This document shows positions 1 to 64,000 of a stretch of DNA of 64,000 nt, piece after piece (within the stretch, counting starts at the first letter, position 1; every line of letters begins with the position of its first letter). The stretch is taken from contig NZ_PNFP01000003.1 of the NCBI RefSeq assembly GCF_002940685.1, positions 434,001 to 498,000 of the forward strand. Reading direction: 5' to 3'. The notes beneath the pieces are model-generated. The model worked only from the letters and a program-made list of their open reading frames with translations. It was not told the DNA's origin and did not search any database. The DNA is from Ensifer adhaerens (lineage in GTDB: Bacteria; Pseudomonadota; Alphaproteobacteria; Rhizobiales; Rhizobiaceae). The position numbers and the translations under genes were made by a program.

Positions 1-945
1 GATGCCCTCCTCCGTCAACACGTAGTGGATCAAGAGCTTCGCCGCATTCGGGCTTGCCGTTTTCGAGGCAATGAGACCGAGCTTGGTGTAGGTCCAGCCG
101 ACCCAAGGGGTAATCGCGGTACACAGACCGAGCTTGTAGCCCTTGCCTTCGTTGTCGCGGAACTTGGCCGAGCTCAAGAGCCCGAAGAACGGCTCCTTCT
201 GGCCGGCCGCACCGACGGCTTCGGCAACAGGATCGTCGCCATCCGTCAGCAGCGGTCCGTTTTGCGCGAGAGCCTTGATCCAGGCTGCCGCAGCACTCTT
301 TTCGCCGGTCTCCAGGTCCTTGCCGAAGTGGGCCTTGTAGGCCTCGGCCACTTTGGCGTCGGCGTGCTTTTCCAGCTGGTTGAACCAGTCGGTATAGGTG
401 CTCTTGGTCAGGGGATCGACGAGTGCGATCTTGCCTTTCCACTTGGCCTCCGTCAGTTCCCAGATGTTTGTCACCGGGCACTTGTCGTAGGCCTCGGTGT
501 TGTAGGCCCAGACGTTGGCGTTGGTCGAAATCGCCAGGGGATTCTGGAAGGCTGCCGGTATCTTCTCCTTCATGTCGCCGGGCAGGTAGCTTTCGACGAA
601 GCCCTGCGGCAGGAGCTGGGCGAGTGCTGCCGGCGCGTCGGTGATCAGCGCGACGTCACCTTGGACGTTGCCCGCCTGTGCCTCCCGGATGATCATCTCC
701 AGCTGGCTGTTGGCCGAGACCTTGACGCCCGTTGCCTTGACCCCGTACTTGGCGGTGAAGGCCTCCGCCATCTCGACGATCTTGCCGGTGCTGTCATAGA
801 CATTGATCGGCTTTTCCTTCTTTGCCGCCTCCACCAGCGCATCGAGATCAAACGCCTCCTCGGCGCTTGCCTCGACGGCGAATGCGGCCGTAAGGGCGGC
901 GAATGCCGCCCCCATGACCATAAACCTGTTCTTACCTTTGCTCAT
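1..945 (-). CDS. ABC transporter periplasmic binding protein, first of a tandem pair (3' end cut by window)
   Basis: Translation from the ATG at 943-945 gives 315 residues without a stop up to the window edge, so the C-terminus is missing. A signal peptide is visible (residues about 1-28, cleavage near ASA-EEAF). The body is a family 1 extracellular solute-binding protein of the Fe3+/organophosphate (FbpA/AfuA-like) group. It shares many blocks with the next gene, including YDSTGKIVEMA, LEMIIREA, KCPVTNIW and SSAKFRDN, so the two are paralogues from a tandem duplication. It is the last gene seen of the operon ATPase-permease-SBP order read from 5143 leftwards. The substrate is not shown by sequence; the downstream phosphatase operon suggests a phosphorylated compound. 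Confidence 0.85.
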   Translation of the reverse strand, partial: MSKGKNRFMVMGAAFAALTAAFAVEASAEEAFDLDALVEAAKKEKPINVYDSTGKIVEMAEAFTAKYGVKATGVKVSANSQLEMIIREAQAGNVQGDVALITDAPAALAQLLPQGFVESYLPGDMKEKIPAAFQNPLAISTNANVWAYNTEAYDKCPVTNIWELTEAKWKGKIALVDPLTKSTYTDWFNQLEKHADAKVAEAYKAHFGKDLETGEKSAAAAWIKALAQNGPLLTDGDDPVAEAVGAAGQKEPFFGLLSSAKFRDNEGKGYKLGLCTAITPWVGWTYTKLGLIASKTASPNAAKLLIHYVLTEEGI

Positions 946-987
946 GGTTTCCCCTCCCAAGGAGACCGTTTCACAACGTTCAGGCGA

Positions 988-2109
988 TTACTTCTGGTAG
1001 TTGATCCGCCAGAGATCCTGCCAGGTCTCGCGTGCGTCCCAGTCTTCAAGGCTGGTCGACATCTGATAGGGCAGGACCTGATCGAGCACGGCACCGATGC
1101 CCGACGGTTCGTCGGCCGGCAGCGAGACATCCCTGTTGGTCGAGATCTTCCCATCCTCTGCCTGCGGCGCGATGCCTTCGGCCGTCATCACATAGTGGAT
1201 GAAGAGCTTCGAGGCGTTGGGGCTGTTGGTACCCTTGGTGATCAGCCCGACGCCCGGATACATCCAGCCGAGCCAGGGCTTCAGGTCCTTGCACAGGCCC
1301 AGCTTCATGCCCTTCTCCGCATTGTCGCGGAACTTCGCCGAACTCATCAACCCCATGAACGGCCGCGACTGTCCCGGTGCGCCCACCGCGTCGGCCGCAG
1401 CCGCATCCGCATCCGTCAGAAGCGGCGCGTTGGCTGCAAGCGCCTTCACCCAGGCCGCCGTCGCGCTGCCGTCGTCGGTTTCCAGCGCCTTGCCGTAGAG
1501 CTCCTTGTAGGCGGCGGCCACCTTGTCGTCACCGTGCTTGGCCATCTGGTTGAACCAGTCGACATAGGACGGTTTGCCAAGCGGGTCCTGCATCGCGACC
1601 TTGCCCTTCCACTCAGGCCCGGTCAGTTGCCAGATGTTGGTGACCGGGCACTTGTCGAAGAGTTCGGTGTTGTAGGCCCAGACATTGGCGCTGGTGACCA
1701 CCGTCAGCGGGTCCTGATACTCCGCCGGGATCTTGGCGGCGAGATCCGGCGGCAGCCAGCTCTCGGCAAAACCCTGCGGAATGAGCTGCGCCATGGCCGC
1801 AGGCGCATCGCTGATGATCGAGACGTCGCCCTGAATGTTGTTGGCGCGGGCCTCGCGAATGATCATTTCGAGCTGGGCGGTCGCCTTGACCTTGGAGCCC
1901 TCGGCCGCAACACCGTACTTTTCCGCGAAGGCCTTGGCCATTTCGACGATCTTGCCGGTGCTGTCGTAGACGGTGATCGGCGGCTCCTTGCGCGCGGCCT
2001 CGATCAGCGCGTTCAGGTCGAACGCATCCTCGGCCAGCGCCGGTCCGGCGATCGCGATGACGGCCGTCGCCAGCAAGGCGCGCCGTGTTATGTGTTTCCG
2101 AAATTGCAT
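988..2109 (-). CDS. ABC transporter periplasmic binding protein, second of a tandem pair
   Basis: The protein has 373 residues from the ATG at 2107-2109, which is preceded by a GGAGG-like site (GAGGGAGGAACAG on the minus strand). It has a signal peptide of about 26 residues ending ALA-EDAF. It belongs to the same Fbp/Afu-like binding protein family as the copy at 1-945, with which it shares the same blocks. A longer open frame continues upstream, but that part is only a shadow of the ATPase gene. The gene lies 53 bases after the ATPase gene, so it is probably cotranscribed. It should deliver a ligand to the fused permease at 3293-5143. Whether both paralogues feed the same permease with different ligands is an open inference. 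Confidence 0.88.
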   Translation of the reverse strand: MQFRKHITRRALLATAVIAIAGPALAEDAFDLNALIEAARKEPPITVYDSTGKIVEMAKAFAEKYGVAAEGSKVKATAQLEMIIREARANNIQGDVSIISDAPAAMAQLIPQGFAESWLPPDLAAKIPAEYQDPLTVVTSANVWAYNTELFDKCPVTNIWQLTGPEWKGKVAMQDPLGKPSYVDWFNQMAKHGDDKVAAAYKELYGKALETDDGSATAAWVKALAANAPLLTDADAAAADAVGAPGQSRPFMGLMSSAKFRDNAEKGMKLGLCKDLKPWLGWMYPGVGLITKGTNSPNASKLFIHYVMTAEGIAPQAEDGKISTNRDVSLPADEPSGIGAVLDQVLPYQMSTSLEDWDARETWQDLWRINYQK

Positions 2110-2162
2110 CGTCTGTTCCTCCCTCAGAGCGTGTTTCGGTATTCCCTTCGGCGCCGGGCGCC

Positions 2163-3293
2163 TCAGTTCAGCGTGTTCCTGCGCAACAGCGCATCGGCTT
2201 CGAGAACCCGCTGGCCGTTCCTGTCGAAGACGTGCAGCGCCTCGGGCGGCGCGAAGAACGAAACGCTGGATCCGGTTTCGATGCGCGGCAGGGCGTTGGT
2301 CGTCAGGAACAGCGTGTCGCTGTCGTTCCTGAGTTCCAGGATCCAGCTGCCGCCGGTCGGCAGCACACCGGTGACCGTCATCTCGCCGGCAAAGCTGCCG
2401 GGCGGCACGTCCGTAGCGTTGGCCGCATAGCCGATCGCCTCGGGACGGATGCCGATGGAACCGATGCCGCGCAGCGACGGATAGCGTTCGCCGAGATAGG
2501 CCTCGACGGCACGCGCCGTCTGCGAATTCGGCGCGCCGAAGGTCAGGATGTTGATCGGCGGGCTGCCGACGAATTCGGCAACGAAGCGGTTTGCCGGACG
2601 GTCGTAGATGTCGTTGGGCGTGCCCATCTGCTGCAGCGTGCCCTCGTTCATGACGGCAATGGTGGTTGCCAGCGTCATCGCCTCCCACTGGTCGTGGGTC
2701 ACGAAGACGATCGTCGTCTTGAATTCCTTGTGGATGCGCTTCAGTTCGGCGCGCATTTCAAGCCGCAGCCGTGCGTCGAGGTTCGACAGCGGCTCGTCGA
2801 GCAGAAGCACCCCCGGATTGACAGCCAGCATGCGGGCGAGTGCCACGCGCTGCTGCTGGCCGCCGGAGAGCTGCGACGGATAGCGGTCGCGATACTTGGC
2901 GATGTCGAGCGCCTGCATCACCTTTTCGACCCGTGCCTCGCGCTCGGCCCTCGGCAGCTTGCGCAGCCTGAGTCCGAAATCGGTGTTGCGTTCGATCGTC
3001 AGGTGCGGCCAGAGCGCGTAGCTCTGGAAGACGAGGCCCATTTCGCGCTTTTCCGGTGGGATGAACACGCCCGACCGCACCGAATCCACCAGTCGCTCGC
3101 CGATGCGGATCTCGCCATCCGACAGGTTTTCGAGCCCGGCGATCATGCGCAGCGTCGTGGTCTTGCCGCAGCCCGAGGGACCGAGAAGACACATGAACTC
3201 GCCGTCGCGGATTTCGAGATCGAGGTTGGAAACGGCATTGGCGGAATTGACGCCGTAGTTCTTCTGGGCGCCGCTGAGATTGATGGATGGCAT
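2163..3293 (-). CDS. ABC transporter ATP-binding protein (FbpC/UgpC-like)
   Basis: The 376-residue nucleotide-binding protein has Walker A GPSGCGKT (38-45), Q-loop Q90, signature LSGGQQQR (142-149), Walker B VLLLDEP (162-168) and H-loop H200. A C-terminal TOBE/MOP-like region follows (about 250-376). This is the usual length of the CUT1/ferric-type ATPases that act as homodimers on a fused permease. Its ATG overlaps the permease stop by one base (TGATG at 3291-3295), a sign of translational coupling. It powers the import system formed with 3293-5143 and the two binding proteins. Confidence 0.92.
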   Translation of the reverse strand: MPSINLSGAQKNYGVNSANAVSNLDLEIRDGEFMCLLGPSGCGKTTTLRMIAGLENLSDGEIRIGERLVDSVRSGVFIPPEKREMGLVFQSYALWPHLTIERNTDFGLRLRKLPRAEREARVEKVMQALDIAKYRDRYPSQLSGGQQQRVALARMLAVNPGVLLLDEPLSNLDARLRLEMRAELKRIHKEFKTTIVFVTHDQWEAMTLATTIAVMNEGTLQQMGTPNDIYDRPANRFVAEFVGSPPINILTFGAPNSQTARAVEAYLGERYPSLRGIGSIGIRPEAIGYAANATDVPPGSFAGEMTVTGVLPTGGSWILELRNDSDTLFLTTNALPRIETGSSVSFFAPPEALHVFDRNGQRVLEADALLRRNTLN

Positions 3294-5143
3294 CAGCTTC
3301 CGAGTCCTTCTGCGAGATTGGTCTTGGTCAGCTTCTGGGCTGCCAGGGTTCCGAGATAGGCGATGGCCGCGATGATCAGCACGACGGCGTTGGCTGCCTG
3401 GGTGTAGTGGTAGTCGACGAGCCGGAGCGAGTAGGTGGTCAGAACGTCGGTGCTCGGCACGGCGAGGATGACGAAGAGGCTGAGGCCCTTGATCCCCGAA
3501 ATGAAGGGCAGGAGCACGCCGGTGACGAGCGACCCCTTCTGGATGGGGATGACGATCAGGAACATCCGGCGAAGCCAGCCGGCGCCGGCGATCTGGGCAG
3601 CCTCTTCCGGATCCTTGCCGAGCTGGGTCATGGCGGAGATGCCGGCGCGCGAGGCATAGGGCATCTGATCGGCGATCAGCGCCAGGACGAGGATGGTGAC
3701 GGTGCCGTAAAGGGCGGGCATCGGCCCGCGCGGCACGGCGAAAAGCGAGAGATAGGCGGCAGCAAAGGCAATGCCCGGCACGAGATAGGGCAGGAACGTG
3801 ACCTGCCGCAGATAGACCGACAGCGCCTTGACCGGAGTGCGGATGACCACGTAGCCGACGAGCAGTCCGAGAATGCCCGAGGTTAGGGAAGCAAGGCCGA
3901 CGATCATGAGGGTATTTTTCGCGGCCGCCCAGAGGTCGGGGCTTAGGAGCACCCCGGTCTGCAGCGCCACCGTGTGCAGGTCACGGCCGATCCAGTAGTC
4001 CAGCGTGAAGTTGTCGAGCGTGAACTGGGCCGGCAGCTTCATGATGGTGGACAGGAACAGGGTCAGAAGCGGCAGGCCGACGCTCATGACGAAGATGAGT
4101 GTGGCGAAGCCGGTCGCCGGCAGGCGGTACTTGCCGAGCCGGCTCTGGCGGTTCATCGAACCCTTGGAGCCGACGGTGACGAAGCGGCGGGCTTCGCGCA
4201 CCAACCGGGCGTCGATCATCAGGGTGATGATCCCGATCAGCATGATCGAGGCCGCAACCACGCCGGCAACGCCGGTCTGGCGGGATGCGATGCTGCGGAA
4301 GAGCGAGGTGGAAAGCACCTCGAACTTGACCGGCAGGCCAAGCACGTAAGGCACGCCGAACTCGCCGAGGCACTTGGCGAAGATCAGCACCATGGAAGAC
4401 AGGAGCGCCGGCCGCATCAGCGGCAGGATGATCTGCAGCGCCACCTGATAGCGCTTGGCGCCGAGGATACGGGCGGAATCTTCGAGCTGGCTATCGAAGC
4501 GGCGAAGCGCCGAGCCAAACAGCAGGATCACGAACGGGGTGTAGTGCAGCGCCAGGATGACGATGATCGGGAAGCGCCCATAGGCGACCCAGTCGGGAGG
4601 CGTCAGCCCCATGGCCTCGAACCAGCCCGGCTGTCCGCCGACCGTCCTGTTCTTGAAGAGCGTCGTCCAGGCAAGCGCGAAGGTCCAGGCGGGCAGCATG
4701 TAGGGCACGATCAGCGCGGTCGCGAACCATCGCCGTCCGAACATGTCCGTCCGGCTGATCAGCCACGCCAGCACCGTGCCGATGATGAGCGACAGGCTGA
4801 TCGCGCCGAGGGCGACCGACAAGGTGTTGAAGAGCGGCCGCCAGAAGAGGTCGACCGAGACCGGCGACAGGAAGGCGCGATCGAGATAGTAAAGCGTGAG
4901 CTCGCCGAAGTCCTTGCCGAGCCGCCTCTCGTGACCGAATTGCACCCGCACGGAATCGAGCACGATCGAGATGATCGGCACCACGATGAGATAGGTAAAG
5001 AGAAGTGCCGTCAGTACACCGATCAGCGTCGTCGGCTCCCGGGACGCCACCTTCGTTCGGTAGCGCCACCGCTGCCATGCCGTCGGCGCCGTTGCCGCAT
5101 CCGGCAATGTCGCCGCCTTGGCTGTTTCACTCACTAAGGCCAT
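3293..5143 (-). CDS. ABC transporter permease, fused double-domain FbpB type
   Basis: The inner-membrane protein has 616 residues from the ATG at 5141-5143, chosen because AAGGGGAAG lies just upstream; the frame remains open further upstream, but without a start signal. Two binding-protein-dependent permease domains are fused in tandem. Each carries an EAA-type loop, near EDSARILGAKRYQ in the first half and EEAAQIAGAGWLRR in the second. About twelve hydrophobic segments are seen. Such fused permeases are typical of ferric (FbpB), 2-aminoethylphosphonate and hexose-phosphate (AfuB) importers. It is the first gene of the minus-strand operon and is divergent from the LacI gene at 5729. Confidence 0.9.
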   Translation of the reverse strand: MALVSETAKAATLPDAATAPTAWQRWRYRTKVASREPTTLIGVLTALLFTYLIVVPIISIVLDSVRVQFGHERRLGKDFGELTLYYLDRAFLSPVSVDLFWRPLFNTLSVALGAISLSLIIGTVLAWLISRTDMFGRRWFATALIVPYMLPAWTFALAWTTLFKNRTVGGQPGWFEAMGLTPPDWVAYGRFPIIVILALHYTPFVILLFGSALRRFDSQLEDSARILGAKRYQVALQIILPLMRPALLSSMVLIFAKCLGEFGVPYVLGLPVKFEVLSTSLFRSIASRQTGVAGVVAASIMLIGIITLMIDARLVREARRFVTVGSKGSMNRQSRLGKYRLPATGFATLIFVMSVGLPLLTLFLSTIMKLPAQFTLDNFTLDYWIGRDLHTVALQTGVLLSPDLWAAAKNTLMIVGLASLTSGILGLLVGYVVIRTPVKALSVYLRQVTFLPYLVPGIAFAAAYLSLFAVPRGPMPALYGTVTILVLALIADQMPYASRAGISAMTQLGKDPEEAAQIAGAGWLRRMFLIVIPIQKGSLVTGVLLPFISGIKGLSLFVILAVPSTDVLTTYSLRLVDYHYTQAANAVVLIIAAIAYLGTLAAQKLTKTNLAEGLGS

Positions 5144-5469
5144 GCTCTTCCCCTTGGACCCAACATGCGCAGCCTGCCGCGGCGATCGATGCCGGACGGG
5201 ACCTTTAAAGTGCCAACGGGGAACAGAAATCAGCCGCCAGGGCGTGGCGCTGAAATACGCAAAAGGCCGCTCTGCGACGCGAAAAAGCGCGGCTATCGGG
5301 TACTCAATCCTCCCCGCTCGCGGGACAGGCACGAGCGCCTGCAAAACGTCGGCGCAAGCTCCTCAACCGCGCCGCCATGACCACGAACATAGACAGAACA
5401 AACATTCCAACTCAGCTCCGTCTATGGAACGTATGATCCAATGGCGGGGCGCTGTTGTCAACAAAAAAA

Positions 5470-5573
5470 TGCACACGTGCGCAATGCCATAACGCATTGT
5501 TTATTATAACTATTTTTTGGTTGCGTTGCATGTTATTTGGAACACGTGATCATTCGGTCATAGCCTATGATCA
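5470..5573. promoter_or_regulatory. Divergent regulatory region with candidate LacI operator
   Basis: The 585-base gap 5144-5728 between the ABC operon and the lacI-type gene holds no convincing gene. At 5470-5483 lies TGCACACGTGCGCA, a near-perfect dyad centred on CG, the usual form of a LacI-family operator. It differs at two positions from the dyads before the phosphatase operon at 10346. Next to it is the inverted repeat CAATGC-N6-GCATTG (5482-5499). A further pair, TGATCAT (5547-5553) and ATGATCA (5567-5573), lies closer to lacI. Assignment to the adjacent LacI protein is inference. Confidence 0.45.
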
Positions 5574-5728
5574 GGGGGGAGCGAAATGGCAGATTTATAT
5601 GGGCCAATCGCGGCCGTTCGCCCATGTCATTGGTCGGTTCGCAGAATGTGTGCGCTCGAACTTTTTCGTTGGAATGGGGCCGCTTTTGTGGCCCTGATTA
5701 GAAGCGTCTGATTCTGCAGGAGAAAGGC

Positions 5729-6718
5729 ATGGCAAGGGGCTTTGTGACGGCCGAAGAGGTTGCAAAACGCGCGGGCGTCTCGCGTTCGGCGGTCTCGCGA
5801 ACCTTTACGCCTGGAGCCAGCGTATCCCAGGCTGTGCGGCGCAAGGTGTTGAAGGCGGCCCGGGAACTCGGTTACCGGGTCAACCGGCTGGCGCAGGGGC
5901 TGAACAACGACCGCTCCAACCTCATCGGCGTCGTCGGCGCCAATCTCAGTACGCCCTTCCATGCAAAGCAGCTCGATCTCTTGAGCATCGGCCTGTTGCG
6001 ACGCGGCTTGCAGTGCCTGCTGCTCAATGCCGCGGACGCACGCAAGGATATCGCGCCGCTGATCGAGCTTCTCTTCGAGTTCCGGGCGCAGGCGATCATC
6101 GTCCTGTCCGGAGACCCGCCGGAATCGATCGTCGACCAATGCATCGCCAACGGGGTGCGGCTGATCCTGATCAACCAGAAGATCGATCGCACCGACACCA
6201 GCATGGTGTTGAGCGACGATTCCCGCGGCGCGGATCTTGCCGCGCTGCGCCTGATCGAGGCGCGTTGCAAGAAGGTCGCGGTGATTTCAAGCGGCAGCCA
6301 GACGCCCGCCCAGGTTCGCCGCACCACCGCGTTCAAACAGAAGATGGCGACCGCCGGCGTCGAGGTTGTCGCCTGGTCGGGTGGCACGACGAGCTATGAG
6401 AGCGGCTACCAGGCCGGCTGCGAACTGCTCGTCGATGAAGCGATCGACGGTGCCTTCTGCGTTACCGATCTCCTGGCGCTCGGCTTTCTCGATGCGGCCC
6501 GCACCGAAATGCACCGCCGCGTCCCGGCCGATCTTTCCGTCGTCGGCTTCGACGATATTCCGCAGGCCGGGTGGAAGAGTTACGAACTCACCACAGTCGC
6601 GCAGTCCTTTTCCGCTCTGACGGAGCGTGTTCTTGAAGCGCTCGAAGCCGACGAAATGGAGACCCGGCTTCAGGTGGTCCCGGTCGCAATGGTCGAGCGC
6701 AAGACGGCCCGCCGTTAG
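5729..6718 (+). CDS. LacI-family transcriptional regulator
   Basis: The 329-residue regulator has an N-terminal LacI helix-turn-helix (residues 6-28, TAEEVAKRAGVSRSAVSR) and hinge helix. A periplasmic-binding-like effector domain follows, ending with the typical VVGFDDIPQAGW block. The ATG has a good ribosome site (AGGAGAAAGGC). It is divergent from the Fbp-like transporter operon and convergent with the phosphatase operon, so it most likely senses the imported compound or a product of it. Candidate operators are the TGCACACG-type dyads at 5470-5483 and 10346-10386. The serine in place of the more usual T-T in the recognition helix suggests a diverged operator specificity. Confidence 0.9.
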   Translation: MARGFVTAEEVAKRAGVSRSAVSRTFTPGASVSQAVRRKVLKAARELGYRVNRLAQGLNNDRSNLIGVVGANLSTPFHAKQLDLLSIGLLRRGLQCLLLNAADARKDIAPLIELLFEFRAQAIIVLSGDPPESIVDQCIANGVRLILINQKIDRTDTSMVLSDDSRGADLAALRLIEARCKKVAVISSGSQTPAQVRRTTAFKQKMATAGVEVVAWSGGTTSYESGYQAGCELLVDEAIDGAFCVTDLLALGFLDAARTEMHRRVPADLSVVGFDDIPQAGWKSYELTTVAQSFSALTERVLEALEADEMETRLQVVPVAMVERKTARR

Positions 6719-6730
6719 AGCATCCTGCCT

Positions 6731-6796
6731 TCAAGCAGACCACTTCAGCAGGGCCACGGCTCCGAAGAGGTTGATACTGACGATCACCGATTCCAT
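6731..6796 (-). pseudogene. 5' remnant of a probable Na/Pi cotransporter
   Basis: An ATG at 6794-6796 follows a very strong ribosome site (GGGAGGAG) and encodes only 21 residues, MESVIVSINLFGAVALLKWSA, before a TGA. The first 17 residues resemble the start of the first membrane helix of Na/Pi-cotransporter (PF02690) proteins as I remember them, then the frame ends. It lies 23 bases after the RpiR-like gene, in the position of a next operon gene. I read it as a gene cut off by rearrangement that joined the lacI/ABC segment. A genuine 21-residue membrane peptide is the alternative. Confidence 0.4.
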
Positions 6797-6819
6797 GGCT
6801 CCTCCCTCCCCGGCGCGAT

Positions 6820-7110
6820 CTATTGCCGACCGCGCAGAAGCTCGGCTCGAAAGAGCTGCTGAAAGGAAGCATAGGTCTCGAACCCGAGATCGCCGACGAA
6901 ACGCATGACCGTCGTCGTGGACACGCCGCTGCGCGCTGCCACCTCCCGTGCGCTGGCAAAGGCGACGTCGTAGGGATGGGCAAGCACGAACTTTGCCACT
7001 TCCAGACGTCCACCCTTCAACTGGCGCGCACCGATACGGCAGGATTCGCGCAACTCGATGAAGGTCCGAGGCGGCACGGCGGAAGGGGCTGCGGAGATCG
7101 ACGGATTCAT
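6820..7110 (-). CDS. RpiR/MurR-type HTH-only protein
   Basis: The product has 96 residues that match only the N-terminal HTH_6 domain of RpiR/MurR regulators (recognition region ASAREVAARSGVSTTTVMRFVGDLGF, about 51-76). Full-length family members are about 280 residues with a C-terminal SIS sugar-phosphate-binding domain, which is absent here. The stop is followed at normal spacing by a strong ribosome site and ATG (6796), so the short form may be native rather than a recent truncation. The gene starts two bases after the metallophosphoesterase stop. Its role could be a ligand-independent repressor of the phosphatase operon; this is inference. Confidence 0.7.
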   Translation of the reverse strand: MNPSISAAPSAVPPRTFIELRESCRIGARQLKGGRLEVAKFVLAHPYDVAFASAREVAARSGVSTTTVMRFVGDLGFETYASFQQLFRAELLRGRQ

Positions 7111-7112
7111 GA

Positions 7113-8822
7113 TCAGGCAGCCTCCTCCTTGGCGGATGTGCTTCCGATTTCGATCTCAAGGCTTCCCGCTTCGGCGCGATCGAGGAAGGCATCGAAGGCG
7201 CCGAGGAAGATCGCGAGAAAGCCTGATGCCGATCCGTCCCATCCGGTCTCGGGCGAACGACCGAGATGCTTCGCCAGCACACGATAGAGCGCGCGGCGCG
7301 GCGCGGGGATCTTGTCCAGTGCCAGCACGCCGGCCTGACGCAGGCAATACCAGTCTGCGATCAGCTCGATCATGTCGAGGCGCGCAAGGCGAGCCAGATC
7401 CTGTGAAAGCTCGCCCGGACCTTCTCCGAAAATGCCCGCGGTCACGCCGGCATCGGCCACTAAGTTGCAGGCGGCGGCGATCGTAAGCCCCGATATTTCG
7501 TCCACGACGATCCCGGGCCATTCCTTCGGAAAGTAGCGGTGCTGGACCAAAGCGCGCTTGTGCGCCTTCAGGAAGGATCCGTAGTCAGAGGTGGCAAAGG
7601 CGAGGTCCGGCCCCTCGCCCGCGTGCATTGTTTCGCGTCGATAGGCCTGCTGCACACGTTGGTCGACGGCCATCGCCGCCAGCTCGACGGTCTCGACGAT
7701 TGAGCCCGACGCGGAGGGTCCGATGATCTTGAAGGCGGGCGGAAAGGCGACCAGCGACGGCACGGCGATGTTGATCAATGAACGTTCGCCGCGGCTGCGG
7801 CGCGTAAGGCCCTCGACATGCAGGTGCCCGCTGAAATGCACACTCATTCCCGCGGTCATCAGCGCGTCCGCGACGGCCTCTTTCGGTGTGCGGCGGGCAA
7901 TGTTGGTGTCGCCGAAGAGAACGCCTTCTGCCCCGGTCGCGCCATCGAAGGGATCGAGCACCGGATAGTGCGAGAAGGCAAGCAGCGTCTTGCCGAGCTT
8001 CTCCGCGCGCGCAGACACATCGGCAATCCAGTCGACGATGAACGGCTTCAGCCTGAGAAGCGCATTCCAGCCGGCGCCGGTGCTGTCGACGAAGGCCGCC
8101 TCCTCGCCCTCTTCGAACAGGCCGTCGCGCGGCTCGAATACGTTGGCGTCGATCATCATCAGCCAGAGCCCCGGCTCCGGCTCGACCAGATAGGACGCGT
8201 CCATGAGACGGTAACGGTTCCGGCCGTCCGGTGACGAGACCTCATAGAGGCGATCTTCAGCGAGGTCCGAGGCGCCGAAAGGGGTTTCCCAGTGAACGTA
8301 ATCCGGCCTTCGGAAGTAGCCGCAGGCAGCCATCGAGACGAGGCCCTTCGGATATCCCTCGCAATACATGCGGGGCGTGGCGTAGCTGCCGGGGCCGGCC
8401 TTGGTCGCGTCGCTGGTGACGAAGATCCTGGCGTCGGTTTCGTCGAGAAATTGTTTGGTGTGGTTGCGGCCCTTCAGGCCGAAGATGTCGTGGTTGCCCG
8501 GAAGCACATAGAAGCGCGTGCCGTAGGCGTTCTCATGTCGCTCAAGGATGATGCGCAGGCGCTCCGTCGTCTGCCTCTGGCCGTCATCCGTGTAGTCGCC
8601 GAGAAGCACGACGTGACGGATGCCGCGGCGGGAGACCTCCGCCAGGGCCTCGTCCAGTGCTCTGGCGCTCTCGTTGAAGACGCGAGTCGATTCGCGCGTG
8701 TCGACCCAGCTTCTGACTGCCAGTTTCTCGCCGTCGATCTCTATCCTCGGGAACTCGAAGTCACCCTCAAGATCATGGAAATGGGCGTCGGCGATGACGG
8801 CGATCCGCGGCAGATCAGACAT
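7113..8822 (-). CDS. Metallophosphoesterase (calcineurin-like) with C-terminal extension
   Basis: The 569-residue protein starts at the ATG 8820-8822, which overlaps the upstream phosphatase gene by 8 bases. The calcineurin-like motifs are clear: ADAHFHD near residue 10, GDYTDDG, GNHDIFG, FSHYP and GHLHVEG (the last near 310). These coordinate a di-metal centre that hydrolyses phosphomono- or diesters. No signal peptide is visible, so it acts in the cytoplasm. The last 200 residues or so are not recognisable to me. The operon context with an inositol-monophosphatase-like enzyme and a CX5R phosphatase suggests stepwise release of phosphate from an imported phosphodiester or phosphosugar. Confidence 0.85.
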   Translation of the reverse strand: MSDLPRIAVIADAHFHDLEGDFEFPRIEIDGEKLAVRSWVDTRESTRVFNESARALDEALAEVSRRGIRHVVLLGDYTDDGQRQTTERLRIILERHENAYGTRFYVLPGNHDIFGLKGRNHTKQFLDETDARIFVTSDATKAGPGSYATPRMYCEGYPKGLVSMAACGYFRRPDYVHWETPFGASDLAEDRLYEVSSPDGRNRYRLMDASYLVEPEPGLWLMMIDANVFEPRDGLFEEGEEAAFVDSTGAGWNALLRLKPFIVDWIADVSARAEKLGKTLLAFSHYPVLDPFDGATGAEGVLFGDTNIARRTPKEAVADALMTAGMSVHFSGHLHVEGLTRRSRGERSLINIAVPSLVAFPPAFKIIGPSASGSIVETVELAAMAVDQRVQQAYRRETMHAGEGPDLAFATSDYGSFLKAHKRALVQHRYFPKEWPGIVVDEISGLTIAAACNLVADAGVTAGIFGEGPGELSQDLARLARLDMIELIADWYCLRQAGVLALDKIPAPRRALYRVLAKHLGRSPETGWDGSASGFLAIFLGAFDAFLDRAEAGSLEIEIGSTSAKEEAA

Positions 8823-9435
8823 CGGCTTTCGCCTCCGCGCGTGCGGCCTCGACGAGGTCGATCCATGCCGAGGCGCGTCGTGCCGCTTCATAGAGCATGG
8901 GCTTCGGCGTCTCGAACCATTCGTCCGGCCGCAACTCGCGATGCTCGCGGATATGGGCGACGGCCGCGTCGAGTGTCGCAAACAGATGCGGCTGCTGCTT
9001 GTGCAGGAACAGCGCCACCAGCGAGACCGAGCGGCTGCGTCCGCCGCGGCAATTGACGAGGATGTTGCCGCCATCGGCAAAGGGATAGGTAGCGCGCTTC
9101 GGCATCGTCTGGCGCAGCGCCCCGTCGAGAATGTAGTAGGCGCCGAGCATCATCGTGTCGGGGCTGCCGTCGCCGTCGATCATGCCGAGCTTGTAGTAAC
9201 GGATGTCGGCGTAGCCACTGGCGCACAGGTCGTCGTTGACGGCGACTTCCTCCTCCCGCACCAGATTGATGTCCAGGTTGATCGCACAATTGACGACGAT
9301 GGTGATCCCGTGCCGCTTCAGCAGGTCCAGGTCACGCGCGCCATCGCTGCCGCCGATATAGAGATCGGCGCCGTGCGGTCCGAGCCCCCTGGCAATCAGA
9401 CTGATAGCGGGCCGCGGATAAACCGGTGCGTCCAT
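8815..9435 (-). CDS. Dual-specificity/tyrosine-type phosphatase
   Basis: The 206-residue cytoplasmic protein has the cysteine phosphatase signature VNCRGGRSRSV (CX5R loop) at about residues 128-138. A general-acid aspartate is likely in the preceding block, near DGDGSPD. The fold is that of the dual-specificity phosphatase family, which in bacteria can act on proteins, inositol phosphates or sugar phosphates. The gene starts 56 bases after the inositol-monophosphatase-like gene and overlaps the next gene by 8 bases, so it belongs to one operon. In this context a small-molecule substrate seems more likely than protein tyrosine; this is inference. Confidence 0.82.
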   Translation of the reverse strand: MDAPVYPRPAISLIARGLGPHGADLYIGGSDGARDLDLLKRHGITIVVNCAINLDINLVREEEVAVNDDLCASGYADIRYYKLGMIDGDGSPDTMMLGAYYILDGALRQTMPKRATYPFADGGNILVNCRGGRSRSVSLVALFLHKQQPHLFATLDAAVAHIREHRELRPDEWFETPKPMLYEAARRASAWIDLVEAARAEAKADV

Positions 9436-9491
9436 GGGAACTTCCTCTTCGTATGCGAACGGGCGACGGGCATGACTATGCCATCGCCATT

Positions 9492-10331
9492 TCAGGCCAG
9501 CTGGAGTTCGACGGCCTGTTCCCGGCCTCGGATCGGAATGCCGGAGGCCACACTGACACCGGCAGCGATTGCCGGTGTCGATGCGAGGACCGGTCCCCCG
9601 TCGAGCAGGCTGCCGATTTCCAAGAAGGGGCAGACAATGCCGCCCGCCTCAGCCACAAGCAACAGCCCGGCAAGGCAATCCCAGGCATTCATGTGCAGCT
9701 CGACATAGGCGTCCGAGCGGCCGTCGGCGACATAGGCGAGCGCAAGCGCTCCCGAAGCGCCGCGCCGGACATTGGCGCCCTTCTCCAGCATCTGCCGCAT
9801 CGTCTCCAGATAGGTCTCGTCCGGCACCCGTCGCGACCAGCCCATTTCGACCGAAGCGGCATCGAAGCTTGCCGTCGAGGAAACCGTGATGGCCTTGTCG
9901 TTCAGCGTCGCCCCACCTCCCCGGCGGCAGAAGTAGAGCTCGTCGAGGGCGGGATTGTAGATCGCGCCGATCTCTGCGCTCCCGTGCTCGACATAGGTGA
10001 TGGAGATGCAGAAGTGCGGGATTCCGCGCGCGAAGTTCGCCGTGCCGTCGACCGGGTCGACGACCCAGACGCAATCGGCGACCGTGCCGCCGCCTTCCTC
10101 GCCCAGGAATGCATCTTCGGGGAAATGGACGGCAATCGCCTCTCGGATATGGGCCTCGGAGGCCGCATCGGTTTCCGTCAGAAAATCCTGCGGACCCTTT
10201 AGCGAAAAGCCGCGCTCGGCGCTTGCCTTGAACCCGCAAAGGACGAGAGCGCCGGCGGAGCGGATGACATCCCGACACAGCAAGGCCCGGCCAGACAGGT
10301 CGTTCGAATAGCGCGGCTTGTAATCGTTCAT
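9492..10331 (-). CDS. Inositol monophosphatase family protein
   Basis: The 279-residue protein starts from the ATG at 10329-10331. The metal-binding motifs of the IMPase/FBPase fold are present: EEGGG (FLGEEGG block), WVVDPVDGTANFARG and NAWDCLAG near the C-terminus. The family dephosphorylates inositol-1-phosphate, histidinol phosphate, PAPS or related compounds using Mg2+. It is the first gene of the four-gene minus-strand operon and is divergent from the MFS gene at 10536. Three palindromes at 10346-10386 sit directly before its start. Its substrate is likely a phosphomonoester made from the compound imported by the Fbp-like ABC system. Confidence 0.88.
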   Translation of the reverse strand: MNDYKPRYSNDLSGRALLCRDVIRSAGALVLCGFKASAERGFSLKGPQDFLTETDAASEAHIREAIAVHFPEDAFLGEEGGGTVADCVWVVDPVDGTANFARGIPHFCISITYVEHGSAEIGAIYNPALDELYFCRRGGGATLNDKAITVSSTASFDAASVEMGWSRRVPDETYLETMRQMLEKGANVRRGASGALALAYVADGRSDAYVELHMNAWDCLAGLLLVAEAGGIVCPFLEIGSLLDGGPVLASTPAIAAGVSVASGIPIRGREQAVELQLA

Positions 10332-10345
10332 CGGCGAAACTCCAT

Positions 10346-10386
10346 TGCACACGCGTGCATAATTGCACGCGTGTGCACGGCGTGCA
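10346..10386. promoter_or_regulatory. Three overlapping operator-like palindromes
   Basis: TGCACACGCGTGCA (10346-10359) and its exact reverse complement TGCACGCGTGTGCA (10364-10377) flank a TAAT spacer, giving perfect 14-base arms; each arm is itself almost palindromic. A third perfect dyad, TGCACG-G-CGTGCA, overlaps at 10374-10386. The block lies 15 bases before the IMPase start and about 150 before the MFS start. It differs in only two of 14 positions from the dyad at 5470-5483 before the ABC operon, so one LacI-type repressor may control both. Confidence 0.6.
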
Positions 10387-10535
10387 AGTCGAAATTGCCG
10401 GCCTATGCCACGTGACCCGAAGATCACGATCGATGATCGGGGCCGCACGGAACCCGTGCATCTGCGGCATTTCTGCAATATTCAAGCTGGCGCGGCCGAC
10501 GTAGTGTCCAGGCGTCGAATCGCAAGGCGGGCCGA

Positions 10536-11849
10536 ATGACGACCATCACGATACAGGAAGCGCTCGACCGCGCGGGCACGGGGCCCTATCAGCGACGCCT
10601 GATGGGCATATTCGGCCTGGTCTGGACGGCCGATGCCATGCAGGTGCTTGCAGTCGGATTCACCGCGGCGTCCATTGCCGCAACATTCGGATTGACGGTT
10701 CCGCAGGCGCTGCAGACGGGCACGCTGTTTTTCCTCGGCATGCTGATCGGTGCCGTCGGGTTCGGCAGGCTTGCCGACCGGATCGGCCGGCGGCGGGTCC
10801 TGATCGCCACCGTTGCCTGCGACGCGGTCTTCGGCATCCTGTCGATATTCGCTCCGAATTTCGCGGTCCTGCTTGTCCTGCGTTTCCTCACGGGCGTTGC
10901 GGTCGGCGGCACGCTTCCTGTCGACTATGCGATGATGTCGGAGTTTCTGCCGGCCCGCAGCCGCGGGCGATGGCTGGTGATGCTCGAAGGGTTCTGGGCC
11001 GTGGGCACGTTGATCGTGGCTGTGGCGGCATGGCTCATCGCACTCGCCGGCCTTGCGGACGGGTGGCGCTACATCTTCGCGGTCACGGCCATTCCCGCCG
11101 TCCTTGGCGTCGGACTTCGCTTCCTCGTGCCGGAATCGCCGCTTTACCTGCTGCGCTCGGGAAAGACGGAGGCGGCCAAGGCCATCGTCGATCGGATGCT
11201 GGCGGCCAACGGTCGACCACAACTCGAGCCGACCGTCTCGATCGCCCTGCCCGCACCTTTGCCGGACATCGGTATCTTCTCAAAGAAGCTGCGTCGGCGC
11301 AGCCTTCTGATCCTGTCGGTCTGGTTCCTCGTGTCGGTCTCCTATTACGGCGTCTTTACCTGGATGCCGCCGCGGCTTGCGGGCGAAGGCTTCGGCTTCG
11401 TGCGTGGCTACGGGTTCCTCGTTCTCATCGCCCTGGCGCAGATCCCGGGCTACGCGCTCGCCGCCTATGGTGTCGAGAAATGGGGACGTCGCCCGACGCT
11501 GGTCGGTTTTTGTGCGCTCTCGGCGCTGAGCTGCCTGCTGTTCGTCGTGGCGGTTGGGGCACCGGTCGTTGCCGCCGCGCTGCTGATCATGAGCTTCGCG
11601 CTGCTTGGCACCTGGGGCGCGCTCTATGCCTATACCCCGGAACTCTATCCGACCGCCTCGCGCGCGACCGGAATGGGAGCGGCCGGCGGCATCGCCCGGC
11701 TCGGCGGCCTGCTTGCCCCCTCGCTCATCGGGTTGCTGGTGGCGGAGGGTTTCGGGCTGGCGATCGGCACCTTTGCCGGCTTGCTGCTCGTGGCCGCGAT
11801 CGCCGCCGCGATGATCGATGCAGAAACCCGCGAGGTATCGCTGGCCTGA
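10536..11849 (+). CDS. MFS transporter, metabolite:H+ symporter (sugar porter/NiaP-like)
   Basis: The 437-residue inner-membrane protein has about twelve membrane segments. The MFS loop motif GRLADRIGRRRV lies between helices 2 and 3, and PESPLYLLRSG lies before the central loop, as in the sugar porter and SV2/NiaP-like groups. The second-half repeat motif is seen near GVEKWGRRPT. The ATG follows AAGGCGGGCCGA. It is divergent from the phosphatase operon and shares its palindromic control region, so it may export or import a dephosphorylated product. The exact substrate cannot be read from the sequence. Confidence 0.85.
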   Translation: MTTITIQEALDRAGTGPYQRRLMGIFGLVWTADAMQVLAVGFTAASIAATFGLTVPQALQTGTLFFLGMLIGAVGFGRLADRIGRRRVLIATVACDAVFGILSIFAPNFAVLLVLRFLTGVAVGGTLPVDYAMMSEFLPARSRGRWLVMLEGFWAVGTLIVAVAAWLIALAGLADGWRYIFAVTAIPAVLGVGLRFLVPESPLYLLRSGKTEAAKAIVDRMLAANGRPQLEPTVSIALPAPLPDIGIFSKKLRRRSLLILSVWFLVSVSYYGVFTWMPPRLAGEGFGFVRGYGFLVLIALAQIPGYALAAYGVEKWGRRPTLVGFCALSALSCLLFVVAVGAPVVAAALLIMSFALLGTWGALYAYTPELYPTASRATGMGAAGGIARLGGLLAPSLIGLLVAEGFGLAIGTFAGLLLVAAIAAAMIDAETREVSLA

Positions 11850-12056
11850 GGCGGTGCACACTTTTCAGGCCCTGTAAGTCACAGCTTGGAAAAGCCGGTT
11901 CCGCTTCAAGCGGTTGGCGCCTTCCCTGCCTGTGAACAAGCTGTGGACCGGCCGCGGAAAAGCCGGGAAGTCCGGCCGCGGGCTGTTCGATCGCAAAGGC
12001 CGCCGTAGAATGGTTGTGCGGTCAAGCTCACGACCGTTAGTGTAGCAACTATCTCA

Positions 12057-12086
12057 TCGGGACCGGCACGTGTGCCGGTCCCGATT
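12057..12086. repeat. Perfect 14-bp hairpin
   Basis: ATCGGGACCGGCAC (12057-12070) and GTGCCGGTCCCGAT (12073-12086) form a perfect stem around a two-base centre, followed by TGTTTGCC. It may terminate transcription from the MFS gene, although the T-run is poor. The rest of 11850-12250 shows no gene I can support. Confidence 0.4.
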
Positions 12087-12254
12087 GTTTGCCAGGACGA
12101 ATGTCCTTGGCGGCGTCCCCTCCTCCCACAGAACGCTCATTTTGGCACCGGTTGGCAATTCCGGCCGACGACCGCGGTGCACGTCTTCCGTTTATGCATA
12201 GCTGCATTGCACAATAATTGTTTTCCAGCTGGTCAAAAATCAGGCATAAAGCAC

Positions 12255-12367
12255 ACAGCTGATGCACATGGCGGGTCTCCTCCCAGTCCGCCGCAGCAGC
12301 TGTTCCCCTCTGGAGGTTTTTGACCTTCACACCTTTATGGGCCGCGGTCTTCCGCTGGCCCTTTTTT
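12255..12367 (+). ncRNA. Probable trans-acting sRNA with anti-Shine-Dalgarno loop (alpha-r14/NfeR1-like)
   Basis: GGCGG (12270-12274) pairs with CCGCC (12288-12292) and exposes CTCCTCCC (12277-12284) in the loop. This is the anti-Shine-Dalgarno arrangement known in the rhizobial alpha-r14 sRNA family. A second CCCCTCTGG stretch follows. The transcript would end in a strong Rho-independent terminator: GGGCCGCGG (12339-12347), loop TCTT, CCGC-T-GGCCC (12352-12361), then six T. A -10-like CATAAA at 12245-12250 suggests a start near 12257. The 5' end and family membership are inferred; the hairpin, loop and terminator are seen directly. Confidence 0.5.
12339..12367 (+). terminator. Rho-independent terminator
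   Basis: The stem GGGCCGCGG / CCGCTGGCCC (one bulged T) has a TCTT loop and is followed by TTTTTTC. It closes the proposed sRNA and lies about 145 bases before the antiporter start. Confidence 0.75.
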
Positions 12368-12512
12368 CTTGCCCGAACGACGCCGCGTGCGCCAGGCGCT
12401 CTGCGCCCCAAATCTGCTGACGCTTCGTGCGGCATCCGACGCAGCAATTGCGTTTCGGCAAAAACCTGCTCTGTAATAAAGCCGATCGTCATATGGCTGG
12501 AGGTTACGGCTG

Positions 12513-14096
12513 GTGGAACCGACACAGTTGTTCGAGTTGGTGATCGGCATGTTCGTGGCGATCATCGCGCTGCATTATGTCGCCGACCGGTTGGCCCTGC
12601 CGCCCTCGGTGGCACTTTTGACCGGAGGCGCTCTGCTTGCCTTTGTCCCCGGACTGCCGACGATCGAGGTCGACCCCGAGCTGGTGCTCGTCATCTTCCT
12701 GCCGCCCCTGCTCATGGACGGCGCCTGGACGATCGCTCTCGGCCGCCTGCGGCGTCATTCGATCGGCATCGCTTCGCTGGCGGTCGGGGCCGTGTTTTTC
12801 ACCTGCGCCGTCGTGGCAATGACGACGCATCTGCTCTTCCCGGCGCTGCCGCTTGCGGCCTGCGCCGCGCTCGGTGCCATCGTCGCGCCACCGGATGCCG
12901 TATCGGCTCGTGCCGTTCTTCAACGCGTGCGGCTGCCGCGGCGGCTACAAATCCTGCTTGAAGGCGAGAGCCTGCTCAACGACGCAAGCGGCCTCGTGCT
13001 TTTTCGCTTCGCCGTTGCCGCCGGTGTCACTGGCGCATTCAGCGCGGGCGAGGCCGTGGGCAACTTCTTCCTGCTGGCGATCGGTGGCGCCCTGGTCGGC
13101 ATCGTGATCGGTAAGGGCTGGGTCCAGCTTGCGCGACGGCTTGGCGACGAATACCTGATCATCGCCGCGACCGTCCTGCTTTCCTGGACCTCCTATCTCG
13201 TCGGCGAGTTCCTGCACGTCTCCGGGGTCATCGCGACCGTAACCACGGGCCTCATCGCCAGCTGGCATCAGCACACGGTGCTGTCCGCCGCGACCCGCAT
13301 GCGCGGAACATCGTTCTGGACGGTGATCGTCTTTCTGATGGAGGCCGCCGTCTTCATCCTGATCGGCCTGTCGCTTCGCGGCGTCGTCGAGCGCGGCGGC
13401 GGCTTCGAGACGGTTGCGGCAACCCTGGCATGGCCCATCGCCGTCATCCTCCTCGCGCTCACCCTTGCACGCTTCGTCTGGGTGTTCGGGTCGGATCTCG
13501 TGATCCGGCTCGGCAATGCGCTCGGGGTCAAGCGATATTCGCCAGTCGGCGCGCGCGGCGCGACCGTGCTTTCCTGGGCCGGCGTTCGCGGCGTGGTGAC
13601 GCTCGCCCTTGCGCTGAGCGTGCCCGAGGGCTTTCCGGGCCGGGACTTCATCCTGGTGACCTCCTTTGCCGTGATCCTCGGAACGGTGCTGATCCAGGGC
13701 ATGACGCTCGGTCGGGTGATCGCCTGGGCGCAGCTCGTCGAGCCTTCGTCGGAAAAGGCGCCCCTCACGCTCAGCCAGGCCGAGGCTGCCATGGCCCAGG
13801 CGCAACTCGTCACCATTCAAAGCCGGGCCTACGACACCGACGGCAATCTCATCCATCCGCAATTGCTGGACCGCTACCAGCGCCGGGCGGTGTCTATCGT
13901 CGACTACGCCGCACGCACGGAGCACTACGTGCCGATCCTGCATGCCCATTTCGACGTCGTCCTCGAGGCCGTCGCGACCGGGCGGCGCGAACTCATCCGG
14001 CTGCATCGCGCCGGCGAGATCGACGACGAAACGCTGCATGAACTGGAGCGGGATCTCGACCTTGAGGAGTTGAGCGCAATATCTGCCAAGGCATGA
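12513..14096 (+). CDS. Na+/H+ antiporter, CPA1 family (NhaP/YjcE-like)
   Basis: The 527-residue membrane protein starts at GTG 12513, eight bases after TGGAGG. About twelve membrane helices occupy residues 1-410. The CPA1 motif GESLLNDASGLVLF (about 151-164) carries the conserved Asn-Asp pair used for ion exchange, and FLPPLLMDGA marks the N-terminal region. A hydrophilic tail of about 110 residues follows, with a glutamate-rich end. It exchanges Na+ or K+ for protons to control cytoplasmic pH and salt. It stands alone downstream of the proposed sRNA terminator; no operon partner is evident. Confidence 0.9.
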   Translation: MEPTQLFELVIGMFVAIIALHYVADRLALPPSVALLTGGALLAFVPGLPTIEVDPELVLVIFLPPLLMDGAWTIALGRLRRHSIGIASLAVGAVFFTCAVVAMTTHLLFPALPLAACAALGAIVAPPDAVSARAVLQRVRLPRRLQILLEGESLLNDASGLVLFRFAVAAGVTGAFSAGEAVGNFFLLAIGGALVGIVIGKGWVQLARRLGDEYLIIAATVLLSWTSYLVGEFLHVSGVIATVTTGLIASWHQHTVLSAATRMRGTSFWTVIVFLMEAAVFILIGLSLRGVVERGGGFETVAATLAWPIAVILLALTLARFVWVFGSDLVIRLGNALGVKRYSPVGARGATVLSWAGVRGVVTLALALSVPEGFPGRDFILVTSFAVILGTVLIQGMTLGRVIAWAQLVEPSSEKAPLTLSQAEAAMAQAQLVTIQSRAYDTDGNLIHPQLLDRYQRRAVSIVDYAARTEHYVPILHAHFDVVLEAVATGRRELIRLHRAGEIDDETLHELERDLDLEELSAISAKA

Positions 14097-14167
14097 GCCT
14101 CTTTCCCGAACGTTTCTTTCCATTTTCTCCTTTGACCTGAAGGGCGGATGTCCTAGATGTCCGGCAG

Positions 14168-14695
14168 TTGGCGCCAACAGTCGAGGAGCTGAGAGCAATC
14201 AAAAAGTCGAAGGCGCCGAAATCACCAAAACCGAAGACGCTGTTGCAGAAGCTGGCCGCCTCGCCCGAGAAGCTGTTTTCGGGTTCGTTTCGCCAGCAAT
14301 GCGCAGCACTTTGCTATCGTCCTGCGCCTGACGGGGCGATCGAGATCCTTCTGGTGACGTCGCGCGACAGCGGCCGATGGCTCATTCCGAAGGGCTGGCC
14401 GATGAAGCAGAAGGAACCGCATGAGGCCGCCGCCATCGAAGCGCTTCAGGAAGCCGGCGTCCGCGGCAAGGTCCGCAAGAAGCCGATCGGCAGCTACACG
14501 TACCTGAAGATGCTCGACGACGGCGACGTCGTCCCTTGCGTCGTCGACGTGTTCCAGATCGAAATCACCAAGCAGGTGGAAAAGTACAAGGAGAAAGGCG
14601 AGCGTCTGCTCGCCTGGGTGAGCCCTGACGAAGCGGCGCGGCGGGTTCGCGAGATCGAGCTTAAATCGCTGCTCGTCGACTTCAAGCCACGGTGA
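14168..14695 (+). CDS. Nudix hydrolase, degenerate Nudix box
   Basis: The product has 175 residues if TTG 14168 is the start; no in-frame ATG or GTG precedes the domain, so the start is uncertain. A basic Lys-rich leader (residues 10-25) comes before a Nudix fold. The box reads G-WPMKQKEPHEAAAIEALQEAGV (about 77-99). The usual REUXEEXG becomes IEALQEAG, so the Arg is Ile and one of the two metal-binding Glu is Gln. Most similar rhizobial proteins are annotated as diadenosine/diphosphoinositol polyphosphate hydrolases. The substitution may reduce or shift activity. The gene stands alone. Confidence 0.75.
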   Translation: MAPTVEELRAIKKSKAPKSPKPKTLLQKLAASPEKLFSGSFRQQCAALCYRPAPDGAIEILLVTSRDSGRWLIPKGWPMKQKEPHEAAAIEALQEAGVRGKVRKKPIGSYTYLKMLDDGDVVPCVVDVFQIEITKQVEKYKEKGERLLAWVSPDEAARRVREIELKSLLVDFKPR

Positions 14696-14820
14696 CGCCG
14701 GCTATTCGGTCGAAAGCTGGTGTCGTGACGATTTGATCATCGGAAGGGGCGCCGTCGGTCGCACCGGGTTCAGTCGGGAGACGCCCGGATGACCAGCAGA
14801 AGGTCGACCTTCTGCCGCCG

Positions 14821-15870
14821 TCACATCAGCCGTTCGCCGTTTGCGCCGAAAACATGGAGTGCCTCGGCCTTCGCCCCAACCTTCACCGTGTCGCCGATTT
14901 CGTAGCGGGCCCTGCCCGATACGCGAAAGATCAGGTCCGCGCCGTTTTCCAGCCTTCCATGGATCAGGCTTTCCGCCCCGACCAGTTCGATCCCGTCGAC
15001 CCGTACCGTCGCCGCGAACGGCGACGTGGCGGCGTCGGCCGCGAGCGGAGAAAGATCCTCCGGCCGCACGCCGAGGGTAAACTCGCCGTTCGGCCGCGAA
15101 ACGTGCGGCGTAAGAGACCATCCGGCAGACACGTCCGCACCTTTGAGCAGGTTCATGGACGGCGAACCGATGAAGGTGGCGACGAAGGTCGTCGCGGGCC
15201 GCTCGTAAAGTTCAATCGGCGTGCCAACCTGCTCGATGCGGCCCGCATTGACGACGACTAGTCGGTCGGCAAGGGTCATCGCCTCCATCTGGTCGTGCGT
15301 GACATAGACGCTGGTGGTTCCAAGCGAGCGTTGAAGCCGTTTGATTTCAATGCGCATCTGCCCGCGCAGCTTCGCGTCGAGATTGGAAAGCGGTTCGTCG
15401 AAAAGGAAGGCGGCCGGCTGCCGCACGATGGCCCGCCCCATGGCGACACGCTGACGCTGGCCGCCCGAAAGCTGGCGCGGCTTGCGATCGAGATAGGCCT
15501 CGATCTCGAGCGTTCGGGCAGCCGTGGTGATGCGCCGATCGATCTCGTCAGCCGGCGTGTTCCGGTTCTTCAAGCCATAGGCGAGGTTCTGGCGCACCGT
15601 CATGTGCGGGTAGAGCGCGTAGTTCTGGAAAACCATGGCAATGTCGCGTTCGGCCGGCTCGACATCGTTGACCCGCCGCCCGCCAATATGGATGTCGCCG
15701 CCGGTGATGCCCTCGAGCCCTGCGATCATGCGCAGAAGCGTGGACTTGCCGCAGCCGGACGGGCCGACCAGAACGACGAACTCTCCATCGGCGATGTCGA
15801 GCGAGACACCCTTGATCGCGTCCACGGTGCCGTAGGTCTTGCGGATGTCTTTAAGCGTAATCTCAGCCAT
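14821..15870 (-). CDS. ugpC: sn-Glycerol-3-phosphate ABC transporter ATP-binding protein UgpC
   Basis: The 349-residue CUT1 ATPase has Walker [10 protein letters not shown] (36-44), signature [10 protein letters not shown], Walker [14 protein letters not shown]-loop THDQMEAM and a C-terminal TOBE domain whose ligand-sensing region ends [13 protein letters not shown]. It is the last gene of the ugpB-ugpA-ugpE-ugpC operon, and its ATG overlaps the ugpE stop by one base. It drives uptake of sn-glycerol-3-phosphate and glycerophosphodiesters. Assignment as UgpC rather than a general sugar ATPase rests mainly on its neighbours. A glycerophosphodiesterase gene is not present in the operon. Confidence 0.88.
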
Positions 15871-16718
15871 TACTTTTCTGTCTCCACAAGACCTTTGACG
15901 AACCAGCGCTGCATCAGCACCACGACGAGGATGGGTGGGATGATCGCGAGGATCGCAGTCACCATGACGTAGTTCCAGGGGGTCGAGGCATCGGTGAAGT
16001 CGATCATGCGCCTGAGCCCGATGATGATCGTGTTCATCTTGGCGTCGTTGGTGACGAGCAGCGGCCAGAGATACTGGGTCCAGCCATAGATGAAGAGAAT
16101 GACGAAGAGCGCCGCGATGTTGGTTGCCGACAGCGGCAAGAGGATATCCTTCATGAAGCGGAACGGACCCGCATTGTCGATGCGCGCCGCCTCGACCAGT
16201 TCTCCTGGTATCGTCAGAAAAAACTGCCGGAAGAGGAATGTCGCGGTCGCCGAAGCCATCAGCGGCAATGTCAGGCCGGCATAGGTATCGATCAGGCCGA
16301 GATCGACGATCACCTTGTAGGTCGGCAGGATGCGCACCTCGACCGGAAGCATCAGGGTGATGAAGATCATCCAGAAGAACAGCATCTTCAGCGGAAAGCG
16401 GAAGAACACGATCGCAAAGGCCGACAGGAAGGAGATGACGATCTTGCCGACGGCGATCGCAAGGGCGACGACCGTGGAATTGAAGAGCAGCCGTTCGAGG
16501 CTGACGCCGACGACGCGCTCGACGCCGCCGCCGACGGCCTCACTATAGTTTTCGACCAGATGATTGCCGACCGTCAGCGACATCGGCGGGCGCACGATCT
16601 CGATCGAACTGTGGGTTGAGGCGATGAAGGTGTAGTAGATCGGCAGCGCGACGATGACGATGCCGATCACCAGGACCAGGTGGCTGATGAGCGTTGAAAT
16701 GGGACGGTTCTCGATCAT
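15870..16718 (-). CDS. ugpE: sn-Glycerol-3-phosphate ABC transporter permease UgpE
   Basis: The 282-residue inner-membrane protein has six hydrophobic segments and the EAA loop ([23 protein letters not shown], about 183-205) that contacts the ATPase. The N-terminal [18 protein letters not shown] and the large loop between helices 1 and 2 with [12 protein letters not shown] are typical of UgpE. It pairs with UgpA at 16726-17607, from which it is separated by seven bases. The stop overlaps the ugpC start, so translation is probably coupled. Confidence 0.9.
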
Positions 16719-16725
16719 CGGCGTC

Positions 16726-17607
16726 TCACGAATAGTGGACCCGCTTCTCGACGAAGCGGAACTGGAAGGCCGTCAGGGCAACGACAATTGCCATCAGGAT
16801 GACGGATTGGGCGGCCGAGCTGCCGAGGTCGAGATTGACGAAGCCGTCGTTGTAGACCTTGTAGACGAGCGTCTCTGTCGCCTTGGCGGGCCCCCCGCCG
16901 GTCACCGCGTGGATGATGCCGAAGGTGTCGAAGAAGGCGTAGACGGTGTTGACGACGAGCAGGAAGAACGTCGTCGGCGCAAGCAGCGGGAAGACGATGG
17001 TCCAGAAGCGTTTTGTACCGCGGGCGCCATCGATCGCGGCGGCCTCGATCAGCGATTTCGGGATCGCCTGCAGGCCGGCGACGAAGAAGAGGAAATTGTA
17101 GCTGATCTGTTTCCAGGCGGCGGCGACGACAACCAGCAACATCGCCTGGTCGCCGTTCAAGAGCGGATCCCAGGTGAAGCCATTGCGGCGCAGGATATAG
17201 GCGAACGTTCCCATTGCCGGGTTGAACATGAACAGCCAAAGCATGCCCGCCACGGCGGGAGCAACCGCATAGGGCCAGATGAGCAGCGTACGATAGACGT
17301 TTCGCCCGCGCACCACCCGGTCGACCGAGGTCGCGAGCAGCAGAGCGAGAGCCATCGACAGAAGTGCAGTTGCAAGGCTGAAGACGACCGTGACCTGCAG
17401 CGAATGCAGGTAATCCGGATTGGACAGGATGGCGCGGAAATTGGCGAGGCCGACGAAGCCGGATTTCAGGCCAAAGGGATCCTCGCGCAAGACCGACTGG
17501 TAGAGCGCCTGGCTTGCCGGCCAGAAGAAGAACACCACGGTAAGCACGATCTGCGGCGCCAGCAGAAGATACGGCAGCACCTTGTTGGGAAAGACGACGG
17601 ACTGCAT
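16726..17607 (-). CDS. ugpA: sn-Glycerol-3-phosphate ABC transporter permease UgpA
   Basis: The 293-residue inner-membrane protein has six membrane segments. It begins [19 protein letters not shown], and the segment [20 protein letters not shown] is a hallmark of UgpA. The EAA motif reads [23 protein letters not shown] (about 191-213). It forms the channel together with UgpE. It follows ugpB after 66 bases that contain a stable hairpin, which could lower its expression relative to the abundant binding protein. Confidence 0.91.
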
Positions 17608-17631
17608 GGCGTGCCCCTTCCGTGAAAGATC

Positions 17632-17660
17632 GGGCCCGTGCGTTAAGGTGACACGGGCCC
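17632..17660 (-). terminator. Intercistronic hairpin between ugpB and ugpA
   Basis: GGGCCCGTG (17632-17640) and CACGGGCCC (17652-17660) form a perfect 9-bp stem with an 11-base loop. There is no clear T-run. It is more likely an mRNA-stabilising or attenuating stem than a full terminator, as is common after binding-protein genes. Confidence 0.55.
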
Positions 17661-17673
17661 TATGGTTGGGGGA

Positions 17674-18978
17674 TTAGTTGCCGGCCGCGGCGGCAATCGC
17701 CGCGTTGGCCTTCTCGACACCTTCGGTCAGGGCAGCCTTTGCGTCCTTCTGCCCGGCAAGCATGGCCTCGAACTGTTCGTTGAGGATGTCGCGAACCTGG
17801 GGAAGATTGACGAGGCGGACCCCCTTGGAGTTTTCCGTCGGCGCCTTGCCCATCATCTGCTTGATCGGGGTTTCGCGACCGGGGTTCTTTTCATAGAAGC
17901 CGGACTTCTTGGTTTCTTCATAGGCTGCAAGCGTCACCGGCAGATAGCCGGAGACCTGATGGAGCTGAGCCTGGGTTTCCGTTTTCGACAGGAAATGGAA
18001 GAACTCCGCAACGCCCTTGTATTCGGCGTCTTCCTTGCCGGCAAACACCCAGAGACTTGCGCCGCCGGGAATGGTGTTCTGAGGACCGTGGCCTTCATAA
18101 TAGGGAAGCTGGCCGACGCCGTAATTGATGCCGGATTTCACGATGTCGCCGAGGCCACCGGAAGACTCCGTCAGGATGGCGCATTCGCCCGACATGAAGA
18201 GCTGCTTTGCTTCCGATGTGCGGCCGCCATAACGGAACGTGCCGTCCTTGGCGAGATCCGCAATCGACTGGAAGTGCTCGACGAAGAGCGGGGCATCGAT
18301 CTTCAGCTCCACGTCCAGGCCGGCAAGCCCGTTTTCGTTGGTGCCATAGGGCACGTTGTTCCAGGCAGAAAAATTCTCGGTCTGGATCCAGGTCAGCCAG
18401 GTCGAGGTGAAACCGCAATTCGCCGCGCCACTTGCCTTGATCTTCTTGGCGGCATCGAACACTTCGGGCCAGGTTGCCGGTGGTTTCTCCGCGTCGAGAC
18501 CAGCCTTCGAGAAGGCATCCTTGTTGTAGTAGAGGATCGGTGAGGACGAGTTGAACGGGAAGGACAACATCGTGCCGTCGGGCTTGGAGTAATATGCGAC
18601 GATGCCCGGCAGGTACTGGTCCTTGTTGAATTCGTAGCCACCCTTCTTGAGGACGTCGACAACCGGGACCACGGCGCCTTCAGCGCCCAGCATCACGCCG
18701 CTGCCGGCGTCGAAGACCTGCAGAATGGCGGGAGCCTGCTTGGAGCGGAAAGCGGCGATGCCCGCGTTCAGCGTCTCGCCATAGGTGCCCTTGAACACAG
18801 GGACAATCTTGTACTCCGACTGGCTTTCGTTGAACTCCTTGGCAAGCCTTTCGACCGTTTCGTTGTTGGCGCCGGTCATCGCGTGCCACCAGGAAAGCTC
18901 CGTTGCTGCCAGAGCGTCCGAGGCGGCAACGATCGAAAGCGCGGATGTGGCCGCAAGGGCCCACTTGGATACTCGCAT
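17674..18978 (-). CDS. ugpB: sn-Glycerol-3-phosphate-binding protein UgpB
   Basis: The 434-residue periplasmic protein starts at the ATG 18976-18978, chosen for GGGAGG ten bases upstream; an ATG pair six codons earlier lacks a site. The signal peptide ends near DALA-ATELSWWHAM. ELSWWHAM, YNKDAFSKAGLD, TWPEVFDAAKKI and GGASLWVF are typical UgpB blocks that shape the glycerophosphate site. It is the first gene of ugpBAEC. Its leader contains GAACGA repeats of a DeoR/GlpR-like kind, but I see no Pho box, so induction may follow glycerol phosphate rather than phosphate starvation. Confidence 0.92.
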   Translation of the reverse strand: MRVSKWALAATSALSIVAASDALAATELSWWHAMTGANNETVERLAKEFNESQSEYKIVPVFKGTYGETLNAGIAAFRSKQAPAILQVFDAGSGVMLGAEGAVVPVVDVLKKGGYEFNKDQYLPGIVAYYSKPDGTMLSFPFNSSSPILYYNKDAFSKAGLDAEKPPATWPEVFDAAKKIKASGAANCGFTSTWLTWIQTENFSAWNNVPYGTNENGLAGLDVELKIDAPLFVEHFQSIADLAKDGTFRYGGRTSEAKQLFMSGECAILTESSGGLGDIVKSGINYGVGQLPYYEGHGPQNTIPGGASLWVFAGKEDAEYKGVAEFFHFLSKTETQAQLHQVSGYLPVTLAAYEETKKSGFYEKNPGRETPIKQMMGKAPTENSKGVRLVNLPQVRDILNEQFEAMLAGQKDAKAALTEGVEKANAAIAAAAGN

Positions 18979-19040
18979 GAAGGTTCCTCCCATCATTAAG
19001 ACGAAAATGTTTGTCCTCGGGCGCGTCAGCTCTCCTCAAT

Positions 19041-19119
19041 CAGACGCGTCTGGCTTTCGTGGCGAAAGCGACCTGATTAAAAACGAACGAGAACGAACCC
19101 GCAAGAGAAAATGGAACGA
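19041..19119. promoter_or_regulatory. ugpB leader with dyads and GAACGA direct repeats
   Basis: CAGACGCGTCTG (19041-19052) is a perfect palindrome and is followed by GCTTTCG-TGG-CGAAAGC (19053-19069). Further from the gene, GAACGA occurs at 19085, 19091 and 19114; read on the coding strand these are TCGTTC repeats, the kind of direct repeat bound by DeoR-family (GlpR-like) repressors. I see no CTGTCAT-type Pho box here. The rest of 18979-19321 shows nothing else I can support. Confidence 0.35.
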
Positions 19120-19321
19120 GAAAACCGAAGATATTGTGGATCGGAATATTCATTCTGCTTTATATGCGCGATAACTAAATCAGATGATGGCGATGGAAGG
19201 ATCATCGCCGATCATGCGCCGCCAATCGTTTGATGCCCGGAAAATGCGCGCAAGGGCTCGAAGAGCGGGCATCCGCTGCGACGGCTGCCGGCCTGCGCGC
19301 TCGATGGATCCGCCAAGACAG

Positions 19322-19639
19322 CTATGGCCGCGTGCCGACGACCGGAAGCGCTGCCTGACGTCGAGGCGCGCTCGAGGGATCGTTGCAAACGCAATGAACA
19401 CGCGGACGATACCCGCGCCTTCGCTTGCTCCTCAGGACATCCAGGAACAGCGTGACTGCCTGCATTTCGTCGTCGAAGTGATGGGCCATCGATTGTCCCG
19501 AGGTGCCGATCCGGCCCCAGCGGCGCGTCAGACACGCAGTTCCAAACAGCGTCCGCTCAATCGACATGGCATAGAAGCGAGCCATGTTTGCGCTCGCATC
19601 CGTTCTCTCGACATAGAGGTGATAGGGCTGATTAAGCAT
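19322..19639 (-). CDS. WGR-domain mini-protein
   Basis: The 105-residue protein from the ATG at 19637-19639 is almost entirely a WGR domain. It has the defining RRWGRIGTSGQ (about 39-49) and the following FDDEMQAVTLFLDVLRSKRRRGYRPR. WGR domains are nucleic-acid-associated modules found in PARPs and as short single-domain proteins in rhizobia, where their role is not settled. A TTG six codons upstream is also possible; neither start has a good ribosome site. The C-terminal 25 residues are not recognisable. It lies between the ugp and TRAP operons with no evident partner. Confidence 0.7.
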   Translation of the reverse strand: MLNQPYHLYVERTDASANMARFYAMSIERTLFGTACLTRRWGRIGTSGQSMAHHFDDEMQAVTLFLDVLRSKRRRGYRPRVHCVCNDPSSAPRRQAALPVVGTRP

Positions 19640-19681
19640 GGGACGACGATGGGCCAAGGAGGTGCCGCGCGTCCAACGAGA

Positions 19682-19715
19682 GTTTTGAATCGATCGCAGC
19701 CGATCGATTCAAAAC
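19682..19715. repeat. Perfect 15-bp inverted repeat
   Basis: GTTTTGAATCGATCG (19682-19696) and CGATCGATTCAAAAC (19701-19715) flank CAGC. It lies 22 bases after the dctM stop and 43 before the WGR start. It could be the end hairpin of the TRAP operon, but there is no T-run. The GAATCGATTC-like core also resembles LacI-type operators in rhizobia. Confidence 0.5.
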
Positions 19716-19736
19716 GTTGATGTGTGCCTGGCCGTG

Positions 19737-21050
19737 TTATTGCACGGCGGTCGTTCCATAGACGAGATTCGGCAGCCACAGCGACAGCTGCGGGAACATG
19801 CTCAGCATCACGAGCAGCACCATCATCATCGCCAGGTAAGGCAGCACCTCGCGGGCATAGGCCATCATCGGCACCTTCAGCACCATGGACGAGATGTACA
19901 TCAGCCCCCCGACCGGCGGGGTGATGCCGGCAATGGTCAGGTTGGTGATGAAGACGACGCCGAAATGCACCCGGTCGATCCCGACGCCGTCGATGATCGG
20001 GATCAGCATCGGGGTCAGGATGATGAGCGCTGCCGATCCCTCGATCGCCGTGCCGATGACGATCAGCAGAACGTTGATAAGAAGCAGCATCAGGAGCGGA
20101 TTATCAGTTGCACCGCCGAGCCAGCCGGACATGGCCTGCGGCACCTGTTCCCAGGCGAGATAGAAGCCGAAGGCGGCCGCCGCGCAGATCATGATCATCA
20201 CCACGGCGGAATCGCGCACCGCCTCGGCCAGCACCTCGGGGATCTGGCGAAAGGTGAACTCGCGATAGCCGAAGACGGCGACGAAGAGCACGTAGACGAC
20301 GACAACCGCGCCGGCCTCCGTGGTGGTGAAGATGCCGTAGCGCGTGCCCGCGAAGATGACGACCGGGATCGACAGCGCCCAGAGGCCGTCGATCAGCGCC
20401 CGGCTCGCCTCCGCCCTGCTGGCGCGCTCCTTGCGCAGCGGCTTGTAACCGCGCTTGCGGGCGATGAAATAGGTGGTGATCATCAGACCGGTCGCGAGCA
20501 CCAGGCCAGGCACGACGCCGGCGGCAAAGAGCCGACCGATCGAGGTTTCGGCCAGGAAGCCATAGACGATGAGACCGATCGAAGGCGGAATCAGGCTGGT
20601 GATGATCGCCGCCGAGGAGGTGATGACGGCGGCGAAGGCACGGCTATAGCCCCGTTCCGACATTTCGACGCCGAGCGTCTTTGCGAGCATTGCAGCGTCG
20701 GCGTTGGCCGACGCGGTGAGGCCGCCGAGAAGCGTGCCGAGCACCGTGCACATCTGCGCCAGCGCGCCGGTCATGTGACCGACCATGACGTCGGCAAGCG
20801 CCAGCAGGCGGCGGGTGATGCCCGATGCGTTCATGATGCAGCCGGCAAGCACGAAGAGCGGCAGCGCCAGCAGCGACACGGACTGGCTGCCCTCGGCCAT
20901 CTCCTGTGCGAAGTTGGCAAGCGGGATCATGTCCATGTTGATGAAGAAGAAGGCGAGCGCCCCGATCGCCATCGCCCAGGTGATCGGCGTCGACAACAGG
21001 AAGAGGACGACGACGAGGAGCGAGGGGCCGGCAAGATGAAAGAAGGTCAT
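19737..21050 (-). CDS. TRAP transporter large permease (DctM family)
   Basis: The 437-residue inner-membrane protein has about twelve hydrophobic segments, of the DctM (ion transporter superfamily) type. Typical blocks are LPLFVLAGCIMNASGI, GGLTASANADAAML and FVITNLTIAGITPPVGG near the C-terminus (the last written on the protein as VVFITNLTIAGITPPVGG). It uses a Na+ or H+ gradient to bring in the ligand delivered by the DctP protein. Its ATG overlaps the dctQ stop as ATGA. It is the last gene of the TRAP set that follows the fucose-type enzymes. Confidence 0.92.
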   Translation of the reverse strand: MTFFHLAGPSLLVVVLFLLSTPITWAMAIGALAFFFINMDMIPLANFAQEMAEGSQSVSLLALPLFVLAGCIMNASGITRRLLALADVMVGHMTGALAQMCTVLGTLLGGLTASANADAAMLAKTLGVEMSERGYSRAFAAVITSSAAIITSLIPPSIGLIVYGFLAETSIGRLFAAGVVPGLVLATGLMITTYFIARKRGYKPLRKERASRAEASRALIDGLWALSIPVVIFAGTRYGIFTTTEAGAVVVVYVLFVAVFGYREFTFRQIPEVLAEAVRDSAVVMIMICAAAAFGFYLAWEQVPQAMSGWLGGATDNPLLMLLLINVLLIVIGTAIEGSAALIILTPMLIPIIDGVGIDRVHFGVVFITNLTIAGITPPVGGLMYISSMVLKVPMMAYAREVLPYLAMMMVLLVMLSMFPQLSLWLPNLVYGTTAVQ

Positions 21051-21559
21051 ATCAGCGATTCCACATTGCGGTGCAGGCGTTCGGTCCAGGGTCTTTCGAC
21101 AATCAGGTGCTGGAGGAACATGCCGGCCGACGCCAGCGCCAGCGGCCCGTAGGAGAGACTGCGCGACAGGTCCATCGCGATCGTGTGCACGTGGCGCGAC
21201 GTCCAGGCCTGCCAGCCGAAGAGAACGGTCATGACGATGAAGAACAGCGCCAGCAGCAGATAGTTGAACCAGGCGATCGCCTGCTGCCAGCCGTTGGGCA
21301 GCGCTGCGACGAGCACGTCGATTGCCGCGTGGGTGCCGAGACGAACGCCGGCGACCGCGCCGAAGAAGACGAGATAGGCAAAGGCCATGATCGCCAGCTC
21401 ATAGGTCCAGGCAGCCGGCTGCGGGAAGATGTAGCGGCTGACGACGCCCCAGAGGATCGAAAAGACGATGACGAGGAGTGCCGCGACGCCGATCGCTTCA
21501 TCGGCGCGCCGCAGGCTGAAGAGAGGAGCGGTCTCTTCAGGGGAAGGTGAGGTTTCCAT
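21047..21559 (-). CDS. TRAP transporter small permease (DctQ family)
   Basis: The 170-residue membrane protein has four hydrophobic segments typical of DctQ, including the block RLGTHAAIDVLV after the second. I prefer the ATG at 21557-21559 because GAGG lies five bases upstream; an in-frame ATG at 21572-21574 would add five residues. It couples the periplasmic DctP protein to the large permease. It lies between dctP (139 bases upstream) and dctM (overlapping). Confidence 0.88.
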   Translation of the reverse strand: METSPSPEETAPLFSLRRADEAIGVAALLVIVFSILWGVVSRYIFPQPAAWTYELAIMAFAYLVFFGAVAGVRLGTHAAIDVLVAALPNGWQQAIAWFNYLLLALFFIVMTVLFGWQAWTSRHVHTIAMDLSRSLSYGPLALASAGMFLQHLIVERPWTERLHRNVESLI

Positions 21560-21698
21560 AACGGCCTCAATCATTTTGAAAGGCGAAACAGAGCCGGCGC
21601 TTGAACCGGCCGATGGCTTTGCGTCCGGGCACCGGCTGATCGGCCCCGACGCGATCGCGACGCGGCATCTCTATCGCCGCGTCGCGCAATTGCCGGCT

Positions 21699-22676
21699 TT
21701 ACTGTGCCATCGCCTTCTGGACCTGGTCGTACATGCCAGGGGTGATGTTCGGCACTTTCTCGTAGGCCGCGCGCGAGGCTTCGATGAAGGCCGGGATATC
21801 GATGTCGGTGACGATCTCGACGCCGGAGGCCGAAAGCTGCTTGGCGTAGGCGTCATCCGTTTCGAGCGTCATCGCCGTCAGTTCCTTGGCGATCGTCTGG
21901 CCTTCCTCGAGCAGGATTTTCTGCAGGTCTTCCGGCAATCCGTTGAAGAACTGGCTGGACGCCACCCACGCCGTGAACATGATCTGGTGGCCGGTCTTGG
22001 AGATGACGTTGCGGGTCTCGTTGAGCTTTGCGCCGGCGATCGAGCCGAAGGGGCCCTCTGCCGCATCGACGACCCCGGTCTGAAGGGCGTTGTAGACGTC
22101 GCCCCACGGCAGTTCCGTCGGCCGTGCGCCGTAGTTGCCGAAGGTCGCCATCATGATCGGCGACGAGGGAACGCGGATGGTGACGCCGGCAAGATCGGCC
22201 GGTGAGCGCACCGGCTTGTTCGCGATGATGTGACGATAGCCGAAAAGACCGTTCGGCATGATGATCTTGATGCCCTGCGCCTCCAGCTTGCCGGAGAGTT
22301 CCTTGTAGAGGTCGGACGCGAAGAGGCGGTCCGTCGCCGCCAGATCCGGGTAGACATAGGGGCCTGCCAGAATGGAGAGATCCGGCACGAACTGGCCGAG
22401 CTGACCGTAGTCCGTGGCGCTGAGCAGGCTTGCGCCGCTCATGACCATCTCGTTGACCTTCTTCTGCGCGCCCAGTTGATCGCCGGTCATGACGGTGATC
22501 GCGATACGGCCGCCCGAGCGTTCACCGACGCGCTCGGCGTAGGTCTTCATCGCCTTGACGATCGGCTCGTTGGGGTTCACCTGCGACGTCGAGAACCGCA
22601 GGCTGTATTCCTGCGCCTGAGCGACGCCGCAAAAGGACAGGGCAGCCATGGCAGCAGCCAGAACAAGGGTCTTCAT
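21699..22676 (-). CDS. TRAP transporter binding protein (DctP family)
   Basis: The 325-residue periplasmic protein has a signal peptide ending VAQA-QEYSLRFS. The DctP signature is present: the arginine of the block GVTIRVPSSPIMMATFGNYGARPTELPW (about 150-177), which salt-bridges a ligand carboxylate. The conserved PWGDVYNALQTGVVDAAEG follows. The ligand is therefore probably a sugar acid or other carboxylate, which fits the fuconate-type enzymes upstream. The promoter region carries the TGAAT-N5-ATTCA dyad at 22718-22736 shared with other promoters in this window. Confidence 0.92.
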   Translation of the reverse strand: MKTLVLAAAMAALSFCGVAQAQEYSLRFSTSQVNPNEPIVKAMKTYAERVGERSGGRIAITVMTGDQLGAQKKVNEMVMSGASLLSATDYGQLGQFVPDLSILAGPYVYPDLAATDRLFASDLYKELSGKLEAQGIKIIMPNGLFGYRHIIANKPVRSPADLAGVTIRVPSSPIMMATFGNYGARPTELPWGDVYNALQTGVVDAAEGPFGSIAGAKLNETRNVISKTGHQIMFTAWVASSQFFNGLPEDLQKILLEEGQTIAKELTAMTLETDDAYAKQLSASGVEIVTDIDIPAFIEASRAAYEKVPNITPGMYDQVQKAMAQ

Positions 22677-22717
22677 CTTTCCTCCTCTTTCCGGACTCCC
22701 CTCCGGAATTCACAATG

Positions 22718-22736
22718 AATGAATAGATCATTCATA
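22718..22736. promoter_or_regulatory. TGAAT-N5-ATTCA operator-like dyad before dctP
   Basis: AATGAAT-AGATC-ATTCATA lies 41 bases before the dctP start. It matches the dyads at 33143, 34075 and 39555 in both half-sites and spacing. Confidence 0.55.
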
Positions 22737-22801
22737 AATGAACGCATGCCGTCAAGAGGCGGCATGCCACGGCGCGTGGAAAGGAAGCGAATAACGACGA
22801 A

Positions 22802-22827
22802 GCCGGAGCAGTTCTCACTGCTCCGGC
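22802..22827 (-). terminator. Hairpin after the fuconate dehydratase gene
   Basis: GCCGGAGCAG (22802-22811) and CTGCTCCGGC (22818-22827) form a perfect 10-bp stem, 45 bases after the fucD stop. On the minus strand TTCGTCGTTATT follows. It separates the enzyme operon from the TRAP genes, which have their own control site. Confidence 0.6.
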
Positions 22828-22871
22828 CTCACATTCTTAAAGACTGTATTTTTATATGAAAGTTTCTCGCA

Positions 22872-24149
22872 CTAACCGCCGAACGTGTATTCGGCGATCG
22901 ATTGCGGCTTCATCTCGATCGAGAAGCCGGGCCGTTGCGGCGGCATGTAGGCGGCATTCTCGATGACGCAGGGGTCGAGGAAATGTTCGTGCAGATGGTC
23001 GACATACTCGATGACGCGGCCGTCCTTCGTGCCGGAGACGGCGACATAGTCGATCATCGACAGGTGCTGCACATATTCGCACAAGCCCACACCGCCGGCA
23101 TGCGGCCAGACCGGCAGCCCGTATTTGGCGGCAACGAGCAGAACTGCCAGCACTTCGTTCAAGCCGCCCATGCGGCACGAGTCGATCTGGACGATGTCGA
23201 TCGCGCCCTCGGCGATGAACTGCTTGAACATGATGCGGTTCTGGCACATCTCGCCGGTCGCGACCTTCACCGGACCGATCGCTTCGCGGATCTTGCGGTG
23301 CCCGGCTACATCGTCGGGGTTCGTGGGCTCCTCGATGAAGAAGGGCTTGGCGAAGGCGAGCTGCTTGACCCAGTCGATCGCCTCGCCGACCTCCCAGACC
23401 TGGTTGGCGTCGATCATCAGATAGCGCTCGGGCCCGATCACCTCACGCGCGATCGTCAGCCGCCGGATGTCGTCGGCAAGATCGCGGCCGACCTTCATCT
23501 TGATGTGATTGAAGCCCTCGTCGATCGCCTCCTGGGCAAGGCGCCTGAGCTTGTCGTCGTCATAACCGAGCCAGCCGGCGGACGTCGTGTAGCAGGCATA
23601 GCCCTCCCGCTCGAGCGTCGCGATGCGCTGCGCCTTGCCCGATTCGGCCTTGCGCAAGATCGCGATCGCTTCATCGCGGGTCAGCACATCCGTCATGTAG
23701 CGGTAGTCGACGATGTCGGCGATCTCTTCCGGCGACATGTCGGCGACCAGCCGCCAGACGGGCTTGCCCGCTTCCTTGGCCAAGAGATCCCAGACGGCGT
23801 TGACCACGGCACCGGTGGCGAGATGCATCGCCCCCTTCTCCGGGCCGATCCAGCGCAACTGGCTGTCGCTCGTCAGGTGCCGCCAGAAGCGGCCGGGATG
23901 GGCGAGGATGTCTGCCGTATCCTGGCCAACGATCAGGTGCCGCATGGCCTTGATCGCCATGCAGCAGATGTCGTTGCCGCGGCCGATGGTAAAGGTGAGA
24001 CCATGGCCAGCAACGCCCTCCCTGTCGGTGTCGAGGATGACATAGGCCGCGGAGTAGTCCGGGTCCGGGTTCATCGCGTCGGAACCGTCGAGGCTCTGCG
24101 AAGTGGGAAAGCGCAGGTCGAAGACGCGCAGGTCAGTGATGCGGGTCAT
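22872..24149 (-). CDS. L-fuconate dehydratase
   Basis: The 425-residue cytoplasmic enolase-superfamily enzyme converts L-fuconate to 2-keto-3-deoxy-L-fuconate. The N-terminal block VFDLRFPTSQSLDGSDAMNPDPDYSAAYV matches the known Xanthomonas FucD family closely. Catalytic features are KMKVGRD (Lys-x-Lys), MIDANQVW (metal Asp), FIEEPT (metal Glu), ATGEMCQN (metal Glu) and WPHAGG (general base His). The ATG at 24147-24149 has GGAG upstream; a GTG two codons earlier is the alternative. It is the last enzyme gene of the minus-strand operon. Confidence 0.9.
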   Translation of the reverse strand: MTRITDLRVFDLRFPTSQSLDGSDAMNPDPDYSAAYVILDTDREGVAGHGLTFTIGRGNDICCMAIKAMRHLIVGQDTADILAHPGRFWRHLTSDSQLRWIGPEKGAMHLATGAVVNAVWDLLAKEAGKPVWRLVADMSPEEIADIVDYRYMTDVLTRDEAIAILRKAESGKAQRIATLEREGYACYTTSAGWLGYDDDKLRRLAQEAIDEGFNHIKMKVGRDLADDIRRLTIAREVIGPERYLMIDANQVWEVGEAIDWVKQLAFAKPFFIEEPTNPDDVAGHRKIREAIGPVKVATGEMCQNRIMFKQFIAEGAIDIVQIDSCRMGGLNEVLAVLLVAAKYGLPVWPHAGGVGLCEYVQHLSMIDYVAVSGTKDGRVIEYVDHLHEHFLDPCVIENAAYMPPQRPGFSIEMKPQSIAEYTFGG

Positions 24150-24170
24150 GGTCACTCCAGTCGATGGGTA

Positions 24171-25016
24171 TCAATTGTCCGCGCGAACGGACTGCTTCTG
24201 GCTGCCGAGGCCCTCGATGCCGAGTTCGACGACATCACCGGCCTTGAGGTAACGCGGCGGCTTCATGCCCATGCCGACGCCGGGCGGGGTGCCGGTGGAG
24301 ATGATGTCGCCCGGCTGCAACGACATGAACTGCGACAGGTACGAAACGAGATAGGCGACGCCATAGACCATGGTCTTCGACGAGCCGTTCTGCATGGTCT
24401 CGCCATTGACCTTCAGCCACATCGGCAGGTTCTGCGGATCCGGGACCTCGTCCTTGGTCACGAGCCAGGGGCCTGTCGGGCCAAAGGTGTCGCAGGACTT
24501 GCCCTTGGTCCACTGGCCCTGGCGCTCGATCTGGAAGGCGCGTTCGGAAACATCGTGCACGGTGCAGTAACCGGCGACGTAGTCGAGGGCCTCGGCCTCG
24601 GTGACGTACTTTGCCTTGCGGCCGATGACGACGCCGAGTTCTACTTCCCAGTCGGTCTTCTCCGAGCCACGCGGGATGACCAGGTCGTCGTTCGGACCGA
24701 CGATCGCCGACGTCGCCTTCATGAAGATGATCGGCTCGGAGGGAACCGTGGCGCCGGTCTCGGCGGCATGGTCGGAATAGTTGAGGCCGATGCAGATGAA
24801 CTTGCCGGTGCCGGCGACGCAGGGGCCGAGGCGCTGGTTGCCGTCGACAGCGGGCAGGCCGGCGAGATCGAGCGCCTTTAGTTCGGCGAGCTTGTCGGGG
24901 TCGAGTGCGGCGCCGGAGAAATCGGCGACGTGGCCCGAGAGGTCGCGCAAGGTACCGCTCGCATCGAGGATGCCCGGCTTTTCCTGACCCGGGAGGCCGT
25001 AACGAAGAAGTTTCAT
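24171..25016 (-). CDS. Fumarylacetoacetate hydrolase family; 2,4-diketo-3-deoxy-L-fuconate hydrolase
   Basis: The 281-residue protein has a FAH domain (about residues 70-275). Metal ligands are seen in DWEVELGVVIG (Glu-x-Glu) and in CTVHDVSERAFQ (Asp), and ICIGLNYSDHAAE opens the domain. In the non-phosphorylating L-fucose pathway this family cleaves 2,4-diketo-3-deoxy-L-fuconate to pyruvate and L-lactate. It is often misnamed ureidoglycolate lyase. Its position between the dehydrogenase (25044) and dehydratase (22872) genes supports the pathway role. Confidence 0.87.
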   Translation of the reverse strand: MKLLRYGLPGQEKPGILDASGTLRDLSGHVADFSGAALDPDKLAELKALDLAGLPAVDGNQRLGPCVAGTGKFICIGLNYSDHAAETGATVPSEPIIFMKATSAIVGPNDDLVIPRGSEKTDWEVELGVVIGRKAKYVTEAEALDYVAGYCTVHDVSERAFQIERQGQWTKGKSCDTFGPTGPWLVTKDEVPDPQNLPMWLKVNGETMQNGSSKTMVYGVAYLVSYLSQFMSLQPGDIISTGTPPGVGMGMKPPRYLKAGDVVELGIEGLGSQKQSVRADN

Positions 25017-25043
25017 GTCTCTGCTTCCTGCTTCTGTGTGTTG

Positions 25044-25778
25044 TCAGATGGTCCAGCCGCCATCGATGGCATAGGCCTGGCCGGTCGTATAGGTGGCGCC
25101 CGCGAGGTGGACGGCAAGGTCGGCGATCTCTTCCGGGGTGCCGAGGCGGCCCATCGGCTGGCGGGCGATGAAGGCGGCCCGCGCCGTTTCATAGTCGCCC
25201 TGAGCGCGCATGCGGTCCTGCAGGGACGGGCTTTCGACCGTACCGGGGCAGATGGCGTTGCAACGGATGCCCTGAGATACGTAATCGGCAGCGACGGCCT
25301 TCGTGAGACCGATGACGGCCGCCTTGGTGACGCCATAGGCGAAGCGGTTCGGCACACCCTTGATGCTGGAAGCGACCGAGGCCATGTTGATGATCGCGCC
25401 ATCCTTGCGCGCAAGCATGCCCGGCAGCACCGCACGGATGGTGCGGATCATCGCCTTGACGTTGAGGTCGAGGGCGAATTCCAGATCGGCGTCCTTCATC
25501 TCCAGGATCGAGCCCGCATGGACGAAGCCGGCGCAGTTGAAGAGGATATCGACGGCGCCGATCTTCGCGACGAGCGCTTCGACGGCCTGCGTGTCGAGCA
25601 CGTCGAGCCGGTGCGTCTCGACGTCGGTTTCCTTGGCGAGTGCTGCGAGCGCATCGGCGTTGATGTCGGTCGCGTGCACCTTGGCGCCGGCTTTTGCGAA
25701 GGCCAAAGCCGAAGCGCGGCCGATGCCTTGAGCCGCAGCCGTAATCAGGACGACCTTGCCTTTAAGATCCGCTGTCAT
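25044..25778 (-). CDS. SDR oxidoreductase; probable 2-keto-3-deoxy-L-fuconate dehydrogenase
   Basis: The 244-residue short-chain dehydrogenase starts at the ATG 25776-25778. It has a NAD-binding TAAAQGIGRA glycine motif (about 13-22), NCAG-type NAG motif, active-site serine region NMASVAS and YGVTK (Tyr-x3-Lys). NAD preference is suggested by ATDIN after the second strand. It is expected to oxidise C4 of 2-keto-3-deoxy-L-fuconate, giving the diketo acid cleaved by the next enzyme. It ends 28 bases before the FAH gene. An L-fucose dehydrogenase role is possible but less likely given the gene order. Confidence 0.82.
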   Translation of the reverse strand: MTADLKGKVVLITAAAQGIGRASALAFAKAGAKVHATDINADALAALAKETDVETHRLDVLDTQAVEALVAKIGAVDILFNCAGFVHAGSILEMKDADLEFALDLNVKAMIRTIRAVLPGMLARKDGAIINMASVASSIKGVPNRFAYGVTKAAVIGLTKAVAADYVSQGIRCNAICPGTVESPSLQDRMRAQGDYETARAAFIARQPMGRLGTPEEIADLAVHLAGATYTTGQAYAIDGGWTI

Positions 25779-25788
25779 TCTCGATCCC

Positions 25789-26235
25789 TCATGCTTTGCG
25801 TTCGACGACCAGGATATGGTCGGCGGCGAGAACGACCTCGCCACGCTGGTTGATAACTTCTAACCGTTCCACGACGCGGCCCGCCTTCGGCCGCTTCGGA
25901 TCGTCCTCCTTGGCGGAGATCGTCACGCGGGTGCGGATCGTATCGCCGATATGAACAGGGCGCACGAAACGCAGACGATCATAGCCGTAGGAAAAGGCAA
26001 CCGGATTGATCAGTGATGCGGTCAGCCCCACGCCGATCGAAAAGATCATGGTGCCGTGGGCGATGCGCTGGCCGCCCGGCAGGGTCTTGGCGAACTCCGC
26101 GTCCATGTGGTGCGGAAAGAAATCGCCGGTGTGGCCGGCATGGACGACGAAGTCGGTCTCGGTGATCGTGCGACCCGTCGTCAGGCGCTCATGGCCGAGC
26201 TCATAGTCTTCGAAATGGATGATCTGTTCCGACAT
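25789..26235 (-). CDS. MaoC-like hot-dog dehydratase
   Basis: The 148-residue protein starts at the ATG 26233-26235, one base after the preceding stop. It has the (R)-hydratase/MaoC fold, but the catalytic GDxNPxH reads GDFFPHH: Asp and His are kept, Asn is Phe. Its block [19 protein letters not shown] is nearly repeated in the second MaoC protein at 38918-39469. A CoA-linked hydratase is unexpected in a sugar-acid pathway, so it may handle a side product or a related substrate. It lies inside the operon between the Gfo/Idh and SDR genes. Confidence 0.78.
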
Positions 26236-26236
26236 G

Positions 26237-27316
26237 TCATCGTCCCGGAAGGGCCGCGATCGCCGTTGCCGGCGCGGCACTCGATTGATAGGCGGCCTCG
26301 ACCAGGGCCATCGTCTGCCAGGCATCTTCGACCGAGCCGATCAGCTCCTGGTCCTCTCCCACGACGAAACGCTGCAGATTGGCCATGCGGTTGACAAAGG
26401 CATCGGGGAACCAGGCGCCTTCGAGCGGGACCGACACCCAGTCGGCCGCCCCTGCGGGCCGGATCCAGAGCTCGTCCGGCTCGCCCCTGGGATAGTCGAG
26501 GTTGACGCCGAGCTTGACGTAGGCCGCACCCGAGGTTCCGGAGATGCGGAATTCGCAGGCCTGGAACTTGCGGCCGAAATCGTGGTCGTGGTTGACCGAG
26601 AGCGCGCAGCGCACGCGATCGCCATAGTCGAGGATCGCAGCCGTGCGCGTCTGGGCGACCTCGTGGTTCGGATGGCCGATCGTTTTCGCATGCACGCCCA
26701 AGGGATTGCCGAGCAGGCCGCGCACCAGATCCAGATAGTGGATCGAGTGCATCGCGATCTCGATGCGCGGCAGACCTTTCAGGAACGGCCACAGGCCCCA
26801 GGGGGTTGCCTGCGCCAGCCAGGCGTCGAAATCGACGACCTCGCCGAGGTAGCCCTTGGCGATCGCATCTTTCAGCGCCAGCATCATCGGGGCGAAGCGA
26901 AGCTGGAAGTTGACGGCGGCCTTGAGCTTGCGTGTGCGGCAGATCTCCAGAATGGCGGTAGCCGCCGCGAGATCCGACCCCATCGGCTTCTGGATGAGGG
27001 CGGCAGCGCCCACCGGCAACTTGGCGAGGATAGGCGCGTGGGCGGCAGGCGGGGTCGCGAGGTCGAAGATCGCACCTTCGACAGCAAGCGCGTCCGCCTC
27101 GTTGTCGAAGGCCCGGATAGACCATTTGTCTGCAAGCGCAGTCGCCTTGGAATGGTCGGGATCGTAAATCCCGGCAACCGGGAAGCCGGCCTGGCGATAG
27201 GCCGGCAGGTGCGCGTCGCCGACGATGCTGCCGGCGCCGAAGATCACGATCGGCCGCGGTTTAGCGGGCTTCGGCCACCACTGCCTGAGCGCGCCGGGGT
27301 CGAAATTCTCAGCCAT
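26237..27316 (-). CDS. Gfo/Idh/MocA-family oxidoreductase
   Basis: The 359-residue protein has an N-terminal dinucleotide-binding fold ([15 protein letters not shown], about 26-40) and the family Lys-Pro motif [10 protein letters not shown] (about 108-117), where EKP is usual. The C-terminal alpha/beta domain binds the sugar. The N-terminal 20 residues (Trp/Pro-rich) are an extra lead. Such enzymes oxidise or reduce sugars at C1 or C3; here it may be the first dehydrogenase of the pathway, acting on L-fucose or a similar sugar. Its start overlaps the mutarotase stop by 8 bases. Confidence 0.82.
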
Positions 27317-27638
27317 GGTGGAAAACCTCCTCCATCATCGCCCACCACTCGCCTTCCTGGCGCGTCTCAAGCGGCTTCTGGCAGGGCATGCAGACAGACC
27401 ACCATTCCTGGTTCTTCGGGTGTGCCGCCATTTTGGCCATGTCGGCCTCGAAATCCGAGCCGACATATTCCCAATAGCCGAACAGCAGGTTCTCCGGTTC
27501 TTTCAGGAAGATCGAGTAGTTGGTGACGTTGCACTCGGAGATCAGCGCGAGGATCTCCGGCCAGACGGCGGCATGCAACGCCTTGTATTCTGCGATCTTC
27601 GACGCTTCGAGGCCGATCACCATTCCCATTCGCTGCAT
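27309..27638 (-). CDS. L-rhamnose/L-fucose mutarotase family (RhaM-like)
   Basis: The 109-residue dimeric ferredoxin-like protein starts at the ATG 27636-27638, with AAGCAAG upstream. MGMVIGLEASKIAEYKALHAAVWPEIL is typical of the RhaM family, as is the WEYVG block and the C-terminal WWAMMEEVFH. The family interconverts the anomers of L-rhamnose and related 6-deoxy sugars, or of L-fucose in dehydrogenase-type pathways. It fits the cluster as the provider of the anomer used by the sugar dehydrogenase. It follows the enolase-superfamily gene after 71 bases. Confidence 0.85.
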   Translation of the reverse strand: MQRMGMVIGLEASKIAEYKALHAAVWPEILALISECNVTNYSIFLKEPENLLFGYWEYVGSDFEADMAKMAAHPKNQEWWSVCMPCQKPLETRQEGEWWAMMEEVFHHG

Positions 27639-27709
27639 CTTGCTTCTCCGCCTCGTCCTATTGCGCAATTCCGAACGCAAAACCGCTTCACACTTTTGCT
27701 GGAATTGCT

Positions 27710-28822
27710 TTAGCCACGAAACTCGCGGGTGAATTCGCCGATCGAGCGTGCTTTCACCGCGTCCCAGTCCCAGGAAATCCCGATGCCCGGCTCGGACGGC
27801 GCTAAAGCGCGGCCGTTCTTGATCTCCATGCCCTTCGTCGTCAGATCGTCGAGCTGCGGAATGTATTCGACATATTTGCCGTTCGGCACGGCACAGACGA
27901 GGCTGACATGCAGTTCCATCAGGAAATGCGGGCAGACCGGGATGTCGAAGGCTTCCGCCGCATGTGCCACCTTCAGCCACGGCGTGATGCCGCCGATGCG
28001 GGCGACGTCCACCTGCACGATCGAGCAGGCGCCCTTCTGCATGTATTCGCGGAAGTGGCGGATCGAATACATCGATTCTCCGACCGCGATCGGCGTCGGC
28101 GTCGAGCGCGTCAGCCGGATATGGCCGTCGAGATCGTCGGCCGGCAGCGGCTCCTCGATCCAGGCGAGATCCAGCTCCTTCAGCCGGGACGCCCGGCGGA
28201 TCGCCTCGTCGACAGTGAAGCCCTGGTTGCAATCCGTCATGATCTCGAAGCCATCGCCGAGCGCCTTGCGCATGGCCGACAGACGATCATAGTCCTCCGA
28301 GCCATGCGGCTTGCCGATCTTCACCTTCGAACCGGAAAAACCCTTGGCCTTGGCGGCGAGCGCATCCTCGACGAGCGCTTCCTTCTCGATATGCAGCCAG
28401 CCGCCCTCGGTGGTGTAGAGCGGGCAGCTATCCTTGGCGCCGCCGGCAAGTTTCCAGAGCGGCAGCTTCTGCTTTTTGGCGCGCATATCCCAAAGGGCGG
28501 TGTCGACGGCGGCCAGCGCCAGCGCGGTGATCGCGCCGATCGTCGTTGCGTGGGTCGCGAACTCCATCTTGTGCCAGATCGCCTCGATGCAATCGGCGTC
28601 CTCGCCAATCAGGATCGGCACCAGGTGGTCGGAGAGCAGCCGCATCACCGACGAACCGCCGGTACCGATCGTGTAGCTGTAGCCAGTGCCCGTCGCGCCA
28701 TCGCTGTCGGTGATGGTGACGATGGGCGTTTCCTGGCTGACGAAGCTCTGGATTGCATCGGTCCGCTTCACCTTCGGCGGCAGGTCGACCATGCGCAGTT
28801 CAATTTTCTCGATTCTTGCCAT
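27710..28822 (-). CDS. Mandelate racemase/muconate lactonizing family enzyme (sugar-acid dehydratase or cycloisomerase)
   Basis: The 370-residue enolase-superfamily protein has Lys-x-Lys in SKVKIGK (about 165-171), metal ligands in TDCNQG, IEEPL and VGESM, and His in CPHFL. These place it in the mandelate racemase subgroup, whose members dehydrate or epimerise sugar acids. It is a different branch from the fuconate dehydratase at 22872, so the operon may process a second sugar acid. It starts two bases before the ABC ATPase stop, so it is cotranscribed with the transporter. The exact substrate is not recognisable. Confidence 0.85.
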   Translation of the reverse strand: MARIEKIELRMVDLPPKVKRTDAIQSFVSQETPIVTITDSDGATGTGYSYTIGTGGSSVMRLLSDHLVPILIGEDADCIEAIWHKMEFATHATTIGAITALALAAVDTALWDMRAKKQKLPLWKLAGGAKDSCPLYTTEGGWLHIEKEALVEDALAAKAKGFSGSKVKIGKPHGSEDYDRLSAMRKALGDGFEIMTDCNQGFTVDEAIRRASRLKELDLAWIEEPLPADDLDGHIRLTRSTPTPIAVGESMYSIRHFREYMQKGACSIVQVDVARIGGITPWLKVAHAAEAFDIPVCPHFLMELHVSLVCAVPNGKYVEYIPQLDDLTTKGMEIKNGRALAPSEPGIGISWDWDAVKARSIGEFTREFRG

Positions 28823-28823
28823 G

Positions 28824-29921
28824 TCAGCCTTCCAGAGCCTTGCCGGTATCGATGTCGAAGAGATGGGCGCGGGAGAGATCGAAGCTCATGCGCACCTTCT
28901 CGCCCGAGGTAAGCGGGCGCGGATTGAGCATGCGTGAAACCCAGTCGCGGCCGTTGAACTGAATGAAGACGAGCGTCTCGTTGCCGAGCGGTTCGGTGAT
29001 CGACACCGGCAATTCCACCTCGTGCACGGCGGCCGGATCGCCGGCATGTAGTCCGTGGCCGCTCGGATAGATATCGTCGGGCCGGAGGCCGAACGTCACC
29101 TTCTGGCCGGGACGCAGCGCATTTGTAAAACGCGGCGGGATCGGCAGCCGCATGCCGCTTACAAAGACCAGCGTGCCGTTGTCGACGATCGCCTCGTCCA
29201 TGTTCATCGGCGGCGAGCCGATGAAGCCGGCGACGAACTTTGTGGCCGGGCGCTGGAACACTTCTTCCGGCGTGCCCACCTGCTCGATGTAACCGTCGCG
29301 CATGATGACGATGCGGTCGGATAGGGTCATCGCCTCGACCTGGTCGTGGGTGACGTAGATCATCGTCGCCTGCATGCGGGCGTGCAGCTTCTTGATCTCG
29401 GTGCGCACCTGGGTGCGCAGCTTCGCATCGAGGTTCGACAAGGGTTCGTCGAACAGGAAGACATCGGGCTGGCGCACGATGGCGCGGCCCATGGCGACGC
29501 GCTGGCGCTGGCCGCCGGAAAGCTGCGACGGCCGCCGCTCCAGGAGATGGCTAAGATCGAGGATGGCAGCCGCCTCGTCGACACGCACCTTGATCTCGTC
29601 CGGCTTGCGTCCTGCGATCTTCAGCGAAAAACCCATGTTTTCGGCGACCGTCATATGCGGGTAGAGCGCGTAAGACTGGAAGACCATGGAGATGTTGCGG
29701 GCGCGCGGCGGCAGGTCGTTGACCTTGCGGCCACCGATCTCGATCGCGCCGTCGCTGACGTCTTCAAGCCCCGCGATCATGCGCAGCGTCGTCGACTTGC
29801 CGCAGCCCGACGGTCCGACGAGCGCGATGAACTCGCGGTCCTTGACCTCGAGATCGATGCCGTGGACGACCTCGAGCGCGCCGTAGCGCTTGACCAGTTT
29901 CCTGAGGGTGACAGGAGCCAT
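28824..29921 (-). CDS. CUT1 ABC transporter ATP-binding protein
   Basis: The 365-residue ATPase has Walker [10 protein letters not shown] (36-44), signature [16 protein letters not shown], Walker [15 protein letters not shown]-loop THDQVEAM and C-terminal TOBE domain. It is of the UgpC/MalK group that serves carbohydrate importers. It follows the permease gene by six bases and precedes the enolase-superfamily gene by one. It energises the importer made with 29928, 30794 and the binding protein at 31773. Confidence 0.9.
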   Translation of the reverse strand: MAPVTLRKLVKRYGALEVVHGIDLEVKDREFIALVGPSGCGKSTTLRMIAGLEDVSDGAIEIGGRKVNDLPPRARNISMVFQSYALYPHMTVAENMGFSLKIAGRKPDEIKVRVDEAAAILDLSHLLERRPSQLSGGQRQRVAMGRAIVRQPDVFLFDEPLSNLDAKLRTQVRTEIKKLHARMQATMIYVTHDQVEAMTLSDRIVIMRDGYIEQVGTPEEVFQRPATKFVAGFIGSPPMNMDEAIVDNGTLVFVSGMRLPIPPRFTNALRPGQKVTFGLRPDDIYPSGHGLHAGDPAAVHEVELPVSITEPLGNETLVFIQFNGRDWVSRMLNPRPLTSGEKVRMSFDLSRAHLFDIDTGKALEG

Positions 29922-29927
29922 GAACGA

Positions 29928-30794
29928 TTATCCTTTCACCGCGCCGAAGGTCAGGCCCGAGACGAGGTGCTTCTGAATGATGAAGGTAAGGGTCAGCGCC
30001 GGGATGATCATCACGACGGCGAGCGCACACATGCCGCGCCAGTCGATGGTGAATTCGGCGGTATAGTCGAGAAGCCCGACCGGCAGGGTCTTGGAATTGA
30101 CCGAGCGGGTGATCTGCGAGGCGAGTGCATATTCGTTCCAGGATGTGAGGAACGCAAAGATGCCGGCAGACGCGATGCCGGGACCGGCGAGCGGAAACTC
30201 CACCTGCCAGAATGCCTGCCACGGCGTGCAGCCGTCGATCTGGGCGGCCTCCGCCAGATCCTTCGGCACCTGCCGGAAGAAGCCGTCGATCAGCCAGATG
30301 GTGAAGGGCACGTTGAGCGCCACATAGGTGAGGATCAGCGAGAAGTGCGTGTCGATGATGCCGGTGCGGGCGTAGAGCATGAACAGCGGCAGCGACAGCG
30401 CAATGCCGGGCACGGCGCGCGTCAGCATGAAGCCGAGGAAGATCGCCGACTTCGCCTTGAAGCGGTAGCGGGCAAAGGCATAGCCGCCGGCCATGCCGAT
30501 CGCAAGCGCGATCACCGTCGAGGTCACCGAGATGATCAGCGAGTTGCGGAAATAGTCCCAGACGGGAACACCCCCCTGCCCCGCGCCCGAGAACATGGCG
30601 CGGTAAGCATCGAGCGAAATGCTCTCAGGGATCCAGACCGGCGGCTTCGCCATGATCTCGACGGTCGGGCGCAATGACGACAGCACGATCCAGAGGCCGG
30701 GCAGGCAGATCACCGCCATGGCGAGAAACAGGCCGATCAGATGCGCTGTCTTGAGCAGGCGGCGGCGCAGGCGGTGCGAAGCGTTGATATCCAT
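29928..30794 (-). CDS. CUT1 ABC transporter permease (MalG-like)
   Basis: The 288-residue inner-membrane protein starts at the ATG 30792-30794, which overlaps the previous stop. Six membrane segments are seen. The EAA motif is KDLAEAAQIDGCTPWQAFWQVEFPL (about 190-214). It forms the translocation channel with the permease at 30794-31690 for an L-fucose-type sugar or oligosaccharide. Confidence 0.9.
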   Translation of the reverse strand: MDINASHRLRRRLLKTAHLIGLFLAMAVICLPGLWIVLSSLRPTVEIMAKPPVWIPESISLDAYRAMFSGAGQGGVPVWDYFRNSLIISVTSTVIALAIGMAGGYAFARYRFKAKSAIFLGFMLTRAVPGIALSLPLFMLYARTGIIDTHFSLILTYVALNVPFTIWLIDGFFRQVPKDLAEAAQIDGCTPWQAFWQVEFPLAGPGIASAGIFAFLTSWNEYALASQITRSVNSKTLPVGLLDYTAEFTIDWRGMCALAVVMIIPALTLTFIIQKHLVSGLTFGAVKG

Positions 30795-31690
30795 TACCAC
30801 TCGGCTCCGATCTGCTGGCGCGCCGCGGCGAGCTTGCGGAAGAAATAGACGGTGAAGACGATCGACAACAGGATCGCGACATAGGCCATGGCGTTGGCGA
30901 GCCCCATGCGGGCGTCCGCATAGGCCGTGCGGCCGACGAGCGTCCACAGAAGCTCGGTGCGCTTGGCCGGGCCGCCATCGGTCATGATCTTGACGATGTC
31001 ATAGGCCCGCGCCACGTCGAGCGAACGGATCGTCATGGCGATGAAGGCAAAGGGCATGAGATAGGGCCAGGTGACATAGCGGAAGGTCTGCCAGGGCGTG
31101 CAGCCGTCGACATGGGCGGCCTCGACCGGATCCTTCGGCATCGCAAGCAGGCCGGCAAGGATCAGGATGGCAAAGACGGCGGTCGAGGACCAGACTTCGG
31201 CGATGATGATGGAAAGCAGCGCCAGATTGCCGTCGATCAGCCAGGGGATCGCCTGGTCGGTCAGCCCCAGCGACTGCAGCGCATTGTTGACGAAGCCGAT
31301 ATTGTCGTTGAACAGGAACTTGAACTGGAAGCCGACCAGCACCGGCGAAAACATCATTGGAAACATCATCATGGTGCGCAGCAGGCGCTGGCCATGGGTC
31401 GCCTTGTTGACGAGCAGCGCCAGCCCGAGGCCGAGCAGCATTTCGGCATTGAGCGCCACCGTCAGCAACAGCACGGTGCGGCCGAAGGCGATCCAGAACT
31501 CGGCATTACCGAGAACGGTCATGTAGTTGCGCAGGCCGACAAAGACCCACAACGTCTCAGGCCTGGTCAACCGGAACGGCGTGAAGCTCGAATAGAAGGA
31601 AAACATCAGCGGCAGGACGATGACCGCCGCAAGCACGACGAAGGCCGGAAGCAGAAGCAGGGCCGGTGCTGACAATTTCTTGAGCTTCAT
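30794..31690 (-). CDS. CUT1 ABC transporter permease (MalF-like)
   Basis: The 298-residue inner-membrane protein has six membrane segments. It begins MKLKKLSAPALLLLPAFVV, and the EAA motif is DPVEAAHVDGCTPWQTFRYVTWPYL (about 200-224). It shares the DGCTPWQ block with its partner at 29928-30794. It follows the binding-protein gene after an 82-base gap that carries a stable stem. Confidence 0.9.
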   Translation of the reverse strand: MKLKKLSAPALLLLPAFVVLAAVIVLPLMFSFYSSFTPFRLTRPETLWVFVGLRNYMTVLGNAEFWIAFGRTVLLLTVALNAEMLLGLGLALLVNKATHGQRLLRTMMMFPMMFSPVLVGFQFKFLFNDNIGFVNNALQSLGLTDQAIPWLIDGNLALLSIIIAEVWSSTAVFAILILAGLLAMPKDPVEAAHVDGCTPWQTFRYVTWPYLMPFAFIAMTIRSLDVARAYDIVKIMTDGGPAKRTELLWTLVGRTAYADARMGLANAMAYVAILLSIVFTVYFFRKLAAARQQIGAEW

Positions 31691-31721
31691 CGGGCAGTCC
31701 TGAGGATGATATGAAATGGCT

Positions 31722-31760
31722 GAGGCGGCGCCGGCGCCCTCAAGGCATCGGCGCCGCCTC
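31722..31760 (-). terminator. Intercistronic hairpin after the binding-protein gene
   Basis: GAGGCGGCGCC (31722-31732) and GGCGCCGCCTC (31750-31760) form a perfect 11-bp stem with a 17-base loop. It probably protects or partly terminates the binding-protein mRNA, keeping permease levels lower. Confidence 0.6.
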
Positions 31761-31772
31761 TTTGGTCAGGGG

Positions 31773-33092
31773 TCAGAGCTTGCCCGCGTCTTCGAGAATG
31801 CCGGTCGCCTTTTCGGCGGCGGCATCCAGCGCTTCCTTCGACGTCTTGTCGCCGAGGATGGCGGCCTGCAGTTCCGGATAGACGGCGTTGGAGATCTCGA
31901 TCCACTCGGCGGTCTTTGGAACCGGGAAGGCATGCTTGGCAGCTTCCTGGAAGGCCTGCAGCACCTCTGTCTTATAGGCGTCGCCTGCGGCTTGCTTGAT
32001 GTTGTATTCCCAGACGGCCGTCCGCGTCGGCAGGGGGCCGGCTGCCGATTCCAGCTTCTGGCTGTCCTCGTTGGTCAGCCACCAGACGAGCGAGGCGGCC
32101 GCGTCCTTGTTGGCGCAGTCCTCGGTTACCGAGAAGCCGTGATGGCCCGACCAACCGGTGCGCTTACCGGAGGAACCGGCCGGCTGCACCTTCACGCCGA
32201 CATTGCCGGCGACCTTGGAGGACTTCGGGTCGTTGAAGAAGCTCGCCCAGCCAGGCCAGTCGAGGTTGAGCGCGATCGAGCCCGAGGCAAAGCCCTGGCC
32301 GAGGTCGTCCCAGAGATAGTTGGTCGTGCCCGGGGGCACCGCCTTGTCCTTGTAGAGCTTGACGAACCAGTCGAGCGCGCGCACGCCGGCTTCGGAATTG
32401 AAGGCCGGGCGGCCGTCCTTGTCGAGATATTCGCCACCCTCGGCGACCAGCATTTCATAGAAGCGGCCGTTGATCGCCTCTTCCTTGCCGGCGAACTGCG
32501 TGCCGTAGAAGTTCGGCGGTGCTGCGAAGAATTCGGCCTGGTCGCTCACCTGCGCCCAGGTGTCCGGCGGCGCGAGATCGTAGCCGTACTTGGCCTTGAA
32601 GGCCGTCTTCTTGGCTTCGTCCTGATAGAGGCTCTTCTGGTAATAGAGCGCCGACACGTCGAACTGGGCGCGCGGCAGCATCACCAGCTTGCCGTCGAGC
32701 GTCGAGGCATCGATCAGCGCCGGCACGAACTTGGCGATTTCTTCCGGCGGCAGCAACGCGAGCAGGTCGGTGTAGATGTCGGGATACTGCGGCGCGAAGG
32801 AGGAGTGGTTGGAGCCGACGCACCAGCTGACGCCGCCGGTCGCGATGTCCGACTTGATCTCCTTGTCGAGCTCGAAGTGGTTCTTCTTCGACAGAATGTT
32901 GACCTTGGCGCCGGTCGCCTTCTCCCATTCTCCGATGCGCTCATAGAGCTTTTCGTATTGCTGACCGCCGATCAGCTTGGCGTCGATCGTGACGCCTTCG
33001 AACTTGCCGGGCAGGTCCGCGGCGCTGGCCGCCCCCATCGCGCAGGCAAGCATAAGGACGCCGGCAGAGACGCCGGCAAGCAGCCTTTCCAT
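31773..33092 (-). CDS. CUT1 ABC transporter sugar-binding protein
   Basis: The 439-residue periplasmic protein starts at the ATG 33090-33092, with GGGAGGGA upstream; a GTG two codons earlier is less likely. The signal peptide ends GAASA-ADLPGKF. The body is a family 1 extracellular binding protein with Trp-rich ligand regions (WDDLGQGF, LDWPGWASFF, TGWSGHHGF). It heads the long minus-strand operon of transporter and L-fucose-type enzymes. Its promoter shares a divergent region with the IclR gene, including the TGAAT-N5 type dyad at 33143. Confidence 0.9.
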   Translation of the reverse strand: MERLLAGVSAGVLMLACAMGAASAADLPGKFEGVTIDAKLIGGQQYEKLYERIGEWEKATGAKVNILSKKNHFELDKEIKSDIATGGVSWCVGSNHSSFAPQYPDIYTDLLALLPPEEIAKFVPALIDASTLDGKLVMLPRAQFDVSALYYQKSLYQDEAKKTAFKAKYGYDLAPPDTWAQVSDQAEFFAAPPNFYGTQFAGKEEAINGRFYEMLVAEGGEYLDKDGRPAFNSEAGVRALDWFVKLYKDKAVPPGTTNYLWDDLGQGFASGSIALNLDWPGWASFFNDPKSSKVAGNVGVKVQPAGSSGKRTGWSGHHGFSVTEDCANKDAAASLVWWLTNEDSQKLESAAGPLPTRTAVWEYNIKQAAGDAYKTEVLQAFQEAAKHAFPVPKTAEWIEISNAVYPELQAAILGDKTSKEALDAAAEKATGILEDAGKL

Positions 33093-33133
33093 TTCCACTC
33101 CCTCCCTGGTTCACGCCCTCTTCCCGGCGCGAC

Positions 33134-33161
33134 TTTCTCATTTGTGAGAAACTAATTCATA
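33134..33161. promoter_or_regulatory. Divergent iclR/ABC control region with two dyads
   Basis: TTTCTCA-TTTG-TGAGAAA (33134-33151) is a perfect inverted repeat. Overlapping it, TGTGAGA-AACTA-ATTCATA (33143-33161) is the reverse form of the shared TATGAAT-N5-TTCACA dyad. Closer to iclR, ATAT-GGATATCA-ATAT (33226-33241) is an imperfect palindrome next to a good ribosome site (AAGGAGG). Confidence 0.5.
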
Positions 33162-33257
33162 TACAAACAACAATTTTATGAGGCGTCAAGGGAGAACTTT
33201 CCTTTGTCGGCGGCTTCTTCTGCGTATATGGATATCAATATTCACTAAGGAGGCTTC

Positions 33258-34046
33258 ATGGATACCGAAGAGTCAGATCGCTATCGCGCACCGGCCCTTG
33301 ATAAGGGGCTCGACATTCTCGAGCTGCTCGCCAGCGTCGACGGCGGACTGACGCAGGCGGAGATCTCAAAGCGCCTGAACCGGAGCCCGAACGAGTTCTA
33401 CCGCATGCTCGACCGGCTGGTGCGACGCGGCTATGTCACCCGCATCGACGGCGATCGTTATTCGCTGACGCTGAAGCTGTTCGGGCTTTCGCAACTGCAT
33501 GCGCCGGTGCGCCGGCTTGCCTCCTACGCGACGCCGCTGATGCGCGATCTGGCGCAGCGCTCGAAGCAGGCAAACCACCTCGCGGTGTTCGACCGCGGCT
33601 CCGCTGTGGTTATCGCCCAGCAGGAAGCGCCTGATTACTGGGGGATCTCGATCCGGGTGGGATCGCATATCAGCCTGTTCGATACCGGCTCCGGCCACAT
33701 CCTGCTCGCCTTCCGCTCGGTCGAAGAGCGCGAGATGATGATTGCGGAACATGCCAAGAGCAAGGACGAGGTTCCGCGCGGACCGGAGTTCTACGCCCGC
33801 CTCGACCAGATCCAAGAGCGCGGCTACGAGATGATGGCGAGCGCCCAGACGGCCGGCGTCTACAACCTCTCGGCGCCGATCCTCGGGCCCGATGGACGGG
33901 GGATTGCCGCGTTGACCGTGCCCTATATCGCACTCGTCAACGCGCCGTCGGCCCCGGATATCACCGAAACCATCGCCCTGCTTCTGAAAACAGCCGAGCA
34001 ACTGTCGACGCTTGCGGGTTCGGACGTGGTGCCGGCAACCGATTGA
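33258..34046 (+). CDS. IclR-family transcriptional regulator
   Basis: The 262-residue regulator has an N-terminal winged helix (about 12-70; LTQAEISKRLNRSPNEFYRMLDRLVRRGYV) and an IclR effector domain (about 85-255). The ATG follows AAGGAGGCTTC. It is divergent from the CUT1 transporter/enzyme operon and directly upstream of the lactonase gene. It is therefore the best candidate for the regulator of the L-fucose-type cluster, and perhaps of the TATGAAT-N5-ATTCATA sites at 22718, 33143, 34075 and 39555; this is inference. Confidence 0.9.
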   Translation: MDTEESDRYRAPALDKGLDILELLASVDGGLTQAEISKRLNRSPNEFYRMLDRLVRRGYVTRIDGDRYSLTLKLFGLSQLHAPVRRLASYATPLMRDLAQRSKQANHLAVFDRGSAVVIAQQEAPDYWGISIRVGSHISLFDTGSGHILLAFRSVEEREMMIAEHAKSKDEVPRGPEFYARLDQIQERGYEMMASAQTAGVYNLSAPILGPDGRGIAALTVPYIALVNAPSAPDITETIALLLKTAEQLSTLAGSDVVPATD

Positions 34047-34074
34047 CGCCGGCCTGCGACGGCCGTACTTCTTA

Positions 34075-34093
34075 TTTGAATAACCCATTCTTA
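34075..34093. promoter_or_regulatory. TGAAT-N5-ATTC dyad before the lactonase gene
   Basis: TTTGAAT-AACCC-ATTCTTA lies 30 bases before the TTG start at 34123. It matches the shared dyad at 22718, 33143 and 39555. Confidence 0.5.
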
Positions 34094-34122
34094 TGTGGGC
34101 TGCCAATCGGAGGAGAAGCGCC

Positions 34123-34959
34123 TTGATCATCGACACCCATCTTCACCTCATCGACAGGGCGAAGCTCAGCTATCCGTGGCTTTCCGGGGTGCCGGCGCTC
34201 GACCACGACTTTCTGTACGCGACCTATGAGCGCGAGGCCCGCCGGCTCGGCATCGAGGCGGCTCTGCACATGGAGGTCGACGTCGCGCCCTCGGAGATCG
34301 AGAAGGAGACGGCCGAAATCGCGCGGCTCGCAAGCCAGCCGGACAGTCTGCTCAAGGGCGCCATCGCCGCCTGCCGGCCCGAAGACGATGGCTTTGCGGC
34401 CTATCTCGAGCGTCAGGAGGCACACGGCTTCGTCAAAGGGTTTCGCCGGGTGCTGCATGTCATGCCCGACGACCTCTCCGAGCAGCCGACCTTCCGCGAC
34501 AACATCCGCAAGCTTGGCGGACGCCGCTTCACCTTCGACCTCTGCGTGCTGCCGCACCAGATCGAAAAGGCGATCGCGCTTGCCGATCTTGCGCCCGACC
34601 TTCAGTTCATCCTCGACCATTGCGGCGTTCCCGACATTCGCGCCGGCACTGAACATCCCTGGCGCGAACGCATGAGCGAGATCGCCCGCCGTCCGAACGT
34701 GACGGCGAAGATTTCAGGCGTCGTCGCCTATGCCGACGAGACCTGGCAGGTCGAAACGCTGCGTCCCTATGTCGAGCACACGATCGGCGTCTTCGGCTGG
34801 GACCGGATCGTCTGGGGAAGCGACTGGCCGGTCTGCACGCTCGGCGGTAACCTCTCGACCTGGGTCGGGGCGACCCATGCGCTTATCGAAGGCTGCAGCG
34901 CGGAGGAAAAACGCAAGCTGCTTTCTGGCAATGCGCGGCGCATCTGGAAGCTCGCTTAG
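34123..34959 (+). CDS. Amidohydrolase; probable L-fuconolactonase
   Basis: The 278-residue metal-dependent hydrolase of the COG3618 amidohydrolase-2 family hydrolyses L-fucono-lactone to L-fuconate. I place the start at TTG 34123 because GGAGGAG lies eight bases upstream and the family begins with the metal-binding IDTHLHL strand. Later motifs are LDHCGVP (about 163-169) and WGSDWPV (metal Asp, about 237-243). An in-frame ATG at 34093 would add ten residues but overlaps the dyad and has no ribosome site. It links the sugar dehydrogenase step to the fuconate dehydratase at 22872. Confidence 0.87.
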   Translation: MIIDTHLHLIDRAKLSYPWLSGVPALDHDFLYATYEREARRLGIEAALHMEVDVAPSEIEKETAEIARLASQPDSLLKGAIAACRPEDDGFAAYLERQEAHGFVKGFRRVLHVMPDDLSEQPTFRDNIRKLGGRRFTFDLCVLPHQIEKAIALADLAPDLQFILDHCGVPDIRAGTEHPWRERMSEIARRPNVTAKISGVVAYADETWQVETLRPYVEHTIGVFGWDRIVWGSDWPVCTLGGNLSTWVGATHALIEGCSAEEKRKLLSGNARRIWKLA

Positions 34960-35083
34960 GGTGGAGGGCCGCGGGCCGATAACCGAAAGCTCTTGGATGC
35001 GCTCTTATGGATGGCCCGGTCGGTTGGCCGCTGGCGCAATCTGCCCGAACGGCTTGGCGGGACGAGGATCGATGGCAGATCTT

Positions 35084-35479
35084 TCAGGCCAGGATCTCGG
35101 CGGCGAATACCTTCTGGACGATCTGCCAGCGCCCGTTGAGGTAAAAGCACGACAGCAGATCGGTCACCTCGCGGGGCGGGATCCGCAGTCGGAGCTTGAG
35201 CAGCGCCATGTCACGGGCAATGGCGATGGAGAGGATTTGATCGGCGCGCACGCTGCCGGCATCCTGCGGTGAGGTCAGGCTCCGGACCGCATCGAGCCAA
35301 GCGGCAACAGGGGTAACCACCACGCTGTTGCCATCGCCGCGCCTAGTGACCAAGGCCGCGGGGTCGAAGATGGTCGCGAACTTGTCAGCGTCCATCGCAT
35401 AGGCGGCATCGAAGTAGGTTTTGGCTAAGGCGATCAATTCATCTATGTTTCCGGCCGGGTGCGTGTTCTGCTGCGTCAT
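35084..35479 (-). CDS. SnoaL/lumazine-binding-like (NTF2 fold) protein
   Basis: The 131-residue protein starts at the ATG 35477-35479, with AAGGGA upstream; the frame extends seven codons further without a better signal. The pattern of an N-terminal helix (NIDELIALAKTYFDAAYAMDADKFATIFDPAALV) followed by strands and LNGRWQIVQKVFA is that of the NTF2-like family of small ligand-binding or isomerase proteins. The family function is not fixed. It is divergent from the LysR gene at 35591, which probably controls it through the dyads in the 111-base gap. Confidence 0.75.
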   Translation of the reverse strand: MTQQNTHPAGNIDELIALAKTYFDAAYAMDADKFATIFDPAALVTRRGDGNSVVVTPVAAWLDAVRSLTSPQDAGSVRADQILSIAIARDMALLKLRLRIPPREVTDLLSCFYLNGRWQIVQKVFAAEILA

Positions 35480-35513
35480 GGTGGTTCCCTTCAACTCCAA
35501 TGTCCAGCAGACT

Positions 35514-35562
35514 ATAAGGACGGGGCGGCAATGGTTAGTTCGCGCGCGCTAATCAGCCTTAT
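35514..35562. promoter_or_regulatory. LysR-type divergent control region
   Basis: ATAAGG (35514-35519) and CCTTAT (35557-35562) form an outer repeat. Inside, TTAG-N10-CTAA (35535-35552) is a dyad around a CG run. The layout is typical of a LysR-controlled divergent promoter. Confidence 0.4.
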
Positions 35563-35590
35563 AAGCTGAGCTAAGCAATCGAGGACGATC

Positions 35591-36571
35591 ATGAAACCTT
35601 CCCTTCCGTCTGCCGGAGACTTCAACCAGCTCCGCGCCTTCGTAGCCGTCGCCGATTCGCTGAATTTCAGCCGGGCGGCCGAGAACCTCGGTGTGTCATC
35701 CTCGGCGCTCAGCCAGATGGTGCGGGGGCTCGAGGAGCGTGTCGGGGTCAGCTTGTTCAACCGCACCACCCGCAGCGTCTCCCTGACCGAGGCGGGGTCC
35801 AAGCTGTTCAAACGGGTACAGCCCGCCGTCGAGGAACTGGCAGAGGCGCTGGGCGAGACCCGCGAGCGCCGCGCCCATCCCGCCGGGACCGTGCGGGTGC
35901 ACTGCTTCCGGGCGGCCGCGGACCTCTACCTGACGCCGATCCTCCGTGACTTCAGCGACGCCTATCCGCAGGTAGTGCTCGACGTCACGCTCGACGACGC
36001 CGTCGTGGACTTCGTGGCCGAAGGCTATGACGTCGCCATCCGCCTCGGGGAGGTGATCGACAAGGACCTCATTGCGGTGAAACTCGGCCCGGACCTACGC
36101 CAGACCGCGGTCGCCTCGCCCGACTATCTCGCCCGGCACGGCACGCCGGCGCATCCGCGCGACCTTCTCGCCCATCGCTGCATCGGCTGGCGATGGCCCG
36201 GGCAGAAGACGCGATACAAATGGGAGTTCATGGAAAACGGCAAGTGGTTCGAGGTCGCAATCGACGGCCCACTGATCTCCAACATGAAGGATTTCGGGGT
36301 GCAAGCGGCGGTCGACGGAGTCGGTATTGCATTCGCCAGCCAGCAGCTGATCGCGCCCCACATCGCTGAGGGTCGCCTTATCGCGCTGCTCGAGGCCTGG
36401 TCCGCCCCCTTTCCCGGTTACTACCTCTGCTATCCGGCCCAACGGCGGATGGCGCCGCCGCTTCGCGCCGTGATCGACACCATCCGCGGCGGCCCGCGCG
36501 AGATTAACGGCGTAGAGACAGCGGCGGCGATCGGCGCGGCTGTTCCTCGAGGTCTACGTCCAGACCAGTAA
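35591..36571 (+). CDS. LysR-family transcriptional regulator
   Basis: The 326-residue regulator has an N-terminal winged helix (about 10-68, with FSRAAENLGVSSSALSQMVRGLEERVGVSLFNRTTRSV). The substrate-binding domain follows (about 97-300). GWRWPG and the C-terminal layout place it in the CrgA/aromatic-type subgroup. It is divergent from the NTF2-like gene and is probably its regulator. The last 30 residues are low in similarity to the family and may be an extension. It is convergent with the CoA-transferase operon. Confidence 0.88.
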   Translation: MKPSLPSAGDFNQLRAFVAVADSLNFSRAAENLGVSSSALSQMVRGLEERVGVSLFNRTTRSVSLTEAGSKLFKRVQPAVEELAEALGETRERRAHPAGTVRVHCFRAAADLYLTPILRDFSDAYPQVVLDVTLDDAVVDFVAEGYDVAIRLGEVIDKDLIAVKLGPDLRQTAVASPDYLARHGTPAHPRDLLAHRCIGWRWPGQKTRYKWEFMENGKWFEVAIDGPLISNMKDFGVQAAVDGVGIAFASQQLIAPHIAEGRLIALLEAWSAPFPGYYLCYPAQRRMAPPLRAVIDTIRGGPREINGVETAAAIGAAVPRGLRPDQ

Positions 36572-36616
36572 CGCGGGGCGCACTGCCGCCAAGCGCGGGC
36601 AGCGCTCGCCGGCTGG

Positions 36617-37753
36617 TCAGGCGGGAACAAAGGTCTCCGCAAACAGGCGATTGAGGTCCTCCACGACTTTTCGCGCGGGATCCTTGCGCAGCAGCCCATC
36701 ATTGATGCGATCCGAGCCCGCCTGCTGGAAGGCCATGTAGCCATCGTGCCGGGGACGAACCCAGGCTCCCTCGAGCGTCTTGCGGGTGGCGCGATAAAAG
36801 TCCGAGGTCGCGACATTGACGACTTGGTCGTCCCAGGCGGCCGCATGACCGGGCTGTCCGCCGCCTGAGGCATAGGGGCCGCGCTGGACCTCGTCGCTCG
36901 CGATGAAATAGGCGAAATCGATCGCCGCGTCACGCGCTTGCGAGAAGGCCGAGACGGCAATACCTGTTCCGCCCAGGGCGGAGCCGACGGGACCATTGTT
37001 TCCTGCGACCGGGATATCGCCGAACGTGACGAGAGCCGGCCGGAATCCGGGCATGGCATAGCTGACATAGCCGTAGATCAGCGGCGCGCACAAGGCCTTA
37101 GAAGCCGGATCGCTCATCGTCTCCAGCACGGCGATCGGGTCCATCGAGAAGCAGGCGGGATCGATCAGGTCCGTCAGTTCGCGCAGACGCTCGAAGGCGT
37201 CGATGCCCGCATCCACCTCGATCAATTGCCCCTCCCCGTCGCTGCGGCAGGCATGGCCGAGATTGGCGACGAGCGTGTAGAAGCACATCAGCGAATGTGG
37301 TGGGCGCATCGGCAGCGCCACCTTGCTCTGGCGCGCCAGATCCAGCATCTCCGACCAGCTATCGGCGCGCTCCGTCAGGTCCGGCCGCCAGGCCTGCACC
37401 TGGGTCGCCGCGTCGATCGGAAACGCCCATTGCCGTCCTTGCCAGGTGTAGCTCGGATAGGAGCGGCCGACGCTTGCCTCAAGAAGTGCCTTTCGCTCCG
37501 CCTCGCGGCCCGCGACGTCAAGCGGCGCCAGGCACTTTTCCTTGGTGATCTGGCCCACATGCGGATGGTCGATGACGATGAGATCATAGGCCCGTGCCAG
37601 TTCCTCGACCGGATAGGTCTCGAAGTCCTGCAGCGACCGCTTGTCCCATTCGACGGTGATGCCGGTGCGCTCCTGCCAGAGCCGCGAACAGGCGATCATC
37701 GGGTCGTAGCCGCGCGGGTGGCTCCAGGTCATGCCCTTCAAGGTGACGCTCAC
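36617..37753 (-). CDS. Solute-binding-protein-like protein without signal peptide
   Basis: The 378-residue protein has the family 1 extracellular binding protein fold (blocks YDLIVIDHPHVGQITKE, WAFPIDAATQVQAWRPD, GGTGIAVSAFSQARDAAIDFAYFI). However, it starts MSVTLKGMTWSHPRGYD with no hydrophobic leader. The ATG overlaps the CoA-transferase stop by four bases (ATGA), so this start is well supported. No permease or ATPase gene is nearby. It is therefore likely a cytoplasmic ligand-binding protein, or an exported protein that lost its signal. Its role with a CoA-transferase and a MaoC protein is unknown. Confidence 0.78.
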   Translation of the reverse strand: MSVTLKGMTWSHPRGYDPMIACSRLWQERTGITVEWDKRSLQDFETYPVEELARAYDLIVIDHPHVGQITKEKCLAPLDVAGREAERKALLEASVGRSYPSYTWQGRQWAFPIDAATQVQAWRPDLTERADSWSEMLDLARQSKVALPMRPPHSLMCFYTLVANLGHACRSDGEGQLIEVDAGIDAFERLRELTDLIDPACFSMDPIAVLETMSDPASKALCAPLIYGYVSYAMPGFRPALVTFGDIPVAGNNGPVGSALGGTGIAVSAFSQARDAAIDFAYFIASDEVQRGPYASGGGQPGHAAAWDDQVVNVATSDFYRATRKTLEGAWVRPRHDGYMAFQQAGSDRINDGLLRKDPARKVVEDLNRLFAETFVPA

Positions 37754-38910
37754 AGGCCGAACTCCTCTCGGATCGAGAGGCTATGCTCGCCGATGCGCGG
37801 TGCGGCGCGATCGACCTGGGCGCGCTTCCCGTTGACCCTCAGCGGCGATCGCGTCGTCAGGATCGAGACGTCGTCTTCACGCACGACCGTCTGCAGCATG
37901 TCGAGCACCCGGAAACCTTCGCTTTCGAGCAGTTCGTTCCAGTTGAGAACGCGGGCGCACCAGATGTCTGCCGGCTCAAGCAATGAGAGCCAATGGTCGA
38001 TGGTGTTTTCGGCGATCCGCTTGGCGATCAGCGCCTTGATCTTGTCCCGTTCGGAGAACCAGGAGGCCGGATCATCGCGATAGGCGTCGAGTTCTGGCAT
38101 TTCCAGGAGATCCGCAAGCTTCGGTATCGGGGTCATGGCGATGGCGAGATAGCCGTCCTTTGCCGGATAGACCCCGTAGGGCGCCGAGAGATAGGCATGG
38201 GCGCTGCGGAAGCCGGAGCGGGCCGGCAGCCGCCGGCCGTCGTTCAGGTGCGTCGTCAGCACTTCGAACTGGAAGTCGACGAGCGCCTCGAGCAGGCTGG
38301 TCTCGATCAGGCTGCCCTTGCCGGAAATGCCGCGCCGGACGAGCGCCGCAAGGATGCCTTGCGCGGCGGCTGCACCCGCAAGCATGTCGCCGATCGCCAG
38401 GCCAAAGGGCACCGGCCCCTGGCCCTCGTCGCCGTTCAGCCACATGACCCCGGAGCGCGATTGCGCGAGCAGGTCCTGTCCCGGTCGCCTTACCCAGGGG
38501 CCCTCCTCGCCGTAGCCGCTGATCGAGGCGTAAACGATCTTCGGGTTGATCGCCTTGACCGCCTCGTAGTCGAGTCCCAGGCGCTGGATGACGCCGGGGC
38601 GGAAGTTCTGGATGACGACGTCGGCTTTCGCGAGCAGCGTCTTCAGGGCGACAAGGTCGGCCTCGTTCTTGAGGTCGATCGCCAGGCTCTCCTTGGCGCG
38701 GTTGATGGCATGGAAGATCGTCGAATCGCCACCGATCTCGGTGTCGCTGAGATAGAGCCGCCGCGACAGGTCGCCGCCGTCGGGTCGCTCGATCTTGATG
38801 ACGCGCGCACCGAGATCCATGAGGCGCAGCGAGCAATAGGGGCCGGAGAGGAACTGGCTCATGTCGACGACGACAAGGCCAGAGAGCGGCAGTTCATTTT
38901 CAACAGTCAT
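37750..38910 (-). CDS. Family III CoA-transferase (CaiB/BaiF)
   Basis: The 386-residue protein opens with LPLSGLVVVDMSQFLSGPYCSLRLMDLGARVIKIERPDGGD, the family signature. The catalytic aspartate is expected in the block near LAIGDMLAGAAAAQGI (about 170-185). These enzymes move CoA between carboxylic acids, and some act as racemases or dehydratase activators. It lies between the MaoC-fold gene (seven bases upstream) and the binding-protein-like gene (overlapping). The operon may activate an organic acid to its CoA ester before hydration. Confidence 0.9.
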   Translation of the reverse strand: MTVENELPLSGLVVVDMSQFLSGPYCSLRLMDLGARVIKIERPDGGDLSRRLYLSDTEIGGDSTIFHAINRAKESLAIDLKNEADLVALKTLLAKADVVIQNFRPGVIQRLGLDYEAVKAINPKIVYASISGYGEEGPWVRRPGQDLLAQSRSGVMWLNGDEGQGPVPFGLAIGDMLAGAAAAQGILAALVRRGISGKGSLIETSLLEALVDFQFEVLTTHLNDGRRLPARSGFRSAHAYLSAPYGVYPAKDGYLAIAMTPIPKLADLLEMPELDAYRDDPASWFSERDKIKALIAKRIAENTIDHWLSLLEPADIWCARVLNWNELLESEGFRVLDMLQTVVREDDVSILTTRSPLRVNGKRAQVDRAAPRIGEHSLSIREEFGL

Positions 38911-38917
38911 TGCTATC

Positions 38918-39469
38918 TTACTTCTCGGTCTTGCCGACGAAATCAGCGGGATTCTTGTACTTCACGGTCTGCAGATGCTCGCAGTAGAGCACCAGTTCGC
39001 CCTCGCCCTTGAAGACCTGGTAGCTGGCTCGGATCAGCCCGAGCTCCTTGTAGCGGGGCGTTTTGTCCATGTTGGTGCGGATCGCGTAGATGGTGTCGCC
39101 AATGAAGACGGGCTTGATGAAGCGCAGCTTGTCATAGCCATAGGAAAAGGCGTTGACGCAGTTGGTGGCGACCAGTCCGAGTCCGGCCGAAAAGACGAAG
39201 GCGCCGGCGACCAGGCGCCTGCCGAAGATCCCCTCGCGCTCGGCAAACATCTGATCCTGCACATAAGGATGGATGTCGACGACCAGCGTGTTGAAGAGGT
39301 GGCTGTCGCTCTCGGCGATCGTGCGGCGCAGGGATCTGATGCGCTGCCCCACGGGCCAATCCTCGTAGAACCAGTTTTCCGCATTCCAGACGGGCAGGTC
39401 GGCATGGTCTTGCGGCATGTCGGCGGGGCGGGTCGAGGACACCCCGACAGTGGGTGTGAAGTCATCCAT
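38918..39469 (-). CDS. MaoC-fold acyl dehydratase-like protein
   Basis: The 183-residue hot-dog protein is first in its operon. The block [19 protein letters not shown] is nearly the same as in the MaoC protein at 25789-26235. The region equivalent to GDxNPxH reads VVDIHPYVQ, so Asp may be kept while the other residues differ; activity as a classic hydratase is doubtful. With the CoA-transferase it suggests CoA-ester chemistry. The promoter holds the TATGAAT-N5-GTTCACA dyad at 39555-39573, shared with the fucose-type cluster. Confidence 0.8.
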
Positions 39470-39554
39470 TGGTCAGTCCCTCATGCAAAAGTCGGCAATT
39501 GCGGTCGCCCGGCAGTTCAATGGCGGGCGCCGCTCGATCCGGTCCGGATCCTTA

Positions 39555-39573
39555 TATGAATAGTATGTTCACA
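39555..39573. promoter_or_regulatory. TGAAT-N5-TTCA dyad before the MaoC/CoA-transferase operon
   Basis: TATGAAT-AGTAT-GTTCACA lies 86 bases before the start at 39469. It matches the dyads at 22718, 33143 and 34075. The 39470-39759 gap holds no gene I can support. Confidence 0.5.
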
Positions 39574-39692
39574 TATGGATGGTGATTGCAACCCGCTGTT
39601 GGCCGATGGGTGCCTCTGGCGGCATGCGGCGCTGCAGCGACAGTCGTTCGGGAAGGCGGCAACCGCTGCCGCGCGGACAAGGCGCGACATTC

Positions 39693-39707
39693 GTCAATGT
39701 CGTTGAC
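39693..39707. promoter_or_regulatory. SorC operator-like dyad, autoregulatory
   Basis: GTCAA-TGTCG-TTGAC has perfect 5-bp arms and N5 spacing, 53 bases before the SorC start. The same core with longer arms is at 46901-46923. Confidence 0.55.
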
Positions 39708-39759
39708 TTTTGTCAGTATAGATGGAATATGTCAGAACCAATCTGCGAAAGACCAGCCG

Positions 39760-40740
39760 ATGCCCATCAGAGCCACCGACCAGATCATTCACAAGGCCGC
39801 CTGGCTCTACTATACGCACGGCCTGCGTCAGGACGAAGTGGCGCAGCGGCTGGAGATATCCCGCGCATCGATCGCCATGTATCTGCGCAAGGCCCGCGAG
39901 ATGGGCATTGTCACGATTACCACGTCGACCGAGCTGTTTTCTCAGGACGTTCTTGCCCGCGAGCTGGAGGACGCGACCGGCCTGACGACCGCCTGGCTCG
40001 TGCCGGAGGACCGGCAGGCCATGGACCCGACGGCCGAAATGCCTGTCGTTGCCGCTTCGGTCTTTCTCGAACTGATCAACAAGGGTGACCGGATCGGTGT
40101 TGCCTGGGGCCGCACGGTCTATCACATCGCCGACGTCATGCCCTTTGCCGATCTGCGCGGCGTCACCGTCGTGCAGCTTTGCGGCAATCTCGGCGCGCCC
40201 TATTCCTATCGTCCCGACCAATGTACGACCGAAATCGCCCGCCGCCTCAATGCCGAGGGCATCAATTTCTATGCGCCCCTCGTCCTTTCGTCCGAGCGCC
40301 TTGCCGAGGAACTGCGCGGCGAGCCCGTGATCAAGGAGCAGCTTGCGACCATTTCCGACTGCGGCCTCGCCCTCTATTCGGTGGGCGGCATCGAGGATGA
40401 CAGCCACCTCGTCAAGTGCGGCGCGCTGTCGGCAAAGGACATGCATGAAATGGGCGAAGAGGGCGCGGCGGGCGTCATCGCCGGGCAACTCATCGACCGC
40501 GACGGCCAATGGATGGACTGCGCGCACAATCGCCGCTGCATCTCGGCCGATCTCGATTCCATTCGCACGATCAAGAAGCGCATGCTGGTCGTCCAGGAGG
40601 ACAGCAAGTTCGAACCGCTGATGGCGGCCTTGAAGGGCGGCTTCGCCTCGCATCTCGTCATCACGGAATCGATGGCGCGCAAGGTTCTTGTTCGCTGGAA
40701 CCGCGAAGGGCTCGGCAGGAGCGGCTCAGGCGCTCCCTGA
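39760..40740 (+). CDS. SorC-family transcriptional regulator
   Basis: The 326-residue protein starts at ATG 39760. It has an N-terminal helix-turn-helix (about 8-40; YTHGLRQDEVAQRLEISRASIAMYLRKARE) and a SorC/CggR-like sugar-phosphate-binding domain (about 55-318), with the block GDRIGVAWGRTVYHIA. Members respond to sugar phosphates. It heads the region with the aldolase fusion (40796) and lies on the same side as its dyad at 39693. A like dyad at 46901 lies between the ABC transporter and kinase operons, so it probably controls the whole 39760-52431 region. Confidence 0.9.
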   Translation: MPIRATDQIIHKAAWLYYTHGLRQDEVAQRLEISRASIAMYLRKAREMGIVTITTSTELFSQDVLARELEDATGLTTAWLVPEDRQAMDPTAEMPVVAASVFLELINKGDRIGVAWGRTVYHIADVMPFADLRGVTVVQLCGNLGAPYSYRPDQCTTEIARRLNAEGINFYAPLVLSSERLAEELRGEPVIKEQLATISDCGLALYSVGGIEDDSHLVKCGALSAKDMHEMGEEGAAGVIAGQLIDRDGQWMDCAHNRRCISADLDSIRTIKKRMLVVQEDSKFEPLMAALKGGFASHLVITESMARKVLVRWNREGLGRSGSGAP

Positions 40741-40795
40741 GCCTCGAATTTGGGTCCGCCGATACCGGCCGGGCCGGTTTATCGGGAGGCTACTT

Positions 40796-42850
40796 ATGGA
40801 AAATCTCTGGCGTGACGACGAGGCGGAGACGGTCGTTGCGGGCTATCTGGCAAAGGGCATCGGCCGCGATCTGGCGCTGCGGACCTATACGACGCGGCTG
40901 CTCGGCGGCGAGCCGCGGCTCGTGCTGCACGGCGGCGGCAATACCTCGGTGAAGACGGAAATAACCGACCTCGTCGGCGATACCCATGCCGTGCTCTGCG
41001 TCAAGGGCAGTGGCTGGGACATGGGCACGATCGAGCCTGCAGGCCTGCCGGCCGTCAAGATCGCCCCTCTGCTCAAGAGCCGCAAACTCGAAAGGCTGTC
41101 GGACGAGGACATGGTGACGCTATTGCGCGCCAACCTCATCGACCCGGCCTCGCCGAATCCCTCGGTGGAGGCGCTGCTGCACGCCTTCTTGCCGCACAAG
41201 TTCGTCGACCACACCCATTCGACCGCCATTCTCGCCATTGCCGACCAGGCAAAGAGCCGGGAAATGTGCACCGAGCTTTTCGGCAAGAAGATGGGTTTCG
41301 TGCCCTATATCATGCCGGGCTTCGCGCTCGCCAAGGCGGCGGCCGAAGTCTTCGACCAGGACCCGACGGTCGAGGGGCTCATCCTCGACAAGCATGGCAT
41401 CTTCACCTTCGGCGAGAGTGCGAAGGAAGCCTACGACCGCATGATCCACTACGTCACGCTTGCCGAAGAGCATGTGAAGGCGAAGGGGCGGCATCCGTTT
41501 ACGCCCGCCACCCTGCCAGCAGCGCTCGCCAGCCCTGCCGATATCGCGCCGATGCTGCGCGGCGCCGTTGCCGTCGACAGGGGTGAAGGCCGCTATGAGC
41601 GGATGGTCAGCGTCTTCCGTTCCTCGCCTGAGATCCTCGATTTCGTCAACGCCGCCCAGGTTCAGGAGATGGCGGCCAGGGGCGTTTCGACGCCCGACCT
41701 TTCCATCCGCATCAAGACCGGTCCGATGGTGCTTCCGGCGCCGGCCAGGGACGATCTCCCTGGTTATCGGGCCGTGATCGACGAGCGCGTTGTCGCCTTT
41801 GCCGCCGACTATACCGAGTATTTCCGCAGCAATGATGCCCGCGACGATGTCAAGCGCATCATGCTCGATCCCATGCCGCGCCTGACGCTGGTGCCGGGGC
41901 TCGGCATGTTCGGCCATGGCCGGACCTACAAGGATGCGACGATCGCCGTCGATGTCGGCGAGATGTGGATCGAGGCGGCGCGCGACGCAGAATCCGTCGG
42001 TCGCTTCGAGCCGGTCAGCCGGCCGGATCTCTTCGATCTCGAATACTGGTCGCTGGAGCAGGCGAAGCTCGCCGGCGCCAAGCCCAAGCCGTTTACCGGT
42101 CAGGTCGCGCTCGTCACCGGCGGTGCCGGCGCCATCGGCGCTGCCATCGTCAAGGCCTTCGTCGCCGAGGGCGCACACGCCGTCGTGCTCGACCTCGACG
42201 GCGAAAAGGCCGCGACGGTCGCGAAAGCCGCCGGCAACAGTTCGATCGGCATCGCCTGCGACATCACAGATCCCGCATCCGTGCGCGCCGCCTTCGACCA
42301 GGCGGTCGCGACCTTCGGCGGCGTCGATATCGTCGTCTCCAATGCCGGTGCCGCCTGGGAAAGCCCGATCGCGACGATGGACGATGCGCTGCTGCGCAAG
42401 AGCTTCGAGCTCAACTTCTTTGCCCATCAGACCGTTGCCCAGAATGCCGTGCGCATCATGAAGGCACAGAAGACCGGCGGCGTGCTGCTCTTCAATGCCT
42501 CCAAGCAGGCGGTCAACCCGGGTGCGAAGTTCGGCGCCTACGGCCTGCCGAAGGCAGCGACGCTGTTCCTGTCGCGGCAATATGCGCTTGAACATGGCGT
42601 CGACCACATCCGCGTCAATGCCGTCAACGCCGACCGCATCCGTTCCGGCCTGCTCAACGACGAGATGATCGCCAACCGTGCGGCGGCGCGCGGTCTTTCG
42701 GTCAAGGACTATATGGGCGGGAACCTGCTCGGCCTTGAAGTAACGGCCGAGGATGTGGCCCGCGCCTTCGTGCACCACGCGCTTGCGGAACGGACCACGG
42801 CGGATGTCACGACCGTCGACGGCGGCAACATCGCGGCCGCCATGCGCTGA
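40796..42850 (+). CDS. Bifunctional class II aldolase / short-chain dehydrogenase
   Basis: The 684-residue protein starts at ATG 40796 after GGGAGGC. Residues about 1-400 are a class II aldolase/adducin domain (VLHGGGNTSVK, zinc ligands in DHTHSTA). Residues about 430-684 are an SDR domain (VTGGAGAIGAA glycine motif, YGLPK active site). The layout is that of rhamnulose-1-phosphate aldolase/lactaldehyde dehydrogenase fusions, which split a ketose-1-phosphate to DHAP and an aldehyde and then convert the aldehyde. No other rhamnose genes are nearby. With the kinase and isomerase at 47007-49369 it could act on a 5-deoxy- or 5-methylthio-ribulose-1-phosphate. Confidence 0.88.
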   Translation: MENLWRDDEAETVVAGYLAKGIGRDLALRTYTTRLLGGEPRLVLHGGGNTSVKTEITDLVGDTHAVLCVKGSGWDMGTIEPAGLPAVKIAPLLKSRKLERLSDEDMVTLLRANLIDPASPNPSVEALLHAFLPHKFVDHTHSTAILAIADQAKSREMCTELFGKKMGFVPYIMPGFALAKAAAEVFDQDPTVEGLILDKHGIFTFGESAKEAYDRMIHYVTLAEEHVKAKGRHPFTPATLPAALASPADIAPMLRGAVAVDRGEGRYERMVSVFRSSPEILDFVNAAQVQEMAARGVSTPDLSIRIKTGPMVLPAPARDDLPGYRAVIDERVVAFAADYTEYFRSNDARDDVKRIMLDPMPRLTLVPGLGMFGHGRTYKDATIAVDVGEMWIEAARDAESVGRFEPVSRPDLFDLEYWSLEQAKLAGAKPKPFTGQVALVTGGAGAIGAAIVKAFVAEGAHAVVLDLDGEKAATVAKAAGNSSIGIACDITDPASVRAAFDQAVATFGGVDIVVSNAGAAWESPIATMDDALLRKSFELNFFAHQTVAQNAVRIMKAQKTGGVLLFNASKQAVNPGAKFGAYGLPKAATLFLSRQYALEHGVDHIRVNAVNADRIRSGLLNDEMIANRAAARGLSVKDYMGGNLLGLEVTAEDVARAFVHHALAERTTADVTTVDGGNIAAAMR

Positions 42851-42921
42851 CGGTCTTCCGCCCGAGGGTCAAAGCGTGCCATCATGCATCCTCCCGCTAG
42901 AGTTGTTCGGATGGAGATGAC

Positions 42922-43146
42922 ATGGCTGATCCTTGGCCCTCGGATGCCGCGTTTCAAATGGGTGACTATGCCGCGAAGAAAGGCCGCGCCTCGTGGCGCG
43001 GCAAGATCGTCGGCTGGTACCGGACAGACCTGACCAGCCTCGGCTATGCGATCGAGAGCCACTTCGAGCCCGGCTCGGTGCAGATCTACCCCGAGACGGC
43101 AATCGAAACCTGGGTGCCGCCAACGGCGGAGAGCGAACAAGAGTAG
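42922..43146 (+). CDS. R67-type (DfrB) dihydrofolate reductase-like protein
   Basis: The 74-residue protein starts at ATG 42922 with GGAG upstream. It aligns without gaps to plasmid R67 DHFR (as I remember it), residues 6-65 against 19-78, with about 35 of 60 identical. The R67 active-site residues are all kept: K19 (K32), W25 (W38), S52-V53-Q54-I55-Y56 (S65-Y69). R67-type enzymes are tetrameric SH3-like barrels, naturally insensitive to trimethoprim. It has its own terminator and no integron or transposon is nearby, so it looks like a native chromosomal or megaplasmid homologue. Whether it reduces dihydrofolate is untested here. Confidence 0.8.
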   Translation: MADPWPSDAAFQMGDYAAKKGRASWRGKIVGWYRTDLTSLGYAIESHFEPGSVQIYPETAIETWVPPTAESEQE

Positions 43147-43156
43147 TCAGGACAAA

Positions 43157-43186
43157 AAAGGGGGCGGTCGATCAACCGCCCCCTTT
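43157..43186. terminator. Bidirectional Rho-independent terminator
   Basis: AAAGGGGGCGGT (43157-43168) and ACCGCCCCCTTT (43175-43186) form a 12-bp stem with loop CGATCA and A/T flanks on both sides. It separates the DfrB-like gene from the convergent binding-protein gene. Confidence 0.85.
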
Positions 43187-43203
43187 CGTTTCGTCTTGGG
43201 AGA

Positions 43204-44247
43204 TTAGGGCTTCGGCATCCATGCCGGCATGGCGACATCCGCATGGGCGAACTGCGGCAGCTTCACGCCGAGCTCTTCCATGTTCTTGATGTCCTGATCG
43301 TTCAGGTCCTTCTGGGTGATCAGCGTCGGCGGCACGACGACCTGGCGGCCCGGGTCTTCGCCGGCGAGCAGCATGGCGAGCGAGCGGACCGAGACCTGGC
43401 CGACGACGGCCGGGTTGGTGGCAGCCGTCGCCGTCCAGGCCGAACCCGCTTCGCGCATGGCGGCGATGTCCGATGTCGAAATGTCCGCCGAGTAGATCTT
43501 GACGCTCGACGACAGGCCAGCCTCGTCGACAGCAATCTTCACGCCCTTGGCGAACTCGTCGTAGGGCGCGAACATCACGGTGATGTCGGGCTTGGCCGAA
43601 ATCACCGCGCGGGCCTGGTTGGCGACCGAGTTGGCGATCGGGTTGTCCATCGTGCCGAATTGGGCGGCTTCCTCGATGCCGGAATACTTCGCCTTGAATT
43701 CCTTCCAGGTCTCGTCGCGGCGGTCGAGCGGCGCGATGCCGGCGACATAGACGTAGCCGGCCTTGAAGCTTTCGCCATTGTCCTTGACGGCCTGCTCGAG
43801 GGCAAGGCGGGCGAGGTCGCGGTCGGACTGCTCGATCTGCGGGATCTTCTCGTTCTCGACATTGACGTCGAAGGCAACGACCTTGATGCCGGCGTCAACG
43901 GCGCGCTGGGCCGCTTCCTTCATCGATTCCGTCAGGCCGTGCTGGATGATGATGCCCTGCACGCCGAGTGCTATCGCCTGGTCGACCATGTCCGCCTGGA
44001 GCGCTGCATCCTGGCGGCTGTCGAAGACCTGCAGCTGTACGCCAAGCGCCTTCGACTGCGCCTCGACGCCGGCGAGATACGACTGGAAGAAGTCGCCGGT
44101 CGAAAGATAGCGCACGAGCGCGATCTTCACGTCGCCGGCCTTGTCGAACGGCTTCGGCATGTCGGCGGCAAAGGAGGGCACGCCGAAGGCGGCCGCCCCC
44201 ATCAACCCGAGCGTCAAGCGGCCCAGGCTTCTGCGAGTCATGTTCAT
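43204..44247 (-). CDS. CUT2 (ribose-type) ABC transporter binding protein
   Basis: The 347-residue periplasmic protein starts at the ATG 44245-44247, with GGAGGAGAC upstream; two more ATGs lie close by. The twin-arginine-like leader MTRRSLGRLTLGLMGAAAFG ends near SFA-ADMPK. The body is a ribose/xylose-type binding protein (pentose/hexose). It is the last gene of the minus-strand transporter set and follows the permease after 48 bases. The ligand is probably the free pentose (5-methylthioribose or 5-deoxyribose?) used by the divergent kinase operon. Confidence 0.9.
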   Translation of the reverse strand: MNMTRRSLGRLTLGLMGAAAFGVPSFAADMPKPFDKAGDVKIALVRYLSTGDFFQSYLAGVEAQSKALGVQLQVFDSRQDAALQADMVDQAIALGVQGIIIQHGLTESMKEAAQRAVDAGIKVVAFDVNVENEKIPQIEQSDRDLARLALEQAVKDNGESFKAGYVYVAGIAPLDRRDETWKEFKAKYSGIEEAAQFGTMDNPIANSVANQARAVISAKPDITVMFAPYDEFAKGVKIAVDEAGLSSSVKIYSADISTSDIAAMREAGSAWTATAATNPAVVGQVSVRSLAMLLAGEDPGRQVVVPPTLITQKDLNDQDIKNMEELGVKLPQFAHADVAMPAWMPKP

Positions 44248-44295
44248 GTCAGTCTCCTCCACTGGTGAACTTTTGTTTTCCGCTGAAGAACAGCT

Positions 44296-45345
44296 TCAGC
44301 GTTTGCCTCTTTTCGAGAGCGCAAAGGTGAAGATCAGGGCAGCGACGAGCACGGCGCCCTTGATGAAATCCTGGGTGTAATAGGGGGCGTTCATCATCGT
44401 CAGCCCCTGCAGCAGGATGCCGACGAAGAGCGCGCCGATCGCCGTGCCGAAGGCGTTCGGCTTGGCGGCGCCAAGCACGGCAAAACCGATCAGCGCGGCG
44501 GCAACCGCATCGAGCAGCAGGTTGTTGCCCGATGCAATGTCGCCGCGGCCGAGGCGGGCGGCAAGCAGGATGCCGCCGATCGAGGCGAAGACGCCGGAGA
44601 TGATATAGGCGGAGATCTTGTAGGCATTGACCGGCGCGCCGGCGAGACCGGCCGCACGCTCGTTGGAGCCGACGGCATACATCATGCGGCCGAAGCGGGT
44701 GTATTCGAGGAAGAACCAGATCACGATCGCAAGCACGATCAGCACGACCACCGACACCGGAACGAGATTGGGCAGGATGAAATCGAAACGGTGGCGGCCG
44801 AGCGCCAGGAAGGCCGGGCTGAAGGTGCCCGCAGCGACCGAACCGTCGGGAAGCGTCATGCCTGTCGCGATCGACCTGCCTTCGGTCGGAATGCGCTGGA
44901 GACCGAGCAGCAGGAACATCATGCCGAGTGTTGCGAGCAGGTCGGGGACGCGCATGTAGACGATGATGACGCCGTTGATGAAGCCGACCAGCACCCCGAT
45001 GGCAAGGCAGACGAGCGTCGCCGTCAGCGCGTCGCCGCCCATTACCACCATCACATAGGACGAGGCCATCATCGCCGTCGTTGCGACGGAGCCGATCGAG
45101 AGATCGAACCCACCGACGACGAGCGTCGCCGTCACGCCGAGCGCCAGGATGCCGGTGATCGATACGGACTGCAGAATGAAGACGGCGCTTTGCGGCGAGG
45201 CGAATCCGCCGGTGACGAGCGAGAAATAGAGGACCATCCCGGCAAGAAGCACCAGGAAGCCGTATTTGATCGCTGCCTCGCGGATCCCCGACCCGCTCGA
45301 AGGGACGGCGACCGATGCTGCGGAATTGCTCTGTTCAGTGCTCAT
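44296..45345 (-). CDS. CUT2 ABC transporter permease (RbsC-like)
   Basis: The 349-residue inner-membrane protein has about ten membrane segments. It has the RbsC-family block GGFDLSIGSVA (about 98-108) and GSNERAAGLAGAPV, which contacts the ATPase. It works as a homodimer with the double ATPase at 45342-46859, with which it overlaps by four bases (ATGA). A CGCTGAAG/CTTCAGCG stem at 44281-44301 spans its stop and may limit read-through to the binding-protein gene. Confidence 0.91.
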   Translation of the reverse strand: MSTEQSNSAASVAVPSSGSGIREAAIKYGFLVLLAGMVLYFSLVTGGFASPQSAVFILQSVSITGILALGVTATLVVGGFDLSIGSVATTAMMASSYVMVVMGGDALTATLVCLAIGVLVGFINGVIIVYMRVPDLLATLGMMFLLLGLQRIPTEGRSIATGMTLPDGSVAAGTFSPAFLALGRHRFDFILPNLVPVSVVVLIVLAIVIWFFLEYTRFGRMMYAVGSNERAAGLAGAPVNAYKISAYIISGVFASIGGILLAARLGRGDIASGNNLLLDAVAAALIGFAVLGAAKPNAFGTAIGALFVGILLQGLTMMNAPYYTQDFIKGAVLVAALIFTFALSKRGKR

Positions 45346-46859
45346 GACGCATGGACCTGCTGATAGAATTGACCGGCGATTTCCGACAGAAGCCGCTCGA
45401 CGTCGATGTCGGCATTGCGATGCTCGCCGACGATGGTGTGCTCCGACATCACGAGGATGCGGTCGGCGACTTCGAAGGCTTCGTCGATTTCGGTCAGAAA
45501 GAGGATCGTGGCACGCCCGGCCGCCGATGCGCGCAGTTTCTCGCCGATATCGCGCCGTGCGGCGATGTCGACGCCCTGGAAGGGTTCGTCGAGGATGAGC
45601 AGGCGCGAAGGCTCGGAAAGCCAGCGCCCGACCATGACCTTCTGCTGGTTTCCGCCCGATAGCGTCTGCAGCTCGTCCCGCTCGCTGCGGCAGACGACGC
45701 CAAGCGCGGCAATCTGCTGGCGTGCCTTGTTCTTTTCCGCCCGCCGGCTCGATATGCCGAAGCGCGAGAGCCGGCGCAGGAATGGCAGGCTGATGTTTTC
45801 GTAGATGTTGAAGTCAGGGACGATACCGCTTTCGGCACGATCCTTGGCGACGAGGAAGACACCGCGGGCAATGGCCCGGCCGGTGCTTGCCGGCGCATAG
45901 CGCCCGCCGTCGAGCGTCATTTCACCGGCAAAGGGTGCGCGCGCGCCAAACAGGGTTTCGGCGAGCGCGGTCTTGCCGACGCCCACGAGCCCGGTGACGG
46001 CGACGATTTCACCGTCACGAAGGGTAAAATCGAACGGACGCGCCTGGTCCGACAGCTTGAGGCCGCGAACTGCAAAGACCGGAGCGCCGCCGTCGCGAAG
46101 GTCAACGGCGCCGGCCGAGACCTTGCGGCCGAGCATGGCGTTGACCGCGCCCTCATAGTCCAGCTCCGGCCCTTCGAACCGGCCACTGATGCGGCCATCA
46201 CGCAGCGCCACGATACTGTCTGCAAGGCGGCGGATATCCGACATGCGGTGCGAGATATAGAGAATGGCGACGCCGCGCGCCTTCAGCCGGTCGACGAGAT
46301 CGAAAAGCCGGTCAGCCTCCGCGCTCGACAGCGACGAGGTCGGCTCGTCGAGGATCAGCACCTTCGGCTCGTGCGCCATGGCACGGGCGATCGCCACCAT
46401 CTGGCGGTCGGCAAGCGTCAGGTCGTTGATGTTGGCGCCAAGGTCGATCGCAAGGCCCATGCGGGAGGCGACGGCTGCCGCCTCGCGCCGGACCCGGCGC
46501 GGGTTGAAGAACAGCCGCGCGCCGCGTCCGTTCAGCCGGTCGAGGGTGAGATTGGTCGCCACATCGAGATCGGCGACGACCCCGTCATTGATGTTCTGGT
46601 GCACGGTGACAACGCCCGCGCGGATCGCTTCGGCCGGTGTCGTCGGCTCGAAGGGCATACCGGCGAGCGTGATCGTGCCGGCATCGCGGGTGTAGACGCC
46701 GCTCAGGATGCGCACGAGCGTGGATTTGCCGGCGCCGTTGGCGCCCATCAGGACTGTAACCGCCCCTGCCTTGAGATCGAGGTCCACCCCTCTGAGCACC
46801 GGTACCGGCCCAAAGGATTTGCGCACGCCCTCAATGCGAAACACTGCCTGTTCGCTCAT
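45342..46859 (-). CDS. CUT2 ABC transporter ATPase (RbsA-like, double domain)
   Basis: The 505-residue protein contains two ATPase domains. The first has Walker A GANGAGKST (about 39-47) and Walker B VLILDEPTSSLS. The second has the usual degenerate Walker A GLVGVGKTA (about 289-297) and signature LSGGNQQKVMVGRWL with Walker B LLILDEP. The ATG follows GGGAGGAGAG. It is the first gene of the minus-strand transporter operon, divergent from the kinase gene at 47007, with the SorC-type palindrome between them. Confidence 0.92.
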   Translation of the reverse strand: MSEQAVFRIEGVRKSFGPVPVLRGVDLDLKAGAVTVLMGANGAGKSTLVRILSGVYTRDAGTITLAGMPFEPTTPAEAIRAGVVTVHQNINDGVVADLDVATNLTLDRLNGRGARLFFNPRRVRREAAAVASRMGLAIDLGANINDLTLADRQMVAIARAMAHEPKVLILDEPTSSLSSAEADRLFDLVDRLKARGVAILYISHRMSDIRRLADSIVALRDGRISGRFEGPELDYEGAVNAMLGRKVSAGAVDLRDGGAPVFAVRGLKLSDQARPFDFTLRDGEIVAVTGLVGVGKTALAETLFGARAPFAGEMTLDGGRYAPASTGRAIARGVFLVAKDRAESGIVPDFNIYENISLPFLRRLSRFGISSRRAEKNKARQQIAALGVVCRSERDELQTLSGGNQQKVMVGRWLSEPSRLLILDEPFQGVDIAARRDIGEKLRASAAGRATILFLTEIDEAFEVADRILVMSEHTIVGEHRNADIDVERLLSEIAGQFYQQVHAS

Positions 46860-46900
46860 TCTCTCCTCCCGATGAAGGCAGGTTAGGATAGGCTTCCGTC

Positions 46901-46923
46901 AAATGTCAAGGCCATTGACATTT
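46901..46923. promoter_or_regulatory. SorC operator-like palindrome between divergent operons
   Basis: AAATGTCAA-GGCCA-TTGACATTT has perfect 9-bp arms. It lies 42 bases before the ATPase start and 84 before the kinase start. The core TCAA-N5-TTGA equals that at 39693-39707. Confidence 0.65.
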
Positions 46924-47006
46924 GCTATCATGCCGCCTTAGTTGTGACCACACACGGCATGGCTGCGAGCGGTGGAGGCCCGCGCCATGCGTTGGAGGAG
47001 AACGAT

Positions 47007-48278
47007 ATGGACAAGCAGGTCTTCAAGGCGCTGAGCGCCGCGACGTTGCCGGAAAAACTCGGTGGCAACGCCGTTCTGAGAGAAAAGATCGGGGCGGACT
47101 CGTCGCGCTGGAGCGTCAAGGAAGTTGGCGACGGCAACCTCAACCTGGTCTTCATCGTGACGGGCGACACGGGTGCTGCCATCGTCAAGCAGGCGCTGCC
47201 CTATGTGCGCCTTGTCGGCGAAAGCTGGCCGCTGCCGCTGAAGCGCTCCTACTTCGAATATCACGCGCTGAAGCGCCAGGCTGCGCGCGACCCCGGGCTT
47301 GTGCCGGAGATCTATTTCTTCGACGAATCCCAGGCGCTCATCGTCATGGAATTCCTGACGCCTCACGTCATTTTGAGGCGCGCGCTGATCGACGGGCGGC
47401 AACTGCCGAAGATCGGCCGTGATCTCGGTCTCTTCGTTGCACGCACGCTCTTTCGCGGCTCTGATCTCTCGATGGCCACGCGCGAGAAGAAGGCGGACCT
47501 TGCGCTTTTCGCCGACAATATCGAGCTCTGCGATATCACCGAGAACCTGGTGTTTTCCGACCCCTATTTCGAGGCCGAACTCAATCGCCACACCACGCCG
47601 CAACTCGATCCCGTTGTCGCCGAGCTCCGCGCCGACCGCGACCTCAAGGTCGAGGCGCAGCGGCTGAAACATCTGTTCTCGGCAAAAGCCGAAACGCTCT
47701 GCCACGGCGACCTGCATACAGGGTCAGTGATGGTGACCGACGACGAAACCCGCGTCATCGACCCGGAGTTTGCCTTTTACGGACCGATCAGCTTCGACGT
47801 CGGCATGCTGCTCGCCAACTTCTGGATGAGCTACTTCTCGCAGAGTGGCCACGAAAGCGCGCCCAGTGCCCGCGACGGCATGCGCGCCTATCTGCTCGAT
47901 ACGATCGAAGTCATCTGGGAGACCTTCCGCGCCGAATTCGCCCATCTCTGGCGGACGGAGCGCAACGGCATTCTCTACCAGGCAAGCCTCTTTGAGGCGC
48001 GCAACGACCCGTTCGGCGCCGAACAGGCGCTCGACATCGTCATCGACGAGATCTGGCGCGAGATGCTGGGCTTTGCCGGCGTCGAGATGCATCGCCGCAT
48101 CCTGGGCCTCGCCCACAATGCCGATTTCGAAACCATCGCCGATCCCGACCGCCGTGCCGCCTGCGAAGAAAAGGCGCTGAAGCTTGGGCGTCATCTCGCC
48201 GTCAACCGGCACCATATCCATAGCCTCAAGGACATCCGCGCACTTGCGGAGCGCCTTCAGAAGGAGACATCAGCGTGA
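47007..48278 (+). CDS. mtnK: S-methyl-5-thioribose kinase-like protein
   Basis: The 423-residue protein starts at ATG 47007 after TTGGAGGAGAA. The protein-kinase-like fold of MtnK shows the catalytic loop HGDLHTGS (233-240) and the metal motif DPEFAFYGP (252-260). The family phosphorylates 5-methylthioribose at C1 in methionine salvage. The classical downstream salvage enzymes are not here. Instead an MtnA-like isomerase, a split transketolase and a RuBisCO-like protein follow. The true substrate could be methylthioribose or another 5-modified pentose imported by the divergent CUT2 transporter. Confidence 0.85.
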
Positions 48279-49369
48279 AAGTCGGAGAACGCCACTACCA
48301 TACGATCTGGCTCAACGAGGACGGCCGCTCCGTCGATATCATCGACCAACGCTGGCTGCCGCACGAGTTTCGCGTCGTAACCTTGAAGACGGTCGCGGAC
48401 GTGGCCGTTGCCATCCGCGACATGTGGGTGCGTGGCGCGCCGCTGATCGGCGTCACGGCCGCCTACGGTGTCGCGATCGCGATGGCGAAGGACCCGTCGG
48501 ACGCGCATCTCGACGCCGTATGGGAAGAACTCAACGAAACCCGCCCGACCGCCATCAACCTGCGCTGGGCGCTGAATGCAATGCGCGACCACCTGCGCCC
48601 CTTGCCGCAAGGCGAGCGTGCCAAGGCAGCCTATGATCGCGCCGCGGAGATCGCCGCGGAAGATGTCGAACTCAATCGCGCCATCGGCGCAAACGGCCTG
48701 AAGGTCATCCGCGAGATTGCCGCGAAGAAGGGCCCGGGCGAACCCGTGCGCATCCTTACCCATTGCAATGCCGGCTGGCTTGCGACCGTCGACTATGGCA
48801 CTGCGACCGCGCCCATCTACATGGCGGTCGAGGAAGGCATTCCGGTTCACGTCTATGTCGACGAGACGCGCCCGCGCAATCAGGGCGCCTATCTCACCGC
48901 CTGGGAGATGAACGGCCACGGCGTGCCGCACACGCTGATCGTCGACAATGCCGGCGGACACCTGATGCAGCATGGCGATGTCGACATGGTCATCGTCGGC
49001 ACGGACCGCACGACGGCCAACGGCGATGTCTGCAACAAGATCGGCACCTATCTGAAGGCGCTGGCCGCGCGCGACAACGGTGTGCCCTTCTACGTCGCCC
49101 TCCCCTCGCCGACGATCGACTGGACGGTTCGCGACGGGGTCAAGGAAATCCCGATCGAGGAGCGCACCGCCGACGAGGTGAGCTTCGTCCAGGGGCGCGC
49201 GAGCGACGGCACGATTGCCAGTGTGCGCATCTCGCCGGAAGGCAGCCCCGCCGCCAATCCGGCCTTCGACGTCACGCCCGCGCGCCTCATCACCGGCCTG
49301 ATCACCGAGCGCGGCATCGCAACGCCGTCGCCCGAAGGCCTCAAGGCGCTTTTCCCAGAACGGAGCTGA
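48275..49369 (+). CDS. mtnA: MtnA-like aldose-1-phosphate isomerase
   Basis: The 364-residue protein starts at GTG 48275, overlapping the kinase stop as GTGA. It is an aIF2B/MtnA-fold isomerase with [13 protein letters not shown], catalytic Cys in [10 protein letters not shown] (about 162-171) and catalytic Asp in [10 protein letters not shown]. The IVDNAGGHL segment differs from the usual MtnA form (DSMAA-type), so a related substrate such as 5-deoxyribose-1-phosphate is possible. It should turn the kinase product into a ketose-1-phosphate. That product could go to the aldolase fusion or to the RuBisCO-like protein. Confidence 0.87.
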
Positions 49370-49373
49370 GACG

Positions 49374-50309
49374 ATGACACTCACGAACCGGGTTTCAACC
49401 GAAGAGATCGCGCTCGGCATCCGCCGGCGCGTGTTCTTCCACACGATGAAGAACAATGGCGGCTATCTGAGCCAGGCCTGCTCGGCAGCCGAAAGCCTTG
49501 CGCTGCTCTATAACGAACTGCTGACGCTGGGCGAGCCGACCCTTCCGAAGGTGCCGCTGCCGTTCCGCGGCGTTCCTTCGGCGCACAATCCCGACGCTTT
49601 CACCGGCGCCGGCTACCACGGACCGGTCGGGCCGGCATTCGACCGCTTCTTCATCTCGCCCGCCCACTATGCGCTCGTCATCTATTCGGCGTTGATCGAG
49701 ATGGGGCGCATGGACGAACACGCGCTCGATCATTTCAACAAGGACGGCGGCTCGGTCGAGATGATCGGGGCCGAACACAGTCCCGGCATGGAAGTGACGA
49801 CCGGATCGCTGGCGCAGGGGCTTTCCATGGCCTCGGGCGTTGCCTGGGCACGGCTGCAGAAGAACGAGCCGGGCAAGATCTGGGTCTACATGTCGGATGG
49901 GGAGTTCCAGGAAGGACAGACCTGGGAGTGCCTTGCAGCGATGAGCTATCACGGCATCGAAAACATCCGCGTCGTCGTCGACGTGAACCGCCAGCAATGC
50001 GACGGCGCCATGTCGTCGGTGCTCGATCTCGGCGATCTCGCAGCCCGCGTCAGCGCCTTCGGCGTCACCTGCCGGTCGGTGGATGGCCACGATCTGGACG
50101 CGTTGAGAAACGCGGCCGGCAGCGCCGAACCCGGCAAGCCGCTGGTGATCCTCGCCAACACCTCGCCCTACCAGGGCATGGAGTTCCTGAAGAAACGTTT
50201 CCCGCGACTTCACTACGTTCGCTTCAAGAGCGCGGACGAGCGGCTGGAAATGCAGGCGGCACTTGCAGCCGAGCTCGGCGTCGACGTCGACGCAATGAAA
50301 GGGGCCTGA
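49374..50309 (+). CDS. Transketolase, N-terminal subunit
   Basis: The 311-residue protein is the thiamine-diphosphate-binding half of a two-gene transketolase. The TPP motif SDGEFQEGQTWE...VVDVNRQQ is present (about 180-205), and EHSPGMEVTTGSLAQGL binds the cofactor region. It lies four bases after the isomerase stop and two before the partner subunit. Split transketolases occur in special sugar pathways (for example apulose-4-phosphate). Here it may take a two-carbon unit from a ketose phosphate made by the RuBisCO-like protein; this is inference. Confidence 0.87.
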   Translation: MTLTNRVSTEEIALGIRRRVFFHTMKNNGGYLSQACSAAESLALLYNELLTLGEPTLPKVPLPFRGVPSAHNPDAFTGAGYHGPVGPAFDRFFISPAHYALVIYSALIEMGRMDEHALDHFNKDGGSVEMIGAEHSPGMEVTTGSLAQGLSMASGVAWARLQKNEPGKIWVYMSDGEFQEGQTWECLAAMSYHGIENIRVVVDVNRQQCDGAMSSVLDLGDLAARVSAFGVTCRSVDGHDLDALRNAAGSAEPGKPLVILANTSPYQGMEFLKKRFPRLHYVRFKSADERLEMQAALAAELGVDVDAMKGA

Positions 50310-50311
50310 AC

Positions 50312-51313
50312 ATGGTCGAGATCGTCAACCGTCCCTACGCCAAGGCGTTCGAAACCTTCGCCACCGCGCGGCCTGAGGTCCTCTGCCTTTCCGCCGATCT
50401 GACCTCGTCCTGCGAGGTCGACGGCTTTCGCGACCGGCATCCGCAGCAGTTCCTCTCGCTCGGCATGGCCGAGCAGAACATGCTGTCCTTTGCCGGCGGG
50501 TTGGCGATGCAGGGCTACCGACCGTTCATTCATACCTTCTCGGTCTTCCTCTACCGCCGCCCCTACGACCAGCTCATCAACTCCATCGCCTATTCCAATC
50601 GCAAGGTGCGGCTGATGGGTTTCCTGCCTGGTATCACCACGCCCGGCGGTATTACCCACCAGGCGATCGAGGACATCGCCGTTCTGCGCGCCGTGCCGAA
50701 CATGACGATCCTCGAGACGGGTGACGCGACCGAGGTGGAATCCGTGCTCGAAGTGGCCGACAGCATCGATGGGCCCGTCTATGTGCGCGTGCTCCGCGGC
50801 GAGGTTCCCCGTCTCTTTTCGACGCCTTTCGAATTCAACAAGCTGCGTGTTCTCTCAGAGGGCGACGACATTCTTGTCGTTTCCTCCGGCGTCTGCACCG
50901 AGGAGGCGCTGCGCGCCACCCAGCCGCTTCAGGCACGTGGCATCGGCATCACCCATCTGCACGCCTCGACCCTGAAACCCTTCGATCGCGACGGCCTGAT
51001 CAAGGCGGCGCGCGGCAAGAAGGGGGTCGTCACGCTGGAAAACCACACCGTCGTCGGTGGCCTCGGCTCGCTTGTTGCGGAAATCCTGGCTGAAGAGGGC
51101 CTCGGCATTCGGCTGAAGCGGCTCGGCCTCAATGACACCTTCGCCCACGGCGCATCCAAACCCTACCTCATGAAGAAGTATGGCCTCGACGCCGGCGCGC
51201 TCGTCGGTGCCATCGGCGAACTTGTCGGCAAGACGCTCGCGATCGGCGAGGACGAATTGGCGGAGGTCCGCATCGACCACGTGCATTCGGCGCAGAAGGC
51301 GGAGGCGCTCTAG
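50312..51313 (+). CDS. Transketolase, C-terminal subunit
   Basis: The 333-residue partner has the pyrimidine-binding domain with the catalytic glutamate in LGMAEQNMLSFAGGLA (about 51-66), and the transketolase C-terminal domain from about residue 190. Together with 49374-50309 it has the size of a full transketolase (644 residues). Its stop TAG overlaps the GTG start of the RuBisCO-like gene by one base, so the three genes are tightly coupled. Confidence 0.87.
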   Translation: MVEIVNRPYAKAFETFATARPEVLCLSADLTSSCEVDGFRDRHPQQFLSLGMAEQNMLSFAGGLAMQGYRPFIHTFSVFLYRRPYDQLINSIAYSNRKVRLMGFLPGITTPGGITHQAIEDIAVLRAVPNMTILETGDATEVESVLEVADSIDGPVYVRVLRGEVPRLFSTPFEFNKLRVLSEGDDILVVSSGVCTEEALRATQPLQARGIGITHLHASTLKPFDRDGLIKAARGKKGVVTLENHTVVGGLGSLVAEILAEEGLGIRLKRLGLNDTFAHGASKPYLMKKYGLDAGALVGAIGELVGKTLAIGEDELAEVRIDHVHSAQKAEAL

Positions 51314-52431
51314 TGGCTTCGCGTTTCACCGTCACCTACTACGTCGGCGCTTCGGACGCCGAGGAAGCAAAGGCGCGCGCGCTCGACATTGCGCTGGAGC
51401 AGACCGTCGAAATCCCGCGAAACGCCGTTCCCAAGGGCTACGTCGAGGACGAGATCCTCGGAAAACTGGAGGCCCTGGAGCGTGACCCGGCCGGCCGGCC
51501 GGGTTTTCTCGCCTCGATCTCCTATTCCGACGATGACGTCGGCGGCGACTTTCTGCAGCTCCTGAACGTCATCTTCGGCAACAGCTCGATCAAGCCCGGC
51601 CTGAAGGTCGAGGATATCGGTCTTTCGCCGGGTATCCTTGCGCTTTGCACCGGGCCGCGGCACGGCATTGCCGGGCTTCGCGCCCGCGCAGGGGTGGGCG
51701 AAAGCCCCCTTCTGATGTCGGCGATCAAGCCGGTCGGGCTCTCCACATCCGAACTCGCCAGCCGCGCCCATGATTTTGCGCTTGGCGGCATGCACTACGT
51801 CAAGGACGACCATGGTCTCGTCGATCAAGCGACGTCGCCTTTTGCCGAAAGGCTGAAGGCCTGCATCGAGGCCGTCGGCGAAGCCAACGCAAAAACCGGC
51901 GGCAGCACCGGCTTCGTGCCGAATGTCACCGGGCCGGCAGGCGCTGTCATCGAGCGGGCGAAAGAGGCGCAGGCCGCCGGCGCCGGCGCCGTGATGCTGG
52001 CTCCGGCGCTCACCGGTTACGATGTGGTGCGCACGCTTGCAGCCGATCCGGGATTCACCTTGCCGATCGTTTCGCATCCGGCCTTCTCCGGCGCGAATGT
52101 GGTCTCGGCCGATTGCGGCTTCTCGCACCGATCCTTCTTCGGCACGCTGCATCGCCTGATGGGTGCGGATGCCGTGATCTATCCGAACTTCGGCGGCCGT
52201 TTCGGCTTCACGCGCGACGAATGCCTGTCCATCGCCCAGGCCTGTGCGGTCGACATGGGCGGGCCGAAGGCGATCGTCGCGGCGCCCGGAGGCGGCATGA
52301 CCTTCGAGCGGGTGCCCGAGATGCGCGAGGCCTATGGCAACGACGTCATGTATCTGATCGGCGGCGCCCTGCTTCAGCAGCCGAACCTCGTCGAGGCATG
52401 CCGCCGTCTGGTCGCGGCGGTCTATCGCTGA
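51313..52431 (+). CDS. RuBisCO-like protein (form IV)
   Basis: The 372-residue protein starts at GTG 51313. It has the RuBisCO large-chain fold but not the full active site. The first Lys is kept in SAIKPVGLS (K139), yet KPKLGLS is shortened. The carbamylated Lys is kept in GGMHYVKDDHG (K164), but the last metal ligand Glu is His (H167). Loop 6 reads PNFGGRFGF without the catalytic Lys. It is therefore not a CO2-fixing enzyme. RuBisCO-like proteins enolise, isomerise or decarboxylate sugar phosphates. It is the last gene of the kinase-isomerase-transketolase operon. Confidence 0.9.
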   Translation: MASRFTVTYYVGASDAEEAKARALDIALEQTVEIPRNAVPKGYVEDEILGKLEALERDPAGRPGFLASISYSDDDVGGDFLQLLNVIFGNSSIKPGLKVEDIGLSPGILALCTGPRHGIAGLRARAGVGESPLLMSAIKPVGLSTSELASRAHDFALGGMHYVKDDHGLVDQATSPFAERLKACIEAVGEANAKTGGSTGFVPNVTGPAGAVIERAKEAQAAGAGAVMLAPALTGYDVVRTLAADPGFTLPIVSHPAFSGANVVSADCGFSHRSFFGTLHRLMGADAVIYPNFGGRFGFTRDECLSIAQACAVDMGGPKAIVAAPGGGMTFERVPEMREAYGNDVMYLIGGALLQQPNLVEACRRLVAAVYR

Positions 52432-52809
52432 AGATATCGCGCAGGAGCTCCGCGGCGGCCTTGTGACAACGACGCGCTTTGGCCGCAGGCGCGTCGCCGG
52501 CGTGCATCTGTGCCGGTGTCGGCCAGGATCGCGCGGGTTCTGCTAGCGGACGGCCGGGCTTGGGACCAGACAGCCCTCCGGCGCCCATCCCGGTGCTCGC
52601 AGCGATCGGAATGCCAATATTCGCCAAGAGAGACCTTGACCGAAGACGGCGTCGAGCTGTGCCGGGACCGAAGAACGCCTCCATCGTTTAGGCGCGGCAA
52701 TTCCGGCGGGCTCGCTCAGGGAGCACTTGTAGCCCGATTTGAGTAAGCGTGTAATCATTGCTCGCCGACTTTGGCCGTGCTGCTATCTGCTCTCAACGAG
52801 AGCGCTGCC
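52432..52809. other. Intergenic, no gene recognised
   Basis: The only feature is CGACGCGC (52470-52477) with GCGCGTCG (52489-52496), an 8-bp stem that may close the preceding operon, without a T-run. The open frames here have no recognisable product. Confidence 0.4.
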
Positions 52810-53058
52810 ATGTTTGACGATGAAATCGATGTCCCATGCCCCGAATGCGGCCACGAAAACGGAACGCCGGCCGCTTTGGTGAAGGCCAACGCCGAGCTCC
52901 CATGTGAACGATGCGGGACCGCTATCGCGCTGGAAGATCAGAAGCACATGCTCATCATCGAGCACGTTACGGGCAACATTGCGAAACTGAGGCGCTCACT
53001 CGCCAAGTTCCGGAACTACGGTCACGGTGCCCGCCGAGGGACTCGAGGCAAGAAGTAA
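52810..53058 (+). CDS. Small zinc-ribbon protein, function unknown
   Basis: The 82-residue protein starts at ATG 52810; the frame extends 13 codons upstream to another possible start. It has two Cys pairs, CPECG (about 10-14) and CERCG (about 32-36), which form a zinc ribbon. The basic C-terminus (RRSLAKFRNYGHGARRGTRGKK) suggests nucleic-acid contact. I cannot name a family. It stands alone between the kinase operon and the arylformamidase-like gene. Confidence 0.55.
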   Translation: MFDDEIDVPCPECGHENGTPAALVKANAELPCERCGTAIALEDQKHMLIIEHVTGNIAKLRRSLAKFRNYGHGARRGTRGKK

Positions 53059-53217
53059 CGGCTTGGACACGCCTGCCATGAACCGCTTACCGCGCTACAG
53101 GCGGCTTTGATTGGGTCCAACGCGACGTCGTAGCTCGATGCGCTCAGGCCATCCAGCGGGGGCTCGTTGCCCCAGCTTGGATCCGGCGTCGGCGGAATGC
53201 GCGCTCGCGGCGGCTCC

Positions 53218-54048
53218 TCACGCAGCGATCAGTGTTCGCGTGAGCGGATGCCCGGCGTCGGCAAGGCCGTCGATGACGCTGAAGTGGTGCTTGTCCGGTT
53301 CGATAACGGCCGCGGTGGTTGCCCCAAGTCCCGTCCAGATATTGGCTAGCAGGGCGCTCTGGCGCAGGAATTCCGCGCGTTCGCCGCCACCGACCCAGCA
53401 CGTGATGCGGGCATTTTGCATCGGCCGAAGCAGCGCCGGACTCTGCGAGAGCGCCTCGGTCTCGTCGATCGCGAGCTTCTCGTTCATGGCGGTCGACATC
53501 AGCGGCCGCAGGTCATGAACGCCCGAGATCGAGACGACGTTGCGGATCCGCGCCTGCACGTCGGACGAAAGCGGCGCCGACACCGTGATCATTCGGCTGG
53601 CGAGATGCCCGCCGGCCGAATGGCCGGTCAGCATCAGCGGGCCGTCGACCAGTTTCGAAGCCTCGCTGATGGCAGCGGCGACCTCCTCGACGATGCCGCC
53701 GATACGGATCTCCGGGCAGAGCGTGTAGGACGGCATGGCAACGGCATAGCCGTGGCCGACGGCACCGGCGGCGAGATGCGACCAGAAGCTCTTGTCGAGC
53801 TGCAGCCAAAAGCCGCCATGCACGAAGACGACCAGGCCCTTGGGCGCACCATCGGGGAAGAACAGGTCCATGCGGTTTCTGGGCCGTTCTCCGTAGGCGA
53901 CATCAAGCTTCGCCAGCCCCGAAGCCGAAAGCGCGTTGCGGAATGTCTCCGACGGCCCAACCCATGCCTGCGGCCACCGATCGCCGCGCGCAATGTTCGC
54001 GCCGTTGGCATAGGCGTCGTTCCAGTCGGAAACGCGGTGTTCCAGCAT
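53218..54048 (-). CDS. Alpha/beta hydrolase; probable arylformamidase (kynurenine formamidase)
   Basis: The 276-residue cytoplasmic hydrolase has the oxyanion motif HGGFW (about 76-80) and nucleophile GHSAGG (about 143-148). His is likely in DKHHFSVIDGL near the end. The layout fits the alpha/beta-hydrolase arylformamidases that turn N-formylkynurenine into kynurenine. It is divergent from the aryl-CoA ligase/tryptophan dioxygenase operon, which supports this role. A general carboxylesterase is the alternative. Confidence 0.75.
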   Translation of the reverse strand: MLEHRVSDWNDAYANGANIARGDRWPQAWVGPSETFRNALSASGLAKLDVAYGERPRNRMDLFFPDGAPKGLVVFVHGGFWLQLDKSFWSHLAAGAVGHGYAVAMPSYTLCPEIRIGGIVEEVAAAISEASKLVDGPLMLTGHSAGGHLASRMITVSAPLSSDVQARIRNVVSISGVHDLRPLMSTAMNEKLAIDETEALSQSPALLRPMQNARITCWVGGGERAEFLRQSALLANIWTGLGATTAAVIEPDKHHFSVIDGLADAGHPLTRTLIAA

Positions 54049-54373
54049 CGATGCACTCCTCCCTTGGATGTCTCCCCGAGCATAGAAATCGCCCGCTCCG
54101 GGAAGAAACGCAATGCCGCCCTTCGAAAAAACTTTAGGCTTGAAATAATTTTGGACTGGTGCGATGCTGCCCCATGTTCAGCCGAGAAGTGGAGGTCTCG
54201 CTGTGCCTGTCTCGATCCCTGGAACCGTCGCTGTGACGGCCCGCCCCATCGGCAGCGATGCGATGGCGGCAGCGTGCGCACCCGCCAGGAATCCGCACGA
54301 CGGCAAGACTTTTATCCGGCTTTGAAAAATGCCTGGGCAACAGGCAGGAACTGAACAAGGGAACAGCCGCCAT
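54049..54373. promoter_or_regulatory. Divergent intergenic region
   Basis: This holds the promoters of the hydrolase (leftwards, ribosome site GGGAGGAG) and the ligase (rightwards). An AT-rich stretch at 54127-54155 (TTTAGGCTTGAAATAATTTTGG region) is the likely core promoter zone. I see no gene and no clear operator. Confidence 0.35.
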
Positions 54374-55993
54374 ATGCTTGGACCGACTTCGCACGTCGAT
54401 ACGTTCACCCGCGATCATCTGCCGCCGCCGGAAGAATGGCCGGAGTTCCTTTTCGAAGGCTTCGACTATCCAGATCATCTCAACGCCGCCGTCGAGCTAA
54501 CGGACGCTATGGTGGCCAAGGGTTTCGGCGACCACACCGCGTTGATCGGCAATGGACGCCGCCGGACCTACAAGGAACTCTCCGACTGGACCAACCGGCT
54601 CGCCCATGCGCTGGTCGAGAACTACGGCGTGAAGCCCGGGCATCGCGTGCTGATCCGCTCGGCCAACAATCCGGCCATGGTTGCCTGCTGGCTGGCCGCC
54701 ACCAAGGCCGGCGCCGTCGTCGTCAACACCATGCCGATGCTGAGATCCGGTGAGCTCGCCAAGATCGTCGACAAGGCCGAAGTCAGTCTGGCGCTCTGCG
54801 ACACCCGTCTGATGGAAGAGATGATCGCCTGCGCCAAGGACAGCCGTTACCTGAAGCAGGTGGTGAGCTTCGATGGGACGGCGAACCATGACGCCGAACT
54901 CGACCGGATCGCACTCGACAAATCCGTGGTGTTCGAGGCCGTGCATACCGGTCGCGACGACGTGGCGCTGCTCGGCTTCACCTCGGGCACGACGGGGATC
55001 CCCAAGGCGACGATGCACTTTCACCGCGATCTGCTGGCGATCGCCGATGGTTATGCCCGTGAGGTGCTCGGCGTCACGCCCGACGATGTCTTCGTCGGGT
55101 CACCGCCGCTCGCCTTCACCTTCGGCCTCGGCGGCCTTGCGATTTTCCCCTTGCGCTTCGGCGCGGCGGCCACGCTGCTTGAGCACGCGACGCCTGCCAA
55201 CATGGTGGAGATCATCGAGAAATACAGAGCGACGATCTCGTTTACGGCCCCGACCGCCTACCGGGCGATGATGAAGGCGATGGACAACGGCGCCGACCTC
55301 TCGTCGCTCCGCGTCGCGATTTCGGCCGGCGAAACCCTACCGGGTCCGGTCTTCGAGGAATGGACGGCGAAAACCGGCAAGCCGATCCTCGATGGTATCG
55401 GCGCGACCGAGATGCTGCACATCTTCATTTCCAACCGTTTCGAGGACCGCAAGGCCGCCTCGACCGGCAAGCCGGTCGGCGGTTACGAGGCCCGGATCGT
55501 CAATGACGAAATGCAGGAGGTTCCCCGCGGCACGATCGGCAAGCTTGCCGTACGTGGGCCCACCGGCTGCCGCTATATGTCGGATGCCCGCCAGCGCGAC
55601 TATGTCCGTGACGGCTGGAATCTCACCGGCGACGCCTTCTACCAGGACGAGGACGGCTTCTTTCATTTCGCCGCCCGTTCGGACGACATGATCATCACCG
55701 CCGGTTACAACATCGCCGGCCCTGAGGTGGAAGCGGCGCTGATTTCCCACCCGGAAGTCGCCGAATGCGCCGTCGTCGGTGCGCCCGACGCGGACCGTGG
55801 CCAGATTGTCGAAGCCTATGTCGTTCTGATATCTGGCGTGTCGGCGGACGACGCAACGATCAAGCGTCTGCAGGATCACGTGAAGGCGACGATCGCGCCC
55901 TACAAGTATCCGCGATCGGTAAAGTTCCTGGACAGCCTGCCGAAAACAGCCACGGGCAAGATCCAGCGGTTCCGATTGCGGTCGGAGACCTGA
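54374..55993 (+). CDS. Aryl-CoA ligase, probable 2-aminobenzoate-CoA ligase
   Basis: The 539-residue AMP-forming acyl-CoA synthetase starts at ATG 54374. It has the P-loop [14 protein letters not shown] (about 213-226), GATEMLHIF (A5 motif), [12 protein letters not shown] (ATP-ribose Asp) and the C-terminal [11 protein letters not shown] lysine. It groups by eye with benzoate/2-aminobenzoate-CoA ligases. It lies four bases before tryptophan 2,3-dioxygenase, so the likely substrate is anthranilate made from tryptophan by way of kynurenine. Genes for kynureninase and for 2-aminobenzoyl-CoA breakdown are not in the window. Confidence 0.82.
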
Positions 55994-55997
55994 AAAC

Positions 55998-56834
55998 ATG
56001 AGCAAATCATACGACCCTTCCAAAGAAGGCGCCCAGATGTCGTTCAAGGGACGCATGTCCTACAGCGACTACCTGATGCTGGAAAAAGTGCTGGACGCGC
56101 AGGAGCCGCTTTCCAAAGCCCATGACGAGATGTTGTTCATCATCCAGCATCAGACGTCAGAGCTCTGGATGAAGCTCGCGCTGCATGAGATCAACGCCGC
56201 GGTGCGTTCGATCCGCGACGATCGCCTGGAGCCCGCCTTCAAGATGCTGACGCGGGTGGCGCGCATCTTCGAGCAGCTGAACAGCGCCTGGGACGTGCTG
56301 CGCACGATGACCCCCAGCGAATACACCACGTTCCGCGAATCGCTCGGCCAATCCTCCGGTTTCCAGTCGTGGCAATACCGGGCGATCGAGTTCCTGGCAG
56401 GCAACCGTAACGTCGCGATGCTCGGGCCGCATGCGCACCGCCCGGATATCCTGGAGAAGCTGGAAGCAATTCTTGGCGCCCCGTCGCTTTACGACGAGGC
56501 GATCCGGCTGCTTTCGCGCAACGGCTTCGACGTCGGCGAGGAGGCCGAGCGCACCGACTGGCGCGAAACGCGGGTCGAAAGCGACAAGGTCTTTTCCGCC
56601 TGGCAGACCGTCTACCGCGATCCCGAGCGCTACTGGATGCTCTACGAACTCGCCGAGAAGCTGGTCGATTTCGAGGACTATTTTCGCCGCTGGCGCTTCA
56701 ACCACGTCACGACGGTCGAGCGCATCATCGGCATGAAACGCGGAACCGGGGGCACATCCGGCGCGTCCTATCTGAAAAAGATGCTCGAAGTGGAACTTTT
56801 CCCCGAGCTCTGGCACGTGCGCACGGGTCTCTGA
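55998..56834 (+). CDS. kynA: Tryptophan 2,3-dioxygenase
   Basis: The 278-residue haem enzyme opens the indole ring of L-tryptophan to give N-formylkynurenine. Recognisable blocks are [34 protein letters not shown] (substrate pocket Tyr/His region), [19 protein letters not shown] and the C-terminal [15 protein letters not shown]. Length and motifs fit bacterial KynA. It follows the ligase by four bases and precedes the binding-protein gene by 42. With the divergent arylformamidase it gives the first two steps of the kynurenine route. Confidence 0.93.
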
Positions 56835-56876
56835 TAGAACACAACCCAAAAGGGAACCAACAAAGAGGAGAACAGC

Positions 56877-58016
56877 ATGAACCGCATTCTGGCAGCGAGC
56901 CTTCTTGGCCTCTCGCTTGCAACGTCGAGCCTTGCCCATGCCGAGCCGGTGAAGATCGGCGTCATCACCACGCTCTCGGGCGGCGGCGCGGGGCTGGGCA
57001 TCGACATGCGCGACGCCTTCACGCTCGCAATCAAGCAGTCGGACAACAAGGACGTCGAACTGGTGATCGAGGACGATGCCCAGAAGCCGGAGCTTGCGGT
57101 GCAGATCGCCGAGAAGATGATCCAGGGCGACAAGGTCGACCTGATGACGGGCATCATCTGGTCGAACCTCGCCATGGCCGTCGTGCCGAACACGGTGGCG
57201 CAGGACGTCATCTATCTCTCGCCGAATGCCGGTCCGTCGGCGCTTGCCGGTGCAAACTGCAATCCGAACTATTTCAACGTCGCCTACCAGAACGACAATT
57301 TCCATGAGGCGATGGGGCAGTACGCCAACAAGGACTACAAGAACGCCTTCATCCTCGCCCCCAACTACCCGGCCGGAAAAGATGCGCTGACCGGCTTCAA
57401 GCGCTACTACAAGGGCGCGCTCGCCGGCGAGATCTACACCCAGGTCGGCCAGACGGACTATGCCGCCGAAATCGCCCAGATCCGCGCGTCCGGCGCCGAT
57501 AGCGTCTACTTCTTCCTGCCCGGCGGCATGGGCATCGCCTTCATGAAGCAGTATGCCCAGTCGGGCGTGAACATCCCGGTCACGGGCCCGGGCTTCTCCT
57601 TCAGCCAGGACGTGCTGCCGGCGATCGGCGATGCGGCCCTTGGCGTCAAGAACTCGGCGACCTGGTCGAAGGACCTCGACAACGAGGCCAACAAGAAGTT
57701 CGTCGAGGCCTTCAAGGCCGAATACAAGCGCCTGCCCTCGATCTATGCTGCGCAGAGCTGGGATACGGCAAACCTGATCCTCGCCGCCCTTTCCAAGGCT
57801 GATGTCAAGGACAAGGACGCGTTCCGCGCAGCCCTGAAGGCGGCCGACTTCCAGTCGGTGCGCGGCAAGTTCGTCTTCAACAACAACAACCACCCGATCC
57901 AGAACATCTATGTTCGCGAAGTGGTGAAGGAAGCCGATGGTGTGCTGACCAACAAGATCATCGCCACCGCCTTCGAAGATCACAAGGACGCCTACGCAGA
58001 GAAGTGCAGCATGTAA
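56877..58016 (+). CDS. Branched-chain/aromatic-type ABC transporter binding protein
   Basis: The 379-residue periplasmic protein starts at ATG 56877 after AGAGGAG. The signal peptide ends AHA-EPVKIGV. It is a LivK/aromatic-acid-type type I binding protein (VKIGVITTLSGGGAGLGIDMRDAFTLA). The operon with tryptophan dioxygenase and an aryl-CoA ligase suggests an aromatic ligand such as tryptophan, kynurenine or anthranilate rather than leucine. It precedes the permease genes after a hairpin at 58032-58064. Confidence 0.9.
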   Translation: MNRILAASLLGLSLATSSLAHAEPVKIGVITTLSGGGAGLGIDMRDAFTLAIKQSDNKDVELVIEDDAQKPELAVQIAEKMIQGDKVDLMTGIIWSNLAMAVVPNTVAQDVIYLSPNAGPSALAGANCNPNYFNVAYQNDNFHEAMGQYANKDYKNAFILAPNYPAGKDALTGFKRYYKGALAGEIYTQVGQTDYAAEIAQIRASGADSVYFFLPGGMGIAFMKQYAQSGVNIPVTGPGFSFSQDVLPAIGDAALGVKNSATWSKDLDNEANKKFVEAFKAEYKRLPSIYAAQSWDTANLILAALSKADVKDKDAFRAALKAADFQSVRGKFVFNNNNHPIQNIYVREVVKEADGVLTNKIIATAFEDHKDAYAEKCSM

Positions 58017-58031
58017 TTTGTGCAGCTTTCG

Positions 58032-58064
58032 CCCGGGTGCGCGGCCCTGATGCCGCCATCCGGG
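58032..58064 (+). terminator. Intercistronic hairpin after the binding-protein gene
   Basis: CCCGG (58032-58036) with CCGGG (58060-58064), and GCGGC (58041-58045) with GCCGC (58052-58056), make an interrupted stem. It probably attenuates expression of the permease genes. Confidence 0.45.
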
Positions 58065-58105
58065 TGATGATCCATGCCTTCTGACACCTAGCTTGGACCG
58101 GTCTC

Positions 58106-59026
58106 TTGTTCACCGCACTCCTGATCGAACAACTGCTCAACGGGCTGCAGCTCGGTGTGATGCTGTTTCTCATGGCCGCCGGCCTGACGCTGATCTTCGG
58201 CGTCATGGGGCTCATCAACCTTGCCCACGGCTCGCTCTACATGATCGGCGCCTTCGCCTGCGCGACCGTCGCTGCCGCAACCGGCTCCTTCTGGATCGGC
58301 CTGATCGCCAGTCTTGCGGCTGCCGCCGGCGTCGGTGCGATCATCGAGGTCGCCGTCATCCGCAGGCTCTATGATCGTGACCACCTCGATCAGGTGCTCG
58401 CCACCTTCGCGCTGATCCTGATCCTGTCCGAAGGCGCGCGCTGGCTCTTCGGTTCCTTCCCGCTCTATCTCGACATACCGCCCTTGCTGCAGGGCGCGGT
58501 GCCGCTGCCGGGCGGCGGCCAGTACCAACTCTATCGCCTGGCGATCATCGGCGTCGGTGTTGCCGTGGCCGTTGGTCTCTATCTCCTGATCTCCCGGACC
58601 CGTCTCGGCATGCGTATCCGGGCGGGCGAGTCCGATCGCGAGATGATCGGAGCGCTCGGCGTCGATATCGGCACGCTCTACACGGTTGTCTTCGCGCTCG
58701 GGGCGGCCCTCGCGGGTCTTGCCGGCGCGCTCGTCGGCGCATTGCAATCGGTGCAGGTCGGCATGGGCGAGCCGGTGCTCATCCTCGCCTTCGTCGTCAT
58801 CGTCATCGGCGGCATCGGCTCGATCAAGGGCGCGCTGGTCGGCGCTGTTATCGTCGGTGTGGTCGACACGATGGGCCGTTTCCTGCTCCCATCGCTTCTG
58901 GCACTCACCATGCCCGCATCGCAAGCAACCACCATCGGCGCAGCCCTTGCCTCGATGCTGATCTATGTCGTCATGGCCCTCATCCTCGCCTTCAGGCCGA
59001 GCGGCCTGTTCTCGGCGCAGTCGTGA
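58106..59026 (+). CDS. Liv-type ABC transporter permease (LivH-like)
   Basis: The 306-residue inner-membrane protein starts at TTG 58106; no in-frame ATG or GTG fits the family start LLIEQLLNGLQLG. Eight or so membrane segments are present, with the family blocks GVMGLINLAHGSLYM and GIGSIKGALVGA. It forms the channel with LivM. The ribosome site is weak. Confidence 0.9.
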   Translation: MFTALLIEQLLNGLQLGVMLFLMAAGLTLIFGVMGLINLAHGSLYMIGAFACATVAAATGSFWIGLIASLAAAAGVGAIIEVAVIRRLYDRDHLDQVLATFALILILSEGARWLFGSFPLYLDIPPLLQGAVPLPGGGQYQLYRLAIIGVGVAVAVGLYLLISRTRLGMRIRAGESDREMIGALGVDIGTLYTVVFALGAALAGLAGALVGALQSVQVGMGEPVLILAFVVIVIGGIGSIKGALVGAVIVGVVDTMGRFLLPSLLALTMPASQATTIGAALASMLIYVVMALILAFRPSGLFSAQS

Positions 59027-59034
59027 GGCGATCG

Positions 59035-60006
59035 ATGACACGCGAAACCACGATCAACCTGGTGCTTGCTCTTCTGCTTCTTGGCGCGCCGATGCTCGCC
59101 GCAAGTCTGGGCGAACCCTTCTATGTGACGCTCGCGACACGTATCGCCGTCCTTGCGCTCGCCGCCGTCGGCCTCAACCTGGCGCTCGGGCTTGGTGGGC
59201 TGCTCTCTTTCGGGCATGCCGCCTTTTTCGGCCTCGGCGGCTATGTCGCCGGTATTCTCGCGACCCACGCGTTCAATGCCGAGCCGCTGTTCGCCGGCAT
59301 TCCGGCGACGACATCGATGCCGCTCATCTGGATCACAGCCGTCGCGGTCGCGGGTCTCGTCGCACTGCCGATCGGCGCGATCAGCCTGCGCACGTCGGGC
59401 GTCTATTTCATCATGATCACCCTCGCCTTCGCCCAGATGATCTACTATTTCGCGATCTCCTGGCCGGCCTATGGTGGCGAAGACGGCCTGTCGCTGTCGA
59501 TGCGCAACGCGTTTCCGGGCGTCAACACAGCCAAGCCCCTGCCCTATTTCCTGATCTGCTACGCCGCACTGATGGCGGCGCTTCTCCTCTTTCGCGTCGT
59601 CGAGGGGTCGCGCTTCGGCAGTGCGCTGCAGGCGGCGCGACAGAACGGGACGCGCCTTGCCGCAGTCGGCATCGCACCCTTCAACATCCGCCTCGTCGCC
59701 TTTGCCGTCTCGGCGATGATCACCGGATTTGCCGGCGCGCTCTATGCCGACCTCAATCGCTTCGTCGGCCCCTCGATGCTCTCCTGGCACATGTCGGGCG
59801 AACTGATCGTGCTGATCATCCTCGGCGGCAAGGGGCGGCTTTTCGGTCCCGTCGCCGGCGCGATGATCTTCGTCTTCTTCGAATATGTGCTCGGCGGCAT
59901 TACCGAGCGCTGGCAGTTCTTCCTCGGCCTCATCCTGCTCGGCATCGTGCTCTTTGCCCGCGGTGGCCTGCTGGGGCTCCTCTCCGGAAAGCCGCGCCAT
60001 GTCTGA
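59035..60006 (+). CDS. Liv-type ABC transporter permease (LivM-like)
   Basis: The 323-residue inner-membrane protein starts at ATG 59035 (GAGG six bases upstream). A GTG at 59023 that overlaps the previous stop (GTGA) would add four residues. It has LivM-family blocks GLNLALGLGGLLSFGHAAFFGLGGY and SGELIVLIILGGKGRLFGPVAGA. It pairs with LivH. Its stop overlaps the next start by eight bases. Confidence 0.9.
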   Translation: MTRETTINLVLALLLLGAPMLAASLGEPFYVTLATRIAVLALAAVGLNLALGLGGLLSFGHAAFFGLGGYVAGILATHAFNAEPLFAGIPATTSMPLIWITAVAVAGLVALPIGAISLRTSGVYFIMITLAFAQMIYYFAISWPAYGGEDGLSLSMRNAFPGVNTAKPLPYFLICYAALMAALLLFRVVEGSRFGSALQAARQNGTRLAAVGIAPFNIRLVAFAVSAMITGFAGALYADLNRFVGPSMLSWHMSGELIVLIILGGKGRLFGPVAGAMIFVFFEYVLGGITERWQFFLGLILLGIVLFARGGLLGLLSGKPRHV

Positions 60007-60748
60007 GCCCGTCCTAGAAATCCGCGATCTCCGCAAATCCTTCGGCGCGCTCAAGGCGACCGACGGTGTCAGTCTCGAGCTTCGCCCGGGGCAGATCCAT
60101 GCGCTGATCGGCCCGAACGGGGCCGGAAAGAGCACGCTGATCCACCAGATCGCCGGCTCGCTCAAGGCCGATAGCGGTACGATCCGCTTCCTCGGCCAGG
60201 ATATCGGCGGCCTCGACATGGCCGCCCGCGCAAGGGCCGGCCTCGCCCGCAGTTTCCAGATCTCCTCGCTCGCCCAGGAGTTCACAGCACTTCGCAACGT
60301 CATGCTGGCGGTGCAGGCGCGCCAGGGCAGCAGCTTTCGTTTCTTCCGCCAGGTAACCGGCGACAAGGAGCTGATCGAACCGGCGATGGTGATGCTGGAG
60401 CGCGTCGACCTTGCCGCGCGTGCGCATGTCCCGGCGGCGGAGCTCTCGCACGGCGAGCGCCGGCAGCTCGAAATCGCCATCGCGCTGGCACTCGCGCCAA
60501 AGGCCTTTCTCTTCGACGAGCCGATGGCCGGCATGGGACCGGAGGGCTCGAAGCGACTGACTGCGTTCCTCGACGGCTTGCGCCAGGAAGCGCCGATGCT
60601 CCTGGTGGAGCATGACATGGATGCGGTCTTTGCGCTGGCCGATCGCGTGTCGGTGCTCGTCTACGGCCGCATCATCGCGTCAGGCACGGTTGATGAAATC
60701 CGCAGCAACCCGGAAGTCCGCCGGGCCTATCTGGGAGAAGCCGCATGA
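59999..60748 (+). CDS. Liv-type ABC transporter ATPase (LivG-like)
   Basis: The 249-residue ATPase has Walker A GPNGAGKST (about 38-46), signature LSHGERRQLEIAIAL, Walker B AFLFDEPMAGMGP and H-loop VEHDMDAVF. It starts at ATG 59999, overlapping the LivM stop. The partner is LivF at 60745. Confidence 0.92.
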   Translation: MSEPVLEIRDLRKSFGALKATDGVSLELRPGQIHALIGPNGAGKSTLIHQIAGSLKADSGTIRFLGQDIGGLDMAARARAGLARSFQISSLAQEFTALRNVMLAVQARQGSSFRFFRQVTGDKELIEPAMVMLERVDLAARAHVPAAELSHGERRQLEIAIALALAPKAFLFDEPMAGMGPEGSKRLTAFLDGLRQEAPMLLVEHDMDAVFALADRVSVLVYGRIIASGTVDEIRSNPEVRRAYLGEAA

Positions 60749-61431
60749 GCCTCCTTGAGATCAAAGGCCTCGAAACCTTCTATGGCGCATCCCAGGCGCT
60801 TTTCGGCGTCGGTCTCGACGTGCGCGAGGGCGAAGTGGTCGCGCTCATGGGCCGCAACGGCATGGGCAAGACGACGACGATCAACTCGATCCTCGGCCTC
60901 GTGCGTCCGCGCTCGGGCGCCATCAGTTTCGCCGGCCAGGCGATTTCCGGTTTGCGACCGCACCGGATTGCAAGGCTCGGTCTCGGCCTCGTGCCCGAGG
61001 GGCGCCGCTGCTTTCCCAATCTCACTGTCATGGAAAATCTCGTCGCCACCGCCCGCGGCAACGAATGGACCTTCGAGAAGGTCATCGCGCTCTTTCCCCG
61101 CCTCGGCGAGCGCCGCGACCAATATGCCAACACGCTTTCGGGCGGCGAGCAGCAGATGCTTGCGATCGGCCGCGCCCTGATGACCAACCCAAGCCTGCTC
61201 ATTCTCGACGAGGCAACCGAGGGGCTGGCGCCGGTCATCCGGCAGGACATCTGGTCGGCGATCCGCACGCTGAAGGCAGCCGGGCAATCGATCCTCGTCG
61301 TCGACAAGACGCTTTCGGAACTGCTGCCCGTGGCTGACCGCTGCTTCGTGCTGGAAAAGGGCACGACCGTCTTCGAGGGAGCGCCGGCAAGGCTGACGCC
61401 TAAGCTTCAGGACCGCTATCTCGGCGTCTGA
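60745..61431 (+). CDS. Liv-type ABC transporter ATPase (LivF-like)
   Basis: The 228-residue ATPase has Walker A GRNGMGKTT (about 36-44), signature LSGGEQQMLAIGRAL, Walker B LLILDEATEGLAP and the switch VVDKTLSEL, where His is usual in VEQ/VEH-type loops but here reads DKT. It overlaps the LivG stop by four bases (ATGA). It is the last gene of the tryptophan-type operon. Confidence 0.91.
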   Translation: MSLLEIKGLETFYGASQALFGVGLDVREGEVVALMGRNGMGKTTTINSILGLVRPRSGAISFAGQAISGLRPHRIARLGLGLVPEGRRCFPNLTVMENLVATARGNEWTFEKVIALFPRLGERRDQYANTLSGGEQQMLAIGRALMTNPSLLILDEATEGLAPVIRQDIWSAIRTLKAAGQSILVVDKTLSELLPVADRCFVLEKGTTVFEGAPARLTPKLQDRYLGV

Positions 61432-61436
61432 GCGCG

Positions 61437-61749
61437 CCGGTCGGGCCGCGGGAATGTCGCCGGCGAGCACAGTGGAATAGGCAGCCGCGTCGATGTTGCC
61501 GCCGGAGATGACGCAAACGATGTTGCCCTTGAGATCCGGTCGGGCGATTGCGGTCGCAAGGGAGGCAGCCCCTGCCCCCTCGGCGACGACCTTCGATTTC
61601 CTGAAGAGAAGCCGCATGGCTTCGGTCACCTGCGCCGGACTGACGGCACTCGCCCCGTCGATCAGGTCCCGCGCGACCGGCCACAATTGAGGCACCAGCG
61701 ACGGCGCGCCGATGCTCCAGATGAAGGACGGGCGTGTTTCGATCGTCAC
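61437..61749 (-). pseudogene. Remnant of a PLP-dependent threonine/serine dehydratase-like gene (C-terminal part)
   Basis: The minus frame encodes about 100 residues that match the end of fold-type II PLP dehydratases. SKVVAEGAGAASLATAIA and GNIVCVISGGNIDAAAYSTVLAG are the family's C-terminal blocks, including the Ser/Gly loop that binds pyridoxal phosphate. The N-terminal two thirds, with the cofactor lysine, is absent. The frame runs without stop into the antisense of the LivF gene, so the original C-terminus is lost as well. It is a decayed fragment left at the border between two catabolic modules. Confidence 0.7.
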
Positions 61750-61895
61750 GATCTGTCCTGCCGCAAGAGCTGCCGAAACCGGGCGGCGTCTTCATCCTCG
61801 ACTGCGAAAACACGGCAACGGTCGTAGGCGGCCTTGTCGACTGAGCATCGACGCTCGGGCGACAGCCGCTGACGCGTTGCTCCGAAGAAGCCGTC

Positions 61896-61954
61896 TTGAC
61901 AAAACCTGAGAGTCGAATTTTTATTGTAAAGCGGTTTAGTAAATCGCTTTACAA
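61896..61954 (+). promoter_or_regulatory. Promoter with double LacI-type operator
   Basis: A consensus -35 TTGACA (61896-61901) is followed after about 17 bases by a TTTTAT/TTTATT -10 (61919-61925). Overlapping it, TTGTAAAGCG (61924-61933) and CGCTTTACAA (61945-61954) form perfect 10-bp arms. Between them TTTA and TAAA make two back-to-back 12-bp half-palindromes of the TAAANCGNTTTA type. The adjacent LacI protein probably represses itself here. Confidence 0.7.
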
Positions 61955-61974
61955 CGGCAGGGACGGAGCCAAGG

Positions 61975-62997
61975 TTGACCACACGACGCGTCACAAGCCT
62001 CAAGGATGTAGCCCGCGCTGCCGGTGTTTCCGTGACGACGGTCTCGCGCCTTCTGAACGGATCGCTTGACCTCCCCCACGAGACGAAGAAGCGGATCTCG
62101 GACGCGATCCACGACCTGAACTATCAGCCCAATCCACACGCCCGTCGCCTCAGCCGCGGCCGCTCCGACACGATCGGCCTCGTTGTTCCCGATATCGCCA
62201 ACCCCTTCTTCGCGACCCTCGTGGCCGCAGTCGAAGAGGAAGCCGATAGCCGCGGCCTTGCCGTTTCGCTCTACGCCACGCTGAACAGGGCCGGCCGTGA
62301 AGTCGCCTATCTCCAGCTGATCGAACGCAATCACGTCGATGGCCTCATCTTCATCACCAACCACCCGGATGACGGACAGTTGGCCACGCTCATCAATCGC
62401 ACCGGCAAGGTGGTGATCGCCGACGAAGATGTTCCCGGCGCCCGCGCTCCGAAACTGTTCTGCGACAACGAGCTTGGCGGCTATCTCGCGGGCAAACACC
62501 TCGCCGAGTTCGGGCACAAAGACGTGCTGTTCGTCGGCGGCCCGGAGGAAATGATCAGCTCACGCCGGCGTCTCAACGGGCTTGAGCGTGGTCTGCAGCA
62601 GGCTATCGGTGAAGGTTCCCGGGTTTCGAAATATGCCGGGGACTATACCGTTGGCTTCGGCCGAGAGGCGGCAAAGCGCTTCATCGCGGAGAACCGTCCC
62701 GCCACGGCGATCTTTGCGAGCTCGGACGAGATCGCCATCGGCATGATCGAGGTCTTTCGCGACCAGGGGGTGTCGATCCCGGACGATGTCTCGGTGCTGG
62801 GCTTTGACGATGTCGGCCCGCTCCACCTGTTCGGCCCGCCCATGACCGCCATTCGCCAGCCGGTCCGTACGATCGGCGCGCGCGCCCTATCCTTGCTTCT
62901 CGAAACAAACTGGCAGGACAAGCAGCTTGCCACCGAAGAGCTGCTGCCAGTCGAAATCGTCGTGCGGAAATCCGTTGCTCCGCCTGCGAAACGATAA
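61975..62997 (+). CDS. LacI-family transcriptional regulator
   Basis: The 340-residue regulator starts at TTG 61975; there is no in-frame ATG before the domain. The helix-turn-helix (TSLKDVARAAGVSVTTVSRLLNG, about 7-29) has the classic V-S-V-T-T-V-S recognition helix. The effector domain (about 62-335) includes GLVVPDIANPFFA and SVLGFDDVGPLHLF. It lies 34 bases before a CUT2 sugar-binding-protein gene and is the likely regulator of that transporter. Confidence 0.91.
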   Translation: MTTRRVTSLKDVARAAGVSVTTVSRLLNGSLDLPHETKKRISDAIHDLNYQPNPHARRLSRGRSDTIGLVVPDIANPFFATLVAAVEEEADSRGLAVSLYATLNRAGREVAYLQLIERNHVDGLIFITNHPDDGQLATLINRTGKVVIADEDVPGARAPKLFCDNELGGYLAGKHLAEFGHKDVLFVGGPEEMISSRRRLNGLERGLQQAIGEGSRVSKYAGDYTVGFGREAAKRFIAENRPATAIFASSDEIAIGMIEVFRDQGVSIPDDVSVLGFDDVGPLHLFGPPMTAIRQPVRTIGARALSLLLETNWQDKQLATEELLPVEIVVRKSVAPPAKR

Positions 62998-63031
62998 ATC
63001 ACGCAATGGAGAACCAACAGAGGATTGGAAC

Positions 63032-63988
63032 ATGAACTGGACTTTGAAACGCAGGACTCTCATCGCCACGCTTGGGTTCACCGCACTGACCACCCTTGGC
63101 GCGGCTCTCTCGCCGGCGCTTGCCGCCGAAAAGACATTCGCGCTCGTGCAGATCAACCAGCAGGCGCTCTTCTTCAACCAGATGAACGAGGGCGCCCAGA
63201 AAGCGGCTGACGCCGCCGGCGCCAAGCTCGTCATCTTCAACGCCAACAACGATCCGGCCGCGCAGAACAGCGCGATCGAGACCTATATCCAGCAGAAGGT
63301 CGACGGCATCGCTGTCGTCGCGATCGACGTCAACGGCATCATGCCTGCGGTCAACCAGGCGGCCGAAGCCGGCATCCCCGTCGTCGCCATCGACGCGATC
63401 CTGCCGGAAGGCCCGCAAAAGGCGCAGATAGGCGTCGACAACGCCACGGCGGGCGCCGACATGGGCAAGCACTTCCTCGACTACATCAAGGCCAACGCGT
63501 CCGGAAAAGCCAAGATCGGCGTCGTCGGCGCGCTCAACTCCTTCATCCAGAACGTTCGCCAGGAAGGCTTTGAAAAGACCATCAAGGATGTCGACGGCAT
63601 CACGTCCGCCGGCGTCGTCGACGGGCAGAACGTGCAGGACAACGCGCTTGCCGCCGCCGAAAACCTGATCACCGGCAACCCCGACCTGACCGCGATCTAT
63701 GCAACCGGCGAACCGGCTTTGATGGGCGCCATTGCCGCTGTCGAAAGCCAGAGCAAGCAGGATAGCGTCAAGGTGTTCGGCTGGGACCTGACGGCCCAGG
63801 CGATCGCCGGCATTGATGCCGGCTACGTCGCCGCCGTGATCCAGCAGGATCCTTCCGCCATGGGCGCTGCCGCAGTCGACGCCTTGAAGAAGGTCGCAGA
63901 CGGCGGCAGCGTCGAGAAGAACATCGCCGTGCCGGTAACGATCGTCACCAAGGACAACGTCGAGCCATACCGGGCGATCTTCAAATGA
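63032..63988 (+). CDS. CUT2 ABC transporter sugar-binding protein (RbsB-like)
   Basis: The 318-residue periplasmic protein starts at ATG 63032. The leader KRRTLIATLGFTALTTLGAALSPALA ends at AEKTFALVQINQQ. It is a ribose-type binding protein (VDGIAVVAIDVNGIMPAVNQAAEAGIPVVAID block; GWDLTAQAIAGIDAGYVAAVIQQ hinge region). The permease and ATPase genes probably follow beyond the window, since the gene ends 12 bases before the edge. The LacI gene upstream suggests a sugar-inducible operon. Confidence 0.9.
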   Translation: MNWTLKRRTLIATLGFTALTTLGAALSPALAAEKTFALVQINQQALFFNQMNEGAQKAADAAGAKLVIFNANNDPAAQNSAIETYIQQKVDGIAVVAIDVNGIMPAVNQAAEAGIPVVAIDAILPEGPQKAQIGVDNATAGADMGKHFLDYIKANASGKAKIGVVGALNSFIQNVRQEGFEKTIKDVDGITSAGVVDGQNVQDNALAAAENLITGNPDLTAIYATGEPALMGAIAAVESQSKQDSVKVFGWDLTAQAIAGIDAGYVAAVIQQDPSAMGAAAVDALKKVADGGSVEKNIAVPVTIVTKDNVEPYRAIFK

Positions 63989-64000
63989 TGACGACTGAAA

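What the first reader, a model, noticed from the sequence alone, without database searches (positions are those of the whole stretch)
42922..43146. Stand-alone R67/DfrB-type dihydrofolate reductase homologue outside any integron
The 74-residue product aligns by hand without gaps to R67 DHFR, about 35 of 60 positions identical, with the active-site Lys, Trp and S-V-Q-I-Y strand all kept. DfrB enzymes are known mainly from mobile trimethoprim-resistance cassettes and their natural source is unclear. Here the gene has its own ribosome site and terminator in a rhizobial sugar cluster with no integron or transposase nearby, so it could represent the ancestral, non-mobile family.
Basis: partly seen in the sequence, partly recalled or inferred. 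Interest (0 to 1): 0.82.

Follow-up and report, generated by a model that had tools for sequence, protein, structure and literature searches.

The report
DfrB-like reductase gene in Ensifer
A soil bacterium carries a tiny gene that closely resembles a known trimethoprim-resistance enzyme, but it looks like a small accessory gene that arrived by horizontal transfer and settled there, not the long-sought ancestor of that resistance family.

Summary
Window 42922-43146 (+) encodes a 74-residue protein matching Pfam PF06442 (R67 DHFR; 79.4 bits, cut-off 25) and aligning without gaps to R67 (35 of 58 identical). K32, W38, W45 and VQIY are kept; the AlphaFold2 model fits R67 structures at 0.9-1.1 A. 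It misses NCBIfam's strict DfrB cut-off (79 of 137 bits).

The 'own terminator' belongs to the surrounding methylthioribose-salvage cluster and stands at the empty sites compared. In two other Rhizobiaceae genera the aldolase is followed directly by that terminator, so about 250 bp carrying the gene were added in this Ensifer group. The gene is patchy (4 of 16 genus genomes; 3 of 265 in the genus of Bradyrhizobium pachyrhizi, one broken), has other neighbours elsewhere, and an 86%-identical copy on Rhizobium plasmids is a Tn3-family passenger. In the tree it joins viral copies, apart from integron DfrB1-10, though an AU test does not exclude a joint clade (p 0.088). Purifying selection is strong between species, yet two of seven Ensifer copies read have lost W38 or Q67.

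Most likely: a mobile, phage-related DfrB-type tetramer able to reduce dihydrofolate despite trimethoprim, redundant with FolA. Non-integron dfrB is already published.

The parts
42922..43146 (+). DfrB-like gene (PF06442), 74 aa
42913..42916 (+). Shine-Dalgarno-like GGAG; a GGAG at this spacing is also in front of the L18, Casida A, Rhizobium plasmid and Bradyrhizobium copies
   Evidence: upstream sequences printed
43157..43186 (.). terminator between convergent genes; belongs to the cluster, also present where the gene is absent
42851..43149 (+). approximate extra segment (about 250 bp net) relative to empty sites in two other Rhizobiaceae genera; exact ends not resolved
   Evidence: 359 bp between last sense codons here, 107 and 103 bp in L214 and L215
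40796..42850 (+). neighbour: bifunctional class II aldolase/short-chain dehydrogenase; part of the host locus, not of the inserted segment
43207..44262 (-). neighbour: sugar-type ABC transporter substrate-binding protein

Best explanation
The gene encodes a minimal R67/DfrB-type protein that begins where R67 residue 14 stands. Inferred mechanism, as in R67: four identical SH3-like subunits form one central pore lined by VQIY and Lys32, which holds NADPH and dihydrofolate side by side so that hydride passes between them; trimethoprim inhibits this enzyme poorly, so the reaction continues when the normal enzyme FolA is blocked. A FolA-type enzyme is encoded elsewhere in this genome, so the gene is an accessory back-up, not the housekeeping enzyme. 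It was gained horizontally as a tiny single-gene segment (about 250 bp net) in the common ancestor of four Ensifer species-level genomes, in the slot behind an aldolase of a methylthioribose-salvage cluster, and has since been inherited there under purifying selection. Its alphaproteobacterial clade moves by more than one route (a Tn3-family transposon in one case) and its nearest outside kin are viral-contig copies and a Novosphingobium copy near an integrase. Shown by sequence: fold family, key residues, insertion relative to relatives, patchy spread, purifying selection, transposon passenger. Inferred: tetramer, DHFR activity, trimethoprim bypass, natural benefit, direction gain rather than loss.
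For: Fold and residues: mean pLDDT 91.2; R67 chains 0.9-1.1 A, TM 0.93-0.95 over the target; next hit E 1.8e-2. Function by analogy: PMC9835603 (abstract and two sections read) reports high trimethoprim resistance for four of five DfrB homologues, whose SH3-like folds share 55-98% identity; PMC9774602 reports resistance for all ten of DfrB12-21. FolA in the same genome. Insertion. Patchiness. Mobility of kin. Selection. Viral kin.
Against: No activity, tetramer or resistance was measured for this clade. Two of seven Ensifer copies read carry W38R (NER9) or Q67H (G005), and several close pairs with few changes have dN/dS of 0.27-0.29; a Bradyrhizobium copy is frameshifted and a Mesorhizobium copy lacks its start, so the function is dispensable in some hosts. 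R67's H62 is E here. NCBIfam's DfrB cut-off is missed. Ensifer sp. M14 is reported susceptible to trimethoprim (PMC6115938, passages read); whether it carries the gene is unknown to me. No sigma-70-like promoter was found in front of the gene.
Confidence: 0.68

Rival explanations
1. It is an SH3-like binding module of phage origin whose real task is not folate chemistry; any DHFR activity is adventitious, as PMC9835603 suggested for the ancestors of DfrB.
For: Relatives are plentiful in phage collections: 26 phage records, RefSeq duplicates included, and 200 of 226 pattern stretches in viral contigs; in 24 of the 80 viral copies read the longest frame has at least 40 residues before the domain. 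Of the four nearest outside copies, L020 and L014 have an integrase and L021 RecE/RecT-type genes within 3 kb; for L114 the two proteins scanned gave only weak tail-like or no matches. FolA makes a second DHFR redundant.
Against: The substrate-contact residues of R67 are kept in nearly all aligned copies (K19 and W25 invariant, Q54 at 90% or more), although the viral search patterns favoured VQIY and the NER9 copy with W38R was not in that alignment. The copies of this clade are stand-alone with no fused domain.
Confidence: 0.3
2. It is the ancestral, non-mobile source of integron DfrB genes.
For: Shares an ungapped core and the [FW]PS[ND]AxF stretch with DfrB1; fixed position in four Ensifer genomes; the AU test does not exclude one joint clade (p 0.088).
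Against: Extra relative to empty sites, Tn3 passenger in kin, best tree separates it from DfrB1-10 with viral lineages between (39 of 58 inner branches unresolved in the reduced tree); Burkholderiales carry non-mobile dfrB of 95-100% amino-acid identity to DfrB10 (PMC11662351, rows seen).
Confidence: 0.04
3. It is a working part of the methylthioribose-salvage cluster, for example a reductase paired with the aldolase.
For: In the genus, the 94-100% identical aldolase and the gene occur in the same 4 of 16 genomes.
Against: The 13 orthologous aldolase loci (78-92%) of other Rhizobiaceae that I checked have no such gene in the flank held, 0.4-1.5 kb; relatives of the gene elsewhere have unrelated neighbours. 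The slot accepts other cargo: an antitoxin-like and PIN-domain pair in L213.
Confidence: 0.04

Closest known systems
R67 DHFR / DfrB1-DfrB10 (integron-borne type II DHFR)
   Same: Ungapped SH3-like core, 56-60% identity over 57-58 residues; K32, W38, W45, VQIY; modelled fold within 0.9-1.1 A
   Different: Lacks the 13 N-terminal residues, has a C-terminal tail of about 10 residues, H62 to E; no integron gene seen; separate clade in the best tree
Environmental DfrB12-21 and putative B/C sets (PMC9774602; abstract, introduction, results, tables read)
   Same: Mostly without integron or insertion sequence nearby
   Different: Those share 63-92% identity with known DfrB and are listed as beta-, gamma- or unassigned Proteobacteria; this one is at 60% and alphaproteobacterial
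Burkholderiales dfrB (PMC11662351; outline, passages, sections 13 and 17 read)
   Same: Small non-mobile dfrB, often in recurring surroundings
   Different: Its scan of assemblies required at least 85% nucleotide identity to known dfrB, out of reach for this clade; Bradyrhizobium is the one candidate genus outside Burkholderiales
DfrB-H2 to H6 (PMC9835603; abstract, section on identification, discussion read)
   Same: Homologues, two of them in phages, with the same core and residues
   Different: H3-H6 carry extra domains; W45 is not conserved there, kept here
WP_111219419.1, 'DfrB family' protein of Rhizobium tumorigenes-type plasmids
   Same: 86% identical; closest annotated relative in the rows listed
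   Different: Tn3-family transposon passenger rather than fixed gene

Membership tests
Pfam PF06442 DHFR_2 (R67 fold) | Score over Pfam's gathering cut-off | tested here: met
   79.4 bits vs 25
Pfam PF06442 DHFR_2 (R67 fold) | SH3-like R67 protomer fold | tested here: met
   Predicted model, Foldseek TM 0.93-0.95 over the target, 0.9-1.1 A; a prediction, not a solved structure
DfrB enzymes (NCBIfam NF000331 trim_DfrB) | Score over NCBIfam's curated cut-off for the named resistance gene | tested here: not met
   79.3 bits vs 137
DfrB enzymes | K32, W38, W45 and VQIY | tested here: met
   K19, W25, W32, V53-Y56; W38 lost in strain NER9 and Q67 in G005
DfrB enzymes | 78 residues with an N-terminal tail | tested here: not met
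   74 residues, begins at R67 residue 14
DfrB enzymes | Groups with DfrB1-10 in a tree | tested here: inconclusive
   Best tree separates them; AU test of joint clade p 0.088; 52 columns only
DfrB enzymes | Homotetramer | not testable with these tools
   Only single chains can be modelled
DfrB enzymes | DHFR activity and trimethoprim resistance | not testable with these tools
   Needs bench work
Integron gene cassette | intI or attC next to the gene | tested here: inconclusive
   Nine neighbouring proteins showed no integrase and only about 10 bases lie between stop and terminator stem, too short for attC; no attC model was run

The most novel reading that the evidence does not exclude
The R67/DfrB fold is at heart a phage protein family, and bacterial stand-alone DfrB genes arose from phage genes at least twice: once as this alphaproteobacterial clade (kin of viral and Novosphingobium copies near recombination genes, later picked up by a Tn3-family transposon and single-gene insertions) and once as the integron DfrB clade (sister in the tree to a copy on a 37-kb viral contig, L162). 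Trimethoprim resistance would then be a by-product of a phage function still unknown.
Probability: 0.33. Interest if true: 0.68.

Novelty: new member of a known kind. Interest (0 to 1): 0.42.

Why it matters
It shows an alphaproteobacterial DfrB clade that a survey requiring close identity to known dfrB could not reach, with an empty site, a transposon passenger and viral kin. That makes two questions testable: what DfrB-type proteins do without trimethoprim, and whether phages are the pool from which resistance genes of this fold were drawn. It is not evidence that the ancestor has been found.

Tried and rejected
Rejected: 'own terminator'; 'ancestral non-mobile'; membership in the integron DfrB clade (not fully excluded); functional pairing with the aldolase: suggested by perfect co-occurrence in the genus but not kept at 13 of 13 aldolase loci of other Rhizobiaceae, L213-L225 (flank held 0.4-1.5 kb; one of these genomes, G633, has a distant 35% copy about 20 kb away on the same contig).

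Led nowhere: no Tn3 end like that of the Rhizobium plasmids within the window (up to 3 mismatches); no promoter-like site; PADLOC gave no family, PHROGs only a family of unknown function (phrog_31682). B. pachyrhizi's insert replaces roughly 90-230 bp of other sequence rather than sitting in a clean site, and shows no terminal repeats that I could see; an attC-like 'AAGCGTTAGAT' downstream of it was seen by eye only. Class and phylum surveys (2 of 385; 2 of 398; own genome included, the other match below the cut-off in both) scored at most 13-14 candidates per genome, so they are lower bounds. The viral survey patterns contained GSVQIYP, so VQIY conservation there is partly imposed, and many of the 80 viral loci are near-copies. 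The first alignment of intergenic regions had the wrong orientation for most loci and was redone. In one search viral rows with stops or identical sequence were dropped, leaving 87 rows; one search dropped viral rows over 90% alike, leaving 65 (one of the nearest viral copies among those dropped). Output was cut in the middle; loci in the cut part were not read there.

Full report
What is there. Window 42922-43146 (+) is an open frame of 74 codons, 71 bases after the stop of a bifunctional aldolase/short-chain dehydrogenase gene (40796-42850) and facing a substrate-binding protein gene (43207-44262, -). Pfam finds PF06442 (R67 dihydrofolate reductase) and nothing else at E up to 1, 79.4 bits against a cut-off of 25. 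Four R67 sequences are its only matches among PDB sequences at E up to 1. The alignment has no gap: 35 of 58 identical over residues 5-62. R67 residues K32, A36, W38, W45, Y46, L50, T51, S59, G64, S65, V66, Q67, I68, Y69 and P70 are kept; H62 is E. That K32, W38, W45 and VQIY matter is from PMC9774602 and PMC9835603; the choice of the other positions is recalled. The AlphaFold2 model from 47 aligned sequences has mean pLDDT 91.2 and matches R67 structures at 0.9-1.1 A, TM 0.93-0.95 over the target; only R67 entries came below E 0.001 (7 entries). Selection on the protein is strong: window against Casida A 16 synonymous changes on 48 sites and 5 nonsynonymous on 162; dN/dS is 0.05-0.16 for the window or L18 copy against the other copies, but 0.27-0.29 in several close pairs with two to six changes in all, such as B. 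pachyrhizi and B. oropedii.

The locus. The neighbours include S-methyl-5-thioribose kinase (46944-48278, 497 bits vs 275), its isomerase MtnA (48275-49369, 500 vs 271) and the aldolase/dehydrogenase (1162 vs 639); a sugar-type ABC transporter and a DeoR/LsrR-type regulator are assigned by matches below NCBIfam cut-offs. I read this as a methylthioribose-salvage cluster. Orthologues of the binding protein at 91% or more occur in 12 of 16 genus genomes. The 4 with the DfrB-like gene are the same 4 that have this aldolase at 94-100%; the best match anywhere else in the genus is 53%. In the other 8 of these 12 the same terminator is present; in six the regulator lies directly before it, in G007 and G015 other sequence lies between. 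In other Rhizobiaceae the orthologous aldolase (78-92%) stands without the gene in 13 of 13 loci checked, L213-L225. In two of them, L214 and L215, of different genera, the distance between the last sense codons of the aldolase and binding-protein genes is 107 and 103 bp, against 359 bp in the window, with a like terminator. So about 250 bp of extra DNA carries the gene, and the terminator is not the gene's. The slot takes other cargo: L213 has an Rv0623/VapB-like and a PIN-domain gene there.

Spread. The gene is in 4 of 151 relatives' genomes, 4 of 16 of the genus, 9 of 394 of the family, five of these only 33-53% identical, and 3 of 265 in the genus of B. pachyrhizi, one of them broken. In 84,980 species genomes a peptide-pattern scan found 11 loci from 33 stretches. 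In E. adhaerens strains E-60, Casida A, Corn53 and NER9 the orthologue lies on replicons of 1.46-1.59 Mb. Naive gene calls within about 6 kb share no neighbour between Ensifer and the other loci. B. pachyrhizi and B. oropedii share only about -100 to +340 around the gene, within the 3 kb or less compared on each side; B. oropedii and B. acaciae share a downstream flank, so theirs is one locus. The place where B. pachyrhizi has the gene (between genes that I take by eye for dctA and a glutathione transferase) is without it in B. oropedii and in four other genomes aligned, which hold other sequence there. A Hyphomicrobiales MAG and Sphingomonas prati share only -134 to +271. In Rhizobium K1/93 and K15/93 a 4,064-bp identical block holds tnpA (Pfam DDE_Tnp_Tn3, E 1.7e-144), tnpR (resolvase) and the gene, with imperfect inverted ends, and a 5-bp ATCAT duplication in K1/93 but none in K15/93. 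The B. acaciae copy is frameshifted and the Mesorhizobium one lacks its beginning. Of seven Ensifer copies read, NER9 has W38R and G005 has Q67H; the plasmid search counted seven Ensifer records, of which four were read. DfrB12, with Q67H, is reported to give reduced resistance (PMC9774602).

Kin and origin. The plasmid collection has 98 records with a match; in the 60 listed the clinical DfrB1-4 and DfrB10 rows stand at 56-60%. The phage collection has 26, all under 60%. IMG/VR gives 200 confirmed of 226 pattern stretches, of which 80 were kept and read. Among these 80 the median longest frame is 77 aa and in 67 the domain ends within 15 residues of the stop. In a tree of 87 rows and 52 columns the alphaproteobacterial clade (bootstrap 98) joins the Novosphingobium copy and viral contigs L114, L020 and L021 (100); DfrB1, 2, 3, 4 and 10 join viral contig L162 (100) elsewhere. 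The hosts of these viral contigs are unknown to me. The AU test of one clade of the alphaproteobacterial rows plus DfrB gave p 0.088, and 0.43 when the nearest viral and Novosphingobium copies were included; 39 of 58 inner branches of that reduced tree are unresolved. Separation is thus favoured but not proved, and the tree is unrooted. L020 and L014 have an integrase within 3 kb, L021 exonuclease VIII- and RecT-type genes.

How it works. By homology it should form a homotetramer whose central pore binds NADPH and dihydrofolate and is poorly inhibited by trimethoprim. Evidence for activity is by analogy: four of five tested DfrB homologues and all ten of DfrB12-21 gave resistance (PMC9835603, PMC9774602). 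I rate about 0.85 that over-expression in E. coli gives trimethoprim resistance. The genome has a FolA-type DHFR (PF00186, 193.6 bits), so the gene is not needed for folate as such. Why it is kept is unknown; a back-up reductase under antifolate-like stress and a phage-derived function are both open.

What is known. Searches of the held library show that non-integron environmental dfrB, distant homologues with activity, two phage homologues and Burkholderiales hosts are in print. The searches 'dfrB, trimethoprim, Rhizobium, integron' (3 papers), 'R67 dihydrofolate reductase, Bradyrhizobium' (none) and 'dfrB, Tn3, Rhizobium tumorigenes' (15 of 41 listed, two of three terms enough) listed no paper whose title or abstract start describes this clade or the Tn3 passenger; apart from PMC9774602 the listed papers were not opened, and subscription journals are mostly outside the library. 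The plasmid record already calls the Rhizobium protein 'DfrB family trimethoprim-resistant dihydrofolate reductase'.

Verdict. Observation confirmed; ancestral reading not supported. A new member, from an alphaproteobacterial and partly mobile clade, of a known family.

Noticed in passing
L162:6001-6156 (IMGVR_UViG_3300034073_002798): A viral contig carries a copy 81% identical to DfrB1-10 over a 52-residue core, nearer to them than any other row outside DfrB1-10 in the tree set, with a resolvase-family and a UvrD-like gene in the same locus.
   Followed up: partly
L034, L035, L036 (Rhizobium K1/93, K15/93 and R. tumorigenes 1078 plasmids): Tn3-family transposon of 4,064 bp with tnpA, tnpR and a DfrB-like passenger; on plasmids named Ti in two of the three. 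L036 was seen by its annotation only.
   Followed up: partly
L191:2986-3189 (P. aeruginosa plasmid p1160-VIM): A divergent DfrB-family gene, 50% identical to the window protein, lies next to aadA1 with an ISPa62-family transposase gene on either side of the two, in a multidrug-resistance region; the table shows no predicted-resistance row for it.
   Followed up: no
window 37750-49369: MtnK, MtnA and an aldolase/dehydrogenase with a sugar-type transporter, read as methylthioribose import and salvage, followed on the other side by a CoA-transferase-family gene and a small protein resembling part of PaaZ.
   Followed up: partly
L213:833-1491: An antitoxin-like (PF07704) and a PIN-domain gene occupy the slot where the window has the DfrB-like gene.
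   Followed up: partly
L010:8316-8326 (B. pachyrhizi): AAGCGTTAGAT, recalled as like the end of an integron attC site, downstream of the gene; seen by eye only, not tested.
   Followed up: no
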